From Apibacter raozihei (GTDB lineage Bacteria; Bacteroidota; Bacteroidia; Flavobacteriales; Weeksellaceae): a stretch of 64,000 nt of DNA. Under the pieces are notes generated by a model. That model saw only the letters and a list, made by a program, of their open reading frames with translations. It was not told the origin of the DNA and did not search any database. The translations under genes and the position numbers were made by a program. The stretch covers positions 868,001-932,000 of the forward strand of contig NZ_CP034930.1 of assembly GCF_004014855.1 (NCBI RefSeq). The letters are read 5' to 3'. Below, in pieces: positions 1-64,000 of this stretch; within the stretch, counting starts at the first letter, position 1, and the number at the start of each line of letters is the position of its first letter.

Positions 1-62
1 TTCGAAGATATCTCATCTGTCCAAACCTGTTCTTCTTTGTTATTTTTTAATGTATTATCCAT
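1..62 (-). CDS. Probable O-antigen/LPS ABC-exporter permease, N-terminus only
   Basis: An ATG at 62 on the minus strand opens a frame that runs off the left edge. Only 20 residues are visible, beginning MDNTLKNNKEEQVWTDEISS. The short charged start followed by a W-T-x-x-I motif is how Wzm-type permeases of polysaccharide ABC exporters begin in Bacteroidota. The start lies 6 bases after the rmlA stop, so it is in the same operon as the nucleotide-sugar genes, which fits surface-glycan export. With so little sequence, the family is inferred mainly from context. Confidence 0.4.
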   Translation of the reverse strand, partial: MDNTLKNNKEEQVWTDEISS

Positions 63-68
63 TAATTT

Positions 69-938
69 TTAGTGTTTATGATAAGTAATATTTTTTAGAT
101 AGGAACCATATCCGCTTTTTCCATACTTATCAGCAATTTCATGCAATTTTTCTCTTGATATGAAACCTCTTTTAAAAGCGGTTTCTTCAATACAGCCTAT
201 TTTTATTCCCTGTCTTTTCTCAATTACCCGAATATATTCTGTTGCATCATGTAAAGAATCAAAAGTTCCAGTATCGAGCCAGGCCGTCCCTCTATCTAAA
301 ACTCCGACTTCTAAATCACCTGTTTTAAGATATTCTTTATTGACATCTGTAATTTCATATTCTCCTCTTTTAGAGGGCTGTAAATTTTTAGCAATTTTTA
401 CTACCTTGTTATCATAAAAATATAATCCGGGAACCGCATAGTTTGACTTAGGTATTTCTGGCTTTTCTTCAATAGAAATTGCTTTCATATTTTCATCAAA
501 TTCAACTACGCCATATCGTTCCGGATCGTTTACGTGATAAGCAAAAACCACTGCTCCATTTAATTGGGTTTTCTCTCTTAATAATTTCCCTAATCCAGAA
601 CCATAAAAAATATTATCTCCTAATATTAATGCAACAGAATCTTTCCCTATAAATTGTTCTCCTATAACAAATGCTTGAGCAAGGCCATTAGGTTCATATT
701 GTATTTCATAAGTAAGCTTACACCCTAAATCTGAACCATCTCCTAAAAGTTTCTTAAATCCTTCCTGATCATGTGGGGTGGTTATTATTAATATTTCTGT
801 AATATCCGCATCAAGCAAAACAGACAAAGGATAATAAATCATGGGTTTATCATAAACAGGCATCAGCTGTTTACTAACAGCAATAGTTAATGGGTATAAT
901 CTTGTTCCCGAACCTCCGGCCAATATAATTCCTTTCAT
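69..938 (-). CDS. rmlA: Glucose-1-phosphate thymidylyltransferase RmlA
   Basis: Makes dTDP-glucose from dTTP and glucose 1-phosphate, the first step towards dTDP-deoxysugars of surface glycans; cytosolic. The 289-residue length is typical of the family. The nucleotidyltransferase signature GGSGTRLYP is at residues 8-16, followed by the [11 protein letters not shown] substrate loop at about 22-32 and the metal-site LGDNIFYG near residue 106. It is the last complete gene of a minus-strand operon (ugd, rmlB, a lipoprotein, rmlA) and is 1 base from the lipoprotein gene. rmlC and rmlD are not in the window, so the final sugar cannot be read here. Confidence 0.96.
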
Positions 939-939
939 A

Positions 940-1464
940 TTATTTTATAATAAATCCTTTAAATATTTTATTAAAATCAGATCTGTCCGATTTGTTTTTT
1001 AAATCAACGGCCTGAACAATCACTGTGTTTTTTTGAACTTCAAAAATATATATATCTCCATATACTTTTGCATTTTTAGTATCATCTGCTACATATGAAC
1101 TAACTAAAACTTCAAACCCTGCTAATTTTGATTTGATTTTATCTTCGGTTACTTTAAAATTGACTTTTTGATAATAAAATTTCAACTTATTGATTTGATC
1201 ATTCATTGTTGAATCAAAAGAAAGTGGTTTTCTATAGATAGTAATTCCTATCGTATTTTCTATTTGATAATTCCCAACTTTATCTAACTCCAAATATCTT
1301 ACTTCATTATTAATACTGTCTTGTTTTACACTCCATCCTATCGGTAATGTAAAAGCCAGATTTTCTTTTTCATACTTTTTTTCTTCAGGTATTTGCTCTT
1401 GTTTTTGAGAACAGGAACAAGCAATGAATATTATTGTAAAAAATAGTATTTGTATATTTTTCAT
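940..1464 (-). CDS. Small lipoprotein with a PsbP/DcrB-like domain, inside the rml operon
   Basis: 174 residues. A hydrophobic signal peptide ends in a lipobox with adjacent cysteines (IACSC, about residues 14-18), so it should be lipid-anchored in the envelope. The mature part begins with a Lys/Glu-rich linker and then a stretch reading [11 protein letters not shown], a pattern seen at the start of PsbP/Mog1/DcrB-like domains, followed by alternating beta strands. It lies 11 bases after rmlB and 1 base before rmlA, so it is co-transcribed with sugar-nucleotide enzymes although it has no obvious link to them. Function unknown; the fold assignment is tentative. Confidence 0.75.
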
Positions 1465-1475
1465 CTCCTTTGAAA

Positions 1476-2522
1476 TTAATGATATTGCTGTTGATAATAT
1501 TTTTGATAAGCCCCACTGGTCACGTTCTCTAACCAGTCTTTATTAGCTAAATACCATTCAACGGTCTTATCCAGACCTTCTTCAAAAGTGACACTAGGCT
1601 TCCAGCCTAATTCCTTATTAATTTTTGTAGCATCTATGGCATAACGTAAATCATGCCCCGGGCGATCTTTTACAAACGTTATTAATTCAGCGCTCTCTCC
1701 GTTTTTCCGCCCTAATTTTTCATCCATTAAATTACATAATAAATAAACCAAATCAATGTTTTTCCACTCGTTGAACCCTCCAACATTATAATTTTCTTGG
1801 TTTTTACCTTGATGAAAAACTAAATCAATAGCTATTGCATGATCTATAACATATAGCCAATCTCTAGTATAATTTCCATCTCCATAAACCGGTAAAGGCT
1901 TTTTATTTATAATGTTATGAATCATTAAAGGAATTAATTTTTCAGGAAAATGGTTAGGTCCATAATTATTAGAGCAATTGGTAATAACGATAGGTAAACC
2001 ATAGGTGTCTGAATATGCTCTTACAAAATGATCTGATGATGCCTTGGATGCAGAATAAGGGGAATGCGGATCATACTTAGTTTCTTCAGTAAAAAAACCT
2101 TCATTACCTAAAGCCCCAAATACTTCGTCTGTTGAAATGTGGTGAAACCTTTTTCCTTCAAAGGAATTTTTCCAGCATTCTTTGGCTGCATGAAGCAAAT
2201 TAACAGTTCCTATGATATTCGTTTTAACAAATTCCAACGGTGAAGTTATAGATCGATCTACATGAGATTCAGCAGCTAAATGTATAATTCCGTCAGGTTG
2301 AAATTCAGAAAATATTTTACTGATTTGTTGCTCATCTGTAATATCTGCTTTAACAAATGAATAATTTTGACAATCTTCAATATCTTTTAAATTTTCTAAA
2401 TTCCCAGCATAGGATAAAGAATCCAAATTCAAAATCTGATATTCAGGATATTGATTTACAAACCTTCTAACTACATGTGACCCTATAAATCCTGCCCCTC
2501 CTGTTATTATAATTTTTTTCAT
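1476..2522 (-). CDS. rmlB: dTDP-glucose 4,6-dehydratase RmlB
   Basis: Converts dTDP-glucose to dTDP-4-keto-6-deoxyglucose, the branch point to rhamnose, fucosamine and related deoxysugars. It is an extended short-chain dehydrogenase of 348 residues. The NAD-binding GGAGFIG is at residues 8-14, the family-typical THR/STDEVFG region is at about 130-137, and the catalytic YSASK follows near residue 156. It sits 8 bases downstream of ugd and 11 bases upstream of the lipoprotein gene. rmlA, which makes its substrate, follows in the same operon. Confidence 0.96.
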   Translation of the reverse strand: MKKIIITGGAGFIGSHVVRRFVNQYPEYQILNLDSLSYAGNLENLKDIEDCQNYSFVKADITDEQQISKIFSEFQPDGIIHLAAESHVDRSITSPLEFVKTNIIGTVNLLHAAKECWKNSFEGKRFHHISTDEVFGALGNEGFFTEETKYDPHSPYSASKASSDHFVRAYSDTYGLPIVITNCSNNYGPNHFPEKLIPLMIHNIINKKPLPVYGDGNYTRDWLYVIDHAIAIDLVFHQGKNQENYNVGGFNEWKNIDLVYLLCNLMDEKLGRKNGESAELITFVKDRPGHDLRYAIDATKINKELGWKPSVTFEEGLDKTVEWYLANKDWLENVTSGAYQKYYQQQYH

Positions 2523-2530
2523 TTTTTCTA

Positions 2531-3838
2531 CTATTTAATTAATTTTCTGCCTATACTTTTATAATAAAAACCATGTGATGCCAATTCTTCCAGATTGTAT
2601 AGGTTCCTACCGTCGAAAATAGCTTTGTTTTTCATTTTTTTTGTTAAAATATCAAAATGTGGATTTTTAAACTCTCCCCATTCGGTTACTACTACCAATG
2701 CTTCGGCATCTTCTACACATTCATACATGTTTTTTGCATAAGAAATCTTATTTCCCAACACTTTTTTCACATTTTCCATTGCTATAGAATCATACGCAAT
2801 TACATTAGCTCCTTTACCCAACAGTTTTTCTATTATTTCCAATGAAGATGCCTCTCTTATATCATCGGTGTTATCTTTAAATGCTAAGCCCCAGATTGCA
2901 ATTTTAGCCCCATTTAAATTTCCTAAATATTTTTCGATTTCAGGTACTAAGATAGTTTTTTGCTTTATATTTATTTCTTCAACTGATTCTAAAATCTTAA
3001 AATTATATCCTACTTCTTTACCACTTTTAATTAAGGCCTTAACATCTTTAGGAAAGCAACTTCCTCCATAGCCAATCCCTGGAAATAAAAAACGATTTCC
3101 TATTCGTTCATCAGAGCCCATTCCCATTCTGACTTTATCAACATCTGCTCCTACTTTCTCACAATAATTAGCTATTTCGTTCATAAAAGTGATCTTAGTC
3201 GCAAGAAAAGAATTGGAAGCATATTTGGTTAACTCTGAAGATTTTTCATCCATTTGAATTAACTTAACACCAATGTTTGTTAATGGCAAATATATACGAT
3301 CCATTACCTCAAATGCTCGTTGAGAACTTGAACCCACAATTACTCTTTCCGGATTCATAAAATCTTCCACTGCATATCCTTCTCTCAAAAATTCAGGGTT
3401 TGATACAACGTCAAAAGGAATGCTGGTTTTAGACTTCATTATACTTTTAACTTTTTCAGAAGTTCCTACAGGAACAGTACTCTTATTTACAACTATTGTG
3501 TATTCTGTAATCAATTCTCCGATTTGGCCAGCTACATCCAACACATAAGATAAATCCGCAGAGCCATCTTCTCCCGGAGGAGTTGGAAGAGCTAAAAAGA
3601 TCACATTCGAAACCTTTATTGCCTCACTTAAATTTGTGGTGAAAAATAATCTCTCTCCTCGTATATTTCTTAAGAAAACTTCTTCAAGCTGCGGTTCATA
3701 GATAGGCACACGACCTTTCTTCATCATTTCAACCTTTTCTTCATTAACATCAACACAGTGAACCGTATGCCCTAAATCTGCCAAACAGGTTCCTGAGACT
3801 AATCCCACATATCCTGTACCTACAATTGTAATATTCAT
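2531..3838 (-). CDS. ugd: UDP-glucose 6-dehydrogenase
   Basis: Oxidises UDP-glucose to UDP-glucuronate, a precursor of acidic surface polysaccharides. At 435 residues it is the normal bacterial length. The N-terminal Rossmann motif GTGYVG is at residues 7-12, the central helix contains NPEFLREG, and the active-site cysteine is in GGSCFPKD near residue 260. A C-terminal UDP-binding domain follows. It is the first gene of the sugar-nucleotide operon and has its own strong promoter at 3853-3883. UDP-ManNAc or UDP-GlcNAc dehydrogenases share the fold; the overall pattern favours Ugd. Confidence 0.92.
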   Translation of the reverse strand: MNITIVGTGYVGLVSGTCLADLGHTVHCVDVNEEKVEMMKKGRVPIYEPQLEEVFLRNIRGERLFFTTNLSEAIKVSNVIFLALPTPPGEDGSADLSYVLDVAGQIGELITEYTIVVNKSTVPVGTSEKVKSIMKSKTSIPFDVVSNPEFLREGYAVEDFMNPERVIVGSSSQRAFEVMDRIYLPLTNIGVKLIQMDEKSSELTKYASNSFLATKITFMNEIANYCEKVGADVDKVRMGMGSDERIGNRFLFPGIGYGGSCFPKDVKALIKSGKEVGYNFKILESVEEINIKQKTILVPEIEKYLGNLNGAKIAIWGLAFKDNTDDIREASSLEIIEKLLGKGANVIAYDSIAMENVKKVLGNKISYAKNMYECVEDAEALVVVTEWGEFKNPHFDILTKKMKNKAIFDGRNLYNLEELASHGFYYKSIGRKLIK

Positions 3839-3852
3839 ATTAAAATATTTTA

Positions 3853-3883
3853 CAAAAATATATTTAATTTATTAATTTTCAAA
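3853..3883 (-). promoter_or_regulatory. Promoter of the ugd-rmlB-rmlA operon
   Basis: Read on the minus strand, a -33 TTTG (3883-3880) is followed after 19 bases by a -7 TATTTTTG (3860-3853). This matches the Bacteroidota consensus TTG-N17-23-TAnnTTTG exactly. Transcription should start near 3846, leaving a very short leader before the ugd ATG at 3838. Confidence 0.7.
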
Positions 3884-3893
3884 TATTTAAAAT

Positions 3894-4571
3894 CTAAAAA
3901 ATTCGATAGCTTACTCCCCAGAATAAAGATATATTAGCATTTCCTTTATTTTTTCCATAGCCGGGAATAACCAAATTATCAATACCTTCCTGTTTCTTAG
4001 AGAAAATAAGAAACTTAGGCCGAATCATAAAATCCAAATAAAAAGGAGATTGACCTAATTGTACTTTTGCACCAACTAAACCTTCAAACCACCCTGAACT
4101 TACATTTTTCTCAGGTAAGGAAGATGAACTAATTATTTGGGTCTGACCATCTGAATTTACTCCTTTAACAGGATATTGGTTAATTGTTTGTTTATAGGGA
4201 GAAAAAGCGAGTCTTGCTCCTATGAAAAAGCCTTCTCCGGTATTTTCATAATTATTTGTAAGTATATAATTAACTCCAAATTCCGCAAAAACACCTTTAG
4301 CTGAAACGTCCCAGTCATTATATTTATAAATATTTTTTTCGTAACCTAGTTCTCCAACCGCTACCCATCTATTTTTTATTTTGTAGGAAATATATCCGCT
4401 AATGTTTTTTTTATCTGAAAAAAAACTAGCTATTGGATTAAACAAATCTACTCCTACAAACATTTGACGTTGCTTCGGACTAATAAAGGTTGAGTCTATT
4501 GTTGGTTGTTGTGAATAAGAGAAAACTCCTAGAAACAAGCTAATAAGTAACAAATAAGTTTTTCGATTCAT
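3894..4571 (-). CDS. Outer-membrane beta-barrel-like protein (DUF6048-like)
   Basis: 225 residues with a clear Sec signal peptide ending SYSQ near residue 21. The mature protein is rich in amphipathic strands and aromatic residues and ends in an aromatic residue (YRIF), like a small outer-membrane barrel. Its start overlaps the end of the preceding lipoprotein gene by 32 bases, so the two are translationally coupled. From memory this pair next to rlmD matches the flavobacterial families DUF6452/DUF6048. Role unknown; the pairing suggests a shared envelope function. Confidence 0.75.
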   Translation of the reverse strand: MNRKTYLLLISLFLGVFSYSQQPTIDSTFISPKQRQMFVGVDLFNPIASFFSDKKNISGYISYKIKNRWVAVGELGYEKNIYKYNDWDVSAKGVFAEFGVNYILTNNYENTGEGFFIGARLAFSPYKQTINQYPVKGVNSDGQTQIISSSSLPEKNVSSGWFEGLVGAKVQLGQSPFYLDFMIRPKFLIFSKKQEGIDNLVIPGYGKNKGNANISLFWGVSYRIF

Positions 4572-5022
4572 TATGAATTTGTGAAGTGTTTGGAGTTATT
4601 CCTTTCATATTAACAGCTCTTGACAAATCATAGCTGACATTGTCAAATATGACTTTATAGCCACATGCTTTTGATATAAACTTTTGGCTTGTGTTGTATT
4701 TTACAGTAATAATATCTTTATCTGTGTCAATAGTATTTTTCCTATTATAAAAATAAAAAACCGTTTGTTCTGCTTGACTGTTTAGCGGTAATCTAACACT
4801 ATCTATACTTGCAAACTTATTTCCTCTAGTAACTATTCCGCCTGAATTTACTTCATCCACATATAGCGTATCTACAGTATAGCGACTTCCTAATGAATTT
4901 ATAAATCCAATTGTTAACCTAGGTGTAACAGGTTTGTCGCATATATCATCATCCACGCAAGCATTAATAACAGTTATAAATAATAGGCAGAAACCTATAA
5001 TATTTAGCCTTTTTATATACAT
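4540..5022 (-). CDS. Lipoprotein, DUF6452-like
   Basis: 160 residues. The signal peptide ends in a lipobox (INAC, Cys near residue 22) followed by an acidic, cysteine-containing stretch (VDDDICDKP), so it should be lipidated and envelope-located. The remainder reads as alternating beta strands with no recognisable catalytic motif. It begins 1 base after the rlmD stop and overlaps the barrel-protein gene downstream by 32 bases, so the three form one operon. The family name is from recollection of the conserved neighbourhood, not a search. Confidence 0.75.
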   Translation of the reverse strand: MYIKRLNIIGFCLLFITVINACVDDDICDKPVTPRLTIGFINSLGSRYTVDTLYVDEVNSGGIVTRGNKFASIDSVRLPLNSQAEQTVFYFYNRKNTIDTDKDIITVKYNTSQKFISKACGYKVIFDNVSYDLSRAVNMKGITPNTSQIHNESKNLFVTY

Positions 5023-5023
5023 T

Positions 5024-6430
5024 TTACTTCAATTTTAATAGTGCAACACTTTCTACGTGATGCGTCTGTGGAAACATATCTACCGCCTGAACTTTGATAA
5101 CTTCATATTTATCTCTCATTAGTTCCAAATCTCTAGCCTGTGTTGCTGAATTACAACTAACATAAACTAATTTTCTCGGACTTATTCTCAATATCGTTTC
5201 TACAACATTTTTATGCATACCATCTCTCGGAGGATCAGTGATTATTACATCCGGCCTTCCATTTTGTGAGATAAATTCATCAGTAAAAATCTCCTTCATA
5301 TCTCCACAATAAAATGTACAGTTTGTAACCTCATTGTACTCTGCATTCTTTTTTGCCGCTTCAATAGCTTCAGGTACAGCTTCAACTCCTATAACTTTTT
5401 TTGCTTTTCTGGAAACAAACTGAGCAATAGTTCCAGTACCTGTATATAGATCGTAAACGATTTCATCCCCATTTAATTCTGCAAAATCTCTTGTTATCTC
5501 ATAAAGATTAACTGCTTGATTATAATTTGTTTGAAAAAAGGATTTAGGACCAATTTTAAATTTTAAACCTTCAATTTCTTCTGTGATATATCCATCTCCG
5601 GAATAAATCTGAACATCTAAATCGTAAATACTATCATTACCTTTAGGATTAATAGCATACATAACTGTTTTTACCTCAGGAAACTCTTCTTTTATAAATG
5701 AGAGAATTGCTTCTCTCTGTTCCTTTATTTCTTTAAAAAATTGAACTAAAATCAGAATCTCATTTTTAGAATTTGAGCGTATCATCAATGTGCGTAAAAA
5801 ACCTTTCTGCTCTTTAATATCATAAAATTCCATTTCTTGTTCCAAGGCAAATTTTTTAACCTTATTACGAATTGTATTTGAAGGTTCCGCCTGTAAAAAA
5901 CACTCTTTTAAATCAAGGACTTTACTCCATTGTTGAGGTATATGAAATCCTAAGGCATCTTTTTCCTGAATTTCATTACCAGACTGTATTTCTTCAAGAG
6001 TTAACCATCGGGCATTTGAAAAAGAAAATTCCATCTTATTACGATAGTTATACTGCTCTTTAGATGAACAAATAGGTAAGTAAGAAAAATTTTCTATTTT
6101 CCCTATTCGTGTTAGATTACCGTATACTTCTTTCTCTTTATACTCTAATTGCTTATCGTACGAGAGATTTTGCCATTTACAACCTCCACAAACTCCAAAA
6201 TGCATACATTTTGGCTCTACTCGGTCATCAGAATACTTTAAAAAACTTACTATTTTTGCTTCAAAATAATTTTTTTTCGATTTAACTACCTGTACGTTAA
6301 CTATATCACCAGGAACTGCATTGGAAACTAATACTGTTTTCCCTTCTTCTGTCCGGCCTATAGCCACACCTTTTGCACCAGCCGTAACCAGCTCTAGATT
6401 ATCTATTTGAATATTTCTTTTTCTCCTCAA
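5024..6430 (-). CDS. rlmD: 23S rRNA (uracil-C5)-methyltransferase RlmD
   Basis: SAM-dependent methyltransferase that makes m5U in 23S rRNA (the U1939-type site). 468 residues. An N-terminal TRAM/OB domain (about 1-65) is followed by the iron-sulfur cysteine cluster C-x5-C-x2-C in CMHFGVCGGC and a further Cys near residue 165. The SAM domain has YDLYTGTGTIA, then TDPPRDGMH, and the catalytic cysteine in VSCNS near the C-terminus. It is the first gene of an operon with two small envelope proteins and diverges from the aminotransferase gene at 6598. RlmCD-type paralogues exist, so the exact target uracil is inferred. Confidence 0.9.
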   Translation of the reverse strand: MRRKRNIQIDNLELVTAGAKGVAIGRTEEGKTVLVSNAVPGDIVNVQVVKSKKNYFEAKIVSFLKYSDDRVEPKCMHFGVCGGCKWQNLSYDKQLEYKEKEVYGNLTRIGKIENFSYLPICSSKEQYNYRNKMEFSFSNARWLTLEEIQSGNEIQEKDALGFHIPQQWSKVLDLKECFLQAEPSNTIRNKVKKFALEQEMEFYDIKEQKGFLRTLMIRSNSKNEILILVQFFKEIKEQREAILSFIKEEFPEVKTVMYAINPKGNDSIYDLDVQIYSGDGYITEEIEGLKFKIGPKSFFQTNYNQAVNLYEITRDFAELNGDEIVYDLYTGTGTIAQFVSRKAKKVIGVEAVPEAIEAAKKNAEYNEVTNCTFYCGDMKEIFTDEFISQNGRPDVIITDPPRDGMHKNVVETILRISPRKLVYVSCNSATQARDLELMRDKYEVIKVQAVDMFPQTHHVESVALLKLK

Positions 6431-6565
6431 ACCTAATAATTAAATAAGTTTACAAAAGTACATAAAAAATATATTCCTTAAAACACTTAACTTGTCTTGA
6501 TAATGAATAGATTAAATAATTTTCTTAATCTCATAAAAAACTATTAATTTTTCGAAAAAATGCTG

Positions 6566-6573
6566 TAATTTTG
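6566..6573 (+). promoter_or_regulatory. -7 promoter element of the aminotransferase gene
   Basis: TAATTTTG matches the Bacteroidota -7 consensus TAnnTTTG. It lies 25 bases before the ATG at 6598. It contains the in-frame TTG at 6571, which therefore should not be a start codon because it would lie upstream of the transcript. No good -33 TTG is visible at the usual spacing. Confidence 0.55.
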
Positions 6574-6597
6574 AGTATTAAAAAAATAATCGCAACA

Positions 6598-7782
6598 ATG
6601 AATCTATTATCAGATCGTATTAATCGTCTCAGTTATTCTCAAACTTTTGTAATGTCGAACAAAGCAAGAGAATTAAAAGCTCAAGGAGTTAATGTCATTA
6701 GTCTTACCTTAGGTGAACCTGATTATGATATCCCTGAATTTGTAAGGGAATCTGCTATAAAGGCTATTAATGATGGTGTAAAGTCATATACACCTGTACC
6801 CGGATATGCTGAGTTAAGAAAGGCTATCTCTGATAAGTTCAAACGCGATAACAATTTGGATTACAAACCGAATCAAATTATTGTTTCCAATGGAGGAAAA
6901 CAATCAATCATCAATGTTTTATTATCCATCGTAAATGATGGAGATGAGGTAATTGTTCCTGCACCATACTGGGTTAGCTATTTCGAGATGGTTAAACTTG
7001 CCGGAGGAGAAAACGTGGTAGTTGACACTACCATTGATACAGATTTTAAAATAACTCCTGAACAGTTAGAAAAAGCTATTACTCCAAAAACCAAAGCTTT
7101 CTTATTCAGCTCACCATGTAACCCATCCGGAACTGTTTATACTAAAGATGAATTACATGCCTTGGCTAAAGTATTAGCAAAACACCCAAACATTATTATC
7201 ATCTCAGATGAAATTTATGAATACATAAATTACGAAGGAAAACACGAAAGTATTGCTCAGTTCCCTGAAGTTTTTGAACAAACAGCCACCATTAACGGAG
7301 TATCCAAATCATATTCAATGACCGGGTGGAGAATCGGCTATATGGGCGCTCCGGCCTGGCTCACAGATGCTTGTGACAAGATACAGGGTCAAATGACTTC
7401 CGGTGCTAACTGTATCGCTCAAATGGCATCTATCACAGCTGTGGAAGCAGATCCTTCAGTAATCAATTATATGATTGATGGCTTTAAGAACAGAAGAGAC
7501 TTAGTTTTTAATCTACTACAGGAAATTCCTGGAGTTAAAGTTAATAAGCCTGCTGGTGCATTTTATTTCTTCCCGGATATATCTTCATTTTTTGGAAAAA
7601 CTATTCAAGGACACGAAATTAAGGATTCAGATGATTTTTCTCTTATGCTTTTAGAAAAAGCTCATGTTGCAACTGTTGGCGGAGTATCTTTCGGTGACAA
7701 AAATTGCATCCGTCTTTCTTACGCTGCTTCTGAAGAGGATCTGAAAGAGGCTGTTCGTAGAATTAAATCTGTTTTAGAATAA
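6598..7782 (+). CDS. Class I PLP aminotransferase (aspartate aminotransferase type)
   Basis: Transfers amino groups between amino acids and 2-oxo acids, most likely aspartate/glutamate. 394 residues from the ATG at 6598; an earlier in-frame TTG at 6571 is rejected because it lies inside the -7 promoter box. Fold-type I landmarks are in order: TLGEPDYDIP near the N-terminus, SSPCNPSGTVY (about 170), ISDEIYEYINY (about 200), the PLP-lysine segment SKSYSMTGWRIGY (about 238), and a C-terminal RLSYAASEE with the carboxylate-binding Arg. It is monocistronic, ending at a bidirectional terminator. Substrate is inferred from the subgroup. Confidence 0.9.
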   Translation: MNLLSDRINRLSYSQTFVMSNKARELKAQGVNVISLTLGEPDYDIPEFVRESAIKAINDGVKSYTPVPGYAELRKAISDKFKRDNNLDYKPNQIIVSNGGKQSIINVLLSIVNDGDEVIVPAPYWVSYFEMVKLAGGENVVVDTTIDTDFKITPEQLEKAITPKTKAFLFSSPCNPSGTVYTKDELHALAKVLAKHPNIIIISDEIYEYINYEGKHESIAQFPEVFEQTATINGVSKSYSMTGWRIGYMGAPAWLTDACDKIQGQMTSGANCIAQMASITAVEADPSVINYMIDGFKNRRDLVFNLLQEIPGVKVNKPAGAFYFFPDISSFFGKTIQGHEIKDSDDFSLMLLEKAHVATVGGVSFGDKNCIRLSYAASEEDLKEAVRRIKSVLE

Positions 7783-7809
7783 ACAAATTTTAGTTTATTA
7801 AAATAAAAA

Positions 7810-7833
7810 ACTGTGAAGATTAATCTTCACAGT
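7810..7833. terminator. Bidirectional intrinsic terminator
   Basis: A perfect 24-base palindrome, each arm ACTGTGAAGATT. A run of A and T rich in A lies on its left and TACTTTTTTT on its right, so it can work in both directions. It separates the convergent aminotransferase and YegP-like genes. Confidence 0.85.
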
Positions 7834-7885
7834 TACTTTTTTTGTAAATACTCAAAAACCTAAAAATTTAGGCTTACACAATTAA

Positions 7886-8212
7886 TTATTTTGATAAATC
7901 AACTGTTTCTGCCGTTGGTGCATTGTTCATCACTGATTTAACACCATTTTTAGCACTTGCTTCATTGTCATAAAGTTCGCTGGTTCCTACTATCTGGCCG
8001 TTACCTGCCTTTAAATTAAAGAACCATTTTTTGTTAGAACTCTGTTTCAATTCGAAACGATCTTCATTTTTAGAATTTCTTTTCACAGAGCTTACTCCTT
8101 TCTGACAGTTCGTTTTTTGAGTATATCCTTCGCTAGCAAGGATAATCTGTCCATTTTTGGCTTTAAGTCTAAAACGAAAAGCCCCTGATTTGTCTTTAAA
8201 AATTTCAAACAT
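7886..8212 (-). CDS. YegP-family protein (two DUF1508 repeats)
   Basis: A 108-residue protein made of two copies of a roughly 48-residue repeat. Each contains a beta-rich (F/W)-x-F-x-L-K-A-x-N-G-Q-I core followed by a helix ending in K-x-G-V-x-S-V. This is the YegP/DUF1508 arrangement; the molecular function is not established. The start is placed at the ATG at 8212, giving MFEIFKDKSG as in the family. An upstream TTG at 8221 would add three residues and is less likely. It stands alone and ends at the shared palindromic terminator. Confidence 0.88.
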   Translation of the reverse strand: MFEIFKDKSGAFRFRLKAKNGQIILASEGYTQKTNCQKGVSSVKRNSKNEDRFELKQSSNKKWFFNLKAGNGQIVGTSELYDNEASAKNGVKSVMNNAPTAETVDLSK

Positions 8213-8426
8213 AGTGTACAAATTTTTAGTGTTACTTTATTAAGTCATTTAGTGTTATTTTTTTACATTATATTTTGTATTTTGAACTTTACATTAACAA
8301 AAACAAAATTAATGGACTTTTTCTTTGTCTAATTATTTTTTTCAACCACCTGTATCACTATAAATAAAGGACAAAAGTAATATATTTTTATGACATAATA
8401 AGTAAAAACACTTTAAAAAATCCCCT

Positions 8427-9218
8427 TTATGCCTTTTCTGGAGCAATTCTTTGCCGTTCTACCTCATAACTTATAATAGCTACTGCGTTGCTTACATTCA
8501 AGGAATCTATCTTCCCTTTCATAGGAATTAAAACATTTTTATCAATTCTTTCTCTCCAATAATCCGAAACTCCCTGATGCTCAGTACCAAATAGTATAGC
8601 ACAGGAAGAAACCAAATCCGCATTCTGAACACTAATCGATTGCTCATTCATAAAGGTTCCGTAGAGGTTTATTGATTTATTAGTAAGAAATGTGTAAACT
8701 TCTTCATTTGTTGCCGATATTACAGGCACATTGAAAAAGCTTCCAACAGATGAGCGTATGACATTAGGATTATAAATATCTGTTTTTTCTTCACATACGA
8801 TTACCATATCTGCTCCAAAAGCATCGGCAGTTCTGCATATAGCTCCTAAATTACCCGGCTTTTCAATTGATTCTATAACTAAGATAAACGGTGTTTCGGA
8901 CATAGATATTTCAGGAAGCTTTTTTACTTCATACTCAAAAACTCCAATTATTCCTTCGGTAATCTTACGATATGCTAATTTATTATATACTGTAGCTGAT
9001 ACTTCATACAAAGGTACTGACTGAGGCAATTTTAATGAACTTTTAAATATTTCCGGCTGAATATAAAATTCTAAAGGTTGAAAATTATTTTCTAAAGCAA
9101 AAAAATTTTCCTGCCTGCCTTCTACTATAAATTTCCGCTGAGACTTTCTTTCCCTGCTCTTTTCAAGTAGTTTGACTAAGTTTTTGATCTTTGGATTTTT
9201 ATCGCTTTCAATATTCAT
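8427..9218 (-). CDS. SpoU/TrmH-family RNA 2'-O-methyltransferase
   Basis: SAM-dependent RNA ribose methyltransferase with a knotted SPOUT fold. 263 residues from the ATG at 9218; a TTG at 9227 is the alternative. An N-terminal substrate-binding domain (about 1-95) precedes the SpoU domain. The three family motifs are present: motif 1 NLGAICRTADAFGAD with the catalytic Arg, motif 2 ILFGTEHQGVS, and motif 3 IPMKGKIDSLNVSNAVAI. The layout resembles RlmB/TrmH-type rRNA enzymes, but the target nucleotide cannot be read from sequence. It is flanked by gaps on both sides and appears monocistronic. Confidence 0.9.
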   Translation of the reverse strand: MNIESDKNPKIKNLVKLLEKSRERKSQRKFIVEGRQENFFALENNFQPLEFYIQPEIFKSSLKLPQSVPLYEVSATVYNKLAYRKITEGIIGVFEYEVKKLPEISMSETPFILVIESIEKPGNLGAICRTADAFGADMVIVCEEKTDIYNPNVIRSSVGSFFNVPVISATNEEVYTFLTNKSINLYGTFMNEQSISVQNADLVSSCAILFGTEHQGVSDYWRERIDKNVLIPMKGKIDSLNVSNAVAIISYEVERQRIAPEKA

Positions 9219-9299
9219 GATGTACAATAAATTTGTCCAAAAATAAGAAACTTACTGATTTTTTGATAATTTTACTTCTTATTTTTATCTTTTTAACAA

Positions 9300-9746
9300 A
9301 TGTTATTAAAAAAACAAACCCTAATTTATACAATTCTTTTTGGTTTATTAATCATTATCGGCATTATATTCAGCTATAAAAATGCCAAACAACATGTTAA
9401 TATACAGCAATTTAATGTACAAGAATTAAGCTCTGAAAATGTTGTAATTCCTTATATTCGTTTACATCATTCTTTACCAGCATATTATATAACAAAGAAA
9501 GAGGCCAGAAAATCAGGTTGGAAACCTGAACAGGGAAACCTGTGTAAAATTCTGCCAGGCAAAATTATTGGCGGAGATCTATTTACTAATAGAGAAAATA
9601 AACTTCCTTTAAAAAAAGGAAGAATTTGGTTTGAAGCTGACATTAATTATCAATGCAACCAAAGAGGAGCTGAACGGGTTATATTTTCATCTGATGGATT
9701 AATTTTCATAACTCATGATCACTATAAAACATTTGAAAAAAAATGA
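9300..9746 (+). CDS. Barnase-like ribonuclease with N-terminal membrane anchor
   Basis: A guanyl-specific (N1/T1 family) RNase, 148 residues. Residues 7-25 form a hydrophobic helix after a KK pair, so the enzyme is exported or anchored with its catalytic domain outside the cytoplasm. The barnase core is clear: PGKIIGGD, TNRENKLP, then FEADINY, and FITHDHYKTF. Aligned by eye, the catalytic residues are Glu112, Arg122, Arg126 and His141, all conserved; barnase Lys27 corresponds to Ser58 and is lost. The stop overlaps the barstar-like gene start by 4 bases (ATGA), as expected for a toxin with its immunity protein. Activity could be reduced by the Lys-to-Ser change. Confidence 0.88.
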   Translation: MLLKKQTLIYTILFGLLIIIGIIFSYKNAKQHVNIQQFNVQELSSENVVIPYIRLHHSLPAYYITKKEARKSGWKPEQGNLCKILPGKIIGGDLFTNRENKLPLKKGRIWFEADINYQCNQRGAERVIFSSDGLIFITHDHYKTFEKK

Positions 9747-10018
9747 AAACAATCAATTTTGACTTTAATACTATCAGAAAATCTACTGATTTTTACTCCC
9801 AATTTAGAAATAAATTCGAGATAAATTCCGATTTCGTTAATAATCGAGACGGCTTATGGGATGCTTTAACCGGAATGATTGAATTACCTGTAAAAATTGA
9901 ATTTCATAATCTCAATCTAACGTCTTTAGACAAATTCCAAAAACTGATATCTCTTTTCGAAGATGCTGAAGAGGAAACAGACGGGTTACTGGAATTTTCA
10001 TATTTTATAGATAAGTAA
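9743..10018 (+). CDS. Barstar-like ribonuclease inhibitor
   Basis: A 91-residue cytosolic protein with no signal peptide. The stretch NRDGLWDALTG (residues 34-44) matches the inhibitory helix of barstar; Asp36, Trp39 and Asp40 correspond to barstar Asp35, Trp38 and Asp39, the residues that plug the barnase active site. A further acidic patch (EDAEEETD, about 73-80) lies in the C-terminal helix region. It is translationally coupled by a 4-base overlap to the RNase gene, so it should protect the producer from premature RNase activity in the cytoplasm. Confidence 0.88.
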   Translation: MKTINFDFNTIRKSTDFYSQFRNKFEINSDFVNNRDGLWDALTGMIELPVKIEFHNLNLTSLDKFQKLISLFEDAEEETDGLLEFSYFIDK

Positions 10019-10063
10019 AAATCTCTGTGTATAAATTTGTACTTTTGTTTATATAAATGAATA

Positions 10064-10378
10064 ATGAGAAGTTTGTTTTTTCAACAATTCGTATGGCTAT
10101 TAGTCAATTATATGAAAATAGCCGGTTCAAAAATATGTATTAGGACAAAAGACTCATTTGTTGAAATTCATTCCTGTTCTCATTTAAAGAGTACGTTTAA
10201 TTTTTTGTTTGAAAGTATACTAACCTCATTTTTCAGACGTTTTAGAAGCTTATCAGTAATGAACTATAACTATTCAAAATACATATTAACTTCTTCTTTA
10301 TTTATGTTACTAACAATTGAAACTATTTGTATAATGGTTACATTGATGGTTAATCCGCACACAAAAATTAATTTTTAA
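10064..10378 (+). CDS. Doubtful 104-residue open frame in a 381-base gap
   Basis: The gap 10019-10399 has a good -7 box TACTTTTG at 10040-10047 and two overlapping readable stretches. One frame starts at 10057 and reads 28 residues (MNNEKFVFSTIRMAISQLYE...) before a TAG near 10141. Another starts at 10064 and stays open for 104 residues; it has a hydrophobic C-terminal helix but a low-complexity composition. I recognise neither. The first stretch looks more protein-like than the second, so this may be a decayed gene rather than a real 104-residue protein. Confidence 0.2.
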   Translation: MRSLFFQQFVWLLVNYMKIAGSKICIRTKDSFVEIHSCSHLKSTFNFLFESILTSFFRRFRSLSVMNYNYSKYILTSSLFMLLTIETICIMVTLMVNPHTKINF

Positions 10379-10399
10379 AATAATATATTAATATAAATA

Positions 10400-11122
10400 A
10401 TGACAAACAAATTAGTCATCATACCTACTTACAACGAAAAAGAAAATATTCAGGATATTATTTTAAAAGTTCTAAACCTTGAAAACACATTTCATGTTTT
10501 AGTAGTTGATGATTCTTCTCCGGACGGTACCGGAGCTATAGTAAAAAAACTACAATCCCAATATCCGGAACAACTATTTCTGGAGGAAAGAAAAGCAAAA
10601 GACGGATTAGGCCGTGCGTATATTCACGGATTTAAATGGGCGTTATCAAAAGGATACGATTATATCTTTGAAATGGATGCAGACTTTTCTCATAACCCTG
10701 AAGATATACCCCGTTTATATGAGGCTTGTTTAAATGGTGCTGATATGGCTGTAGGCTCCAGATACTCTCAAGGTGTAAATGTAGTCAACTGGCCCATGAA
10801 TCGGGTTTTACTTTCTTTTTTTGCATCAAAGTATGTACGAATGGTAACAGGTCTCCCGATACATGATTCAACCGCTGGATTTGTTTGTTTTACGAGAAAG
10901 GTATTAGAATCTTTACCTTTAGATAAGGTGAAATTGGTTGGATACGGGTTTCAAATCGAAATGAAATTCAGAACCTATTGCAAAAAATTTAAAATTGTAG
11001 AAGTACCCATTATTTTTACTGATAGAACTAAAGGAGAATCTAAAATGAGCGGTGCAATTATTAGCGAAGCAGTTTTTGGAGTGATAAAGATGAAAATAAT
11101 GGCTTTAACAGGAAAATTATGA
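10400..11122 (+). CDS. Polyprenol-phosphate mannosyltransferase (GT2, DPM1-like)
   Basis: Transfers a sugar, typically mannose from GDP-mannose, to polyprenyl phosphate at the inner face of the membrane, giving a lipid-linked donor. 240 residues, a single GT2 domain without the C-terminal membrane helices of longer homologues. Motifs: IPTYNEKENI at 8-17, VVDDSSPDGTG (the first DD), EMDADFSHNP (DxD metal site, about 95-104), and a conserved AVGSRYSQG. The stop overlaps the DUF4296 gene by 4 bases, the standard flavobacterial arrangement. The sugar is inferred from the family. Confidence 0.9.
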   Translation: MTNKLVIIPTYNEKENIQDIILKVLNLENTFHVLVVDDSSPDGTGAIVKKLQSQYPEQLFLEERKAKDGLGRAYIHGFKWALSKGYDYIFEMDADFSHNPEDIPRLYEACLNGADMAVGSRYSQGVNVVNWPMNRVLLSFFASKYVRMVTGLPIHDSTAGFVCFTRKVLESLPLDKVKLVGYGFQIEMKFRTYCKKFKIVEVPIIFTDRTKGESKMSGAIISEAVFGVIKMKIMALTGKL

Positions 11123-11502
11123 AACAGATATTAATCACTTTATTTTTTTTGTGCGTTTTATCCTCTTGCCAGCATGCATTGGATAAACCTGAAGATCTAT
11201 TATCTAAGGAGGAAATGGTTGATATAATGACGGATATTTACCTTTATAAACAAACCCCTGCGGAGCTTCCATTAAATGATGAAATAGCTTCTGATACTTA
11301 TATTGCTATTTTTAAAAAATATAAAATATCAAAAGAAACTTTCCAACAAAGTTTCAGTTACTACTATTCCAATATTGAAGATATGCAACACATATATGAC
11401 CGAGTCATAAAAAATTTAAAAAATAAATTACCTTCAAAACAATTAGACATTTTAAATGCTGAAGAAAAGGCTGAAAGCGAAGACAAAAAAATGAAAAAAT
11501 GA
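11119..11502 (+). CDS. DUF4296 lipoprotein
   Basis: 127 residues. A signal peptide ends in a lipobox (LSSC, Cys near residue 17), so the protein is lipid-anchored in the envelope. The mature sequence is helical and charged, beginning with the family-typical KPEDLLSKEEMVDIMTDIYL pattern of DUF4296. Function unknown; in flavobacteria it commonly neighbours the polyprenol mannosyltransferase, as here. It overlaps both neighbours by 4 bases, so the three genes are translationally coupled. Confidence 0.85.
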   Translation: MKQILITLFFLCVLSSCQHALDKPEDLLSKEEMVDIMTDIYLYKQTPAELPLNDEIASDTYIAIFKKYKISKETFQQSFSYYYSNIEDMQHIYDRVIKNLKNKLPSKQLDILNAEEKAESEDKKMKK

Positions 11503-11984
11503 AAAAAATTTGTATTATCCTTTTATTTATAATTTCTCAGCTGGTACATTCTCAAGTTAAAAAATTATACAGTCCTTTGGAAAATGCTGAGCAAAAAATT
11601 GACTCGCTATTGTCTGTGGCTCAAAAAGAAAATAAATTTGTACTTATACAAATAGGCGGAAACTGGTGCCAATGGTGTTTAAGATTCCACCAACTTATTA
11701 AAGAGACTCCGGAAATTCAAAATATCATAAACAAAAATTTTTTAGTGTATAATCTTAATTATTCAAAAGAAAATAAAAATGAAGAATTGTTGACTAAATA
11801 TGAATTTCCGCAAAGGTTTGGATTTCCTGTATTTGTAATACTTAATCAGAACGGAGTAAAAATACATACGCAACAATCGGATTATTTAGAAAATGGAGAA
11901 AATGGATATAACATAGAGCGTGTTAAAAATTTTTTAGAACAATGGTCTCCTATAATGCTTGATTCTAAAACTTATCAAAAATAA
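11499..11984 (+). CDS. Secreted thioredoxin-like protein
   Basis: 161 residues with a Sec signal peptide ending in VHSQ near residue 19. The thioredoxin-fold active site is WCQWC (a CxxC) in GGNWCQWC near residue 57, close to the DUF255/thioredoxin_7 subgroup rather than classical thioredoxins. A cis-Pro loop (FGFPVFVIL) follows at about 108. It should act as a periplasmic thiol-disulfide exchanger or a holder for a thiol substrate. It overlaps the DUF4296 gene by 4 bases and ends 1 base from the convergent phosphatase gene, with no terminator between them. Confidence 0.82.
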   Translation: MKKICIILLFIISQLVHSQVKKLYSPLENAEQKIDSLLSVAQKENKFVLIQIGGNWCQWCLRFHQLIKETPEIQNIINKNFLVYNLNYSKENKNEELLTKYEFPQRFGFPVFVILNQNGVKIHTQQSDYLENGENGYNIERVKNFLEQWSPIMLDSKTYQK

Positions 11985-11985
11985 T

Positions 11986-13011
11986 TTAGAACTTATTAAT
12001 CGCAAGATTCATCTGTTGCATAATAAAATTCTTGAGCATTTCTATTTTTTCAGGACTATCATAAACATCTATCATGTCTCGGGCACTCAATCTTCTTTTT
12101 TTAAACTTGGTTAAAAGCAGGTTAAGTTCATTTGAAAGCAATAAACTTGAATAATTAAAATTATCTTTCTCCATCTTACAGAAAATTTTATATATCTCAA
12201 TGAATAGTTCAGTATAAAGTTGTTTTAGATTTTCACTCCAATGCTTTATTTCATTTAAATATTCTTTAACCTCCTCATTTTCAATTTGCTCATATTTTTT
12301 CAGTTGTTTTTTTATACTATCAAATGTCATAGTTTTCCAATTTTTTGTTTTCAATACCGATACTTGATAATGATCTTGTTTGATTGTACGACTTATTCCT
12401 GATTTTACCTGAAAAAAATAATATGAACCCAATTCTAATGCTGTTAAATATCCACCGTGGCTAGCTCCAGTATCAATACCATAAGTATTATTTTTAATTT
12501 TTGGGGAGGTTCCCACTACCCGATGTCCATAAATTACTGATTTTGTACCTTTATAATAATCTCTCCAGCTTTTTTTTTCTGAGTATTTCTTACTTAAATA
12601 TTTTTCACCAGACTCAGTTCCACACAAAACATTATTTTTTTGTTCCGTAAGTTGCTTATCATGTTCTAAAGAAGCATGAACTATTATCGCATCAGTAGTC
12701 TCAATATAGTAGGGCAGCTTATTTATCCAGTCTATAAATTCATCATATAAATCTCCAAACTGCAAACGAACTATTTCCTGAGAATAACTTAAAATTCCCT
12801 TTAAATGCTTTTTTTCATGATTCCCCATAACTACATAGGAATTGGGCCTATCTCTAAAAAATTGATACACTTCTTTAGACTTCATACCTCTGTCTACAAT
12901 ATCTCCAACAGAAATTAATATATCATCTTCAGTAAGATTTATCTTATTCAGAAGATCCTGCAATTCATCATAACAACCGTGGATATCCCCCACAACAAAG
13001 GTCCTAGACAT
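11986..13011 (-). CDS. Calcineurin-like serine/threonine phosphatase with long helical C-terminus
   Basis: 341 residues. The first 215 residues are a PPP-type metallophosphatase: GDIHGCYDEL (8-17), GDIVDRG (about 36-42), GNHEKKHLKG (about 64), the histidine in IIVHASLE and a second in IYGHRVVG, giving the full two-metal centre. Bacterial PrpA/ApaH-like relatives usually end there. Here about 125 further residues follow, predicted helical and charged (Lys/Glu/Asn rich), with no recognised domain. It is divergent from dpp4, with interleaved promoters. Substrate unknown: protein Ser/Thr phosphate or a dinucleotide are both possible. Confidence 0.85.
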   Translation of the reverse strand: MSRTFVVGDIHGCYDELQDLLNKINLTEDDILISVGDIVDRGMKSKEVYQFFRDRPNSYVVMGNHEKKHLKGILSYSQEIVRLQFGDLYDEFIDWINKLPYYIETTDAIIVHASLEHDKQLTEQKNNVLCGTESGEKYLSKKYSEKKSWRDYYKGTKSVIYGHRVVGTSPKIKNNTYGIDTGASHGGYLTALELGSYYFFQVKSGISRTIKQDHYQVSVLKTKNWKTMTFDSIKKQLKKYEQIENEEVKEYLNEIKHWSENLKQLYTELFIEIYKIFCKMEKDNFNYSSLLLSNELNLLLTKFKKRRLSARDMIDVYDSPEKIEMLKNFIMQQMNLAINKF

Positions 13012-13021
13012 ATTTTATTTA

Positions 13022-13056
13022 TTGTTATATTCAGTACATCAAATTTACTAACTTTG
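13022..13056 (+). promoter_or_regulatory. Promoter of dpp4
   Basis: A -33 TTG at 13022-13024 and a -7 TAACTTTG at 13049-13056, spacing 24 bases, one longer than the usual range. The ATG follows 19 bases after the -7 box. It is interleaved with the phosphatase promoter on the other strand. Confidence 0.55.
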
Positions 13057-13072
13057 AAATTCAAAAATTCAA
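13040..13072 (-). promoter_or_regulatory. Promoter of the phosphatase gene
   Basis: Read on the minus strand, TTG at 13072-13070 is followed after 22 bases by TAAATTTG (13047-13040), a full consensus match. Its -7 box ends 1 base from the dpp4 -7 box, so RNA polymerase cannot occupy both promoters at once. Confidence 0.6.
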
Positions 13073-13075
13073 GCA

Positions 13076-15229
13076 ATGAAATTTCATTTACAATCTAAGC
13101 CTATCTCATTAATTATTGGCCTTTTTTTTATTTTTTTTATTAATAGCCTTGCTTATTCCCAAACTATTACATTAGAAGAAATTTGGAGTGGACGTTTTCT
13201 TCCTAAGTCTATTTCTGGTATTACATCTATGAAAAGTGGCAAACACTATACAGTTTTAACTCAACAAGGAATTGAAAAGCACTCTTATGAAAATTTTCAA
13301 AAAATGGAAGACTTGGTTCAGGGAAGATTTACTGACTACCAGTTTAGCCCTGATGAAAAATATCTTTTATTGGAAATGGAAGCTGCTCCGGTTTACAGGC
13401 ATTCCAAACTAGGAGTATATCAATTATATGACATTAAAAATAAACACTATTTTAAAATAAATAACAATCAACCTATCCAAGAACCTTTATTTTCACCGGA
13501 TGGATCGAAAATCGCATTTGTCTTTGATAACAATTTATACTACCAGGAAATTCCTTCATTAAAAATAACACAAGTGACTACTGATGGTATAAAAAATCAA
13601 ATTATTAACGGTATTTCAGATTGGGTATATGAAGAAGAATTAGGGTTTGTACGAAATTTTGAATGGTCTCCGGACGGTAAAATCTTAGCGTTTGTGCGCT
13701 TTGATGAATCTAAAGTTAAGGAGGTGGATTTACCTATGTATGGTAAAAATCTTTATCCGCAACATTTGATTTTTAAATACCCTAAAGCCGGTGAAGAAAA
13801 TTCTTTGGTAACTCTTCACTCCTATCATTTGGAAAGCGGAGAAACATCTGCCATCGACCTTTCAACAGTCGAAAAATATTATATAGTTAAAATCAGATTT
13901 GCACCTGACGGAAGCCTGATAACGTTAACCTCTAACCGACTTCAAAATAAAGTAGACGTGTCTCGTATTAATGTTATGGATGGCTCAATAAAAAAATTAC
14001 TATCTGAAACATCCCGTACATGGATTGAAACCGATAATATTTTCCTTTATTTACTTTCTAATGGAAATTTTGTCATGAATTCCGAAAAAAACGGATTTAA
14101 CCATTTATACTTATATGATAAAAACGGAAAACAGCTTAACCAGATAACCAAAGGGAACTGGGAGGTTACGGAAGTATATGGATTAGACGAACATAAACAA
14201 AAAATCTACTTTCAATCTACCGAAAAGGGCTCTACCAACAAAGTAATAGGTACTTCGGAAATAACAACGGGAAAACATCATCTTATAACACAGGAAAATG
14301 GCGTTCATAATGCAGAATTCAGTTCCGATTATTCCTATTTTATTGATAAATTCAGCACAGCAAACACTCCTCCGGTTTATACTTTAAGAGATCAAAACGG
14401 TAAAATTCTAAAAACACTTGAAGATAACTCTTCATTACTATCATACATTATAAAAAAAGAAATCAGATTACAAGAATTTTTTACACTTCCTAACGGAAAA
14501 GGAGAACCACTAAATGCATATATTATAAAGCCAAAAAACTTTGATCCTCAAAAAAAATATCCCGTACTCATGTATGTTTATGGAGGTCCGGGACATCAAA
14601 CTGTTACAAACTCTTGGGATTCATTTAATTATTGGTGGTTTCAAATGCTTGCTCAACAAGGATATATCATCGTTTCTGTTGATGGAAAAGGGACTGGAGG
14701 AAAAGGAGAAGCTTTTAAAAAAGCTACTTATAAACAATTAGGAAAATTAGAACTGGAAGATCAACTGGCTGCGGCTCAATGGCTGAAAGCTCAAACATAC
14801 ATAGATGAAAACCGGGTAGGAATCTGGGGATGGAGTTTTGGAGGGTATTTAACTTCTCTATGTATGACCAAAGGGAACGGAACTTTTAAAATGGGTATTG
14901 CGGTCGCTCCTGTAACCAACTGGAGATTTTACGATACCATTTATACTGAACGTTTTCTTCAAACACCTCAGGAAAATTCAAAAGGATACGATGAAAATTC
15001 GCCTATAAACTATGCTAAAGAATTAAAAGGCAACTATCTGATTATCCATGGTACCGCTGATGATAATGTTCACTTGCAAAATTCAGTAGAAATGATTGAA
15101 GCTTTGGTTCAGGAAGGTAAACAATTTGACATGGCTATTTACCCGGATAAAAATCACGGAATCTATGGGGGTAAAACCCGTTATCAGCTTTACCAAAAAA
15201 TGACTAATTATATCAAAACCAATTTATAG
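13076..15229 (+). CDS. Dipeptidyl peptidase IV (S9B family), secreted
   Basis: Removes Xaa-Pro or Xaa-Ala dipeptides from peptide N-termini, outside the cytoplasm. 717 residues, the usual length. A signal peptide ends in AYSQ near residue 29. An eight-bladed propeller domain (about 40-460) includes the DWVYEEELG motif that holds the substrate N-terminus (the Glu-Glu pair). The alpha/beta hydrolase domain has the triad Ser587 (WGWSFGG), Asp662 (HGTADDN) and His694 (KNHG). Twenty bases downstream lies a POT-family peptide transporter, so products can be taken up directly. Its promoter interleaves with that of the divergent phosphatase. Confidence 0.94.
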   Translation: MKFHLQSKPISLIIGLFFIFFINSLAYSQTITLEEIWSGRFLPKSISGITSMKSGKHYTVLTQQGIEKHSYENFQKMEDLVQGRFTDYQFSPDEKYLLLEMEAAPVYRHSKLGVYQLYDIKNKHYFKINNNQPIQEPLFSPDGSKIAFVFDNNLYYQEIPSLKITQVTTDGIKNQIINGISDWVYEEELGFVRNFEWSPDGKILAFVRFDESKVKEVDLPMYGKNLYPQHLIFKYPKAGEENSLVTLHSYHLESGETSAIDLSTVEKYYIVKIRFAPDGSLITLTSNRLQNKVDVSRINVMDGSIKKLLSETSRTWIETDNIFLYLLSNGNFVMNSEKNGFNHLYLYDKNGKQLNQITKGNWEVTEVYGLDEHKQKIYFQSTEKGSTNKVIGTSEITTGKHHLITQENGVHNAEFSSDYSYFIDKFSTANTPPVYTLRDQNGKILKTLEDNSSLLSYIIKKEIRLQEFFTLPNGKGEPLNAYIIKPKNFDPQKKYPVLMYVYGGPGHQTVTNSWDSFNYWWFQMLAQQGYIIVSVDGKGTGGKGEAFKKATYKQLGKLELEDQLAAAQWLKAQTYIDENRVGIWGWSFGGYLTSLCMTKGNGTFKMGIAVAPVTNWRFYDTIYTERFLQTPQENSKGYDENSPINYAKELKGNYLIIHGTADDNVHLQNSVEMIEALVQEGKQFDMAIYPDKNHGIYGGKTRYQLYQKMTNYIKTNL

Positions 15230-15248
15230 TATTCAAAAATATGTAACA

Positions 15249-16898
15249 ATGGAAAAGCACCCGAAAGGCCTATATTTTTTATTTTTCACAGAAATGTGGG
15301 AACGATTCGGATATTATCTAATGCTGGGAATATTTGTTCTGTATATGATTGATGCGGATACAGGTGGATTGGCTTTTGGAGATAAAATTTCTTATGATAT
15401 TTTCGGTTCTTTTATAGCCCTTACCTATTTAACTCCTTTTTTAGGAGGATTTTTAGCTGATAGAATACTGGGCTATATAAAAGCTACATATTTAGGAGGT
15501 ACTCTGATGGGATTAGGATATATTAGTTTAGCTTTTTCCTCATCGAACCTTATTTTTTTCTATGTAGCCATTGCATTAATTGTAGTTGGCAATGGTTTCT
15601 TTAAACCAAGCATATCTACTCTTTTAGGGAATTTGTATTCTGAAAAACAATATAAACCTCATAAAGATGCCGGATACAATTTATTTTATATGGGAATTAA
15701 TATCGGAGCTTTTATTTGCAACTTTATTGCTGCATTTATGCGCAACCAATATGGCTGGGGATTTGCATTTGCTACTGCAGGAATAGGTATGTTTGTCGGA
15801 TTACTAATTTTTACAACAGGTATCAGTCATTTTAAGCATGCCAACCTTATAAAGCCTAAACAAAAAGAAGACGTAGGTATCTCACAGGTTTTAATCTTCG
15901 TTTTTCTTCCTGCTATAGTATTTGGTGCTTTAGGCTGGTTTATTCCCGGCAACCTATTTGGCAGTAATAGTACTGATGCATTTATTTTTGCAACTATTCC
16001 TATTATTATCTTTTACCTTTCACTCTATTTCCGCGCAAACAAACAGGATAAAAAACCTATTGCTGCTTTATTAACCGTTTTTGCTGTGTGCATGGTATTC
16101 TGGGCTGTTTTTAAACAAAATGGAACTGCACTTACCAATTGGGCAAAATACTATACTGAACGCTCCGTTTCTTCATCTTTTGAAAAACCTTTAGAAACCC
16201 TTAAACAGGTTGAAAAAGTTACATATCAAACAGAAAAGGTTACTCAATATGATGATCAATACAGAGTTATAAAAGATCGTCAGGGAAACGTTAGTAAAAA
16301 AGAAGGAAAAGATATTTATTTCCGTAATATGGATAAATATAAGCTTCCCGCAGAGGGGCAATCTGTATACCTAATTAACCCTGAATTATTTCAATCCATT
16401 AACCCTGGCTGGGTTATAATCCTAACCCCTCTACTCATAGGCTTTTTTACTTTTTTAAGAAAGAGAAAAAAAGAACCTTCAACTCCAACTAAGATGACTC
16501 TGGGACTTTTTATTTCCGGACTTTCCTGTTTAGTAATGGCTACAGCAGTATATGTTGGTAATAACGGAGAAGTAAAAGTCTCTCCCTTATGGCTGGTTAT
16601 TTCTTATGGTGTGATAACCGTAGGCGAACTTTGTCTTAGCCCTATGGGATTATCTCTGGTTTCTAAACTATCTCCCCCTAGAATTACTGCATTAATGATG
16701 GGAGGATATTTTTTATCTAATTCAATAGGAAACAAACTTTCAGGTATTTTAGCTGGTATGTGGTATGACTATGAACATAAAACTAACTTTTTTCTTGTCA
16801 ATTTCTTATTACTTACTATTTCATTTTTAATAGGACTTGCCTTGTTAAAATGGCTAAACAAAATAATGAAAGAGACGGAAAACCAAACAGTTTCTTAG
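15249..16898 (+). CDS. Proton-dependent oligopeptide transporter (POT/PTR2 family)
   Basis: Inner-membrane proton/peptide symporter of the MFS superfamily that imports di- and tripeptides. 549 residues with about 12-14 hydrophobic helices. The N-terminal FTEMWERFGYY (about 13-23) carries the E-x-x-E-R proton-coupling region, and LFYMGINIGAF fits the PTR2 signature. A hydrophilic loop of about 90 residues between helices (about 305-385) is longer than in minimal homologues. It sits 20 bases after dpp4, so hydrolysis and uptake are probably co-expressed, indicating growth on host or dietary protein. Confidence 0.92.
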   Translation: MEKHPKGLYFLFFTEMWERFGYYLMLGIFVLYMIDADTGGLAFGDKISYDIFGSFIALTYLTPFLGGFLADRILGYIKATYLGGTLMGLGYISLAFSSSNLIFFYVAIALIVVGNGFFKPSISTLLGNLYSEKQYKPHKDAGYNLFYMGINIGAFICNFIAAFMRNQYGWGFAFATAGIGMFVGLLIFTTGISHFKHANLIKPKQKEDVGISQVLIFVFLPAIVFGALGWFIPGNLFGSNSTDAFIFATIPIIIFYLSLYFRANKQDKKPIAALLTVFAVCMVFWAVFKQNGTALTNWAKYYTERSVSSSFEKPLETLKQVEKVTYQTEKVTQYDDQYRVIKDRQGNVSKKEGKDIYFRNMDKYKLPAEGQSVYLINPELFQSINPGWVIILTPLLIGFFTFLRKRKKEPSTPTKMTLGLFISGLSCLVMATAVYVGNNGEVKVSPLWLVISYGVITVGELCLSPMGLSLVSKLSPPRITALMMGGYFLSNSIGNKLSGILAGMWYDYEHKTNFFLVNFLLLTISFLIGLALLKWLNKIMKETENQTVS

Positions 16899-16991
16899 TC
16901 CTTATTTCTTTCTGTGAATAATTCGTTAAGACTTATTAATTTTTTATAATAACCAAGAGGAAAGTGCTATATTTGTTAAAATTTAAATAAA

Positions 16992-18659
16992 ATGGCAATT
17001 TCTAAAGCAAGAGAATCGACGGATATAATTGAGAGACTATACATAACTATGCGCCATCTGTTTAACAGAGGAGGCTTTAAACCTACCGGAACTTCCGGTC
17101 TTGAATTAAGAAATTATCTTTTAAAATTAAATCCAGAAATTTACGGATCTATTGCAGATCCTGAAAAAGTGGAACTCAATGGCCTGATGTATGTTTTGGA
17201 TAGACTTCCGCAGGGTATTGAAGAATGTTCTTTTATTTTTCTTACTTCAAATGAAGGGTTAGATAAATCCTCGTTCACTCCTATATATCCTAAAAAAAGA
17301 AGAAGAACCTGTTATCGGGTTGACGAGCATCAAATGAATATTGAGCTACTTTTAGGTAGATCTGAAATATATGATATTCTTACTCACCTCACTTTCTTAT
17401 ATAACGAAGCAGACAAAATACGAAGGAGAACCCATGACTTTAATGGCAAAGCAGGGAGAATATGGGGTTCTTTGGAAAAAACAGCTTTAAGCTCAGAACC
17501 TTTAAAACGTAAAGAGCGCGAAATTATCCTTTCACATATATCAACCGTGTTAGGAAGAAGCTTTGATGAAGTTGTATCTGCCTATAAAAACTTTCAGGAA
17601 GCTAATGATCCTGACCGATTTATAAAAATTATTTATAACCTTGGTAAGGTTAGTAAGGAAGATTTTTCAAATCTGAGAAGAAGAGAAATTTTTTTCAGCT
17701 CAATTTTAAAAGAAAGAGTAGGACACCATTTATTTGGAGATAAATGGGCAGAAAGTGTTAAAAAAACTCTTATCAAGAATAAACTTCAGGACAAAAAAAT
17801 TCATATTATAAGTTCTAATATGCATAGTGTTTGTAACATGTTATATGCATTTGAAGCCTTAGGTAAAAAACACGTTATTTCAGAAGAACTTAAATTATAC
17901 GAGGAAATAAGTAAAAAATCTGAACTTGCAGATACCGTTAAACAACATGCACTGGATAACGGAATGATTTACATGAAGGATACCAGTGGTTCAAATATTG
18001 ATTTTCAGATTTTTGATCTTTCAAAAGTCAATTTAAAAAATTCTACCTTCAAAGACATCAAGAGTTTAAATAAAGAGGATATTCTGATTGTTTTTGATTA
18101 TGCTTTTGGTGAGCAGGCTTTTGAGATTATGGATGAATTATTACGTCCTATTGAAACCAATAAGCAAAAAATCAATCTTAATGTTGATTCCATTTCAATT
18201 TTAGGTAAAGCAGGAATTCTTGTAGGAGATAAAGGAGACATTATGATTCCAGACGCTCATATTTTTGAAGGAACGGCAGATAATTACCCTTTGCATAACG
18301 AATTAGATTTGAAAGATTTTGAAGGATATAATGTTAAAGCTTATAAAGGAGCCATGATAACGGTTTTAGGTACATCCTTACAAAATAAAGATGTCCTTAC
18401 GTACTTTATGGAAACTTCATGGAAAGCCATTGGACTGGAAATGGAAGGTGCCCACTACCAAAAAGCCATACAGGTAGCTTCAAAAATACGACACCATATT
18501 ACAGAAAACGTAAAGCTGAGATATGCTTATTATGCTTCTGACAATCCTTTGGAAACAGGAAGCACATTAGCTTCCGGAGGTTTAGGATTAACTGGTGTAA
18601 AACCTACCTATTTGATAACTCAAAAAATTCTTGAACAAATTCTTACAATAAAAAAATAA
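16992..18659 (+). CDS. Uncharacterised 555-residue protein with nucleosidase-like C-terminus (DUF6909-like)
   Basis: I recall this as the flavobacterial family DUF6909, but have no search to confirm it. No signal peptide or membrane helix, so cytosolic. The N-terminal 250 residues are helical, with a basic patch (KKRRRT near residue 102). The C-terminal 150 residues resemble the nucleoside phosphorylase/nucleosidase fold: a GTSLQNKD loop, then IGLEMEGAHY like the ribose-binding E-M-E of MTAN and AMP nucleosidase, then YYASDNP like the catalytic S-D. It has a -7 box TATATTTG at 16968-16975. A purine or nucleotide N-glycosidase role is possible, not shown. Confidence 0.7.
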   Translation: MAISKARESTDIIERLYITMRHLFNRGGFKPTGTSGLELRNYLLKLNPEIYGSIADPEKVELNGLMYVLDRLPQGIEECSFIFLTSNEGLDKSSFTPIYPKKRRRTCYRVDEHQMNIELLLGRSEIYDILTHLTFLYNEADKIRRRTHDFNGKAGRIWGSLEKTALSSEPLKRKEREIILSHISTVLGRSFDEVVSAYKNFQEANDPDRFIKIIYNLGKVSKEDFSNLRRREIFFSSILKERVGHHLFGDKWAESVKKTLIKNKLQDKKIHIISSNMHSVCNMLYAFEALGKKHVISEELKLYEEISKKSELADTVKQHALDNGMIYMKDTSGSNIDFQIFDLSKVNLKNSTFKDIKSLNKEDILIVFDYAFGEQAFEIMDELLRPIETNKQKINLNVDSISILGKAGILVGDKGDIMIPDAHIFEGTADNYPLHNELDLKDFEGYNVKAYKGAMITVLGTSLQNKDVLTYFMETSWKAIGLEMEGAHYQKAIQVASKIRHHITENVKLRYAYYASDNPLETGSTLASGGLGLTGVKPTYLITQKILEQILTIKK

Positions 18660-18701
18660 TTTGTTTTACTGCCTCTCTAACCAGTTAACACCAAATTACA
18701 A

Positions 18702-19658
18702 TTGACCGAAAATAGTTTAAAAATAGCCTTAGTTGGTTTTGGACATATAGGTAAACTACATAAAAAAGTAATTTCTTTAAATAAAAACTTAACTCTTGTT
18801 GCCATCGTGGATATCGATGGCAATGAAGAGGATGTTCCTTTATTTAAAGATATCGAACAATGTCATCTTCAATTCCCCGATGTTGATTTGTATGTTATTG
18901 CTACTCCTAACTCTTTACACTATGAACAGGCAAAAAAAATACTGGAGTTAAATAAAAATGTGCTGGTTGAAAAACCTGTTTCTTTACACAAGGAACAAGT
19001 GGAATCTCTGGTATCTTTAGCCGAAAAAAATCAAGTACGTATATTTTCTTCTCTTCAATTACGTTTTAATCCTTATGTTCAATACATTAAAAGGCTTTTA
19101 AATACAACATCTTTAGGAGAAATCTATATGGTTCATGTAGAATGCTTTTGGAACCGTAATCAAGAATATTATGAAAACAGTACATGGCACGGGAGTAAAA
19201 ATATTGATGGGGGAGTTCTGTTCACTCAATTTTCACATTTTATAGATATTATTCATTATCTTTTTGGCAATCTTAAGCTTACAAGCGGCATAAGTAATAA
19301 TTATGCACACAAAAACAGTACTGAGTTTCCTGATAGCGGTATTCTTCAATTTAAAACTCAATCTGCATTAGGCAGCATGATTTATACCATTTCAACCTTT
19401 GAAAAAAATTTCGATTCATCCATCACCCTTATTGCTGAAAAAGGAACTATAAAAATAGGTGGACAATACATGGATCAACTTCTTTTTCATAATGTTGAAG
19501 CCTTGGAAAAACCAGAAATCCACATCAAAGATAACTTGTATCATAAAAATCTATATCAGGATATTTTAATTTCTTTAAAGGAGAATTTACCTTCAATAGT
19601 TGATGCTGAAAATTCCATTGATGTGATTGACTTTATTGAAAGATCCTCTGCTTACTAA
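18702..19658 (+). CDS. Gfo/Idh/MocA-family NAD(P)-dependent sugar dehydrogenase
   Basis: 318 residues. The Rossmann motif GFGHIG lies at about residues 12-17, then ATPNSLHYEQA and the family-wide EKPVSL (about 94-99), whose Lys binds substrate. A C-terminal beta-sheet domain has GGVLFTQFSHFID with the catalytic-type His. The pattern is close to WlbA/WbpB enzymes that oxidise UDP-GlcNAc(A) at C3 for surface sugars, but the substrate is not certain. The start is TTG at 18702: the nearest upstream stop is at 18678 and there is no ATG between it and the nucleotide-binding motif. It appears monocistronic. Confidence 0.85.
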   Translation: MTENSLKIALVGFGHIGKLHKKVISLNKNLTLVAIVDIDGNEEDVPLFKDIEQCHLQFPDVDLYVIATPNSLHYEQAKKILELNKNVLVEKPVSLHKEQVESLVSLAEKNQVRIFSSLQLRFNPYVQYIKRLLNTTSLGEIYMVHVECFWNRNQEYYENSTWHGSKNIDGGVLFTQFSHFIDIIHYLFGNLKLTSGISNNYAHKNSTEFPDSGILQFKTQSALGSMIYTISTFEKNFDSSITLIAEKGTIKIGGQYMDQLLFHNVEALEKPEIHIKDNLYHKNLYQDILISLKENLPSIVDAENSIDVIDFIERSSAY

Positions 19659-19746
19659 AAAATATTATCTGCATTTAATTAAGTAAATCTTTTATTTTTT
19701 ATAAAAAAAATCATGGCTGCCTTTTTTTATGAAGTAATTTTACATC

Positions 19747-20085
19747 ATGAAATTAATCTCGCAATTAGGAATTATTCTATTACTATATTTCATCGGAGAA
19801 TTAATAGTTTATTATCTGCAACTAAAAATTCCCGGAAGTATTTTAGGTATGCTGCTTTTACTAGTCTCTTTACAATTGCAAATCATTAAAATTGAAGACA
19901 TTAAAGACGTTGCAACTTTTTTCCTGAATAATATGCTTATATTATTCATCCCGCTAGGTGTTGGCTTAGCTTCCCAATGGAATCTAATTTCAAAAGAATG
20001 GTTCTCTATACTCGTATCTGTTTTTATAAGTACTTTTATAGTATTGCTGTGTGTAAGTTTAATTATAAAAAGAAAAAAAGAATGA
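19747..20085 (+). CDS. lrgA: LrgA/CidA-family holin-like membrane protein
   Basis: 112 residues with four hydrophobic helices and the conserved P-x-x-I/L-G-M-L-L loop (KIPGSILGMLLL, about residues 28-39). LrgA/CidA proteins sit in the inner membrane and modulate murein hydrolase export, cell lysis or small-metabolite flux; the exact role in Bacteroidota is unclear. The stop overlaps the lrgB start by 4 bases (ATGA at 20082-20085), so the two are translated together. Confidence 0.9.
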   Translation: MKLISQLGIILLLYFIGELIVYYLQLKIPGSILGMLLLLVSLQLQIIKIEDIKDVATFFLNNMLILFIPLGVGLASQWNLISKEWFSILVSVFISTFIVLLCVSLIIKRKKE

Positions 20086-20795
20086 GTCCTTTTTTTGATA
20101 CTCCACTATTTCATTTAATGATCACTTTACTGGTATTCTGGTTATCAACACTGTTATATAATAAGTTCAAACTTAAAATACTCCATCCCGGCATTATTTC
20201 TATCCTGATATTAATCTTATACCTAAAAACCACTAATACTCCCTTTGAAGATTACACCCAAAATACCTCTCTGATTACGTTTTGGCTGGGGCCCTCAGTA
20301 GTAGCTTTGGGATTACCTTTATACTTATACATAAAACACCTGAAAGGTAGCTATCTAAGGGTATTTACAGCTATGGTGTCAGGTAGTATTGTTGGAATAG
20401 TCTCAGTCATTGTAATTGCAAAAATACTGGGAGCATCCGATGTAATTGCCTATACGTTATGTCCCAAATCAGTAACAACCCCTATCGCTATGGAAATTTC
20501 CAAAGGGTTAGGAGGAATACCTTCATTAACTATAGCCATTGTTTTTATAACTGGTTTTACAGGTGCCCTATTTGGTTGTGGATTTCTTAAAGCGATAGGT
20601 ATTAAGGATAAAAAAGCGATAGGTATTGCAATGGGTACTGCAGCTCACGCAGTGGGTACCGCAGAAGTAGTGAAAAACGGAGAAGAGCTGGGTGCTTACA
20701 GTGCTCTGGGAATGGCTTTAAACGGAGTTTTAACAGCTATTTTTGCTCCTTTGATTGCTCCAATGCTTATAAACTGGTTAAATTCTTTATTCTAA
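20082..20795 (+). CDS. lrgB: LrgB-family membrane protein
   Basis: 237 residues from the ATG at 20082, which overlaps the lrgA stop. A longer reading in this frame begins inside lrgA and is rejected. Multiple hydrophobic helices and the LrgB hallmarks are present: PKSVTTPIAMEIS (about 126-138), a glycine-rich TGFTGALFGCG, and GTAAHAVGTAE (about 186-196). LrgB partners LrgA; plant and bacterial homologues transport glycolate or pyruvate, which is an alternative to a lysis-control role. Confidence 0.92.
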   Translation: MSPFFDTPLFHLMITLLVFWLSTLLYNKFKLKILHPGIISILILILYLKTTNTPFEDYTQNTSLITFWLGPSVVALGLPLYLYIKHLKGSYLRVFTAMVSGSIVGIVSVIVIAKILGASDVIAYTLCPKSVTTPIAMEISKGLGGIPSLTIAIVFITGFTGALFGCGFLKAIGIKDKKAIGIAMGTAAHAVGTAEVVKNGEELGAYSALGMALNGVLTAIFAPLIAPMLINWLNSLF

Positions 20796-20907
20796 CGCTT
20801 TTTGGTTAACTTTTTGCTATAAATCAATAAAGTATAAAGTTTAATATAAATTTATATTATCTTTACAAAAGATAATGCCTTTGTAAGGCTTGACAGATTG
20901 ACAAATT

Positions 20908-23067
20908 ATGACGAAAAAAAAGAATAAAATCCCATCCAAACACAAAGCGAAACTTCGGGATTTAACCAGGGAAATTCTCTCATTATTTATGAGAAACCCT
21001 AACAAACAATACAATTATAAACAAATTGCCTCAGCTTTAGATCAAAAGAATCCAAGACAAAGAGAACTAATTATACAGGGGCTCCAAAAGCTGGTAACAG
21101 AAAAACAGCTTCTAGAAGTCAAAACAGGAAAGTATCAGATTAATTTCCAAAAAGAAACTTTAACGGGGAAAATTGATTTCAGCCAGAATGGAAATGCCTA
21201 TTTAGTAGTTGAAGGATTAGAAAAAGATATTTTCATACCTAAAGGAAAAACCGGGAAATCACTTCAGAATGATATAGTCAGAGTTTTGGTTCATCAGTTT
21301 AAAAACCGAAAACCAGAAGCTGAAGTTACAGAAATCATTGAGCGGTTTAAAACTCAGTTCGTCGGAAAGCTTGAATACTCTTCCAATAAGAATTTTGGGT
21401 TTGTTGTGGTAAATAAGCATTCCTTACATACCGATATATTTATACCTAAAGAAAAATTTAACGGAGCAAAAGACGGTCAGATAGTATTGGTCGAGTTTAT
21501 GGACTGGCCCGATAAGGCCGACAGTCCTACAGGTAAAATTATTGAAGTGTTAGGTGATCCCGGTGATAATGAAACCGAGATTCATGCTATACTGGCAGAT
21601 TATGGACTTCCTTATGAATTTCCTGTGGAAGTTGAAAGAGAGGCTGAAGAACTGGATATAAGAATCACGAAAGAAGAAGTGGCTAAAAGAAGGGATATGC
21701 GTAAAATTACAACATTTACTATTGACCCGACTGATGCTAAGGATTTTGATGATGCACTATCCATTGAAAAGCTGGAAAATGGTAATTGGGAAATAGGAAT
21801 TCATATTGCCGACGTTTCTCATTATGTAAAACCTGGCACTTTATTAGATAAAGAAGCTTATTCCAGAGCCACCTCTGTGTATCTTGTAGACCGTGTGGTT
21901 CCCATGCTTCCTGAAGTTTTAAGTAACAATGTATGCTCTCTTCGTCCTAATGAAGATAAGTATACATTTTCAGCCGTTTTTGAATTGGATGAAAATGCCA
22001 ATGTGATAAAGCAATGGTTTGGAAGGACAGTAACCCATTCCGATCGCAGATTTACTTACGAAGAAGCACAGCAGATTATTGAAGATAAAAAAGGGGATTT
22101 TGCAGAAGAAATTCTGATCCTTGATCAATTAGCTAAAACTCTTCGTGAAAAAAGACTTAAAGACGGTGCGATTTCATTTGATAAAATTGAAGTCAAATTT
22201 AATTTGGATGAAAATAAAAATCCAGTAGGCGTCTTTTTTAAAATTAGTAAAGACAGTAATCATCTCATTGAGGAATTTATGTTGCTTGCCAACAAAAAAG
22301 TTTCTGAATTTGTAAGTACTAACAAAAAAGGTAACCCTAGCGGTAGAACATTCATTTACAGAATTCACGATGATCCGGATCCTGTTAAGCTGTTATCACT
22401 TAAACAGTTTGTAAACACTTTGGGGTACGATATTAATATAACTAATAAAAAGAAGACCTATCTCACTATAAATAAACTTTTAACGGATGTAAAAGGCAAA
22501 GGGGAAGAAAATATGATTGAAACACTGGCCGTAAGAACCATGTCCAAGGCTAAATATTCTACGGAAAATATAGGTCATTATGGATTGGCTTTCGATTATT
22601 ACAGCCATTTTACCTCGCCTATCAGAAGATATCCCGACGTAATTGCACATCGATTATTACAGGATTTTCTGGATAAAAAACCTTCCGCTAATCAGGAACA
22701 TATTGAAGAAATGGCGAAACATTCCAGCGAAATGGAAAAGTTAGCATCTGATGCAGAAAGAGATAGTATTAAATACATGCAGGTCAAATTTATGGAACAG
22801 CATGTCGGGGAAAGTTTTGCCGGAGTTATTTCGGGAGTTACCGATTTTGGTATTTATGTTGAAATTCGCGAATTTGGCGCAGAAGGCTTAATTAGACTTC
22901 GAGATATTAGAGATGATGATTATCGATATGACGAAAAAACATATTCTATTACCGGCCAACGTACCGGAACACAATATCAGCTAGGTGATACAGTACATGT
23001 AAAAGTAACTAAAGCTAATCTTGAAAGAAAACAATTGGATTTTGAACTTGTAGATACTAGTTTATAA
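20908..23067 (+). CDS. rnr: Ribonuclease R
   Basis: Processive 3'-to-5' exoribonuclease that degrades structured RNA and takes part in rRNA quality control. 719 residues in the usual order: a lysine-rich N-terminal helical region, cold-shock domains (about 80-230), the RNB catalytic domain with the aspartate cluster TIDPTDAKDFDDALS (about 271-285), and a C-terminal S1 domain starting near VISGVTDFGIYVE. YRIHDDPDP and FTSPIRRYPD are family motifs. Monocistronic, ending at a strong terminator at 23084-23123. Confidence 0.95.
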   Translation: MTKKKNKIPSKHKAKLRDLTREILSLFMRNPNKQYNYKQIASALDQKNPRQRELIIQGLQKLVTEKQLLEVKTGKYQINFQKETLTGKIDFSQNGNAYLVVEGLEKDIFIPKGKTGKSLQNDIVRVLVHQFKNRKPEAEVTEIIERFKTQFVGKLEYSSNKNFGFVVVNKHSLHTDIFIPKEKFNGAKDGQIVLVEFMDWPDKADSPTGKIIEVLGDPGDNETEIHAILADYGLPYEFPVEVEREAEELDIRITKEEVAKRRDMRKITTFTIDPTDAKDFDDALSIEKLENGNWEIGIHIADVSHYVKPGTLLDKEAYSRATSVYLVDRVVPMLPEVLSNNVCSLRPNEDKYTFSAVFELDENANVIKQWFGRTVTHSDRRFTYEEAQQIIEDKKGDFAEEILILDQLAKTLREKRLKDGAISFDKIEVKFNLDENKNPVGVFFKISKDSNHLIEEFMLLANKKVSEFVSTNKKGNPSGRTFIYRIHDDPDPVKLLSLKQFVNTLGYDINITNKKKTYLTINKLLTDVKGKGEENMIETLAVRTMSKAKYSTENIGHYGLAFDYYSHFTSPIRRYPDVIAHRLLQDFLDKKPSANQEHIEEMAKHSSEMEKLASDAERDSIKYMQVKFMEQHVGESFAGVISGVTDFGIYVEIREFGAEGLIRLRDIRDDDYRYDEKTYSITGQRTGTQYQLGDTVHVKVTKANLERKQLDFELVDTSL

Positions 23068-23083
23068 TCGATAAATCAATTAT

Positions 23084-23123
23084 ATAAAAACCCTAAAATC
23101 TAAACTGGTTTTTAGGGTTTTTA
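23084..23123 (+). terminator. Intrinsic terminator of rnr
   Basis: ATAAAAACCCTAAAA on the left pairs with TTTTTAGGGTTTTTAT on the right around a loop of about 10 bases. The right arm supplies the T-run. The LRR gene starts 22 bases later, so its promoter must overlap this hairpin or rnr must read through. Confidence 0.8.
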
Positions 23124-23145
23124 TAATTTAAATTAATTACTTTTT

Positions 23146-23925
23146 ATGAAAAAATTACTTTTTTTAGTCATATTATTATCTTTTAAGCTAAGTGCTCAAC
23201 ATTTAATAGCAGCGGTAGAAGATAAAATAAATGAAAATGGTTATTATACTCAACTGGAATATGCCTTAAAAAATAAAGATGATGTGAAAAATCTATATAT
23301 AAAAAAAAGAGATGCTGACAATTTTTTAAATAATTCCGAATTATATTTCCCTAATCTTGAAGTTTTAATTATACAATTTAGTGATTTAACAGACTTCAAA
23401 AGTTTAGCTAATAATTCAAAACTTAAAGAAATATCTTTTAGATATTCATGGAAACTTCAATCATTACCTAATGATATTACCAATTTACCACAATTGGAAA
23501 AAGCCTCATTTACCAATGCTTTTTTGAGCTATTTACCTTCTTCTTTTTTTGATAATACTTCTTTAAAGGAAGTTTGTTTGTGTAATAATAATCTTTTTAA
23601 GCTTCCGGATATTCCTGAAAACAACACGATCCGTTATTTATCTTTAGATATAAATCATTTCAAAAAACTACCTGCCAGTATGATAAATTTGCAGAAACTA
23701 CAAATATTAGGGTTGAAAGATTGCCATTTCTCAGAGTTTCCAATAGAAATATTTGAACTAAAAAATATTAAAACACTGGATTTAAGTGCCAATCCCATTT
23801 CTTCTATTCCTGAAAAATTATCTGAATTATCTTCATTAGAAAATCTATATTTAATCAAAACTCAAATAAAAGAACTACCTAAATCAATGAAAAAACAGCT
23901 CATTAAAACGAGTTCATATGAGTGA
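23146..23925 (+). CDS. Secreted leucine-rich-repeat protein
   Basis: 259 residues with a Sec signal peptide ending in LSAQ near residue 18. From about residue 65 it holds roughly seven LRR units of about 23 residues of the form L-x-x-L-x-L-x-x-N-x-(I/L)-x-x-(L/I)-P, for example LKTLDLSANPISSIPEKLSEL in the sixth unit minus its ends. LRRs usually mediate protein binding, so a surface or periplasmic adhesion role is plausible but unproven. There is no visible C-terminal secretion domain. The stop overlaps a 51-residue frame by 8 bases. Confidence 0.82.
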   Translation: MKKLLFLVILLSFKLSAQHLIAAVEDKINENGYYTQLEYALKNKDDVKNLYIKKRDADNFLNNSELYFPNLEVLIIQFSDLTDFKSLANNSKLKEISFRYSWKLQSLPNDITNLPQLEKASFTNAFLSYLPSSFFDNTSLKEVCLCNNNLFKLPDIPENNTIRYLSLDINHFKKLPASMINLQKLQILGLKDCHFSEFPIEIFELKNIKTLDLSANPISSIPEKLSELSSLENLYLIKTQIKELPKSMKKQLIKTSSYE

Positions 23926-24073
23926 TGATTATCTTACTGAAGATCAAAAGAAAAATATAATAAAAAGTCTTCCACCAGATTGTATTATAAAATGGACCAG
24001 TTCTCTAAATTATATTATAGATTCAAAAACTTTTGATTGCTCCGGAATAAAATCCTCTTATTTCTCTAATTAA
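23918..24073 (+). CDS. Hypothetical 51-residue protein overlapping the LRR gene
   Basis: The ATG at 23918 overlaps the last 8 bases of the LRR gene in another frame, a common coupling geometry. It reads MSDDYLTEDQKKN... and ends ...SSYFSN at a TAA, 6 bases before the convergent trpA stop. There are two cysteines (residues 22 and 41), no signal peptide and no known motif. Codon use is like the neighbours, and an acidic-basic helix followed by hydrophobic residues is plausible for a small protein. It could equally be a remnant of a longer gene. Confidence 0.4.
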   Translation: MSDDYLTEDQKKNIIKSLPPDCIIKWTSSLNYIIDSKTFDCSGIKSSYFSN

Positions 24074-24079
24074 TTTTTA

Positions 24080-24853
24080 TTATTTTTCAAGTTCTTTTTT
24101 CAAATTAGAAACTGCTGTTTTTATATCTGACGATTCTTTTAATAAGGATATAAACTTACTGCCGATAATAGCCCCATTTGCATTCGACTGAGCTGCTTCA
24201 AAAGTTTCTCTGTTAGATATTCCAAAACCTATTAATCTGGGATTCTTCAAATTCATTGAATTAATTCTCTGAAAGTATTCCTGTTTATTTGAATCAAAAC
24301 TTTTTTGTGCTCCCGTGGTTGAAGCTGAAGAAACCATATAAATAAAGCCATCGGTATGCTCGTCAATTAAACGGATTCTATCATCAGATGTTTCCGGTGT
24401 AATCAGCATAATAATCTTAATATCATATTTATCTGCGATTGCTTTATATTCTTTAATATAATCATCAAAAGGTAAATCCGGAATAATAGCCCCATCTGCA
24501 CCTACTTCATTGCATTTTTTGCAAAATTCTTCAAATCCATATTGCATAATAGGATTTAAATATCCCATCATGATCAATGGAAGATTAGCTTCTTTTCGTA
24601 CTTCTTTAATCTGTTCAAAAAGTAATTTCAAAGTCATCCCGTTTTGCAAAGCTTGAGTTCCGCTTTCCTGAATCGTAGGTCCATCCGCCATAGGATCTGA
24701 AAAAGGAATTCCTACCTCAATCAAATCAACCCCATTATTTTCAAGCTCTTTAATGATTTTTACTGTATCTTCTAATTTAGGATATCCTGCAGTAAAATAT
24801 ACGGAAAATATATTTTTTTGTTTCTTTTCAAACAATTTTTTTATTCGATTCAT
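24080..24853 (-). CDS. trpA: Tryptophan synthase alpha subunit
   Basis: Cleaves indole-3-glycerol phosphate to indole and glyceraldehyde 3-phosphate; indole is channelled to TrpB. 257 residues, a TIM barrel of normal length. The catalytic Glu and Asp lie in [16 protein letters not shown] (about 40-55), with the phosphate-binding GFGISNRET near residue 208. It is the last gene of the trp operon and overlaps trpF by 4 bases. Its partner trpB is about 8 kb upstream at the operon's front, which is unusual because trpB and trpA are normally adjacent. Confidence 0.96.
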
Positions 24854-25491
24854 AATCGTATCTGTTGTATAAATTTATTTACTAATTCAATATTTTTCAA
24901 TCCTGGTTCAATTTCAAAACGGCTGTTTAAATCTAACCCATACAATTGAGGGTGTTGAATTTTCTTTATATTCTCTATATCTTCAATTGAAATACCACCA
25001 CTCAGGAAAAAAGGTACTTCTCCTTTATAAGAATTCAGCACAGACCAATCGAATTTTTGTCCGGAACCTCCATGCTGAGAAGTTTTAGTATCAAATAAAA
25101 AGAAATCACACACTTCTTCATATTTTTCCGTGTGCTTTATGTCTGAACTATCTGAAATGCTAAATGCCTTAATTACTGCTGTTTCCGGAAAAACCTCCAG
25201 AAGATCTTCACAATATTCCGGACTTTCTTTTCCATGAAGCTGAACCGTATCAAGACTATATTTTTCTATATTATGAAAAAGTGAGCCTACCTGTTCATTT
25301 ACAAAAACTCCCACTTTATTTATATCATCTGATAAAAGATTCATTATTTCAGGATTTAAATTCTCTACATATCGAGGAGACTTCGGATAAAATATAAACC
25401 CTAAAAAATCAATAGGTAAAAAAGAAATATTTTCAATATTCTGAGGATTTTTCATCCCGCAAACTTTTATTTTCATTTTGTTTATGCCCAT
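24850..25491 (-). CDS. trpF: Phosphoribosylanthranilate isomerase
   Basis: Isomerises phosphoribosylanthranilate to CdRP, the third tryptophan-specific step. 213 residues from the ATG at 25491; an ATG at 25476 gives [10 protein letters not shown], the usual family N-terminus, and is an equally good start. The catalytic Cys is in KVCGMK and the catalytic Asp in [18 protein letters not shown] (about 137-154), with the phosphate loop FFLSGGIS near residue 175. It lies 1 base after trpC and overlaps trpA by 4 bases. Confidence 0.95.
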
Positions 25492-25492
25492 A

Positions 25493-26275
25493 TTAACCCA
25501 ATTCTGTAATAAATTCTTTCAAAGCTTTCCCCGGATCTTCCGTTTTCATAAAATTTTCTCCCATTAAAAATCCCTGATAACCCGCCTGCATTAATTCTTT
25601 TACAGTTTTTGAAGAAGACAGACCACTTTCGGAAATTTTAACAAATTCGTCGGGTATTTTATTTACCAGACTAAAAGAAACCTGTACATCTGTAACAAAT
25701 GTTTTCAAATTTCGGTTATTTACCCCTACAACATCCACCCATTCGCTGATATGTTTTAATTCGTCTTCATTGTGAATTTCAAGTAAAACATCCAATCCTA
25801 AATTTTTTGCAGTTACTGCCAATTCCTTAGTCTTTTCAACTGTAAGAGCTGCCGCAATCAATAAAATAGCACTGGCTCCATAAAGTTTAGCCTGATATAG
25901 CTGATACTCATCTACCATAAAATCTTTTCGAAGCAACGGTGTTTGAGTAAGACTTCCTGCTAATTCCAAATCCTGTAATGTCCCTCCAAAAAACTCTAAA
26001 TCTGTAAGCACAGAAATAGCGCTGGCTCCATTTTGTGAATAAAAAGGTATTACTTCCTCTATTCGGGCATTTTTAAAAATCCAGTCTTTTGAGGGTGATC
26101 TCCTTTTAAATTCGGAAATAATTCCGGTTGACGAATTTCGCAGTGATTCTTTAAAAGATTGTACTGGTTTTACTTGTTGCACCTTCTTTTCCAGCTCTTG
26201 CAAAGGAACTTGCTGCTTATGATTTTCTATTTCTACTTTTTTATTAGCTATTATCTTATCTAGTATGGTAGACAT
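25493..26275 (-). CDS. trpC: Indole-3-glycerol phosphate synthase
   Basis: Closes the indole ring by decarboxylating CdRP to indole-3-glycerol phosphate. 260 residues, not fused to trpF. Family motifs in order: SEFKRRSPSKDWI (about 54-66, catalytic Lys), SVLTDLEFFGG, LLRKDFMVDEYQL (about 110-122), VGVNNRNLKTF and SESGL. It starts 33 bases after the lipocalin-like gene and ends 1 base before trpF. Confidence 0.96.
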   Translation of the reverse strand: MSTILDKIIANKKVEIENHKQQVPLQELEKKVQQVKPVQSFKESLRNSSTGIISEFKRRSPSKDWIFKNARIEEVIPFYSQNGASAISVLTDLEFFGGTLQDLELAGSLTQTPLLRKDFMVDEYQLYQAKLYGASAILLIAAALTVEKTKELAVTAKNLGLDVLLEIHNEDELKHISEWVDVVGVNNRNLKTFVTDVQVSFSLVNKIPDEFVKISESGLSSSKTVKELMQAGYQGFLMGENFMKTEDPGKALKEFITELG

Positions 26276-26308
26276 TAATTATAGTATCTTTAAATTATTT
26301 TAAATATT

Positions 26309-26740
26309 TTATTTCTCCGAATCCTGGTAATCTAATCCTTCTATAAGTTTAGTATCTATAAATTCATAGTTGGAATTATTAAGTTCCAGATTCGTGCTGT
26401 CTAGCCTGAATTTCACATGCTGATCATCGAGTACCTCATAAAAATAGGTATCAGTTAATTTAGTATTAAAGTGGATTTCATAAAATTTCCCCCCTTCTGT
26501 CCACCATTCTCCTTTATCCACCAAAGAACTTCCTTCTCCATCTTTGTCAATAGTTACAAAAAGCATAAGAAAAGTACCATCATTAAATCGTTGCTGCACC
26601 CAATACCTTGACATTCCCTCTTCTTGATTTCCTTTTTCAGATCCCTGCCAGGTGCCAACAAGTCTTAAATCTCTTTCTTTTATCTGCGAATAACCTATAA
26701 CGGATGTTATAAAGAAAGTTGTTAAAAATAATAATTTCAT
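26309..26740 (-). CDS. Secreted lipocalin-like protein inside the trp operon
   Basis: 143 residues with a Sec signal peptide ending in GYSQ near residue 19. The mature part begins RDLRLVGTWQGSE, matching the G-x-W motif at the first strand of lipocalin/calycin-like barrels, and continues as alternating strands with many aromatic residues. No ligand site can be read. It sits between trpD and trpC with gaps of 20 and 33 bases on the same strand, so it should be transcribed with them, yet it has no evident role in a cytosolic pathway. Fold assignment is by pattern only. Confidence 0.72.
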   Translation of the reverse strand: MKLLFLTTFFITSVIGYSQIKERDLRLVGTWQGSEKGNQEEGMSRYWVQQRFNDGTFLMLFVTIDKDGEGSSLVDKGEWWTEGGKFYEIHFNTKLTDTYFYEVLDDQHVKFRLDSTNLELNNSNYEFIDTKLIEGLDYQDSEK

Positions 26741-26760
26741 ATGGATGATATTTATATTAC

Positions 26761-27759
26761 TTATGAGTTTAATTCTAAAAACTTAACAAACGTTTCTTTT
26801 GTTTTACCACTTTCTAAGGCTTCTCTGGCCTGGAAAAGGCATTCTTCAATTGATAATTGAGGGTTGATAGTCTGTATTGAAAAAGCTGAATTAGCTAATA
26901 CAGCATTTTTTTGAGCTATAGTAGCTTTATTATTTAAAACATTATCAAAAATTTGCGATGCTTCACAAGCTGTATTACCTCCGTCTAAGTCTTCCTGTTT
27001 ACATTTGGACAGACCTACCTCATCCGGTGAATAAATGGTTTCTCCCAGTTTGGTTATAACTTTAAAATTATCCGTTAAAGAAATTTCATCATAACCATCC
27101 AGACTATGTACTATGGAATAATCGCAGTCGGTGTTCTGGTATATATAATAGTAAAGACGAGCCATTCGAAGATTGAAAACCCCTAACATATTTCTTTTAG
27201 GTTTGATAGGGTTTACTATAGGTCCTAACATATTAAAAAAAGTACGCACCCCAAGAGCCTTCCTTATAGGCGCAACTATTTTCATGGCATCATTAAACAA
27301 TGGAGCGTGAAGATAGGCTATATTAAGTTGATCTAGTGATTTTTCCAGTTTACTAACCTCAGAAGTAAATTTAACTCCATGTTTTTCCATAACGTTGGAA
27401 GCTCCACTTACTGAAGTTGCTCCATAATTTCCATGTTTGGCAACTTTATATCCGGCACTTGCCACTACAAAGCAGGAAAGTGTAGATATATTAAATGTAT
27501 TTTTATTATCTCCACCGGTACCTACTATGTCTATCGGATTATACTTTTGCAAAGCACTTACATCTGCACATAAATTTAATAAGGCATCACTAAATCCAAA
27601 AAACTCATCAATACTTATGCTTCTCATTAAAAATACAGTAATAAAAGCAGCTATCTGAGATTCGTTATACTCTCCGGCAGCCATTTTAGTAAGTATTTCT
27701 TTTGCTTCGTCTCTATTTAAATATTGATGTTCAAATAATCTGTTTAATATCTGCTTCAT
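26761..27759 (-). CDS. trpD: Anthranilate phosphoribosyltransferase
   Basis: Joins anthranilate to PRPP, the second tryptophan-specific step. 332 residues, normal length, separate from trpG. The PRPP-binding GTGGDNKNTFNIST is at about 82-95, followed by KHGNYGATSVSGASNVMEKHGV, and the conserved NMLGPIVNP near residue 178. It starts 4 bases after the trpG stop and precedes the lipocalin-like gene by 20 bases. Confidence 0.96.
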   Translation of the reverse strand: MKQILNRLFEHQYLNRDEAKEILTKMAAGEYNESQIAAFITVFLMRSISIDEFFGFSDALLNLCADVSALQKYNPIDIVGTGGDNKNTFNISTLSCFVVASAGYKVAKHGNYGATSVSGASNVMEKHGVKFTSEVSKLEKSLDQLNIAYLHAPLFNDAMKIVAPIRKALGVRTFFNMLGPIVNPIKPKRNMLGVFNLRMARLYYYIYQNTDCDYSIVHSLDGYDEISLTDNFKVITKLGETIYSPDEVGLSKCKQEDLDGGNTACEASQIFDNVLNNKATIAQKNAVLANSAFSIQTINPQLSIEECLFQAREALESGKTKETFVKFLELNS

Positions 27760-27763
27760 AGAT

Positions 27764-28330
27764 TTAGTTTTCCAGGAAATTTTTAATCATTATTTTACCT
27801 TCCGGCGTCAGAATAGATTCCGGATGGAATTGCACCCCGTGAATATCATATTCTTTATGTTTTAAAGCCATAATCTGGTTATTTTCATCTACAGCTGTCA
27901 CGGTAAGGCTTTCCGGAAGATTTTCTCTGCTAACTATCCAGGAGTGGTAACGTCCAACCTGGATCGGGAATTCAATATTTTTAAATATATAATCCTCCTC
28001 CGTTATTTGAATCTCTGTAGCTATTCCATGATATACATCATCCAGATTAATCAACTGTGCTCCAAAACTTTCTCCGATTGCCTGCTCTCCCAGGCATACA
28101 CCTAAAATAGGTTTTTTGGATGCATATTCTTGAATTACCTGCAATAGTATTCCAGATTCAGAGGGTATTCCGGGACCAGGTGAAAGAATAATTTTATCGT
28201 ACTTTTCAATTTCTGGTATTGTAATCTGGTCATTTCTGTATACATCCACTTCCATATAACCTAGTTCTTTAACCATATGAACCAGGTTATATGTGAAGGA
28301 ATCATAATTGTCAAATATTAGTATTTTCAT
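27764..28330 (-). CDS. trpG: Anthranilate synthase component II (glutamine amidotransferase)
   Basis: Releases ammonia from glutamine for TrpE; the same subunit often also serves PabB in folate synthesis. 188 residues, a class I amidotransferase. The triad is visible: Cys in GVCLGEQAIGESFG (about residue 78), and His and Glu in VQFHPESILTPEG near the C-terminus. Oxyanion loop LSPGPGIP near residue 50. It begins 12 bases after the cysteine hydrolase gene and ends 4 bases before trpD. Confidence 0.95.
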   Translation of the reverse strand: MKILIFDNYDSFTYNLVHMVKELGYMEVDVYRNDQITIPEIEKYDKIILSPGPGIPSESGILLQVIQEYASKKPILGVCLGEQAIGESFGAQLINLDDVYHGIATEIQITEEDYIFKNIEFPIQVGRYHSWIVSRENLPESLTVTAVDENNQIMALKHKEYDIHGVQFHPESILTPEGKIMIKNFLEN

Positions 28331-28342
28331 TAATGATAACTA

Positions 28343-28885
28343 TTAGCTCTTTATATATTCATTGGCAGCTTTCACATCGGCATAATAGTATCCTAATGCT
28401 GATAAAAATGCTGTGTGTACCTGTTGTGCTGAAACTTTATTTCCTGATATTTCAAGTTCGCGAGTTGCGCAGGCATCTCCAATGAGAGTACAATCGTATC
28501 CCAAGTCTTTTGCTGCACGGGTTGTGGCATCTATACACATATGAGTCATCATACCACAAATAACCAGCTCTTTTACTTCCAGCTTCTGCAAATACTTTTG
28601 AAGATCGGTTTTGATAAAACTGTTAGGATAATACTTGGTTATCACTATTTCACCGTCTTTAGGTTTTACATTAGTATGAAACTCTGCTCCTTTGGTATAT
28701 GGAAGAAAAAATGTAGCATCCGGGCGTAATGCTATATGCTGTACATGAATAACCGGTAATCGATCTGATCTGAATTTTTCAAGTACTTTTTTCACATTTT
28801 CACTGGCTTCCAAAGCGCCTTCCAAAGTCATGGTTCCTCCTTCAAAATAATCATTTTGTACGTCTACAATAAGTAATGCTTTCAT
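28343..28885 (-). CDS. Isochorismatase-like cysteine hydrolase inside the trp operon
   Basis: 180 residues, a single isochorismatase-fold domain. The catalytic triad reads Asp8 (VDVQND), Lys84 (ITKYYPNSF) and Cys117 (GMMTHMCIDATTRAA); the cis-peptide GMMTH is standard. Such enzymes hydrolyse amides (nicotinamide, N-carbamoyl compounds, ureidoacrylate) or, without the Cys, isochorismate. With the Cys present an amidohydrolase is more likely. It lies 4 bases after trpE and 12 before trpG, so it is firmly in the operon. Substrate unknown; a link to chorismate or Trp metabolism is only inferred from position. Confidence 0.85.
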   Translation of the reverse strand: MKALLIVDVQNDYFEGGTMTLEGALEASENVKKVLEKFRSDRLPVIHVQHIALRPDATFFLPYTKGAEFHTNVKPKDGEIVITKYYPNSFIKTDLQKYLQKLEVKELVICGMMTHMCIDATTRAAKDLGYDCTLIGDACATRELEISGNKVSAQQVHTAFLSALGYYYADVKAANEYIKS

Positions 28886-28889
28886 ATTT

Positions 28890-30281
28890 TTAATTTTTTA
28901 ACGTTTCTGCTAAATCCACGGCTTTTTTTAATGCTCCCAGTTTATTATTCACTTCCTGAAGCTCAGCTTCCGGATCTGATTTGGAAACAATTCCTGCACC
29001 TGCCTGATAGTACAAAGTATTATTTTTACTTAAGAATGATCGTATGGTTATGGCCTGGTTCAAATCACCATCCAAACCAATATAACCTATGCATCCACCA
29101 TATATTCCTCTCATGTGCTTTTCTATATCTCGTATCAATTGCATGGCTCTTACTTTAGGAGCTCCGGAAAGAGTTCCGGCCGGAAAGGTATCCGCAAAAA
29201 CAGATATGCTGTCTTTACCTGGATCTACTGTTCCGCTTACTCTTGACACTAAATGAATAACATGAGAAAAATATTGTACGCTTTTATAAAAATCTACTTT
29301 TACATCATGGCAATTGCGGCTTAGATCATTTCGGGCTAAATCCACTAACATTACATGTTCTGCATTTTCTTTTTCGTCTTTTAGCAATTTCTCCGAAAGA
29401 ACTCTGTCTTTTTCATCGTCGCCAGTTCTTTTATAGGTTCCAGCAATCGGATCTATGTATGCCCTGCCTTTTGCTATTTTGCAATGTGTTTCCGGTGAAG
29501 AACCAAAAATACGGAAAGAGCCAAAGTCAAAATAAAATAAATAAGGAGATGGATTTACGGATCGTAAAGCCCGGTAAACTTTAAAGTCATCACCCGCAAA
29601 ATTTTGTGAATAACATCTTGAAGGTACAATTTGAAAAACATCTCCTCTTTTACAGTGTTCTATCCCTTTTCTCACAGATTCTCTATAATCTTCGTCTGTG
29701 ATGAAACTATTCTCAGGTCCTTTGATCTTAAAGTTATAAGATGCAAAATTGTTATTTAAAAGTAACGCTTCCAGCTGTTCCATTTTACTGGATTCTCCCT
29801 GTGGTACATTTTCAATAATAGTCAAATCATTCTTTAAATGATTAATAACTAATATAAATCTGTAAAAGATATAATATAACTCCGGAACTTCGGCATTTTC
29901 TAATTTAGTATTAACCGGATCAACCGCTTCAAAATAACGAATACTATCGTAAGATGTATAACCGAAAAAGCCATTTATTTTGGTAGGGTTATCACCTTTT
30001 ATATGAAAACTTTTTAAAAACTCGTCAAAAACTTCAGGCAGTGGTTTTTCTAACTCTTGTACCTGAGCTGCACCATTTACTTCGGTAGTTACCTGATGAT
30101 CCTGTACTATTATTTTAGCTAAGGGATCTAATGCGATAAATGAGGAACTGTCTTCTCCTCCATGAAAATCGGAACTTTCCAATAGTGCAGATTCTGGAAA
30201 GACATCTCTAATCTTTAAATAAAGACCTACAGGAGTTTGTAAATCAGCCAGTAATTTTTTCGTTTGTATTTGTATTTCCAT
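28890..30281 (-). CDS. trpE: Anthranilate synthase component I
   Basis: Converts chorismate and ammonia to anthranilate, the committed step. 463 residues. The N-terminal regulatory domain carries the LLESSDFHGGEDSSSF segment (about 34-49), corresponding to the Trp feedback site. The chorismate-binding domain has FQIVPSRCYSQ, PETHCKI, PIAGTYKRTGD, DLARNDLSR, and the C-terminal GCIGYIGLDGDLNQAITIRS. A PabB assignment is less likely given the trp neighbours. It starts 68 bases after the GH30 gene, within which I see no leader peptide or full promoter; two copies of ATCAAAAAGTA lie there. Confidence 0.95.
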   Translation of the reverse strand: MEIQIQTKKLLADLQTPVGLYLKIRDVFPESALLESSDFHGGEDSSSFIALDPLAKIIVQDHQVTTEVNGAAQVQELEKPLPEVFDEFLKSFHIKGDNPTKINGFFGYTSYDSIRYFEAVDPVNTKLENAEVPELYYIFYRFILVINHLKNDLTIIENVPQGESSKMEQLEALLLNNNFASYNFKIKGPENSFITDEDYRESVRKGIEHCKRGDVFQIVPSRCYSQNFAGDDFKVYRALRSVNPSPYLFYFDFGSFRIFGSSPETHCKIAKGRAYIDPIAGTYKRTGDDEKDRVLSEKLLKDEKENAEHVMLVDLARNDLSRNCHDVKVDFYKSVQYFSHVIHLVSRVSGTVDPGKDSISVFADTFPAGTLSGAPKVRAMQLIRDIEKHMRGIYGGCIGYIGLDGDLNQAITIRSFLSKNNTLYYQAGAGIVSKSDPEAELQEVNNKLGALKKAVDLAETLKN

Positions 30282-30349
30282 TGATTGGATTTATTTCGTA
30301 TTTTAAAGTTTATATTTTTACTTTTTGATCTTGTACTTTTTGATAATTT

Positions 30350-31801
30350 TTATAAAACCCATGTTGATATTGAATGTGCCTGGCTTTTTGCCGGTGAAGC
30401 TTTTCCAGCTATCCATAAATAGTAATCGTAATCTGAATCAGTTCTGTTTAAAACTACAACTACTAATTTTCCATCCGGGTTAAGAAAAGAGGTTGTTTCG
30501 AGCTGAGATCTGTTAGACGATGCTATTACCCTTCTCGCTCCTTTATTTATGTATTTAGAAAAATGTCCAATATACCAGTACGGATAGGTATAGTAAATTT
30601 TTCCTGTTTTTGTATCTGCATGAATGGGTGCGAAACAAAAATTATTTAAATGGTTAGGTCCTCCTTTTTCATCCAAAAGTACGTTCCAGTCCGTCCATGC
30701 AACAAACCCACTGTTTAAATCATTTAAAATATGGTGTCCGTAAAGTTCGCCTATAGAAATATCTTCTATTCTTGACATATCAAATTTTTCCTGACAGCCT
30801 TCAGTAAATAATAAATTAAGAGAAGGAAACGCTTGTTTTACTAACCGTTGATTATCGAATAAGGGCAAACTTTTTGTCCAGGTTTCATACCAGTGAAAAC
30901 CGGCACCCCAAACATATTTTGCAGCTTCTGAATCATTCATAATCGTTGATATATATTGATATGCCAAATCTCGATTATGATCCCATATAATAATTTTTTT
31001 ATCTTTTTTGCCTGCATTCCACAATTCTGGACCTAAATGGTATTTTAAAAAATCTCTTTCTTTTTCTGCTGTATATATAGTTGCTTCCCAGGGAGTCGCT
31101 GCCATTGGTTCATTCTGAATAGTAAGTCCCCAAACAGGTATACCTTCTTTTTCATAAGCGTCTATAAATTTTGTATAATATTTAGCCCAAACCGGATAAT
31201 ATTCTTTTTTCAATTCACCTCCTGCTAGCATCGAGTTGGTAGTTTTCATCCATGCTGGTGGAGACCAAGGACTAAAATAAAAGGTAAAATCACTTCCAAT
31301 GGCTTTCTGAGCTTCTTTTATCATCGGAATTTTATATTGTTTATCAACAGAAATATCAAAGGTTTTAAGATCTACATCGTTGTCTTTTATATACGTGTAG
31401 CTTTTACTTGAAAAATCACAACTATTCATATTGGTTCGAACTACCCGATATCCTAAACCGTCTTTGGAATCGTAATACGCTTTAATGATTTCCTTTTGTT
31501 TATCTTTTGGAAGTTTAGCATAAACTTCGGCTGATGCATCTGTTATAGCTCCTCCAAATCCAATAAACTCTTCAAATTGGTGGGTAGGATCTACAAAAAT
31601 ACTGATTTCGGTTTCCAGAGGCTGCGGTTTATATATAAATGGCTGGCCATTTGTAAGTTTGTTTTTTTGCTTATCTGCCTGTGATGTTGTGTATATACGT
31701 GCAGGCGAACTTTTTAAGTTAAATTTAACTTCTTTTATTTGTGCTTGTAACTGTGGTAGGACAAACATAAGCGAAAAAATAATCTTTACTGTTTTTCTCA
31801 T
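30350..31801 (-). CDS. GH30-family secreted glycoside hydrolase
   Basis: 483 residues with a Sec signal peptide ending in LQAQ near residue 21. A TIM-barrel GH30 enzyme plus C-terminal beta domain: GFGGAITDASAEVY (about 81-94), the acid/base Glu in WGLTIQNEPMAATPWE (about 224-239), and the nucleophile Glu in LLFTEGCQEKFD (about 327). These match glucosylceramidase and beta-1,6-glucanase subfamilies. No lipobox is seen. The gene sits between trpB (120-base gap) and trpE (68-base gap) on the same strand, interrupting the tryptophan operon. Substrate (fungal beta-1,6-glucan, glucosylceramide or other) cannot be fixed. Confidence 0.9.
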   Translation of the reverse strand: MRKTVKIIFSLMFVLPQLQAQIKEVKFNLKSSPARIYTTSQADKQKNKLTNGQPFIYKPQPLETEISIFVDPTHQFEEFIGFGGAITDASAEVYAKLPKDKQKEIIKAYYDSKDGLGYRVVRTNMNSCDFSSKSYTYIKDNDVDLKTFDISVDKQYKIPMIKEAQKAIGSDFTFYFSPWSPPAWMKTTNSMLAGGELKKEYYPVWAKYYTKFIDAYEKEGIPVWGLTIQNEPMAATPWEATIYTAEKERDFLKYHLGPELWNAGKKDKKIIIWDHNRDLAYQYISTIMNDSEAAKYVWGAGFHWYETWTKSLPLFDNQRLVKQAFPSLNLLFTEGCQEKFDMSRIEDISIGELYGHHILNDLNSGFVAWTDWNVLLDEKGGPNHLNNFCFAPIHADTKTGKIYYTYPYWYIGHFSKYINKGARRVIASSNRSQLETTSFLNPDGKLVVVVLNRTDSDYDYYLWIAGKASPAKSQAHSISTWVL

Positions 31802-31921
31802 AATTTTGTTATTTATGTTTTTATACCATAAAGATAAACAACCTCATTTAACTTACCCTTATTTATACCCTATTTTATTTATCTAATTATTTGTTTTTTC
31901 CTTCTTTTGTAATTCAATTGA

Positions 31922-33109
31922 CTACAGCTCATTTGCATGTTTTATATAGGTTTCCATATCTTTATCTCCTCTGCCTGACAAACATAAAACAACTACATCT
32001 TCCGGTAAAAATTCTTTTTTAGCCAGAACCCCCAGTGCATGCGCTGATTCAATTGCCGGGATAATTCCTTCTAGCTCGGTAAGTTCAAAGGCTGCTGCAA
32101 GTGCTTCATCATCTGAAACAGCCAGAACTTCTGATCTGTTTGTTTGGGCTAAATGTGCATGCATAGGACCTATTCCCGGATAATCCAATCCCGCAGAAAT
32201 AGAATAAGGCTCTTCAATCTGCCCATCATCTGATTGCATTAATAAGGTCTTACTTCCATGAATAATACCCAGCTTACCTAAATGGATAGTTGCGGCAGAT
32301 TCTCCCGAATTAATACCTTTACCTGCTGCTTCGGCCAAAACAATTTTCACCTCTTCTTCATCCAGAAAATGATAGATGGTACCTGCTGCATTACTACCTC
32401 CGCCCACGCAGGCAATGAGATAATCAGGAACTTCTCGGCCTTCTTTTTCTTTTAATTGTTTTCTTATTTCTTCGCTTATTACGGATTGTAATCTCGCAAC
32501 CATGTCCGGATAAGGATGAGGACCAACAGTAGAGCCTATTATGTAATAAGTATTAGAAGGGTTTGAACACCAATCACGAATGGCCTCATTGGTAGCATCT
32601 TTCAACGTCATATTCCCACTGGTTACTGCCACAACTTTAGCACCCAGCATCTGCATCTTTTCAACGTTAAGTTTCTGTCTTTCTACATCAGTTGCTCCCA
32701 TGTAAACAATACATTCCATATTCATAAGTGCACAAACCGTTGCAGTAGCCACCCCGTGTTGTCCTGCGCCTGTTTCGGCTATAATTCTTGTTTTCCCCAT
32801 TCTTCTGGCTAATAAAATCTGACCAATGGTATTGTTTATCTTATGAGCTCCGGTATGATTGAGATCTTCTCTTTTTAAATAAATCTTACAACCATATTTA
32901 TTAGAAAGCCGTTGGGCCAGATATAAAGGTGAAGGACGTCCTACATAATCTTGTAATAAACCGTAATATTCTTTTTTGAATTCAGGATCTTCAATAACTT
33001 TTAAATAATTTGTTTTCAGGTTTTCTACATTATCGTACAAAATTTCAGGAATATATGCTCCTCCGAATTCACCATAAAAACCGTTTTGATCAACATTATA
33101 CTTTTGCAT
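31922..33109 (-). CDS. trpB: Tryptophan synthase beta subunit
   Basis: PLP enzyme joining indole and serine to make tryptophan. 395 residues, the TrpB1 type. NFGEFGGAY-like N-terminus ([12 protein letters not shown]), PLP lysine in [10 protein letters not shown] near residue 86, the catalytic Glu and conserved [12 protein letters not shown] (about 109-120), phosphate-binding GGGSNAAG (about 232-239), and C-terminal LSGRGDKD. It is the first structural gene after the attenuator at 33135-33269 and is separated from trpA by the whole operon, a rearranged order. Confidence 0.97.
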
Positions 33110-33134
33110 TTTTATTTTTTTAACATGGGTTATA

Positions 33135-33164
33135 CTAAAAAAGCCTATCGTGAGTACGATAGGC
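33135..33164 (-). terminator. trp attenuator terminator hairpin
   Basis: On the minus strand a 9-base-pair stem GCCTATCGT/ACGATAGGC closes a 4-base ACTC loop and is followed by six Ts. It lies 49 bases after the leader-peptide stop and 26 bases before trpB. Its loop and 3' arm contain CTCACGA, complementary to TCGTGAG at the leader's Ser-stop codons (33218-33212). The T-run can pair with AAAAAG at 33224-33219. An exclusive antiterminator can therefore form. Confidence 0.88.
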
Positions 33165-33212
33165 CTTTAAATTTTTGTTTTTTATTTTAATTCAACAAAT
33201 AGATCAGCTTGC

Positions 33213-33269
33213 TCACGACTTTTTAAGTTCTGAGTTCCACCACCATGATATATTTGTTATTAATTTCAT
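33213..33269 (-). CDS. trpL: trp operon leader peptide (three tandem Trp codons)
   Basis: An 18-codon frame, MKLITNISWWWNSELKKS, starts at the ATG at 33269 and stops at TGA 33215-33213. Three consecutive TGG codons (33245-33237) in so short a frame between a strong promoter and an intrinsic terminator are the signature of ribosome-mediated attenuation. When charged tRNA-Trp is scarce the ribosome should stall at these codons, leaving the downstream AAAAAGTCGTGAG free to pair with the terminator's 3' side. When Trp is plentiful the ribosome reaches the stop codon, covers that segment, and the terminator forms. Confidence 0.88.
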   Translation of the reverse strand: MKLITNISWWWNSELKKS

Positions 33270-33289
33270 TTCTTTTTTCTTTACATGAG

Positions 33290-33320
33290 CAAAGTTATTA
33301 TTTTTTTTTTAGTAAACAAA
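33290..33320 (-). promoter_or_regulatory. Promoter of the trp operon
   Basis: Minus-strand TTTG at 33320-33317, then 19 bases containing a ten-A run, then TAACTTTG at 33297-33290: a full Bacteroidota consensus. The transcript should start near 33284, about 15 bases before the leader-peptide ATG. Confidence 0.8.
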
Positions 33321-33358
33321 TATTTTATCTGCATAGCTGATCTATTTCATGTAAATAT

Positions 33359-35164
33359 TTATTTAACAAACCATTGAAGTATTCTTCCCTCTCCACCATT
33401 GAAATTTGTATGCGGATATAATCCTGTGGCAGTACAGGTTGCAGTAGCAAAACTGGTTTCATCGCCGGAAGATCCTCCACATTTTCCAAAATGGTGGTTA
33501 ACCTGTGTTTGTCCAAAATATCCAAATGTATTGTCTAAATTTGATGGCAATAATGTGTTGGTTCCGTCAGGAGACACAAAAGCATTATTGTTTGCAGTAA
33601 CATTATTATTTATGTTAATGTGATCCGGATAACTGGCTGATCCTCCTGCATAAAATGCAGCGTCCCCCAGAGTCGCTCCTGCATAGGTACGGGAATCAGG
33701 ATTATGTGTTATCAACATATCTTGATTAAATATTTTTCCACTTATTGGATAATAGTAATAATAGGTTGTGGTAGATGTAATCGGAGATGAGCGATCGGAT
33801 GTCGGAGAAAAAATTAAATAATTTTGTTTTGCCCACGCATCTTCCATATCCGTTGGATTTTCTGCTATCCTTGCACGCAATTGTGCTACAGAATTACTCA
33901 AATCATTTATATTAGACATGGCTGCCAGACCTAATCGGAAGTTATAGTAATTAATGGTTCCTCCGGATTCATCTGTTATATTGTTTATAGGCAAGTTTTG
34001 ATTTAGCCTGTAATCACCACTCATTTCCATTCTACTAGTTGTAGAATATCGACTATAGGCTGTTAATTCAGAGTATGACCATACCAAAGTATACCCACCA
34101 TTAGTCATATCGCAATACGTTTTAACAGGAGCTACGTTTCCAGAGCCCTGTTTAATCCAGTATTCACCATCTTCCCTTTTACCTAAATTATATATATCCA
34201 GGCAACGATCTGCCGGATCTGCAAATGTTCCTTTTCTTGTATCAAAGTCAACGATCAAAATACATTTTTGAAGATTTGCACCATTAGTTTTAAAAGTAAA
34301 AGTATACGAACCTGAATTTAGTGGAGTTCCTGAACCCACAAGTGTTATACTATTACTATCCGTTGTTATGGCTTCATTAGCAGTAAAGTTTACCCCGTTA
34401 TTTGTAGACGAATTAATTATTACCTGACCACCGGTGTCAACATTTGTTAAAGGTACTGTAACCGTATTTGTATCCGGATCTAGTATAACTCCGGCCAGAT
34501 AAGTTCCATTAACAGTAAAATTTTCACAATTAATTGTATAACTTATCTGTGAAGATGCCACACTTATTGTAACCGGATTAGATGAACAGGTCTCAGATAA
34601 TCCTAAAAATTCAAAGCTAACGGTATCCTGATAGCCCGAACCCCCGTTTGTAGGAATTCCTGTCCCTTTTAAAGTCACCGTATACGTTCCTGTATTTGGA
34701 AACATTCCTGATTTTTCAAAATAATATCCATTATTTGTTTTTGCCAGTATGTAATACGTACCCGTGGATGTTACAGTCACTGGAATCGTAATATAGTTGG
34801 TATCATTTAACGAAGATCCCTGTGTATACTTTCCGCTTACCTTGATTTTACTGCAATCTACTGTATAAGTTGAAGACTTATAATTTCCACAAATACTTAA
34901 CCACGATTGATCTGTTGCCTGATAATAATTATAACAATTTTGATCCGTATTAAAAATCAATAATCCATTTTCTGTACTTTCTGGAGTAATATTTGCATCT
35001 CGTTGTGCGGTAGTCATACTAGGTATCAAAACCCCCTGATTGCTATTGGGTGATACTATATGCAAAGCTGCTTTTTCATCGGGAGTATCCGTACCAATCC
35101 CTACCTGAGCATTTATTATCGAAAAAATAAATAAAGGTAATAGTGTTAATAATAATTTTTTCAC
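33359..35164 (-). CDS. Secreted surface protein with fibrinogen-like C-terminal domain
   Basis: 601 residues with a Sec signal peptide ending in INAQ near residue 19. The mature N-terminus VGIGTDTPDEKAALHI and GVLIPSMTTAQRDA is the collar-like start common to large flavobacterial surface proteins. Two internal Ig-like/beta repeats (about 95-195 and 210-305) share the pattern I-x-C-x-x-x-x-V-x-G-x-Y-x-x-G. A cysteine-bearing C-terminal region (about 310-601) begins CLDIYNLGKREDGEYWIK and continues YCDMTNGGYTLVWSY, as in fibrinogen-type lectin folds. It probably binds glycans or host surfaces. No T9SS sorting domain is evident. Confidence 0.8.
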   Translation of the reverse strand: MKKLLLTLLPLFIFSIINAQVGIGTDTPDEKAALHIVSPNSNQGVLIPSMTTAQRDANITPESTENGLLIFNTDQNCYNYYQATDQSWLSICGNYKSSTYTVDCSKIKVSGKYTQGSSLNDTNYITIPVTVTSTGTYYILAKTNNGYYFEKSGMFPNTGTYTVTLKGTGIPTNGGSGYQDTVSFEFLGLSETCSSNPVTISVASSQISYTINCENFTVNGTYLAGVILDPDTNTVTVPLTNVDTGGQVIINSSTNNGVNFTANEAITTDSNSITLVGSGTPLNSGSYTFTFKTNGANLQKCILIVDFDTRKGTFADPADRCLDIYNLGKREDGEYWIKQGSGNVAPVKTYCDMTNGGYTLVWSYSELTAYSRYSTTSRMEMSGDYRLNQNLPINNITDESGGTINYYNFRLGLAAMSNINDLSNSVAQLRARIAENPTDMEDAWAKQNYLIFSPTSDRSSPITSTTTYYYYYPISGKIFNQDMLITHNPDSRTYAGATLGDAAFYAGGSASYPDHININNNVTANNNAFVSPDGTNTLLPSNLDNTFGYFGQTQVNHHFGKCGGSSGDETSFATATCTATGLYPHTNFNGGEGRILQWFVK

Positions 35165-35519
35165 GTGTAAAGGTTTTTAAATAATTAAAAAAATTAATTG
35201 CTTCAAATTTATTACTTTTTTTAATTAAAATAGCATTTTATTTAAAATAATTACTATTCTTTTACTATTACACGATAAAATAATATTTAAAATTACATTT
35301 TATATATATTATAAAAATAAGATAAATCATTTATATTTTAATAAACTTCTATTTATTTTATAAAATTGTCGAATAAAATTATAAAATTCGTTCCTATAAT
35401 TAAATTTTTAAATTTTAAAGGCGTTTAACAATAAGGTTGCCAAAATAACTTATAATTATAACAATAAAAACCTTTATATTTGAAATACATTATTACTAAT
35501 ATCAAACAAAGTTTAAACC
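35165..35519. other. 355-base AT-rich intergenic region before gcvP
   Basis: This gap between the divergent fibrinogen-like gene and gcvP is strongly AT-rich. A -7 box TATATTTG lies at 35475-35482 on the plus strand, 37 bases before gcvP, without a well-spaced -33 TTG. On the minus strand a TAAATTTG lies at 35211-35204 for the surface-protein gene. I see no tandem glycine-riboswitch pattern, RNA gene or credible small frame. Confidence 0.5.
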
Positions 35520-38369
35520 ATGAATACTTCCGACTTTTCTATTCGTCACATAGGAATCAATGAAGACTCCCTGCAAATTATACTTAAAGAATTAAAAACA
35601 GAAACTGTACAAGAACTTATTGAACAAACGTTGCCCAAAGACATTTTAGGACAGGATAAATTAAATCTCCCCAAAGCTTTATCTGAATACGATATGCTTC
35701 TCTTATCTAAAAATCTGGCTGGCAAAAATAAAGTTTTCAGTTCCTACATTGGATTTGGATATTCCGGTACAATCACTCCTTCTCCTATTTTAAGAAACAT
35801 TTTTGAAAACCCGGGTTGGTATACTGCCTATACTCCTTATCAGGCAGAGATATCTCAAGGAAGATTGGAAGCATTACTTAATTTTCAAACTGTAATTTCT
35901 GATTTAACCGGTTTTTCTTTAACTAATGCTTCTCTTTTAGACGAGGGAACTGCAGCTGCTGAGGCATTGCACATGCTATATGAAGCCAGAAATAAGTCGA
36001 AAAAAGACTCGAATAAATTTTTCGTTTCTGAAGAAGTTTATCCTCAAACCATTGCTGTCGTTAAAACCAAGGCCATGGGACTTGGTATAGAAATAGTTGT
36101 AGGTTCACATCAAGAATTTACCTTTGATTCGTCTTTCTTTGGTGCTTTACTCCAATACCCCGCTAAACATGGAGAAATTTTCGATTATTCTGATTTCATA
36201 TCTCAGGCAAAAGACGATTCTATAAGAACGGTTCTTGCTGCTGATATTCTAGCTTTAGCGGTCTTAAAAAATCCTGCTGAGCTTGGAGCTGATGTGGCTA
36301 TAGGTTCCACTCAAAGATTTGGAGTTCCATTAGGGTTCGGAGGGCCTTCTGCCGCATATTTTGCCTGCAAAGATGAATTCAAAAGAAGCATTCCCGGAAG
36401 AATTATAGGAGTATCTAAAGATAAACACGGGAACAGAGCGCTAAGAATGTCTCTTCAAACGAGAGAGCAACACATTAAAAGAGAAAAAGCAACTTCCAAT
36501 ATTTGTACTGCTCAGGTATTACTTGCTGTAATGGCAGGTATGTATGCGGTCTATCATGGATCTGAAGGATTAAAGTCGATTGCTTCTGATATACATCTCA
36601 AGGCTATTTTACTTAAAGAACATTTGTCTTCTATCGGTTTTAATGTATCGGAAGAACCGTTCTTTGATACTATTAAAATCTATGTATCGGAAGAGGATAA
36701 GACTGAACTTAAAAAATTATTTGAAGCTCTTCAGATTAATCTGAACTATTTTTCTCAGGGAATAGTAAGTATAAGTCTTGATGAAACAGTTTCAGATGAA
36801 CGCTTTGCAATTCTTTTATCTTTATTTTTAAAATTTAAAAATACTGAATTCAAAAAATTAAGCGCACCGATTGAACCCAATATTCCGGATAACCTTATAC
36901 GAAATTCTGATTTTCTAACTCACGAGGTATTCAAGAAGTATCATACTGAAACAGAATTTATGAGATATGTTAAACGCTTGGAAAAAAAGGATATTGCTTT
37001 GAATTATTCGATGATTTCGCTAGGTTCCTGTACCATGAAACTAAATGCAGCTACCGAGATGCTACCATTATCCTGGATGGAATGGAATGCAATACATCCT
37101 TTTGTACCAAAAGATCAATCGGAAGGATATCTCACTATGCTTTCTGAACTAGAAACTTATCTGGCTGAAATAACCGGATTTGCAGGTACTTCATTACAGC
37201 CTAATTCAGGCGCTCAGGGAGAATATGCCGGATTGATGGTAATTCGTGAATATCTAAAAGCAAAAGGAGAAGGGCACAGAAATATTGCCTTAATACCTCA
37301 ATCTGCACATGGCACTAATCCAGCCTCTGCCGTAATGGCCGGTTTAAAGGTTATTGTTGTAAAAAATTTAGATAATGGTGAATTTGATATTGAAGATTTG
37401 AAACAGAAAGCTGAATTACATAAAGATCATTTGGCAGCCGTCATGATTACTTATCCATCTACCTATGGTTTTTTCGATACCAATGTTAAAGAGATCATAG
37501 CTATAGTACATCAAGCCGGAGGTCAGGTTTATATGGATGGTGCCAATATGAATGCCCAGGTTGCTTACACAAGTCCCGGTTATATTGGAGCTGATGTTTG
37601 CCATTTAAACCTTCATAAAACATTTGCTATTCCTCATGGTGGGGGTGGCCCTGGAATAGGTCCTATTTGTGTCGCAGAACATCTGCTCCCATATCTTCCT
37701 ACTATCAAGGCTCCTCAAAATGAAGAAAATCGCCTTAGCTTTTCTTCTTCTCCTTATGGATCTGCAATGGTTGCTACCATTTCCTACGCTTATATAAGAA
37801 TGCTTGGGTATGAGGGATTAAAAAAAGCTACTGCAACGGCCATACTTAATGCTAATTATTTAAAAGAAAAATTAGCCTCACATTATGAAATTTTATATAC
37901 CAATAAACATGGGCGTGTTGGTCATGAATTGATTGTAGATTTCAGACCTTTCAAAAATTTAGGTATTGAAGTGGGAGATATTGCCAAGCGTTTGATGGAT
38001 TATGGCTTCCATGCTCCAACGGTTTCATTCCCTGTCGCTGGTACCTTAATGATTGAACCTACCGAAAGTGAAAGTCTGGAAGAGTTAAACCGATTCGCTG
38101 AAGCATTAATATCAATCAAACAAGAAATTGATGAAATAGCTGATGGTACTTATACAATCGAAGATTGTGTTATAAAAAATGCCCCTCATACTTTAGAAGA
38201 ACTTACTTCGAATGAATGGCATCACTCTTATAGCAGGCAAAAAGCAGCTTATCCGTTAAACTGGATTGCGGAGAAAAAATTCTGGACATCTGTAGGTAAA
38301 ATTGATGATGCCTTTGGAGATAGAAATTTAATTTGTACATGTAACCCTATTGAGGATTATGAGAATTAA
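35520..38369 (+). CDS. gcvP: Glycine dehydrogenase (glycine cleavage P protein)
   Basis: PLP-dependent decarboxylase of the glycine cleavage system; it passes the aminomethyl group to the lipoyl arm of GcvH. 949 residues, the single-chain type containing both the N-terminal (alpha) and C-terminal (beta) halves. The PLP lysine is Lys700 in HLNLHKTFAIPHGGGGPG. Other conserved blocks: SYIGFGYSGTITP near residue 76 and SAHGTNPASA near 599. gcvT and gcvH are not in the window, as is usual in flavobacteria where these genes are scattered. Monocistronic with a terminator at 38392. Confidence 0.97.
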   Translation: MNTSDFSIRHIGINEDSLQIILKELKTETVQELIEQTLPKDILGQDKLNLPKALSEYDMLLLSKNLAGKNKVFSSYIGFGYSGTITPSPILRNIFENPGWYTAYTPYQAEISQGRLEALLNFQTVISDLTGFSLTNASLLDEGTAAAEALHMLYEARNKSKKDSNKFFVSEEVYPQTIAVVKTKAMGLGIEIVVGSHQEFTFDSSFFGALLQYPAKHGEIFDYSDFISQAKDDSIRTVLAADILALAVLKNPAELGADVAIGSTQRFGVPLGFGGPSAAYFACKDEFKRSIPGRIIGVSKDKHGNRALRMSLQTREQHIKREKATSNICTAQVLLAVMAGMYAVYHGSEGLKSIASDIHLKAILLKEHLSSIGFNVSEEPFFDTIKIYVSEEDKTELKKLFEALQINLNYFSQGIVSISLDETVSDERFAILLSLFLKFKNTEFKKLSAPIEPNIPDNLIRNSDFLTHEVFKKYHTETEFMRYVKRLEKKDIALNYSMISLGSCTMKLNAATEMLPLSWMEWNAIHPFVPKDQSEGYLTMLSELETYLAEITGFAGTSLQPNSGAQGEYAGLMVIREYLKAKGEGHRNIALIPQSAHGTNPASAVMAGLKVIVVKNLDNGEFDIEDLKQKAELHKDHLAAVMITYPSTYGFFDTNVKEIIAIVHQAGGQVYMDGANMNAQVAYTSPGYIGADVCHLNLHKTFAIPHGGGGPGIGPICVAEHLLPYLPTIKAPQNEENRLSFSSSPYGSAMVATISYAYIRMLGYEGLKKATATAILNANYLKEKLASHYEILYTNKHGRVGHELIVDFRPFKNLGIEVGDIAKRLMDYGFHAPTVSFPVAGTLMIEPTESESLEELNRFAEALISIKQEIDEIADGTYTIEDCVIKNAPHTLEELTSNEWHHSYSRQKAAYPLNWIAEKKFWTSVGKIDDAFGDRNLICTCNPIEDYEN

Positions 38370-38391
38370 AAAACTGAATTTAACAATAAAT

Positions 38392-38418
38392 AAGCCTTCA
38401 CATATCCAGTGAAGGCTT
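38392..38418. terminator. Bidirectional terminator between gcvP and the SDR gene
   Basis: A 10-base-pair perfect stem AAGCCTTCAC/GTGAAGGCTT around a 7-base loop, with Ts following on the plus strand and A-rich sequence before. It serves convergent gcvP and the minus-strand SDR gene. Confidence 0.82.
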
Positions 38419-38423
38419 TTAGT

Positions 38424-39182
38424 TTACGCCTGAGCCAGAACTCCCCCATCAATGACCAATTCAGTCCCGGTTATATAAGACGAATCGTCAGAGGCTAAAA
38501 ATAATACTGCTTTAGCTACTTCCCCTACCTCCCCTAATCGTTTCATAGGATACGCTTCCCCTATTTCTTCTAATGATTTATTCATCTTATGTGAGGCATA
38601 CTCTACCATTTCTGTTTTTATATATCCCGGGTGAATCGAATTTACTCTTACATTATGTGAAGCATATTCAATTGCAATATCTTTAGTCATGGTTCTAACG
38701 GCTCCTTTACTAGCTCCATAAAGCACATGACCTGCTCCTCCTCCTATTCCCGCTATAGAAGAAGCATTGATAATAGAGCCATTTTTCTGCTTAGCCATTA
38801 TTGGTGCCACATATTTCATTCCTAAAAAAACACCTGTAACATTAATATTCATAAGCTTATTCCAGGTTGACACCTCTATTTCAGGTAACGAACTTATTAT
38901 ATAAATACCAGCGTTATTAAAAAGTATATCAATCTTGTTATAAACACTCAAAGATTCTGCAACTACTTTTTTCCATTCCTCTTCAACCGATACATCTAAA
39001 ACATATCCTACTGCATTACCCTTATTTTTTGATATTTCATCTACTACCTGATTTACACCCTCCTGATTTGTATCTGTTATTATCAGATTTGCCCCTTCAG
39101 CAGCAAAAAGTAAAGCTGTTGATCTACCTATTCCTGATGCGGCACCCGTAATTAAAGCTACTTTATTTTCCAGTCTTTTCAT
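38424..39182 (-). CDS. Short-chain dehydrogenase/reductase (classical SDR)
   Basis: 252 residues, NAD(P)-dependent oxidoreductase. The cofactor motif TGAASGIG is at about 13-20, NNAG near residue 90, the catalytic Ser in NASSIAG and Tyr/Lys in YGASKGAV (about 155-162). The C-terminal YITGTELVIDGG is typical of the glucose 1-dehydrogenase / 3-ketoacyl reductase-like branch. An Asp after the second strand (ITDTNQ) suggests NAD rather than NADP. Substrate unknown. It appears monocistronic. Confidence 0.88.
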   Translation of the reverse strand: MKRLENKVALITGAASGIGRSTALLFAAEGANLIITDTNQEGVNQVVDEISKNKGNAVGYVLDVSVEEEWKKVVAESLSVYNKIDILFNNAGIYIISSLPEIEVSTWNKLMNINVTGVFLGMKYVAPIMAKQKNGSIINASSIAGIGGGAGHVLYGASKGAVRTMTKDIAIEYASHNVRVNSIHPGYIKTEMVEYASHKMNKSLEEIGEAYPMKRLGEVGEVAKAVLFLASDDSSYITGTELVIDGGVLAQA

Positions 39183-39253
39183 TTTTTTAGATTATAAGAT
39201 TATTCCTATGCATCCAAAACTTATACCAGAAGTCAATGTTATTAATTGAGCGA

Positions 39254-39283
39254 AAAAGCATAGTAACTAAAACTTATGCTTTT
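39254..39283. terminator. Weaker hairpin in the OmpA-SDR gap
   Basis: AAAAGCATA pairs with TATGCTTTT (9 base pairs) around a 12-base loop, with the T-run on the plus-strand side. Together with the stronger hairpin at 39287-39323 it makes a tandem stop between two minus-strand genes. Confidence 0.5.
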
Positions 39284-39286
39284 ATA

Positions 39287-39323
39287 AACTAAAAAACCCT
39301 CACTAAGTAAGGGTTTTTTAGTT
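39287..39323 (-). terminator. Intrinsic terminator of the DUF937-OmpA gene
   Basis: A perfect 14-base-pair stem AACTAAAAAACCCT/AGGGTTTTTTAGTT with a 9-base loop, 12 bases beyond the stop codon at 39336. The arms carry six-base A and T runs, so it can act in both directions. Confidence 0.82.
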
Positions 39324-39335
39324 GATGTTTCACTT

Positions 39336-40646
39336 TTAATTTTTTTCAAATCGTAAAGATATTCTTCTATCCTTGGCTCTTTCCTTATCTGATGCGGTTG
39401 CGCTGACAGTTGCAAATTTTGATCCATACCCTTCTGCTCCTACTACCCTATCTCCCATTCCGTTAGTCACCAATAAATCTTTAATAGTATTTGCTCTTTC
39501 CTGAGAAAGCTTTAAGTTTGCTTCTTCATTTCCTTTTTTATCTGTATACGCCCCAATCTTTATTTTAGCTTCTGGAAATTCTTTAAGAATAGCTACCAGA
39601 TTTTTCCCTTGTACTTCAGATTCCGGAGTCAACTTCGTCCCGCTACCAAACTCAAAGTTAATGGCATCAAAATCAAACCATTTGTCTTTTAACTCTTCAT
39701 TAGTTGCATTTTTGTAATCACTGGATTCTAGAAATTTAACTACCTGATCTTCTATACCTCCTGGATAAGCTTTTAAAGCAGTTCCGCTAGGCAGGCTTAC
39801 TAATATCAGATTTCTGTTTGCTGATGGTGCAGATTGATCATTAATTGTCACTGTGTCTTCTTCTTGAACTAAAGAATCGGTTCCAGAAATATTAGTATCA
39901 GAAGTTACTTCACTGTTTTTTGAACATGAATTTTTTGATAAAAGCCAGAAAATTAATAATCCTATAAGTACTATTAAAATTACCCACTTAATCCATCCTG
40001 CACCCGTTTTTTTTTCTACTTTATTTTTATACTCTTCATAAGTTTCCTGTACTTTTTCTTTTGCTGATTCTACGGTTTCCTTTGTCTGATTAACTGCTTT
40101 GTTTATAAAAGAGCTTCCTAATACTGCTAAGGAAGATATTCCCAAAACACTCACCAAACCAGATGGTATGGAAGAAAGAAGATGATCTTTTTCTGCATGA
40201 ATTTGATTTAATATATTTTTGAAATTGACTCCGGAGTTTAACTTTTGACCCAAAAATCCAGCAATTAATGGAGATACTATTTGAATAAGTTTATCCGTGC
40301 TTTCTTTTCCAAGACCTGATACAGAAGATATAAGTGCTCCAAATTCCTCTTTCTTATTTCCAAACAAAGAATCAAGAAATCCTGTATTTATTTTTTGGGT
40401 ATCCGAATCCAGATGACCGGTAGAAATTCCTGAAACATTTGTAGCAGAAGAACTATTTCCTGCCTGCTTTAATATATGTTCCAGATGACTATCTTCTCCT
40501 TTTTCCAAAATAGCTCCAAATAGGCTGGGTATAATTGCCCCTACAGCAGAAGTTACTTTTCCTGAATCTTCATCTAAAGCTGAGGATATATTAGATATCG
40601 CTTCAGGTGTAATTATTTTTTTTAGAGAATCAAATAATTTTTCCAT
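39336..40646 (-). CDS. DUF937 domain - membrane helix - OmpA peptidoglycan-binding fusion
   Basis: 436 residues, no signal peptide. An N-terminal cytosolic-type DUF937 region (about 1-165; KKIITPEAISNISSALDEDSGKV, SAVGAIIPSLFGAI) is followed by a coiled stretch (about 190-215), one membrane helix (WVILIVLIGLLIFWLL, about 221-236), a Ser/Thr/Asp-rich linker, and an OmpA-like domain (about 320-436). The latter has INFEFGSGTKL, IKIGAYTDKKG with the NL-x-LS-x-x-RA motif, and EGYGSKF. The layout would tie a cytosolic oligomer-like domain to peptidoglycan through the inner membrane. Specific role unknown. Confidence 0.85.
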   Translation of the reverse strand: MEKLFDSLKKIITPEAISNISSALDEDSGKVTSAVGAIIPSLFGAILEKGEDSHLEHILKQAGNSSSATNVSGISTGHLDSDTQKINTGFLDSLFGNKKEEFGALISSVSGLGKESTDKLIQIVSPLIAGFLGQKLNSGVNFKNILNQIHAEKDHLLSSIPSGLVSVLGISSLAVLGSSFINKAVNQTKETVESAKEKVQETYEEYKNKVEKKTGAGWIKWVILIVLIGLLIFWLLSKNSCSKNSEVTSDTNISGTDSLVQEEDTVTINDQSAPSANRNLILVSLPSGTALKAYPGGIEDQVVKFLESSDYKNATNEELKDKWFDFDAINFEFGSGTKLTPESEVQGKNLVAILKEFPEAKIKIGAYTDKKGNEEANLKLSQERANTIKDLLVTNGMGDRVVGAEGYGSKFATVSATASDKERAKDRRISLRFEKN

Positions 40647-40743
40647 AATATGGGTTTTTTAGTTGTTAATTAATACTTTTAAGCTAAAAGCCTTGTTAAT
40701 TATTCAAAAATTATTCCAAACCAATATTATAGGAATACTCACA

Positions 40744-40774
40744 TTTGGATACAGATTTATAAACTTTAAATTTG
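40744..40774 (+). promoter_or_regulatory. Promoter of the dCMP deaminase gene
   Basis: TTTG at 40744-40747, then 19 bases, then TAAATTTG at 40767-40774: full consensus. The ATG is 39 bases downstream. Confidence 0.7.
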
Positions 40775-40813
40775 TATTCTAAAACTTTGTAATTAAATTA
40801 TTATTTTTAAGCA

Positions 40814-41245
40814 ATGAAAACAAAATACGATATTGCCTACCTTCGTATGGCTCTTGAGTGGGGAGAATTATCTTACTGTAAAAGAAAAAAAGTAGGGGCA
40901 TTGATAGTTAAAGATCGTATGATCATTTCTGATGGTTACAATGGAACTCCTACCGGGTTTGAAAATACTTGCGAAGATGAAAATGGAACCACAAAATGGT
41001 ATGTTCTTCATGCTGAAGCTAATGCTATTTTAAAGGTAGCTGCATCAACTCAGTCTTGTGTAGGAGCTACTTTATATGTCACTTTATCACCTTGTAAGGA
41101 ATGTAGTAAACTGATTCATCAGGCAGGAATTAAACGTATAGTGTATATCAATGAATATTCTGATACCTCGGGTGTGGATTTTCTGAAAAATGCAGGCGTA
41201 ATTGTTGAAAGAATTTATGAAGAAGATTTACATTTGAAACCATAA
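40814..41245 (+). CDS. dCMP deaminase (ComEB-like)
   Basis: Deaminates dCMP to dUMP, feeding thymidylate synthesis. 143 residues, cytidine/deoxycytidylate deaminase fold. Zinc site: HAEANAI (His and catalytic Glu, about 69-75) and SPCKECSKL (two Cys, about 98-106). The N-terminal VGALIVKDRMIISDGYNGTP is the family's substrate-contact segment. Monocistronic with its own promoter. The ExbB operon follows but has a separate promoter. Confidence 0.92.
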   Translation: MKTKYDIAYLRMALEWGELSYCKRKKVGALIVKDRMIISDGYNGTPTGFENTCEDENGTTKWYVLHAEANAILKVAASTQSCVGATLYVTLSPCKECSKLIHQAGIKRIVYINEYSDTSGVDFLKNAGVIVERIYEEDLHLKP

Positions 41246-41340
41246 AAATTTTTACTTTACCGCTATCGATTTAAAAAAATTTTTCTGCTCAAATACCCTA
41301 TTTTTTTATTTTTTCAAATATTATACTTTTATATCTTTTA

Positions 41341-41373
41341 TTGTTCAGCATTGAATAATAAAAATTAGTTTTG
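41341..41373 (+). promoter_or_regulatory. Promoter of the exbB-exbD-tonB operon
   Basis: TTG at 41341-41343, then 22 bases, then TAGTTTTG at 41366-41373: full consensus. The exbB ATG is 43 bases beyond the -7 box. Confidence 0.7.
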
Positions 41374-41416
41374 CATAGTTATTGTTAGTAAAAATACATT
41401 AAAAAAGATATTTTAT

Positions 41417-42115
41417 ATGAATGATTCCCTGAAATCTGTACAGGCACTTGCGACTCAAACCGGTGAAATAAAAACTACTCATTTCAATTTAATCGAAATG
41501 CTTACACACGGAGGACCTGTAGGTATTTTTGTAATGATTTGCCTTTTTGCATTGTTTGTTATCTCTTTATATATTTTTTTTGAACGATTTTTAACTATAC
41601 GGAAATTTTCAAATAAAAAATCAACTTTATTAAATGATGTCAGAGATTTTATTCATGAGGGTAAAATTGATGCGGCTCTTGATTTATGCAAAAGAACTCA
41701 TACGCCTGAGGGAAGAGTTTTATATAAAGGAATTATGAGAATTGGTAAACCTACACGGGATATAAGTGATGCCATTGAGAATACGGCACAACTGGAAATA
41801 TTTGAGCTTGAAAAAAATGTTGGGGTTTTAGGAACTATCTCAGGAGCAGCTCCTATGCTGGGTTTTTTAGGTACTGTAGTGGGTATGATCATAGCTTTTT
41901 TTGCTACCAGTTCTCAGGATCAGGCCAGTGCTCAAATGTTGGCAGGCGGTATTTATTCAGCTATGGCTAATACAGCTGCAGGTTTAATAGTAGGTCTACT
42001 GGCATATCTCTTTTACAATATTCTGGTAATAAAAATCGATCGTTTCGTCTACTCTTTACAATTAACTGCCATTGACTTTTTAGACATTTTAAATAAACCT
42101 GTAACTCAATCTTAA
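41417..42115 (+). CDS. exbB: ExbB/TolQ-family proton channel protein
   Basis: Inner-membrane stator that uses the proton gradient to energise TonB-dependent outer-membrane uptake. 232 residues with three hydrophobic helices (about 33-55, 138-160, 175-200). The MotA/TolQ/ExbB signature is visible around GVLGTISGAAPMLGFLGTVVGMI (the middle part, about 135-155) and AMANTAAGLIVGLLAY. First gene of a three-gene operon with exbD (13-base gap) and a tonB-like gene. Confidence 0.92.
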   Translation: MNDSLKSVQALATQTGEIKTTHFNLIEMLTHGGPVGIFVMICLFALFVISLYIFFERFLTIRKFSNKKSTLLNDVRDFIHEGKIDAALDLCKRTHTPEGRVLYKGIMRIGKPTRDISDAIENTAQLEIFELEKNVGVLGTISGAAPMLGFLGTVVGMIIAFFATSSQDQASAQMLAGGIYSAMANTAAGLIVGLLAYLFYNILVIKIDRFVYSLQLTAIDFLDILNKPVTQS

Positions 42116-42128
42116 ATTTTAAATTGGA

Positions 42129-42554
42129 ATGAAATTACAAAGAAGAAACAGAGTTTTACCTGAATTTAGTATGGCATCTATCACAGATGTTATCTTTTTA
42201 CTTTTAACCTTCTTTATGCTGACTGCCTCTGCCAGTCAATCGGCCTTAAATGTAACTCTTCCCAATGCTAAAGGGCAAGAAATGCCTGCAGAAAGAGTAT
42301 ACATAGCAGTTTCGATCGAAGGAAAATACTTTCTTAATAAAAAGGAAATTGCCAAAGAAGATATTGAACCTTCTTTAAAAAAATTATTTCAGTCGAATCC
42401 TTCTCCTTCATTTGTTATTGCTGCTGATGCAGATGCTCTTCATAAAGATGTAATCTATTTAATGGATATAGCAAACCGAAATAAATATAAAGTTTTAATA
42501 GCTGCCAATCCTGATTCCACGAATAAAGATTCCATAAGCGATGAGCACCCATAG
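42129..42554 (+). CDS. exbD: ExbD/TolR-family protein
   Basis: 141 residues with one N-terminal membrane helix (about 17-35). The proton-carrying Asp is in SITDVIFLLLTFFML (Asp20), and the periplasmic domain follows, with FVIAADADALH (about 97-107) typical of ExbD. Works in the ExbB5-ExbD2 complex. Its 3' end overlaps the tonB-like gene by 14 bases, so translation is coupled. Confidence 0.92.
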   Translation: MKLQRRNRVLPEFSMASITDVIFLLLTFFMLTASASQSALNVTLPNAKGQEMPAERVYIAVSIEGKYFLNKKEIAKEDIEPSLKKLFQSNPSPSFVIAADADALHKDVIYLMDIANRNKYKVLIAANPDSTNKDSISDEHP

Positions 42555-43434
42555 AATCCAAACGAATGAAAATAAGAAAGAGCGTATCATAAGCGGATGT
42601 ATAACTTTTATTATATCTGTAATCGTTTTAATTCTAATTTTTCTTTTCAAGACTACTTATACCATTGTTAATCCTCCTTCGTACATCGATATTAATTTTC
42701 AGACAGATGAACTTGGAGCTAACTATGGCCAGGATGAAGTAGGATTAGGTGATGAAGAACCTGCAGATCAAGATGTTTTATTAGGAAACGGAGGGGATCC
42801 TCTTGCTGAAAATATCAGTTCTGATAATGACATCCCAGATAAACAAGAGCCTATTGAAAATAAAAAATATCTTACGGATGCTTCTGCTAAAGATGCTGTA
42901 TCTACTCCGATTAAAAAAACTGAGAAACTGAAAAAGAAAACGGAAATTAAAAAAACGATTTCCTCAAATCCTTCAAATTCAAAAAATTCTGATAAACCTA
43001 ACGGTAAAAACGGAAACCAATCCGGAGGAAATCCTAAAGGTAATGCCGCTTTAGGTGCATTGTTAAAAGGAAAAGGAACCAGTACATCGTCTAAAGGTGA
43101 GGGAACCGGAGGAAAACCAGGACAAAATCAGGGAGTAGAGACCGGAGGCAGCGGTAGCGGCGGTGTAGGTATTGGAAACGGCCGAAAACTAGTTAGTTGG
43201 ATTCCTGGAACAAATGGTAAATCTGGAAAAGCTCCGGTTAATAATTGTACTGAATCCGGAACTATAACTTTTTCTTACACCGTTAATAAAAACGGAGATG
43301 TCACATCTGTAGAAAGAACTTCCGGAAAAAGCAATACTTGCATGGTAAATGCCGGAAAAAAATGGATCAAAGAATATGTTAAAGCAGAAAAAGCTAATTC
43401 TATTTCTTCGGGAACTTACAAAATAAACTTTTAG
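42541..43434 (+). CDS. TonB-like energy transducer
   Basis: 297 residues. One N-terminal membrane helix (about 18-37), a long low-complexity periplasmic spacer rich in Lys, Gly, Ser and Asn (about 75-220), and a C-terminal domain of about 70 residues (SGTITFSYTVNKNGDVTSVERTSG region) resembling TonB_C with two conserved cysteines (residues about 235 and 264). The spacer would span the periplasm to contact TonB-dependent receptors. It is less close to classical TonB than its partners are to ExbB/D, so TolA-like function is an alternative. Overlaps exbD by 14 bases. Confidence 0.82.
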   Translation: MSTHRIQTNENKKERIISGCITFIISVIVLILIFLFKTTYTIVNPPSYIDINFQTDELGANYGQDEVGLGDEEPADQDVLLGNGGDPLAENISSDNDIPDKQEPIENKKYLTDASAKDAVSTPIKKTEKLKKKTEIKKTISSNPSNSKNSDKPNGKNGNQSGGNPKGNAALGALLKGKGTSTSSKGEGTGGKPGQNQGVETGGSGSGGVGIGNGRKLVSWIPGTNGKSGKAPVNNCTESGTITFSYTVNKNGDVTSVERTSGKSNTCMVNAGKKWIKEYVKAEKANSISSGTYKINF

Positions 43435-43502
43435 TTTGTTTGTTATATATTTAACTTACAATTAAATATTTTACATTTATGAGTTTTATCCAAAATCAAG
43501 CA

Positions 43503-44342
43503 TTAGGATAAATGCTTTTTCATAAACTCAAGACTTCCCAACGCAAGATCTGATTCATTATATGGAGAAGTCTGCCATAGAGAAACCATTGACTGCATTC
43601 CCGGTACTGAAGAAGAGAAGTTTTCCAAAACTAAATTACCCTCAAAATCTATATCTTTTAAAGCTTGAAAAAATTCTTGCCAATTAACCGTTCCTTCTCC
43701 TAGCATACCTCTGTGAGAATCCGTCATATGCACATGCTTTAACTTATTCCCTGCCAAAATCACCGGATCATAAAAATTATTTTCTTCTATATTCATATGA
43801 AATGTATCCAAATGTAGAAAAAGGTTATTTTTTCCTGTTCTTTCTATAAGATCAAGTACATTTTTCGCTGTATTGCACACATAAGATTCATATCTGTTAA
43901 TAGGCTCTATCCCTATATTAACTCCTTTTGTGGCTGCATAATCCGATATTTCTGACCATACATCCGTAATAACATTAATTTCCGATTCTTTTAAGGGTTC
44001 TCCGGAAAATGCACCTAATCCACCATGTAAAACTCCCCCTAAAAAGTCCGTTTCCAGTTCTGATGTTTTATTTATTGCTTCTTTAATTAAACGGGTTGCC
44101 TCTTCAGGATAAAAAGCTATATGTTTTTCTTTAGGTAAATTTATGGAGCATACAGCCTCTAAACAATTGTCATCAAGTTGTTTTTTTACCGTTTGGGTAT
44201 CAAATTGCATGGAAGTAGGCAACAAAATTTCTATAAGATCAAATCCTGCTTCTGCTGTTTTTTCAATTGCATATTTACCAGCTTCAGGTGTCCATTGGGG
44301 AGTAATCCAGGAAAGTAGTGAAGCTCCAAATTTAATTTTCAT
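43503..44342 (-). CDS. Sugar isomerase/epimerase (TIM barrel, D-tagatose 3-epimerase-like)
   Basis: 279 residues, xylose-isomerase-like TIM barrel without signal peptide. Metal-binding residues are readable in order: Glu in IGIEPINRYE (about 153), Asp and His in LHLDTFHMN (about 187), His in HVHMTDSHRG (about 213), and Glu in LVLENFSS (about 247). This set matches the D-tagatose/D-psicose/L-ribulose 3-epimerase branch. The FucP-type transporter gene lies 102 bases upstream on the same strand, so the two may import and process the same sugar. The sugar is unknown. Confidence 0.88.
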   Translation of the reverse strand: MKIKFGASLLSWITPQWTPEAGKYAIEKTAEAGFDLIEILLPTSMQFDTQTVKKQLDDNCLEAVCSINLPKEKHIAFYPEEATRLIKEAINKTSELETDFLGGVLHGGLGAFSGEPLKESEINVITDVWSEISDYAATKGVNIGIEPINRYESYVCNTAKNVLDLIERTGKNNLFLHLDTFHMNIEENNFYDPVILAGNKLKHVHMTDSHRGMLGEGTVNWQEFFQALKDIDFEGNLVLENFSSSVPGMQSMVSLWQTSPYNESDLALGSLEFMKKHLS

Positions 44343-44444
44343 TGATTTTCTTTTTGGGTTAATTCTTAGCTTATTATTAAAATCATTTGATCATCTGATC
44401 TTCTTATTTATAATGTTTGCCCTGTTTATTATTGTGTTTGTATA

Positions 44445-45692
44445 TTATTTAAATGTTTTAGGTTTATAAAACTTGATAGCGAATACAATAATTACAGCAT
44501 AACATAGTATAGGTAACAAATAAGCATGAGCTACATTCTTTTCTGCTATATATCCCATTAAAGGAGGGAACACTGCTCCTCCAAACATTGCCATAACTAA
44601 GAATGAAGAAGCATTCTGTGTATTAGTCCCTAGCTTTTTCAGACCTAAACTAAATATTGTAGGATACATAATACTTAAAAATAAGTTTAATCCTATCAAA
44701 GATATAAAAGATGCCCAGCCCCAACTTTGAGCCACTATTAGACATAAAATAATATTACAAAATGTGAATATTGCCAGTAATTTATTCGGTGCTATAAACC
44801 TCATTAAAAAAGTCCCTAAAAACCTACCCAGCATCATCATCGCCATACTCAATGAAAAATAGTATGAGGCCTCTGTTTCTGCCAAATGCATTTTTTCAAC
44901 TCCATAATTTATAAAGTAAGCCCAGGTACCTCCTTGTGCAGCAATATTAAAAAACTGTGCCACCACTGCTGCTATAAAATGTCTTTGTTTCCATAAGGGT
45001 GCTTTTGAGTTATATTCAGCTGTTTCATCTCCCGAAGTTATATCTTCATTTGAATCTTCGTTCGCGTGAGGATCTATCAAATCAGGAACTTTTATGAAAG
45101 AAAATATAACAGCTAAAACTAATATTAAAATTCCTATGTAAGTGTATAAATATTTCACAGAATCCAATGAGTTATCATTTGCGTTTTTTACTGATCCAAA
45201 AATAAGAATCCCTCCTAGCAAAGGTCCAACAATAGCTCCCAGTCCATTAAATGATTGTGCAAAGTTTACCCGCTGATCGCTCGTACGCTCATCTCCGAGT
45301 GCAGCAACAAACGGATGGGCTACTGTTTCAAGGGTAGCCATTCCTAGGGCCATTACAAATAATGCAAATCTAAAAAAGTTGAATGATGCATTGTTGGCGG
45401 CAGGAATAAATAAAAATGAGCCTAAGGAAAATAATGCTAAACCTAATATTACACCTAATTTATATCCATATTTTTTCATAAAAATACCAGCCGGAACTCC
45501 CATAAGTGCATAAGCTCCGAAAATGGATAACTGTATATAACCTGACTTTGATTTTGAAATATTTAATACGTTTTGAAAATGCTTATTAAGAACATCTCCC
45601 ATCGTTAGAGCGACTGCCCAAAAGAAAAATAAGGATATTACAAACGATAATATTAAATAATATTTTTTTTCGGTAAATTTTGGAATACTCAT
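44445..45692 (-). CDS. FucP-type sugar/proton symporter (MFS)
   Basis: 415 residues, 12 hydrophobic helices. The start FFFWAVALTMGDVLNKHFQ matches the FucP subfamily, where an acidic residue in helix 1 binds proton and sugar. NFAQSFNGLGAIVGPLLGG (about 140-158) is the subfamily signature. A charged cytoplasmic loop of about 30 residues lies in the middle (about 205-235). It has its own promoter at 45814-45847 with a leader of about 115 bases and is followed by the epimerase gene. Substrate may be fucose, glucose, galactose or another sugar. Confidence 0.9.
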   Translation of the reverse strand: MSIPKFTEKKYYLILSFVISLFFFWAVALTMGDVLNKHFQNVLNISKSKSGYIQLSIFGAYALMGVPAGIFMKKYGYKLGVILGLALFSLGSFLFIPAANNASFNFFRFALFVMALGMATLETVAHPFVAALGDERTSDQRVNFAQSFNGLGAIVGPLLGGILIFGSVKNANDNSLDSVKYLYTYIGILILVLAVIFSFIKVPDLIDPHANEDSNEDITSGDETAEYNSKAPLWKQRHFIAAVVAQFFNIAAQGGTWAYFINYGVEKMHLAETEASYYFSLSMAMMMLGRFLGTFLMRFIAPNKLLAIFTFCNIILCLIVAQSWGWASFISLIGLNLFLSIMYPTIFSLGLKKLGTNTQNASSFLVMAMFGGAVFPPLMGYIAEKNVAHAYLLPILCYAVIIVFAIKFYKPKTFK

Positions 45693-45813
45693 ACTTTATT
45701 TTTTTGAATTTTAAATAAGTAAAGGATAAATGAAAAGAAATAATCTTACTTTTTTGATAGAATAAAGATATTTACCCTCAATGTTAGTACTTTATAATAC
45801 GTTCTTTAGCAAG

Positions 45814-45847
45814 CAAATATAAAGTTGAAATAATTAAAAAAAAACAA
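45814..45847 (-). promoter_or_regulatory. Promoter of the FucP-type transporter gene
   Basis: Minus-strand TTG at 45847-45845, then 23 bases, then TATATTTG at 45821-45814: full consensus. It is back to back with the plus-strand promoter at 45859. Confidence 0.65.
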
Positions 45848-45858
45848 CTTTAGTTTAC

Positions 45859-45887
45859 TTGTTTTTTTATGAAAAAGAATACATTTG
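45859..45887 (+). promoter_or_regulatory. Orphan plus-strand promoter
   Basis: TTG at 45859-45861, then 18 bases, then TACATTTG at 45880-45887: full consensus, but no recognisable gene follows on this strand before the hairpin at 46145. Confidence 0.55.
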
Positions 45888-45892
45888 CATCT

Positions 45893-46172
45893 TTTTTTAC
45901 ATTCTAATTTCTTAACTGATAATTAACTAATTCTTAACTAATTGTGTAAAATGTTTATATATTTAACACCTAACTTTTCTATTATAGAATTCATTTATTT
46001 AATCGTTTAAATAAAAAATGAGCAACTATTTTTTTATTTATTTTATAAATTATCTTATTCCATAACAATATTTCCTACTCAACAAATTCTCTTTTCAAAT
46101 TGAAGTTTTACTTTCAGCAATTGAACAAGAATAATTTATAAATAAAAAGAGCGTGAATTAACACGCTCTTTT
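45893..46172 (+). ncRNA. Candidate small RNA in a 505-base gene-free stretch
   Basis: The gap 45693-46197 contains divergent promoters and, on the plus strand, about 280 bases between a consensus promoter and the hairpin at 46145-46172. The sequence is very AT-rich. Only tiny frames occur (a 19-codon one from 45951 and a 15-codon one from 46018), neither convincing. A non-coding transcript is possible; the alternative is simply a long leader region with a chance promoter match. Confidence 0.25.
46145..46172. terminator. Intrinsic terminator downstream of sufB
   Basis: An 11-base-pair stem AAAAGAGCGTG/CACGCTCTTTT with a 6-base loop AATTAA. The minus-strand side has a longer T-run, so it mainly ends sufB transcription, 26 bases after the stop, and could also stop a plus-strand transcript. 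Confidence 0.85.
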
Positions 46173-46197
46173 ATATGATAATATACTTTTATTTTTT

Positions 46198-47652
46198 TTA
46201 TCCTACACTTCCTTCCAGAGATATTTCCAAAAGTTTTTTTGCTTCAACCGCAAACTCCATTGGTAATTTATCCAAAACCTCACGGCTAAATCCGTTCACA
46301 ATCAAAGCGATTGCTGTTTCTGTGTCAATTCCTCTTTGATTACAATAAAAAATCTGATCTTCTCCTATCTTTGAAGTTGTAGCTTCATGTTCCAATTGAG
46401 CCGACTTATTTTTTATTTCTATATATGGAAAGGTATGCGCTCCACATTGGTTTCCCATTAATAAGGAATCACACTGCGAAAAATTTCTTGCATTTTCTGC
46501 TCCGGGCATAACTTTAACCAATCCTCGGTAGCTATTTTGTGATTTACCTGCTGAAATACCTTTTGAAATAACCGTTGAACGGGTATTTTTACCAATATGG
46601 ATCATTTTTGTTCCGGTATCTGCTTGCTGATAATTATTAGTTACAGCTATTGAATAAAACTCACCAACAGAATTGTCTCCTTTTAAAATACAAGAGGGAT
46701 ATTTCCAGGTAACTGAAGATCCGGTTTCTACCTGGGTCCAAGAAACTTTTGCATTTTTTTCGCAAACGGCTCTCTTTGTCACAAAATTATAAACTCCTCC
46801 TTTCCCTTCTTTGTCACCGGGATACCAATTCTGAACTGTTGAATATTTTATTTCAGCTCCTTCTAAAACTATTAATTCCACTACAGCAGCATGCAACTGA
46901 TTTTCATCACGTTGTGGAGCCGTACAACCTTCCAGATAAGAAACATAGCTACCTTCATCCGCAATTAAAAGAGTTCTTTCAAACTGACCGGTTCCTGATT
47001 GATTTATCCTAAAATAAGTAGATAATTCCATAGGGCATCTGACTCCTTTAGGAACATAACAAAAAGAGCCATCTGAAAATACAGCGGAATTAAGAGCGGA
47101 ATAAAAATTATCCCCTTTAGGTACAACTTTTCCTAAATATTTTTTTACTAATTCCGGATGATTTTGAATTGCCTCACTGATAGAACAGAAAATAATTCCT
47201 TTTTCTGCCAAAGTTTCAGAAAAAGTAGTTTTCACAGAAATACTGTCAATTACAGCATCAACGGCTACACCTGAAAGTCGCTTTTGCTCCTCAAGTGAAA
47301 TACCTAGCTTTTCAAATGTTTTAAGTAAATCAGGGTCAACTTCATCTAAACTGCTTAGCTCAACCTTTTTTTTAGGTGCAGCATAATATTTTATCCCTTC
47401 AAAATCTGGCTCGTTAAATGAAACGTTCGCCCAATGAGGAGTTGCCATTTTTTTCCAAATCTTAAAAGATTCCAACCTCCAGTCCAGCATCCAGTCCGGT
47501 TCATTTTTTCTTTTAGATATCTCTTTTACAATTTCTTCATTCAGGCCAATAGGAAAATCTTCATATTCAAGCTCTGTGCTCCATCCATGTTCATATTCTT
47601 TATTTTCAAGATCGACCCGTAGTTCTTCTTCTGTATATTTAGTTTTGCTCAT
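46198..47652 (-). CDS. sufB: Fe-S cluster assembly scaffold SufB
   Basis: Part of the SufBC2D scaffold on which Fe-S clusters are built. 484 residues, the usual length. Conserved blocks include [41 protein letters not shown], the beta-helix core with [15 protein letters not shown]-like text ([15 protein letters not shown]), and the C-terminal [11 protein letters not shown] with the scaffold cysteine. Its own promoter is at 47704-47736 and a terminator follows directly, so it is monocistronic. sufC, sufD and sufS are not adjacent, which breaks the usual order. Confidence 0.96.
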
Positions 47653-47703
47653 TGTAATTTTCTATCATTATAAATTCAGGATTGACATCTATCAATTCTT
47701 CCG

Positions 47704-47736
47704 CAAAAATACAGAGTTTATACTTAGATATTCCAA
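47704..47736 (-). promoter_or_regulatory. Promoter of sufB
   Basis: Minus-strand TTG at 47736-47734, then 22 bases, then TATTTTTG at 47711-47704: full consensus. It lies in the 322-base gap 47653-47974 between divergent sufB and the lipoprotein gene. The rest of that gap holds only a -7-like TATATTTG at 47865-47872 on the plus strand. Confidence 0.68.
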
Positions 47737-47974
47737 TAGTCTATAGATTTTTTTAATAATGGAATATATAAAACTTGTTTAAAAAAACTAGTTATACATC
47801 TTTTTTGTATTTTAGCCGAAATTTGTTGAAATTAGCTACTATATAGCAACGGATTGATAAATTTTATATTTGTAAACTATATCAAAACACTAGGTTCTGT
47901 TTAATTAAAAACATATATTTATTATAAAAATATAATATTTTTATAATTTGCATTAAATTAGCAAAAAAATTTAT

Positions 47975-48397
47975 ATGAAAAAAATAATATTATCATTAGC
48001 AACAATTTCATTAATTTCTTTGTCAGCTTGCAATGACAAAAAAGCTACTTCTACTCCAGCTTCTGCAGATTCGACTTCATCAAGTACACAAGCTGAATCT
48101 TCTCAAACAGATTCTCAGCCAACTGAGTCAATCAATGCGGAAATTCCAGAATTTTCTGATCCGGAAATAAAAAAATTCGCTGAAGACTATACTTCTTTTG
48201 TTAAAGATTTAACAGCTGCTTATACTGCTAAGGACATGACAAAAGCTGCTGAGTTACAGCAAAAAGCTATGGAATGGGCTAACAAATCAACCGAAATTTC
48301 TAAAAAGTTGGTTTCAAACCCCGAAGATGCTAAAAAATTCTCTGAATATACACAGAAGTTAACTACTGAGTTACAGAGCGCAATGACTGCTAAATAA
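47975..48397 (+). CDS. Small lipoprotein with Ser/Thr/Gln-rich linker and helical domain
   Basis: 140 residues. The signal peptide ends in a lipobox (LSAC, Cys at about 19). A low-complexity stretch of Ser, Thr, Gln and Ala (about 24-52) is followed by a helical, charged domain (about 57-138) with the pattern typical of small envelope helical bundles. I do not recognise the family. It interrupts the suf genes on the opposite strand and ends at a strong terminator. Confidence 0.8.
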   Translation: MKKIILSLATISLISLSACNDKKATSTPASADSTSSSTQAESSQTDSQPTESINAEIPEFSDPEIKKFAEDYTSFVKDLTAAYTAKDMTKAAELQQKAMEWANKSTEISKKLVSNPEDAKKFSEYTQKLTTELQSAMTAK

Positions 48398-48411
48398 TAA
48401 ATAATTACAAA

Positions 48412-48442
48412 AAAGGTCTCTTTTGTTATAAAAGAGACCTTT
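48412..48442. terminator. Bidirectional terminator between the lipoprotein gene and sufA
   Basis: A perfect 13-base-pair stem AAAGGTCTCTTTT/AAAAGAGACCTTT with a 5-base loop GTTAT; it lies between the convergent lipoprotein and sufA genes. Confidence 0.85.
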
Positions 48443-48467
48443 CTAAATTTTATACCTTTATAAATAA

Positions 48468-48797
48468 CTAAACGGCAAAACTTTCACCGCATCCGCAAGT
48501 TCTTTGTGCATTTGGATTATTGAAAATAAATCCTTTGCCATTCAAACCTCCTGAATATTCTAAGGTAGTGCCTATTAAATATAGAAATGATTTTTTATCT
48601 ACTAAAATCTTGACACCATTATCTTCAAATAGTTTATCTTCCGGATTTTGATTATGATCAAAACTTAACTTATACGATAATCCGGAACAACCACCACTTT
48701 CCACTCCTACTCTTACAAAATCTTTAGAGTAATCAAAGCCATCATCTTCCATTAATCCAATGATTTTTTTCTTTGCTTCTAGAGATACTTTTATCAT
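48468..48797 (-). CDS. A-type Fe-S carrier (SufA/IscA/ErpA family)
   Basis: Delivers Fe-S clusters from the scaffold to target proteins. 109 residues, normal length. The three cluster cysteines are visible: one in GVESGGCSGLSY (about residue 34) and two in RTCGCGESF at the C-terminus. sufB lies further downstream on the same strand but an opposite-strand lipoprotein gene and a terminator separate them, so they are not co-transcribed. SufA versus ErpA cannot be decided from the sequence. Confidence 0.92.
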   Translation of the reverse strand: MIKVSLEAKKKIIGLMEDDGFDYSKDFVRVGVESGGCSGLSYKLSFDHNQNPEDKLFEDNGVKILVDKKSFLYLIGTTLEYSGGLNGKGFIFNNPNAQRTCGCGESFAV

Positions 48798-48897
48798 GTT
48801 GAATCTTATTAAATTAAATTACTTACTACAAAATTAGTTACAAATTATGTTTAAAATATATAAAAGGAATCATTTTTTTTAATACCTTCATAAAGTC

Positions 48898-49662
48898 CTA
48901 TTTTACACCCTGCAACCATTGTTGTATAATTTCCAGACTTTCTTTGGGTGCTTCTAACATTCCCATATGGCCGGTAGGAAGTTCATATAAGGAGACATTT
49001 TGAAAATCTTGAATGCTTTTTTTCAATTCGGCATTTTTTATAGCATTATCGAACTCTCCAGTAATTATTAATACCGGTTTGTCTAAATCCCTGACAACAT
49101 CTGTACGATCCTGTCTTAATCTCATTCCCTTCAACGCTGCTGATATACCCGTTAAAGAAGATTCCTCAGCCCAGGAAACCGCCTGTTGTATCTCTTCACT
49201 CAAATTTGGCACCTCTTTTTGCGCAAATAAGTTAGGTATCGACAGTCGAAAAAATTCTTTAGGATTTTTGACCACTACCTCAGCAGCTTTCAAACGCTGT
49301 TCTTTTTTAGCTTCATCATCCGGCAAAGTAGTTGAATAAAACAAGCCCAATCCTTGTACTTTATATTTAAATTGGTCTGCAAAAGCCAATGCTACATATC
49401 CTCCCATTGAATGACCTATAATAACTACTTCGTCCAAATGCAAGTATTCCAAAACTTCATTAACTTTTTCAGCCATATATTCCATTCTATTGACATCTTT
49501 AGAATTGGTAGAGGATTTTCCATGGCCGGGAAGATCTATAGCTATTACCCGGTATCTTTTTGACAGTTCATCCTGAAAATATTTCCACATTCTGGAATTT
49601 TCCAAAAAACCATGCAACAATACTACAGCCTTACCCTTACCTTTTTCTGTAAAATATAACAT
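48898..49662 (-). CDS. Alpha/beta hydrolase
   Basis: 254 residues, cytosolic, no signal peptide. Oxyanion segment LLHGFLENSRMW (about 14-25), nucleophile Ser in IGHSMGGYVAL (about 88), acid in ITGEFDNAI (about 205), and catalytic His in LPTGHMGMLE (about 232). The sequence is of the esterase/MenH-like type, without clues to substrate. It is monocistronic with gaps of about 100 and 250 bases around it; the 249-base gap upstream holds no feature I can support. Confidence 0.88.
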   Translation of the reverse strand: MLYFTEKGKGKAVVLLHGFLENSRMWKYFQDELSKRYRVIAIDLPGHGKSSTNSKDVNRMEYMAEKVNEVLEYLHLDEVVIIGHSMGGYVALAFADQFKYKVQGLGLFYSTTLPDDEAKKEQRLKAAEVVVKNPKEFFRLSIPNLFAQKEVPNLSEEIQQAVSWAEESSLTGISAALKGMRLRQDRTDVVRDLDKPVLIITGEFDNAIKNAELKKSIQDFQNVSLYELPTGHMGMLEAPKESLEIIQQWLQGVK

Positions 49663-49920
49663 TGAAAACTTTTAATTAATTTACAAAATTACAATTTTTT
49701 AATCTGATCTTCATTTTTACAGACAGATACTGCTAATAATTAAAAAACATATTTTGAGATAATGTTTATATTTATCTAAGAATTGACTATGTCGTTTTTT
49801 TAATGAACTTTAAACATACCAAAACCCTTCTCATGATTTAACAAAAATTATATCAAATACCCAGCGTTTGGCTCTGTTTTTGATGACTGAGATCTTGACT
49901 AATATCAAAAAATGGTAAAT

Positions 49921-50754
49921 ATGAAAGTTATTAAATTAGTATTATTGTCTTCCATCGGACTTTTAGCGATGTCTTGTGTAAGCAGGAAAGAGTTTGAACA
50001 AGCTAAAGCTAATTATCAGTCTTGTTTAGAAAGAAATGCAGAAAAAGACAGAACAATTGCTACCCTGGAAGAAAGAAATAAGTCTTATGATGAACAAATG
50101 AACTTACTGAGAAGACAGAACGAAACTTTACAGAAAAACCTTGCTGACTGTATGGCTACTGGGAAAGCAGGTTCTGTTAATATAGATAATCTGATTAGAG
50201 AAATCAATGCTTCCAATGCGTATATCAAAAGATTAACTGAAGCTCGTGCTAAAAATGATTCGCTTAACCTTGCTTTATCCAATAAGCTTAAACGTTCGCT
50301 GGATAATTTAAATGACACTGATGTAGATGTTAAAGTACAAAAAGGTGTTGTTTTTATATCTTTATCTGACAATATGCTGTATAAGTCCGGAAGCTATGAA
50401 GTACTTCCTTCTGCTGAAAATGTTCTGGAAAAAGTTGCCAGAATTATTAACGACTACAATGACTATGACATTCAGGTTCAAGGATATACTGACAATGATC
50501 AATTTAGAAATTCTTCTGCCGGATGTATAAGAGACAACTGGGACTTAAGTGTTATGAGAGCAACCTCTATTGTAAAATTGCTTCAAACCAAATTTGGTGT
50601 TAACCCTGCCAGAATGCTAGCAGGTGGTCATGGAGAATACCAACCAAAAGTAGCTAACGATACTCCTTCTAACAAAGCGATTAACAGGAGAACTGAAATT
50701 GTTATCTTGCCTAAACTGGATCAGTTTATGGAATTGATGGATATAAAAAAATAA
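49921..50754 (+). CDS. OmpA-family lipoprotein with coiled-coil spacer
   Basis: 277 residues from the ATG at 49921 (an ATG three codons earlier, at 49912, is possible). A signal peptide ends in a lipobox (LAMSC), then a coiled-coil of about 100 residues (AEKDRTIATLEERNKSYDE region), and a C-terminal OmpA-like peptidoglycan-binding domain (about 160-275) with IQVQGYTDND, the conserved NWDLSVMRA, and GHGEYQP. It should be anchored in a membrane and reach the cell wall, as Pal-like proteins do. Ends at a strong terminator. Confidence 0.9.
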   Translation: MKVIKLVLLSSIGLLAMSCVSRKEFEQAKANYQSCLERNAEKDRTIATLEERNKSYDEQMNLLRRQNETLQKNLADCMATGKAGSVNIDNLIREINASNAYIKRLTEARAKNDSLNLALSNKLKRSLDNLNDTDVDVKVQKGVVFISLSDNMLYKSGSYEVLPSAENVLEKVARIINDYNDYDIQVQGYTDNDQFRNSSAGCIRDNWDLSVMRATSIVKLLQTKFGVNPARMLAGGHGEYQPKVANDTPSNKAINRRTEIVILPKLDQFMELMDIKK

Positions 50755-50779
50755 TTTAAAAATATAATTAGTTAAGTTT

Positions 50780-50804
50780 AAAGAGCCTCAAAATGAGGCT
50801 CTTT
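50780..50804 (+). terminator. Intrinsic terminator of the OmpA lipoprotein gene
   Basis: An 11-base-pair stem AAAGAGCCTCA/TGAGGCTCTTT with a 3-base loop, followed by a T-rich run; 26 bases after the stop codon. Confidence 0.87.
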
Positions 50805-50882
50805 TATTTGTTATTTTTTTATTAACATCCTTTTTACAGTCTGAATTTTTTTATATTTTTGTACTTAAATTAAATTTAAAAA

Positions 50883-51266
50883 ATGGAAATAGCTGGAAGG
50901 ATTAAATTAATTTCTGATATTCAGACCTTTGATAGTGGATTCAAAAAAAGAGAATTGGTTATTACAACTGAAGAACAATATCCTCAACATATTTTAATAG
51001 AATTATTGGGTGATAGAACTGATATTATCAACCCTTTCAAAGTAGGTGATGATGTAAAAGTATCGATCAATATCAGAGGTAGAGAATGGGTTAATCCGCA
51101 AGGAGAAACTAAATATTTTAACAGCATTACCGGATGGAGGATTGAAAAGTTAACAATGGATTCAACTATGAACTCAGGCGGTTCTTCCATGTCTCAACAA
51201 CCACCTGTATCTCCTGCCCCAACAACTCCTATGCAGGAAGATGAAGATGACGATTTACCATTTTAA
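50883..51266 (+). CDS. DUF3127 protein (OB-fold, SSB-like)
   Basis: 127 residues. The first 90 residues form the DUF3127 domain with beta strands and the pattern KRELVITTEEQYPQHILIEL, similar to single-strand-binding OB folds. The tail is Pro/Ser/Gln rich and ends in the acidic EDEDDDLPF, closely resembling the SSB C-terminal tip that recruits replication and repair proteins. DNA or RNA binding is therefore likely but not shown. A -7 box TATTTTTG at 50854-50861 lies 21 bases before the ATG. Confidence 0.88.
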   Translation: MEIAGRIKLISDIQTFDSGFKKRELVITTEEQYPQHILIELLGDRTDIINPFKVGDDVKVSINIRGREWVNPQGETKYFNSITGWRIEKLTMDSTMNSGGSSMSQQPPVSPAPTTPMQEDEDDDLPF

Positions 51267-51286
51267 ACATATATAAAATACAATTT

Positions 51287-51314
51287 AAGCACCTGCCAAC
51301 AGGTGCTTTTTTTT
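51287..51314 (+). terminator. Terminator hairpin abutting the aat start codon
   Basis: A 9-base-pair stem AAGCACCTG/CAGGTGCTT with loop CCAA, followed by Ts through 51314. The aat ATG is the very next base. Either aat depends on read-through or the hairpin also acts on aat translation. Confidence 0.85.
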
Positions 51315-51986
51315 ATGGAAACAGTTTACCTTCTTAATGAAAAATTAGAATTCCCTGAAACCTCATTAGCTCTGAAAAACGGTCTTCTTGCTATTGGCGG
51401 TGACCTATCCCCTGAAAGGGTATTACTAGCTTATAAATCCGGAATCTTTCCCTGGTTTAACTCCGATGAGATCATTCAATGGTGGGCTCCTGATCCCCGA
51501 TTTATTCTTTTCCCAAAAGAAATCAAAATATCTAAATCTACACGGAGATTACTTTCTAAAAATCATTTTCGCTTTACAGAAAATCTTTGTTTTGAAAAAG
51601 TAATTCGCCATTGTGCTTCTGTTAAAAGAGAAGGACAGGATGGTACATGGATTACAGAAGATATGATTGAAGCTTATATCCGATTACACAGATTAGGTAT
51701 TGCAAAAAGCTTGGAAGTCTGGGAAAATACTGATTTAGTCGGCGGTTTCTATGGTATTGATTTGGTTGACGTTTTTTGTGGGGAAAGTATGTTTTCATTA
51801 AAATCTAATGCCTCAAAATGTGGATTTACTTATTTTGCTGAAAAATATAAAGATCAATATAAAGTAATTGATTGTCAAATCTATTCCACCTATCTTGCTC
51901 AGCTGGGAGCCTGTGAAATATCATTAAAAACTTTTAAAAATTATCTGGATACCGACCGGGTTAAAAATTTGCATTTCAAAGAATAA
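51315..51986 (+). CDS. aat: Leucyl/phenylalanyl-tRNA-protein transferase
   Basis: Adds Leu or Phe from tRNA to proteins with N-terminal Arg or Lys, marking them for ClpAP by the N-end rule. 223 residues from the ATG at 51315; an in-frame GTG at 51303 lies inside the terminator stem and is rejected. Family blocks: NGLLAIGGDLSPERVLLAYKSGIFPWF (the central part), WWAPDPRFILFP, GTWIT, and SMFSLKSNASKCGFTYFAE. The start directly follows the DUF3127 terminator, leaving no room for a promoter between them. The TPR gene promoter lies within its 3' end. Confidence 0.94.
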   Translation: METVYLLNEKLEFPETSLALKNGLLAIGGDLSPERVLLAYKSGIFPWFNSDEIIQWWAPDPRFILFPKEIKISKSTRRLLSKNHFRFTENLCFEKVIRHCASVKREGQDGTWITEDMIEAYIRLHRLGIAKSLEVWENTDLVGGFYGIDLVDVFCGESMFSLKSNASKCGFTYFAEKYKDQYKVIDCQIYSTYLAQLGACEISLKTFKNYLDTDRVKNLHFKE

Positions 51987-51999
51987 ATGTCTATTTTTG
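51968..51999 (+). promoter_or_regulatory. Promoter of the TPR-ribH operon
   Basis: TTTG at 51968-51971, inside the end of aat, then 20 bases, then TATTTTTG at 51992-51999: full consensus. The ATG follows 25 bases later. Confidence 0.7.
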
Positions 52000-52024
52000 C
52001 TCGCTAAAATATAATCGGACAACC

Positions 52025-52738
52025 ATGTCAATTAAAAGAAATAAAAAAGAAGTTCACTCTACCACTAAAGATGTTTTAAACTCTGCAAATGAAATCGCAT
52101 CATCCGGTGAAAAATTTCTGGAAAAGTTTGCCAAACCTATCGGAATCATTTTCGGTGTAGTTATTATTGCTGTTTTAGGTTATGTACTTTATGATAATTA
52201 CGTGGTTACTCCTAAAAATATAGAAGCTTCAGATTTGATGGTTGATGCTGAAAACTTATATAATGAAGGCAAAACGGATCAAGCTTTAGGAGGTAAATCA
52301 AGTGGTATTTCCGGATTTGTTGATATCGGTGAAGAATATAAAAATACCAAAGCCGGAAAATTAGCTTATTTATATGCTGCGTCCACAGAATTTAAAAACG
52401 GAAACTATCAAAAAGCATTGGATCTTATTCAAAACTTTGATTCGTCAGACAAAGATTTGAAAGCAGTAAAATATGGTATTATGGGAGATGCTTATGCAGA
52501 ATTAAATAATACAACAGAGGCTTTAAACTATATGACCCAGGCAGCTAACGAAAGCTCTAATGCTGCTACTGCTTATCAGTTTAATAAAAAAGCCGGAATT
52601 TTAGCTATGTCGTTGAATCAAAATGAAAAGGCTTTAGAATTCTTTCAAACAATACACGACAAATATCCGGATGTTGATCAGTCCGGAGAAGTTGAAGCAT
52701 ATATAGAACGATTAAAATACGCAACAGGAAAACAATAA
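52025..52738 (+). CDS. Membrane-anchored TPR protein (YfgM-like)
   Basis: 237 residues. A charged N-terminus of about 37 residues precedes one membrane helix (about 38-58, PIGIIFGVVIIAVLGYVLY), after which a helical-repeat domain faces the periplasm, with at least three TPR-like units (for example AGKLAYLYAASTEFKNG and GDAYAELNNTTEALNYM). The layout resembles YfgM/ancillary SecYEG factors or Tol-Pal-associated TPR proteins. Its stop codon overlaps the ribH start by 1 base (TAATG), so the two are co-translated, though no shared role is known. Confidence 0.82.
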   Translation: MSIKRNKKEVHSTTKDVLNSANEIASSGEKFLEKFAKPIGIIFGVVIIAVLGYVLYDNYVVTPKNIEASDLMVDAENLYNEGKTDQALGGKSSGISGFVDIGEEYKNTKAGKLAYLYAASTEFKNGNYQKALDLIQNFDSSDKDLKAVKYGIMGDAYAELNNTTEALNYMTQAANESSNAATAYQFNKKAGILAMSLNQNEKALEFFQTIHDKYPDVDQSGEVEAYIERLKYATGKQ

Positions 52739-53220
52739 TGGCAACAACAAACTTATCCGCTTACGATAAAAAAATATTACCCAATGCCGAAACTTTTCGT
52801 TTCGGTATTGTTGTTTCTGACTGGAATTCAGAAGTAACTCATAATATGCATAAAGGTGCATTAGAGACACTTCTCGATTTAGGAGCCCGTGAAAAAAATG
52901 TAGAAACTATTTTTGTACCGGGTGCTGTAGAATTGGTGTACGGAGCCAGCCAGCTATGTAAAAAAAACAACTATGATGCTATCATTGTCATAGGGTGTGT
53001 GATTCGTGGTGAAACGGCCCATTTCGATTATGTATGTTCGAGTGTTACACAAGGAGTAACTCATTTAAATACACATACTGATACTCCAGTAGTATTTTGT
53101 GTTTTAACGGATGATCATCTTCAACAATCCTTAGACAGGAGTGGAGGAAAGCTAGGAAACAAAGGAATTGAAGCCGCAGTTGTAGCTGTACGAATGGCCG
53201 ATTTGAAAAGTAAAATTTAA
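52738..53220 (+). CDS. ribH: 6,7-dimethyl-8-ribityllumazine synthase
   Basis: Condenses the pyrimidinedione with dihydroxybutanone phosphate in riboflavin synthesis; usually forms a 60-mer or decamer. 160 residues. Substrate-binding VSDWNSEVT (about 27-35), the GAVELVYGA block (about 61-69), VIGCVIRGETAHFDYVC with the catalytic His (about 82-98), and PVVFCVLTDDHLQQ (about 120-133). No FMN riboswitch precedes it. Ends in a strong terminator. Confidence 0.96.
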   Translation: MATTNLSAYDKKILPNAETFRFGIVVSDWNSEVTHNMHKGALETLLDLGAREKNVETIFVPGAVELVYGASQLCKKNNYDAIIVIGCVIRGETAHFDYVCSSVTQGVTHLNTHTDTPVVFCVLTDDHLQQSLDRSGGKLGNKGIEAAVVAVRMADLKSKI

Positions 53221-53223
53221 AAA

Positions 53224-53257
53224 AAATAAGAGGAGAAACTAATTTCTCCTCTTATTT
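53224..53257. terminator. Bidirectional terminator of ribH
   Basis: A perfect 15-base-pair stem AAATAAGAGGAGAAA/TTTCTCCTCTTATTT with loop CTAA. The right arm overlaps the stop codon region of the convergent DUF2306 gene (53252), so that gene terminates within the same hairpin. Confidence 0.87.
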
Positions 53258-53875
53258 TTTTATTTTTATGATAATCTCAGCAATTATTCCGTTAATTCCA
53301 AAACCCAGCCAGGAAATTAGTCTGTATACATCCATAGGAGGTAAATCCCAACAGCTAAATATAATTACTTTCCATAATCGTAACGTTATAGCAGAAAGAG
53401 TCAATGCATAGCTCCTTATCATATAATTCTTATGGCTCTTTATGTTCCTTCTTTTTGCCAGTATAAAAGCTTTATAAGTTGTCCACCACCAGGCAACCGA
53501 AAGAGTTATAAATGCCAGAATGGAAATTAAACCACCATTTGCATAAAATGACATCACAAGTCCTGACGGAGCTGCAAATACCAGCACATCTATAATATAA
53601 ACATAACCTAAGTATCTATGAACACGCGGATATTTCCTTGTTAGGAAACCGGAAAACTGAGTAAACCCGGCAAATACCGATATAAAAGAAGTAAAAACAT
53701 GAATATAAAATGCTGTTTTCCAAATTTTAATATGCAAGTAATCTTGTTTGATACGTAAAAACCCAACATCCTGATCAAATGTAAAATATTGTACACTTAT
53801 TTTAAGTAGCAATATTGTATAGTAACCGAGTACAGCTAAACTTAATATTTTTATTACATTTGCAAAATAACGCAT
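53252..53875 (-). CDS. DUF2306 integral membrane protein
   Basis: 207 residues with about six hydrophobic segments. Histidines in helices (LHIKIWKTAFYIHVFTS and YPRVHRYLG, about 47-97) and KSHKNYMIRSYALTLSAITLRLWK (shortened here to its ends) match DUF2306, a predicted haem-binding-like membrane family. The R-x-H-R-x-x-G and H-x-x-x-M-x-R-x-Y motifs are conserved. Function unknown. Its promoter lies in the short gap opposite the YARHG lipoprotein gene; its stop lies in the ribH terminator. Confidence 0.8.
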   Translation of the reverse strand: MRYFANVIKILSLAVLGYYTILLLKISVQYFTFDQDVGFLRIKQDYLHIKIWKTAFYIHVFTSFISVFAGFTQFSGFLTRKYPRVHRYLGYVYIIDVLVFAAPSGLVMSFYANGGLISILAFITLSVAWWWTTYKAFILAKRRNIKSHKNYMIRSYALTLSAITLRLWKVIIFSCWDLPPMDVYRLISWLGFGINGIIAEIIIKIKK

Positions 53876-53904
53876 AAAAATGCTTGTTTAATAAAATTTT
53901 TACT

Positions 53905-54774
53905 ATGCAAAAGTACATATATATTCTCATTCCGTTTCTAATTTTATCATGTAATAAAAAATTGAACGAAGAAATTAATGATAAAAAGACTTCCGCTTAT
54001 AAAACAAATCCATCAGAAAAAAAAGATTCTATAATTAGTGAAGGAATCACCGGTCTTTGGTTCGGAAAATTTGATCTTTCGGAAAAAGAATTGAAAGCCC
54101 GGAAGGAAATCAATAACTTGGAGTCTGAAGATAGACCTCAACATTTGCAATCATTCACCTATATTAACCCTTCCACCGGTTATTGGGAAGTAAAACCACC
54201 AAATTCGTTAGCTATAGAAATTTATTCATTAAACAACGATAGTTCTTTTACCGGAAGATCTATTTGTGCGGGAAATATATATGAAATAGAAGGTAAATTT
54301 TCTAAATTAAGAGATCAATCCTATCATTTTCAAGGCAAGGAGATTGGAGAGGGCAATAACAAAGGAACTTTTGACTTCAAAATTTTTGAGGGTACTGCCA
54401 TTGGATATTGGATATCCGATTCAAATAAAAAGAAAACTTTCGGTTTAAGTTATATAAACTTTGTATATGATAAGAATGCAGGTCAGGATCAATTACTTAT
54501 AGAGACAAATCCGTCGGTATCACTATTAAATTCTTCACATATCGAAAACTTAAGGCGCCATGAGCTAAGAATAATCAGAAATACTATATTTGCACGTCAC
54601 GGAATGAGTTTTACATCTTCAGACCTAAGAAATTATTTTGAAAGTAAAGATTGGTATATCCCTCACACAAAAGATGTAAACAAAGATCTTACTCCTGTAG
54701 AAATAAAAAACATAGCTTTAATTAACCGGTACGAGGCTTATGCAGAAGATACGTTTCAAGAATTCGGAAGGTAG
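53905..54774 (+). CDS. Lipoprotein with C-terminal YARHG domain
   Basis: 289 residues from the ATG at 53905; a TTG at 53884 would add seven residues before an otherwise normal signal peptide. The lipobox ends at Cys near residue 16 (LILSC). The middle region is beta-rich (TGLWFGKFDLSEKEL). The C-terminal 75 residues form a YARHG domain: NLRRHELRIIRNTIFARHGMSF region with the F-A-R-H-G motif, then YFESKDWY and the helix ending NRYEAY. YARHG domains are extracellular in bacteria, with unknown ligand. It faces hemC convergently with 8 bases between stops. Confidence 0.85.
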   Translation: MQKYIYILIPFLILSCNKKLNEEINDKKTSAYKTNPSEKKDSIISEGITGLWFGKFDLSEKELKARKEINNLESEDRPQHLQSFTYINPSTGYWEVKPPNSLAIEIYSLNNDSSFTGRSICAGNIYEIEGKFSKLRDQSYHFQGKEIGEGNNKGTFDFKIFEGTAIGYWISDSNKKKTFGLSYINFVYDKNAGQDQLLIETNPSVSLLNSSHIENLRRHELRIIRNTIFARHGMSFTSSDLRNYFESKDWYIPHTKDVNKDLTPVEIKNIALINRYEAYAEDTFQEFGR

Positions 54775-54782
54775 TTTTTAAA

Positions 54783-55697
54783 CTATATATAACTCTTGAT
54801 TTCATCAATTATATCTTGAGCTCCTAATTCTTTTGCTTTATTTGCCATTATTTTACCGATAGAACTATAGCTTTGTATGGAAAATTCATCCTGAATAATT
54901 ACCTTTTTCTTTCCATCTAATGAAACGATTCCTCCCTGGAAAATCAATTGGTCATTTTTAATTTTAGCATGGGCTCCGATAGGTGCAGTACATCCTCCTT
55001 CCAATACATTCAGAAATTCTCTTTCAGCAGTAACACATTGTTGAGTTTCTTTATGATTGATTTTCTTGAGAATTTCGTTTACTGGAACATTATTTTCCAA
55101 AGATGTTATCCCAACAACTCCCTGTGCTGGAGCGGGAATTATAAAATCAAGCACTTCATAATCCATCTGTAAATCCAGTCGTTTAATTCCAGCTAAAGAA
55201 AATATAGTTCCATCAAAGTTTTCTGTTTCTAACTTAAGTAACCGGGTTTGCACATTTCCCCTGATATTACTAAATTTTACTTGTGGATAGGCTGCTTTCC
55301 AGAAAGCCCTACGTCGTAAACTTCCTGTACCGATATACAGATTTTCAAAGTTGCCTGCCTGAAGATTTTTCTTTGGGTTACGAATAAGGATATCCGATTC
55401 ATAATCGCGCTTTAAAACAGAAGATAATATAATGCCTTCCGGCAATAGGGTAGGAACATCTTTTAAGCTGTGAACCGCAATATCAATCTCATTATTTAAC
55501 AATGCTATATCTAAATCTCTGGTAAAGACTCCTACTACATTCATTTGATAAAGGGGCTGTGTCAGATTTTTATCCCCTAAGGAAGCGATAGGAATAATCT
55601 GTGTAGTATGTCCTAACTTATTTAATTGTTGTTCTACTTCCAGAGCCTGCCACATGGCCAAAGGGCTGTTGCGTGTACCTATGCGAATAAGATCCAT
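54783..55697 (-). CDS. hemC: Porphobilinogen deaminase
   Basis: Builds hydroxymethylbilane from four porphobilinogens in haem synthesis. 304 residues. IGTRNSPLAMWQ near the N-terminus, HSLKDVPT (about 81-88), GTGSLRRRAFW (about 125-135), IRGNVQTRL, and the dipyrromethane-cofactor Cys in EGGCTAPIGAHA (about 235-246). It follows hemA by 10 bases. hemD and hemE, which often come next, are not here: a convergent lipoprotein gene ends 8 bases away. Confidence 0.96.
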   Translation of the reverse strand: MDLIRIGTRNSPLAMWQALEVEQQLNKLGHTTQIIPIASLGDKNLTQPLYQMNVVGVFTRDLDIALLNNEIDIAVHSLKDVPTLLPEGIILSSVLKRDYESDILIRNPKKNLQAGNFENLYIGTGSLRRRAFWKAAYPQVKFSNIRGNVQTRLLKLETENFDGTIFSLAGIKRLDLQMDYEVLDFIIPAPAQGVVGITSLENNVPVNEILKKINHKETQQCVTAEREFLNVLEGGCTAPIGAHAKIKNDQLIFQGGIVSLDGKKKVIIQDEFSIQSYSSIGKIMANKAKELGAQDIIDEIKSYI

Positions 55698-55707
55698 GGT
55701 ATTATAT

Positions 55708-56958
55708 TTATTTTGAGACTTCCAACTGAAACATCTCTTTAAATAATCCTATGGTATCCTCCGCTTTTTCAGGATTTTTAATTAAGTAGTCAGCAAGCCT
55801 GTTAGTAATTTTTTGTACAATACGATCCGATAATTGTGTTTCTTCTTGTGACACATTAATCTGATCTTTTTTTAATGTTTTAATCTGATATTCCTTAATT
55901 CTGTCTAAATCTGATTTAAATGCATAAATTACAGGTACATACTTTCGGTTTTCAAACCATAAAATAAACTCTTCCTGCATTTCTCTTACAATACTTTCAG
56001 CCTTAGGTATTTCTTTATTACGAGCTTCCAATGTATGATTGATAGTTCGTGATAAATCATCTACATTTAAAAGAGTTACATGATCGTACTCTTTCAAATC
56101 CAACGATATATTTACTGGAACAGAAAGATCAATAAGCAAAACGGGGTTTTCGGAAATCAGATCTTTTTTGGTAATAACCGGCTGAGAAGCTCCTGTAGCA
56201 ACAATTACAATATCTGATTGATTAAGTTGTTCTTTCAGGCCTGAGTATTCTTTAACATTAAGATTTAAAGAGTCTGCAATATCTTTTGCTTTGGAAATTG
56301 TCCGGTTTATAAGAGTTACCTTTGGTTCTTTGATATGTTTTACCAGGTTTTCACACGTATTTCTGCCAATTTTACCCGTGCCAACCAGCGTAATATTTTT
56401 ATTGGAAAGATCATTGCAATTGTTCAGTATATAATGAACCGCAGCATACGACATAGAGGTAGCACCGTTGCTTATGGCTGTCGAACTTTTTATTTTTTTA
56501 GAAGTTTGTATCCCCGTATTGATAAGTCTTTCAAGAAAAGCATCCGTAGCCTGATATTTCTTAAATCTTTTAAACCATGTTTTTACCTGGGATATGATTT
56601 CAAAATCACCTAGAATCTGGCTTTCCAAACCTGCGGAAACTCTTAAGAAATGTGTTAAGGCATCATAACTATTGTAGATGTTTATATAAGAAGTAAACTC
56701 TTCAGAAGAAACACCAATTTCTTCACAAAATAGTTCTATCACTGAATTTATATCGCTAGTGTGAGTATAAAGCTCTGTACGATTACAAGTGGAAAGTATA
56801 AAAACTTTAGTATCCGTAACTTGTTTTATCTTTTCACAAAAAGATTCCACCAATTCAGGAAAAAAACTAAACTTTCCTCTTATTTTGGTATCAGCCTTTT
56901 CGTAACTTAAACTTACGCTGTAAAAACGATGGATTGTATCAGATGAAAACCTTTTCAT
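55708..56958 (-). CDS. hemA: Glutamyl-tRNA reductase
   Basis: Reduces glutamyl-tRNA to glutamate-1-semialdehyde, the first and regulated step of C5 haem synthesis. 416 residues. The catalytic Cys is in STCNRTELY (about residue 58), SQILGDFEIISQVK (about 115-128), the NADPH Rossmann VGTGKIGRNT near residue 188, and a C-terminal dimerisation helix. It is the first gene of hemA-hemC and diverges from an AraC-type regulator gene with a 168-base gap containing a minus-strand -7-like TAAATTTG at 56977-56970. Confidence 0.95.
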   Translation of the reverse strand: MKRFSSDTIHRFYSVSLSYEKADTKIRGKFSFFPELVESFCEKIKQVTDTKVFILSTCNRTELYTHTSDINSVIELFCEEIGVSSEEFTSYINIYNSYDALTHFLRVSAGLESQILGDFEIISQVKTWFKRFKKYQATDAFLERLINTGIQTSKKIKSSTAISNGATSMSYAAVHYILNNCNDLSNKNITLVGTGKIGRNTCENLVKHIKEPKVTLINRTISKAKDIADSLNLNVKEYSGLKEQLNQSDIVIVATGASQPVITKKDLISENPVLLIDLSVPVNISLDLKEYDHVTLLNVDDLSRTINHTLEARNKEIPKAESIVREMQEEFILWFENRKYVPVIYAFKSDLDRIKEYQIKTLKKDQINVSQEETQLSDRIVQKITNRLADYLIKNPEKAEDTIGLFKEMFQLEVSK

Positions 56959-57126
56959 AATTCGTGAAACAAATTTATCAATGTGAATACATAGAAAATA
57001 CCTGTTTTTATAAAAAAATACCTCTGAAAGTCGTATTTTTGAATTTTGGAATGATTCTAAATAGTAGTATAACTATGATAAAAATCATGAAACTCTAAAA
57101 TATAGTGTTTTTACAAAGAGTAGCAA

Positions 57127-57996
57127 ATGGATTTAAAAAATACCTTTAAAAGTAGAATACGAGAGAATAAAATTGGCAAAGATATTTATCTTGCACAGAT
57201 TGACAACTATACCATTTTTACCGATACCATATCCAAACCGGTGGGTAAAAGGTTCATACAATTTTATTTTTGCACCAAAGGAAGGGCTACCTTTCATTTT
57301 GAAAACAAAGATCAATATCTTATGAAAGAAGGATATTCTCTACTTCTTTTTAATTCTGAAATTGATATTCCCATAAATATTAGCCTGGCAAAAAAATCTA
57401 AATTGATCATTTTTGTTATCACCTTAAATAAAATGGAAGAAATATTTACGGGTTTCGAAGATAAATTACCTTTCCATGAATCACTAACCGCTCGAACTTT
57501 ATATAAAGAAAAACTTCTCAGCGTACCTGAAAAACTAATCATTACCCAATTGGAAAATTTCTCTCTGGACTCGGATTTTGAAAATATGTATCTTTCATTA
57601 AAACTTCATGAATTATTGCTACATTATTTCTCAGTTACAGATCCAATTACTGAAAAAAACAAAACGCTTAAGGATGAAAAATTTTTAGAACAACTTCAGG
57701 AAATAAAAGAACTATTACTGGAAAATATTACACATCCGCCCACCTTAAATGACCTTTCCTTACAGTTTAATTTAAGTGAATATAAGATTAAAGAAGGCTT
57801 TAAAAAATATTATGGAAAAACTCTATCCCATTTTCTTTTAGATACTAAAATGGAAATAGGAAAGGAAAAACTGGATTTAAAAGTAAAACAGGTGCAGGAA
57901 ATAGCTCACGATTTAGGCTATGAGAATCCCAGCCACTTCATTGAAGCATTTAAAAAAAAGTACGGAATTACACCCAAACAATGGATGATGAAATAA
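57127..57996 (+). CDS. AraC-family transcriptional regulator divergent from hemA
   Basis: 289 residues. The N-terminal 170 residues resemble a cupin-like sensor domain (FIQFYFCTKGRATFHF). The C-terminal 100 residues carry two helix-turn-helix motifs: PTLNDLSLQFNLSEYKIKEGFKK and VQEIAHDLGYENPSHFIEAFKKKYGITPKQW, each cut here to their middle. The AraC signature ends G-x-T-P-x-x-W. A -7 box TATTTTTG is at 57034-57041. Divergence from hemA-hemC suggests control of haem synthesis, possibly by iron or haem supply, which is inference from position. Confidence 0.9.
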   Translation: MDLKNTFKSRIRENKIGKDIYLAQIDNYTIFTDTISKPVGKRFIQFYFCTKGRATFHFENKDQYLMKEGYSLLLFNSEIDIPINISLAKKSKLIIFVITLNKMEEIFTGFEDKLPFHESLTARTLYKEKLLSVPEKLIITQLENFSLDSDFENMYLSLKLHELLLHYFSVTDPITEKNKTLKDEKFLEQLQEIKELLLENITHPPTLNDLSLQFNLSEYKIKEGFKKYYGKTLSHFLLDTKMEIGKEKLDLKVKQVQEIAHDLGYENPSHFIEAFKKKYGITPKQWMMK

Positions 57997-58133
57997 CAGA
58001 TAAATTGCTTGAGATTAAAATAATTAAATATTGATTTATAATCTACAAACCATTCTTGAGATTAAAATATTTTTTTTAAAGTTCTCCTTTTCCAAATGAT
58101 AATTTATTACTTTTAGCCGACAAAACTACTTAT

Positions 58134-58757
58134 ATGAAGCAAAAAGATAAAGTAAATTATATTATAACCGAATTAAACAGACTTTACCCTAACCCTGTAG
58201 CTCCCTTAGACTACCAAAATGTTTTTACACTATTAATTTCTGTTTTGCTGTCAGCTCAAACAACGGATAAAAAAGTTAACGAGGTTACTCCTGCTCTATA
58301 TAAAATTGCTCCCAATGCATTTAAAATGGCGGAATTGCCAGATTGGGAGATCAAAGAATATATAAAAGAAATAGGTTTATCCAATACCAAATCCAAAAAT
58401 GTACACAATCTTTCCCAGATATTAGTTCAAAAATATAACGGTGAAGTTCCTGAAAGCTTTGAAGAGCTGGAAGCCTTACCCGGCGTGGGACACAAAACAG
58501 CCTCAGTAGTCATGAGCCAGGGCTTTGGACATCCTGCCTTTCCGGTAGATACTCATATACACCGACTCATGAAACTATGGAAGCTCACTAAAGGCAAAAA
58601 TGTGGAAGAAACGGAAAAAGACGCCAAGAGATTATTTCCAAAAGAACTCTGGAATAAACTACACATTCAAATTATATATTATGGTAGAGAATATTCTCCT
58701 GCCCGCGGATGGAAAATTGAAAAAGATTTTATTACCAGACATATCTTAGAAAATTAA
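58134..58757 (+). CDS. nth: Endonuclease III-like DNA glycosylase lacking Fe-S cysteines
   Basis: Removes oxidised pyrimidines and nicks the abasic site in base excision repair. 207 residues. The helix-hairpin-helix reads LPGVGHKTAS (115-124) with the catalytic Lys121, and Asp139 is in FPVDTH. The C-terminus, where classical Nth carries a C-x6-C-x2-C-x5-C iron-sulfur cluster, reads YYGREYSPARGWKIEKD instead, and the whole protein has no cysteine. It is therefore a cluster-free Nth-type enzyme. It ends 34 bases before the DUF423 gene on the same strand. Confidence 0.9.
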   Translation: MKQKDKVNYIITELNRLYPNPVAPLDYQNVFTLLISVLLSAQTTDKKVNEVTPALYKIAPNAFKMAELPDWEIKEYIKEIGLSNTKSKNVHNLSQILVQKYNGEVPESFEELEALPGVGHKTASVVMSQGFGHPAFPVDTHIHRLMKLWKLTKGKNVEETEKDAKRLFPKELWNKLHIQIIYYGREYSPARGWKIEKDFITRHILEN

Positions 58758-58791
58758 TTTTTCTTATTTTTATACTTACATATAAAATTCA

Positions 58792-59175
58792 ATGAAAAAT
58801 ATCGTACTTATCTTTGGAGCCATCTACGGAATGACTTCTGTGATTTTGGGTGCATTCGGAGCCCATGCATTTAAAAAAATATTATCTCCTGACAGGATTG
58901 CCAGTTTTGAAACCGGTGTTAAATACCAGATGTATCATGCTCTGGCACTTTTACTAATAGGCTTTTCTCTTTCTTTTACTACGGGATTGGAAAAATGCGC
59001 CGGTTGGGGAATGATTGTCGGAACCTTCTTGTTTTCCGTTAGTATTTATTTCCTGTCATTTTCAGAATACTGGAATGTAAATCTTAAATTTTTGGGGCCT
59101 ATAACTCCATTGGGAGGACTTTTTATGATTGTAGGATGGGGTTGTTTATTATTTTATTTTATTAAAGGTAGATAG
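58792..59175 (+). CDS. DUF423 small membrane protein
   Basis: 127 residues with four hydrophobic helices. The N-terminal GAIYGMTSVILGAFGAHAFK (about 9-28, trimmed) and KYQMYHALALLLIG (about 44-57) are the family signatures, and the C-terminal GPITPLGGLFMIVGW is also typical. Function unknown. It is 34 bases downstream of nth and its 3' end overlaps the convergent GT9 gene by 27 bases, so there is no terminator between them. Confidence 0.9.
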   Translation: MKNIVLIFGAIYGMTSVILGAFGAHAFKKILSPDRIASFETGVKYQMYHALALLLIGFSLSFTTGLEKCAGWGMIVGTFLFSVSIYFLSFSEYWNVNLKFLGPITPLGGLFMIVGWGCLLFYFIKGR

Positions 59176-60231
59176 ATGCTCCTTTAAAAAAGGTCTGATT
59201 TTAAGAATGACAAATTCACTGGAGAGCATAAGATAAAACTTGGAAGAATCCTTACATAGTTCGCTGGGATAAAAATCTTCATAAAGTCCGGGCAAAAAAT
59301 CATGCAGATGAACACTTTGGTGCAAACTGGTGTTTTCGTAGCAAGCGACGTCTTTCCTGTAAACATATGGAGGATAAATAGTAAATGTAGGCTTTTGCAA
59401 CGCTTTTGCCGTGATTACGGAACGGCTGTCGTTACCAATAAAAAGAGTACAATTATCCATAAATGCCAGATACTCCCGTACAGATTTACCTACGGGCTGA
59501 ACAAAAACTTTGGTATTAGAATTAAGCAAGGATAATAATTCATTTACCTGCTTGTACTGTGAAGGCAAATAATTGAATAATAAATCGGCTCTGTAATTTG
59601 TCCAGAGATAATCAATTAATTTTGCCATGCTTCCCAGTGTCCAGGTATTGTGTTTATTTGAGCCGAAAATTCCAAGCATAATTACTGGCCGGGTAAATTT
59701 TATACCCGCATTCAGCATAATTTCCCTTGCTTCAGACCTTTCTTCATCCGTAAGATATATTTTCACCTGAGGGTCTATAGGCACGGTATGATCTTTTAGA
59801 AATTCTTCTAAAACAACCAATCGGTTTTCCAACAGGTTACAGGTCTGCATCAACGGCTCTGAGACAGGATGTATAACTGAATGGTAAAAAATATCGGTCG
59901 GGGGTTTATGAAAACCATATTTCTTTTTTGCCTTTGAAAAAAAAGTAGTAAACACACTTTTAAAATCAACAGACATATCAATAAGTATATCATATTTTTC
60001 ACTTCTTACCAGTCGTATGTATTTATACATAAACAAAAGTGAATAAATACGATTACTGTCCACTGCGATAATTCTATCAATTTGGGGGTTCTTTTGCAGA
60101 ACCCCCTTATATTTTCTGTAACACAGAAAATCTATTTTTATATCCGGATAGATTTTCTTCAGATTATTAGCCACAACGGTAGAAATAAGTACATCACCGA
60201 TAGAACTATATTGTATAATTAATGCTTTCAC
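59149..60231 (-). CDS. GT9-family (heptosyltransferase-type) glycosyltransferase
   Basis: 360 residues, cytosolic, GT-B fold. The N-terminus KALIIQYSSIGDVLISTVVANNL is the GT9 start with the acceptor loop, and the C-terminal half has the nucleotide-sugar site around LGIFGSNKHNTWTLGSMAKLI and LFIGNDSRSVITAKALQKPT (the D-S-x-x-x region). Such enzymes add heptose or other sugars to the lipopolysaccharide core. It follows dapD by 20 bases on the same strand and overlaps the DUF423 gene tail. Donor sugar unknown. Confidence 0.88.
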   Translation of the reverse strand: MKALIIQYSSIGDVLISTVVANNLKKIYPDIKIDFLCYRKYKGVLQKNPQIDRIIAVDSNRIYSLLFMYKYIRLVRSEKYDILIDMSVDFKSVFTTFFSKAKKKYGFHKPPTDIFYHSVIHPVSEPLMQTCNLLENRLVVLEEFLKDHTVPIDPQVKIYLTDEERSEAREIMLNAGIKFTRPVIMLGIFGSNKHNTWTLGSMAKLIDYLWTNYRADLLFNYLPSQYKQVNELLSLLNSNTKVFVQPVGKSVREYLAFMDNCTLFIGNDSRSVITAKALQKPTFTIYPPYVYRKDVACYENTSLHQSVHLHDFLPGLYEDFYPSELCKDSSKFYLMLSSEFVILKIRPFLKEHLSTFNKIK

Positions 60232-60251
60232 ATCTATCCTTTTAGTTGTTT

Positions 60252-61070
60252 TTAAACAGAAACGCTGTGTTCTCTCAAGGCATCATTAAGAGACGTTTTT
60301 TTATCGGTACTTTCTTTACGGGTTCCGATTATAAGTGCACAGCTAACCCCATAGTCACCTGCGGGAAATTTTTTGGTAATGGACCCCGGAATAACCACTG
60401 AGCGAGGAGGAACGTATCCTTTATACTCTTTAGGTTCACTACCGGAAACATCTATAATTTTAGTTGACGATGTAAGAGTAACATTAGCTCCTAAAACAGC
60501 TTCATCATCTACATGAACCCCTTCTACCACAATACATCGGGAACCGATAAAACAATTGTCACCAATAATAACGGGAGCTGCCTGCAAAGGTTCCAATACA
60601 CCCCCAATACCTACACCTCCGCTAAGGTGTACATTTTTACCGATTTGCGCACAACTTCCAACCGTTGCCCAGGTATCTACCATAGTACCTTCACCAACGT
60701 AAGCTCCAATGTTTACATAAGAAGGCATCATGATAACTCCTTCTGAAAGAAAAGATCCTTTTCTTGCTGAAGCACCCGGAACCACACGAACTCCCTGAGA
60801 GGCATAATCCGTTTTCAAAGGCATTTTATCATGGTATTCAAAAACACCTACTTCTACCGTTTCCATATTCTGAATAGGAAAATATAAAACCACTGCTTTT
60901 TTTATCCACTCATTTACCTGCCATTTACCTTCACCTAAGGGTTGTGCTACCCTTAACTTACCACTATCCAACAGATTGATAACTTCTCTGATTGCTTTCT
61001 GATAATCACCTTGAGAAAGAAGTGCCCGGTCATCCCAAACCTTCTCTATGGTATGCTGTAAATCTTTCAT
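60252..61070 (-). CDS. dapD: Tetrahydrodipicolinate N-succinyltransferase
   Basis: Succinylates tetrahydrodipicolinate in lysine and diaminopimelate synthesis, supplying peptidoglycan. 272 residues. The left-handed beta helix is seen as repeats of hexapeptide form: VNIGAYVGEGTMVDTWATVGSCAQIG, SGGVGIGGVLEPLQ, and CFIGSRCIVVEGVHVDDEAVLGANV (each is a run of [LIV]-G-x-x-x-x units). The C-terminus contains VSCALIIGTR. It probably shares a transcript with the GT9 gene 20 bases downstream, joining peptidoglycan precursor and LPS-core genes. Confidence 0.95.
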   Translation of the reverse strand: MKDLQHTIEKVWDDRALLSQGDYQKAIREVINLLDSGKLRVAQPLGEGKWQVNEWIKKAVVLYFPIQNMETVEVGVFEYHDKMPLKTDYASQGVRVVPGASARKGSFLSEGVIMMPSYVNIGAYVGEGTMVDTWATVGSCAQIGKNVHLSGGVGIGGVLEPLQAAPVIIGDNCFIGSRCIVVEGVHVDDEAVLGANVTLTSSTKIIDVSGSEPKEYKGYVPPRSVVIPGSITKKFPAGDYGVSCALIIGTRKESTDKKTSLNDALREHSVSV

Positions 61071-61344
61071 ATTCTTAATTTAAAAAACAAATTTACTAAT
61101 TTTACTTTAGTTCTTTCGGATTAATTATCTATATAAACTTTTCAGCGATTATAATTTTCGATAGTACCTGCATACTTACTTCAATTTCCAGCAATCAATG
61201 GAAATGAATACTTAATTAAATTGTAAACAGTACGCCTGCCTTACTTATTTAAAGAAAATTATGGGTGTAAAATACCACTAATGAAGTATTTCAACTATAA
61301 AAAATACAGCGCCGTTTTACTCGGCTTTAAAAACTACCTGCCTT
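61071..61344. other. 274-base gap between the PLP decarboxylase and dapD genes
   Basis: AT-rich apart from a local GC patch. On the minus strand, GCCG-AGTAAAA-CGGC just past the decarboxylase stop is followed by a T-run and may be a weak terminator. A TAAATTTG at 61095-61088 is a possible -7 box for dapD, without a spaced -33 TTG. A plus-strand 35-codon frame from 61280 overlaps the decarboxylase end and looks accidental. No RNA gene is seen. Confidence 0.4.
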
Positions 61345-62505
61345 TCAGACTACTTCCACGTAATCATTTTGCTCTTTCAGCATTTTAAAATCGGAAATTA
61401 ATTCATCACAAATCGAATCAGAAACATGATCCATGATATAAATATGAACTACCGTAGAACTTTTAATCAAACTATATTTTTTTTGCAGCCAAAACTGTTG
61501 TTCTTCAGTTAATACCTCATTAAATGAATGTAAAGGAATAACCACGGCTAACCCTCCTTGCTGAGAAAAAGCATTTTCAACTCCCATACACTGTAATTCA
61601 AAAACGATTTTTTCAACTTTTCCTATATTAGCCGTTAAACGATTTTTCATCAGTGTGGCATCCAAATCTTTCATCAATTCGCAGATAACTGTTGCTCTGA
61701 AACCATCCCGGCTTCCATAAACCGTTATATCATTCATATTATTAAAATAAGAAATAGAGTTGGCTTTGTTTTTAAAATCTTTTACCACCTGCTGGCGAGC
61801 CAGAAATATATTTGCCGGCATTGGAGACCCCAGCACCTTATGCATGCTCACCGTCATAGACGAAATATCTTTATTTCTGAATGTAAAATCGTTTTTAGAA
61901 GGAAACTGTTCCTGAGATAGAAAAGGAATAATCATTCCTCCCAATGCAGCATCAAGGTGAAAATAAAATTCACAGGACTTTGATTTAAGAATATCCATAC
62001 AATCTTCTACCGGATCATAAGCTGAAGTCATGGTAGTTCCGGCTGTTAGAATTATAACCACTTTTTCATTTTCCTCTATTTTGTCATAAAGATCATGAAG
62101 ATCCATTTCACCATTTACCTGGCTCTTGATTATTTTAATCTTTTTAAATTTCAGACAGGCTGCAAACTTGTAGATGCTGTAGTGTGCACTTTCACTAAAT
62201 ACCAGAGTAGCATCACTTAGTAACAAAGACCCCATCCACATTCCCTGTAAATTACCTAAAGAAGAACCTTCTCCCACATATCCCCAGCAATCGTCTTTTG
62301 GTAAATCCAGTATGTTTCCCATAAGTTCAACGGCTTCCCGTTCTTCTTCCATGGTATTGGGTAAAGGGCAATTTTCTTCTAGATAACAATCTCCAAGGTT
62401 ATTGGTCAGGTGGTTAAGCCTGGATAGTATTCTTTCAGATACATGAATTTCAGATAAATTTACCTGTATACCTAAATAATACTTGTTTTTTAACCCGTTT
62501 TCCAT
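61345..62505 (-). CDS. Group II PLP decarboxylase, histidine-decarboxylase-like
   Basis: 386 residues from the ATG at 62505 (a GTG at 62574 would add 23 residues that do not look coding). Fold-type I landmarks: ILTAGTTMTSAYDPVED (about 170), the PLP Asp in FHLDAALGGMIIPF (about 206), and the PLP Lys in SMHKVLGSPMPANIF (about 242). The order matches bacterial histidine decarboxylases (about 378 residues). Some motifs differ: GEGSSLGN replaces GGTEGN, and SMHK replaces SGHK. So the substrate may not be histidine. It stands alone beside an ABC exporter gene. Confidence 0.8.
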   Translation of the reverse strand: MENGLKNKYYLGIQVNLSEIHVSERILSRLNHLTNNLGDCYLEENCPLPNTMEEEREAVELMGNILDLPKDDCWGYVGEGSSLGNLQGMWMGSLLLSDATLVFSESAHYSIYKFAACLKFKKIKIIKSQVNGEMDLHDLYDKIEENEKVVIILTAGTTMTSAYDPVEDCMDILKSKSCEFYFHLDAALGGMIIPFLSQEQFPSKNDFTFRNKDISSMTVSMHKVLGSPMPANIFLARQQVVKDFKNKANSISYFNNMNDITVYGSRDGFRATVICELMKDLDATLMKNRLTANIGKVEKIVFELQCMGVENAFSQQGGLAVVIPLHSFNEVLTEEQQFWLQKKYSLIKSSTVVHIYIMDHVSDSICDELISDFKMLKEQNDYVEVV

Positions 62506-62724
62506 TCTTACGTTTTTTAGTGTTTTATTTGTGTTAATTAATCTATGCCAAGTGCAAAAACCCTTATAATGCACAAAAACTATACCTTTATTTAATTTTT
62601 TAATAAAATTTAATCAATTAAACACTTAATACGTTAAATGTATACATTTTAAAAAATGAAAATAATAAATGATTGAGATAAATATTTGCGTAATCAGAAG
62701 TTTTTTTAATAAAAAAATAAACGT

Positions 62725-64000
62725 TTAGCTAAGTGTTTTTTCATTAAACTGAGCATCGTATAATTTCTTATAATAGCCTCCTTTTTCCAGCAGGAACTTA
62801 TGATTTCCTTTCTCTACAATTCGTCCATGATCCAGTACAATGATCGTATCTGCATTCTGGATGGTTGCCAGCCGGTGCGCAATAATTATGGAGGTACGAT
62901 TGCGGGTAATCTTATCTGTCGCTTTTTGAATAAGTGCTTCCGACTGAGTATCTATGGAAGAAGTAGCCTCATCCAATACCAGAATGGAAGGATTATACAA
63001 ATAAGCCCGCAGGAAGGATATCAGCTGTCTTTGTCCTAAGGATATGGAAGAACCCCTTTCGCTGACCTCATATTCGTAGCCATTGGGAAGGCTCATAATG
63101 AAATCGTCAATTTCAATTTCCCTGGCAGCCTGCCGTACCTGCTCATAGGTTATATTTTTGTTTCCTAACATTATATTTTCCATCAAAGTTTCGTTGAAAA
63201 GGAAAACATCCTGTAAAACCACGGCAATATGCGAACGAAGATTATGCAGTTCATAGTTTTGAATATTCACTCCGTCTATATAAATATGCCCCCCCGATAT
63301 ATCGTAAAAACGGCTTAATAAATTGATGATGGTCGACTTTCCTGCACCGGTTGCTCCTACGATAGCCACCCGTTCTCCGGGATTTACAGTAAAGGAAAGA
63401 TCTTTCAACACATTTTCACCTTCCACATAAGAAAAATATACCTTATCAAAAACAATATTTCCCAGAATCGTTTCTTTTTTTACCGTTCCGTTATCCGGAA
63501 TTTCATGTTGAGAATCCAGCACGGTAAATACTCTCTCTGCACCCACAATTCCCCTTTGTATGGTATTAAACCGATCGGCTATCTGACGCATAGGCCGTAC
63601 CAGCATATTGATATAGGAAGTGGTGAAAGCAATGACTACACCCGGAGATATATCATGGGCTGTCAGTGCATTTCTCCCGGCATACCAAATCATGATACCC
63701 ACAGCTACTCCGGTGATAATATCCACCACTGGAAAAAACAGTGAGAAATAAAAAACCGTTTTTAAATATGCTTTTTCCAGCTGGGTGTTAATCCTGAAAA
63801 AATTATTGTATTCTTTTTTCTGCTGATTAAAGACCTGAACGATATTCATGCCTGAAAGCCTTTCCTGAACAAAGCTGTTCTGATTGGCTGTCTGGTTACG
63901 CTCCTCCGAAAAAGCCTTTTTAATAGCCTTTTGAAACGTACGGGTAATGATAAGCATAACAGGAAAGATAAAAAGGGCGATAGTTGCCAGTTCCCAGTTG
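62725..64000 (-). CDS. ABC exporter, permease-ATPase half-transporter (N-terminus beyond window)
   Basis: At least 425 residues; the frame stays open to the right edge (upstream residues read WELATIALFIFPV before the first internal Met), so the N-terminal helices are missing. The visible part has the end of the membrane domain and a complete ATPase: Walker A GATGAGKST, the Q-loop AVVLQDVFLFNETLMENI, signature SLGQRQL in place of the usual SGGQ, Walker B ILVLDEATSSID, and H-loop IIAHRLATI. This matches MsbA/multidrug or lipid exporters of flavobacteria. The variant signature SLGQRQ is common in this subfamily. Confidence 0.92.
   Translation of the reverse strand, partial: NWELATIALFIFPVMLIITRTFQKAIKKAFSEERNQTANQNSFVQERLSGMNIVQVFNQQKKEYNNFFRINTQLEKAYLKTVFYFSLFFPVVDIITGVAVGIMIWYAGRNALTAHDISPGVVIAFTTSYINMLVRPMRQIADRFNTIQRGIVGAERVFTVLDSQHEIPDNGTVKKETILGNIVFDKVYFSYVEGENVLKDLSFTVNPGERVAIVGATGAGKSTIINLLSRFYDISGGHIYIDGVNIQNYELHNLRSHIAVVLQDVFLFNETLMENIMLGNKNITYEQVRQAAREIEIDDFIMSLPNGYEYEVSERGSSISLGQRQLISFLRAYLYNPSILVLDEATSSIDTQSEALIQKATDKITRNRTSIIIAHRLATIQNADTIIVLDHGRIVEKGNHKFLLEKGGYYKKLYDAQFNEKTLS

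Follow-up and report, generated by a model that had tools for sequence, protein, structure and literature searches.

In the E. coli trp attenuator, a leader peptide with tandem Trp codons is followed by an intrinsic terminator, and ribosome stalling chooses between this terminator and an antiterminator made of the terminator 5' arm and a segment past the stop codon. Classical attenuators likewise pair with the terminator 5' arm. The trp locus of Apibacter raozihei described here (within a 64,000-nucleotide stretch of contig NZ_CP034930.1, hereafter the window) shares the tandem-Trp-codon leader peptide and the terminator behind it. However, the predicted partner is the terminator loop plus 3' arm instead of the 5' arm, and the window's pairing arm contains the stop codon itself.

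In Bacteroidota, Rfam holds a 'Bacteroidete tryptophan peptide leader RNA' (Bacteroid-trp, RF01692), which a 2010 paper lists among cis-regulatory motifs, with no mechanism in the accessible part of the text (Weinberg et al. 2010, PMC2864571). It was placed before the trp operon of Flavobacterium psychrophilum in 2019, where attenuation was suggested and discussed together with the leader mechanism of E. coli (PMC6414381). A 2021 transcriptome study of F. psychrophilum found 'strong clues' for leader-peptide attenuation before amino-acid operons, the words trp and tryptophan being absent from its main text (PMC9723704). Both studies hold the same leader-peptide attenuation idea as that considered here, and no antiterminator pairing is given in the accessible parts of either. 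A trp peptide-leader RNA in Bacteroidota is an already published kind. Since Bacteroid-trp and leader-peptide attenuation are both in print, an attenuator at this locus is not new as a headline, and the initial annotation of the locus, which was made from its sequence, overstated the novelty of such a leader in this phylum.

Two other systems invite comparison. In the fhsA motif, pairing between the terminator stem-loop and an upstream hairpin has likewise been suggested to block the terminator; unlike the trp locus, this motif is a riboswitch candidate, a leader peptide being unmentioned in the accessible part of the paper (PMC11109978). The trpB motif (RF04312), reported there from Firmicutes and Fusobacteria (PMC11109978), resembles the trp locus in that it sometimes precedes trpB and has a terminator. 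As an identification of the locus it was rejected (24 bits against a cut-off of 59).

Leader anatomy and kinship with Bacteroid-trp

The features of the locus are collected in Table 1. What the initial annotation had described at 33135..33320 was confirmed as an observation: its positions for the promoter, TCGTGAG and CTCACGA are right, and the 9-bp stem, the T6 run and the exact complementarity are all found on the minus strand. Its interpretation is partly supported. A pattern scan reports the hairpin on the plus strand only. The leader stop codon is separated from the trpB start by 103 nt, and the leader RNA folds better than its own shuffles (z = −4.69; equalled by 0 of 200). No TrpR or TRAP gene (PF01371, PF02081) was detected in the A. 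raozihei genome (0/1 each), where positive controls were matched; control by either protein was rejected on this ground, in agreement with the earlier proposal of a switch without a separate Trp-sensing protein.

Table 1. Features of the trp leader and operon (positions in the window)
Feature	Position	Strand	Remarks
Promoter TTTG-N19-TAACTTTG	33290..33320	-	exact match to Bacteroidota-type TTTG-N19-TAnnTTTG
Leader ORF MKLITNISWWWNSELKKS	33213..33269	-	18 codons and stop
Three tandem TGG codons (WWW)	33245-33237	-	
Leader hairpin	33193..33259	-	predicted fold; outer arms 33259-33251 / 33201-33193; inner hairpin 33234-33212
Candidate antiterminator arm GUCGUGAG (DNA GTCGTGAG)	33212..33219	-	leader ORF end plus one base; stop codon UGA (33215-33213) inside
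TCGTGAG	33218-33212	-	exact complement of CTCACGA, 33154-33148
Intrinsic terminator hairpin GCCUAUCGU-ACUC-ACGAUAGGC	33143..33164	-	stem 33164-33156 / 33151-33143, 9 bp; loop 33155-33152
CUCACGA, terminator loop and upper 3' arm	33148..33154	-	predicted target of antiterminator arm
U6 tract of terminator	33137..33142	-	read from sequence
trpB, first gene past leader	31922..33109	-	PF00291
Further trp genes	24080..30281	-	trpE, trpG and trpD consistent with Pfam matches; presumably also trpC, trpF and trpA, named from translations; other genes interspersed
Glycosyl hydrolase family 30 gene	30350-31801	-	interspersed among trp genes
Isochorismatase-domain gene	28343-28885	-	between trp genes
Small protein	26309-26740	-	between trp genes; no Pfam match

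The RF01692 model matches positions 33292-33158 at 44.9 bits, short of the curated cut-off of 49, the next-best match in the same genome scoring 25.4 bits. Within the genus, matches at E ≤ 1 were obtained in 9/9 genomes examined, 3 of them over the cut-off. At E ≤ 0.001 and with stricter filters, matches were found in 37 of 148 family, 47 of 296 order and 15 of 295 class genomes, the sets scanned at the genus, family, order and class levels being overlapping ones. The cut-off was exceeded by 7 of the 8 relatives scanned. The window leader shares two features of RF01692, at least two tandem Trp codons (WWW) and a position before trp genes. Its predicted hairpin spans the stretch of the RF01692 hairpin, but 16 positions there are marked as non-standard pairs in the cmscan alignment. 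When loci were fetched by TrpB, with no RNA model involved (80 kept relatives, 74–90% identity), a tandem-Trp leader was found in 72 of the 80 by the ATG rule and in three more on reading (L044, L047, L062). With tandem UGG codons, start of the terminator and association with trp genes in common, and a leader hairpin predicted over the corresponding stretch, we regard the window leader, on sequence and layout, as a homologue of Bacteroid-trp below the formal membership score. The model stops inside the terminator 5' arm and draws no pairing between leader end and terminator loop.

Predicted pairing of the leader end with the terminator loop

The comparison started from 174 loci (L002–L175), 158 of which have a tandem-Trp ORF with an ATG start. 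Removal of L077 (spurious) and of L076, L101, L103 and L154 (no terminator by the rule used) left 153 rows, 136 of them distinct. Of these, 109 were scored and 27 set aside: 14 rows of genera g21 and g28, 8 of g26, 1 of g22, L164 (g19), and L157, L159 and L175, which were left outside the pairing scores; this grouping was made post hoc, on sequences already inspected. Leaders lacking an in-frame ATG (L021, L044, L047, L062, L116, L117 and L118) are outside the 109 and were examined by eye. The leader alignment was built blind to pairing, and its anchor rule was altered for all rows because three seemed mis-anchored, whereupon three rows shifted.

When the window's spacer was dinucleotide-shuffled 1000 times, a 7-nt complement to some part of the terminator arose in 374 cases, and one to the apical 11 terminator bases in 4. 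Because 7-nt matches are so common in shuffles, the single sequence of the window is only suggestive, and it is conservation that makes the case. The frequency of chance matches is also what could be said for a plain terminator of the upstream unit preceded by a chance small ORF. We hold that explanation to be so improbable as to be negligible, since promoter, tandem Trp codons, their order and the pairing all recur in relatives. A promoter match (spacer 17–21) at most 75 nt upstream of the leader ATG is present in 71 of the 109 leaders, against none of the 109 when each was shuffled once. Within the genus, all 9 genomes examined have tandem Trp codons (WWW in 7, WW in 2) and keep 6–9 contiguous pairs between leader end and terminator (G-U counted, best register), so that conservation in close relatives, on which the initial annotation had staked its reading, did hold. 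In three leaders of the genus (L116–L118), pair 2 is C-G where the window has U-A, both sides having changed.

Conservation extends beyond the genus. In most of the 109 leaders the leader end follows the consensus GUCGURAG, and it faces (C/A/U)-(U/C)-(C/U)-(A/G)-C-G-(A/G)-(C/U) across the terminator's loop and upper 3' arm. Paired cells number 776 of 872; when terminators were permuted among leaders the mean was 728.5 and the maximum 744 (1000 permutations). The paired fraction is 0.89 in register and 0.23–0.50 with the partner slid. Thirty rows, hand-picked from the 109 for diversity and including none of those with A opposite C at pair 7, were counted separately: 93.3% of their cells pair (17–67% when slid). 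Three measures, namely the number of paired cells, the number of cells changed on both sides and the covariation score, beat 500 of 500 shuffles. However, the numbers of pairs and of pair types in these rows were not above shuffles, 396 of 500 reaching each.

Co-variation is found at pair 6 above all, which joins the middle stop-codon base (where the stop lies there) to a loop base and is G-C in 63 leaders, A-U in 42 and neither in 4. Its score (G = 130.6) is the highest of 180 column pairs and was reached in 0 of 2000 tree-aware simulations on the leader tree. The second-highest value, 102.9, belongs to an adjacent, never-pairing combination (leader 6 with terminator 5), from which it follows that relatedness inflates G. 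On the TrpB tree (71 rows), each of the 3 leader changes at pair 6 shares a branch with a change in the terminator loop, and again 0 of 2000 simulations attain the G observed there. Two-sided changes at this pair number 8 on the tree of short leaders and 3 on the TrpB tree; the lower number is the one used. Total paired cells exceed expectation on the leader tree (776 against a null maximum of 774; 0/2000) but lie within the null on the TrpB tree (520/568; mean 502.4, sd 23.6, maximum 544). On the latter tree pair 8 is unremarkable (411/2000), and the signal at pair 3 comes from joint loss of pairing.

Pairs 1–5 are partly implied by the terminator stem, since the leader GUCGU resembles the terminator 5' arm. 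As read from the alignment, loop pairs 6–8 are the independent evidence for pairing, pair 7 being A opposite C in 16 of 109 leaders and pair 8 being unpaired in 31. The evidence for base pairing lies mainly in pair 6, the conserved loop and the groups of variant geometry described below. The loop base that co-varies with the element also bears on the idea that the leader end is conserved for its own hairpin, with terminator complementarity as a by-product. In keeping with that idea, the element pairs with an upstream CUYACAACU-like arm (element base 6 in 61 of 71 AACT-anchored rows, G-U counted), and the RF01692 model draws the leader hairpin and no terminator pairing. The co-varying terminator loop base and the retention of loop pairing with different sequences in g21, g28 and some termite-gut lineages make it quite improbable.

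It was also considered whether the leader peptide itself matters, through arrest in the exit tunnel. Leader C-termini are alike within genera, but peptide ends vary widely overall, and the element is retained even where the ORF ends sooner or passes through it in a different reading frame. We judge peptide arrest very improbable, and a constraint at the peptide level on the leader end was rejected from the divergent C-termini together with the kept element. The stop codon occupies element bases 5–7 in 91 of 109 leaders and lies elsewhere in 18. In six leaders (L068, L081, L083, L088, L095, L110) the ORF reads through and stops 27–36 nt past the element start, the element being kept.

The initial annotation had also extended the pairing by AAAAAG, which lies immediately 5' of TCG in the window leader and could pair with the terminator C+T5. 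This extension is not conserved, being present in 7 of 109 leaders, that of the window included. No prior description of the pairing between leader end and terminator loop was found in the passages of open-licence main text that were examined.

Predicted folds and a proposed mechanism for the switch

Folding was followed at the point where CUCACGA has just been transcribed. When a ribosome occupies Trp codon 1 or 3 of the window leader, the central antiterminator pairs have a probability of ~0.99. This falls to 0.001 in free RNA and to 0 when the ribosome has reached the stop codon, where absence of the helix is largely by construction, the element being masked. In the stalled state the main helix of the window is formed with the loop and 3' arm. 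Across the 109 leaders, the helix is predicted (a pair with probability >0.5) in 104 with a stalled ribosome and in 25 as free RNA; in those 25, the element is not predicted to be hidden. The ribosome-position logic put forward for this locus therefore holds in folding, with the reservation about masking just given. However, the two-state description omitted a third situation, that of untranslated window RNA, in which the leader hairpin is predicted to hide the antiterminator arm. Not all relatives show this hairpin: RNAalifold recovers its outer and inner parts in the Dysgonomonas/genus group (n = 13), the inner part only in the Bacteroidales group (n = 30), and neither part in the Flavobacteriaceae group (n = 23).

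The proposal that a stalled ribosome blocks the terminator stood in that the helix is predicted to form just before the terminator hairpin closes. It did not stand at equilibrium, where completion of the 3' arm favours the terminator in every state, the stalled ribosome included (window). Because the finished terminator wins at equilibrium, the switch would have to be kinetic, acting during passage of the polymerase over the U tract. In 95 of 109 leaders, either 17 or 20 nt separate the element from the last Trp codon (17 nt in the window), which places it just outside the footprint of a ribosome stalled there.

We consider it likely that transcription of the trp operon is attenuated here in a ribosome-mediated manner, by a homologue of Bacteroid-trp whose stop-codon region pairs with the terminator loop. 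What the comparison shows is its anatomy, conservation and co-variation, together with the predicted folds; from these we infer that it would depend on Trp, terminate transcription and act by a kinetic blocking step, as follows: (i) at low charged tRNA-Trp, a ribosome would stall on the UGG codons, opening the leader hairpin and leaving GUCGUGAG uncovered; (ii) the element would then capture the nascent terminator loop together with the beginning of the 3' arm, blocking terminator nucleation so that trpB onward would be transcribed; (iii) with sufficient Trp, a ribosome at the stop codon, inside the element, would cover it and the terminator would form; and (iv) in the absence of translation, the leader hairpin would hide the element and the terminator would likewise form. 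Capture of a loop is plausible in that terminator nucleation has been observed next to the apical loop in a ppGpp riboswitch, according to the accessible part of that report (PMC10687018). The RF01692 homologue thus probably has an antiterminator that its Rfam model lacks, namely the stop-codon region paired with the terminator loop.

Variant geometries, His leaders and implications

Among the rows set aside, all 14 distinct leaders of g21 and g28 pair a GUUGGUUC-like with a GAACCGAC-like sequence, forming 7 or 8 of 8 pairs, and L020 of this group shows a two-sided change. A different arrangement was found in g26 (8 distinct leaders) and g22 (1), where UCAAAGUCUU is complementary to AAGACUUUGA in the terminator 5' arm, a 10-bp match present in 9/9 (L018, L019, L022, L025, L027, L030, L031, L162, L165). 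This match ends 18 nt before the stop codon, and in the predictions the helix persists when a ribosome has reached the stop. L164 (g19), grouped with the 5'-arm rows, showed no 5'-arm pairing on checking.

Outside the window, the A. raozihei genome has a His leader, MTFTHLHHHHLRSCKQAS followed by a stop, and a terminator before hisG, the gene being named from its translation (L176 1483-1750, plus strand; G000:C1 near 425,750). The end of this leader, CAGGCG, is complementary to CGCCUG in the top of the 5' arm and the loop, and relatives have similar matches. Of 30 loci examined, 21 gave a His leader and a terminator, and in 21/21 the best leader-end match (5–10 bp) is at the top of the 5' arm, with loop bases included in 16. 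As the match was sought without a control, it counts as a lead rather than a test.

These cases bear on whether the attenuator is real but works through another antiterminator helix (e.g. one with the 5' arm), the pairing of leader end and loop merely tuning timing or pausing. Classical precedent, the 10-bp matches of g26 and g22, and the His leaders of the same family, which pair at the 5'-arm top, all point that way. However, when the binding of the 20 nt around the element (rather than of the whole spacer) was computed, the loop and 3' arm were preferred over the 5' arm in 96 of 109 leaders, with medians of −11.4 and −4.3 kcal/mol, respectively. We consider such a helix unlikely as the working antiterminator, and retain the pairing of the stop-codon region with the terminator loop.

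On a wider scale, the odds seem to us even that the trp leaders belong to a loop-first attenuator class of Bacteroidales and Flavobacteriales. In such a class, the stop-codon region would serve as the antiterminator strand and capture the loop before nucleation, and the identity of the stop (UGA/UAA) would co-evolve with the loop base. In His leaders of the same family, the leader end would instead pair at the 5'-arm top, in most cases with loop bases included, and two genera would have rewired the trp switch to the classical 5' arm.

The co-varying helix supplies a candidate antiterminator, of which there is none in the Bacteroid-trp model or the open-licence literature searched. It ties the choice of stop codon to the terminator loop, and makes the mechanism testable by two-base compensatory mutants. 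A further suggestion is that, for antitermination, a block at the nucleating loop can suffice in place of one at the 5' arm, and that the loop and 5'-arm geometries can replace each other in evolution.
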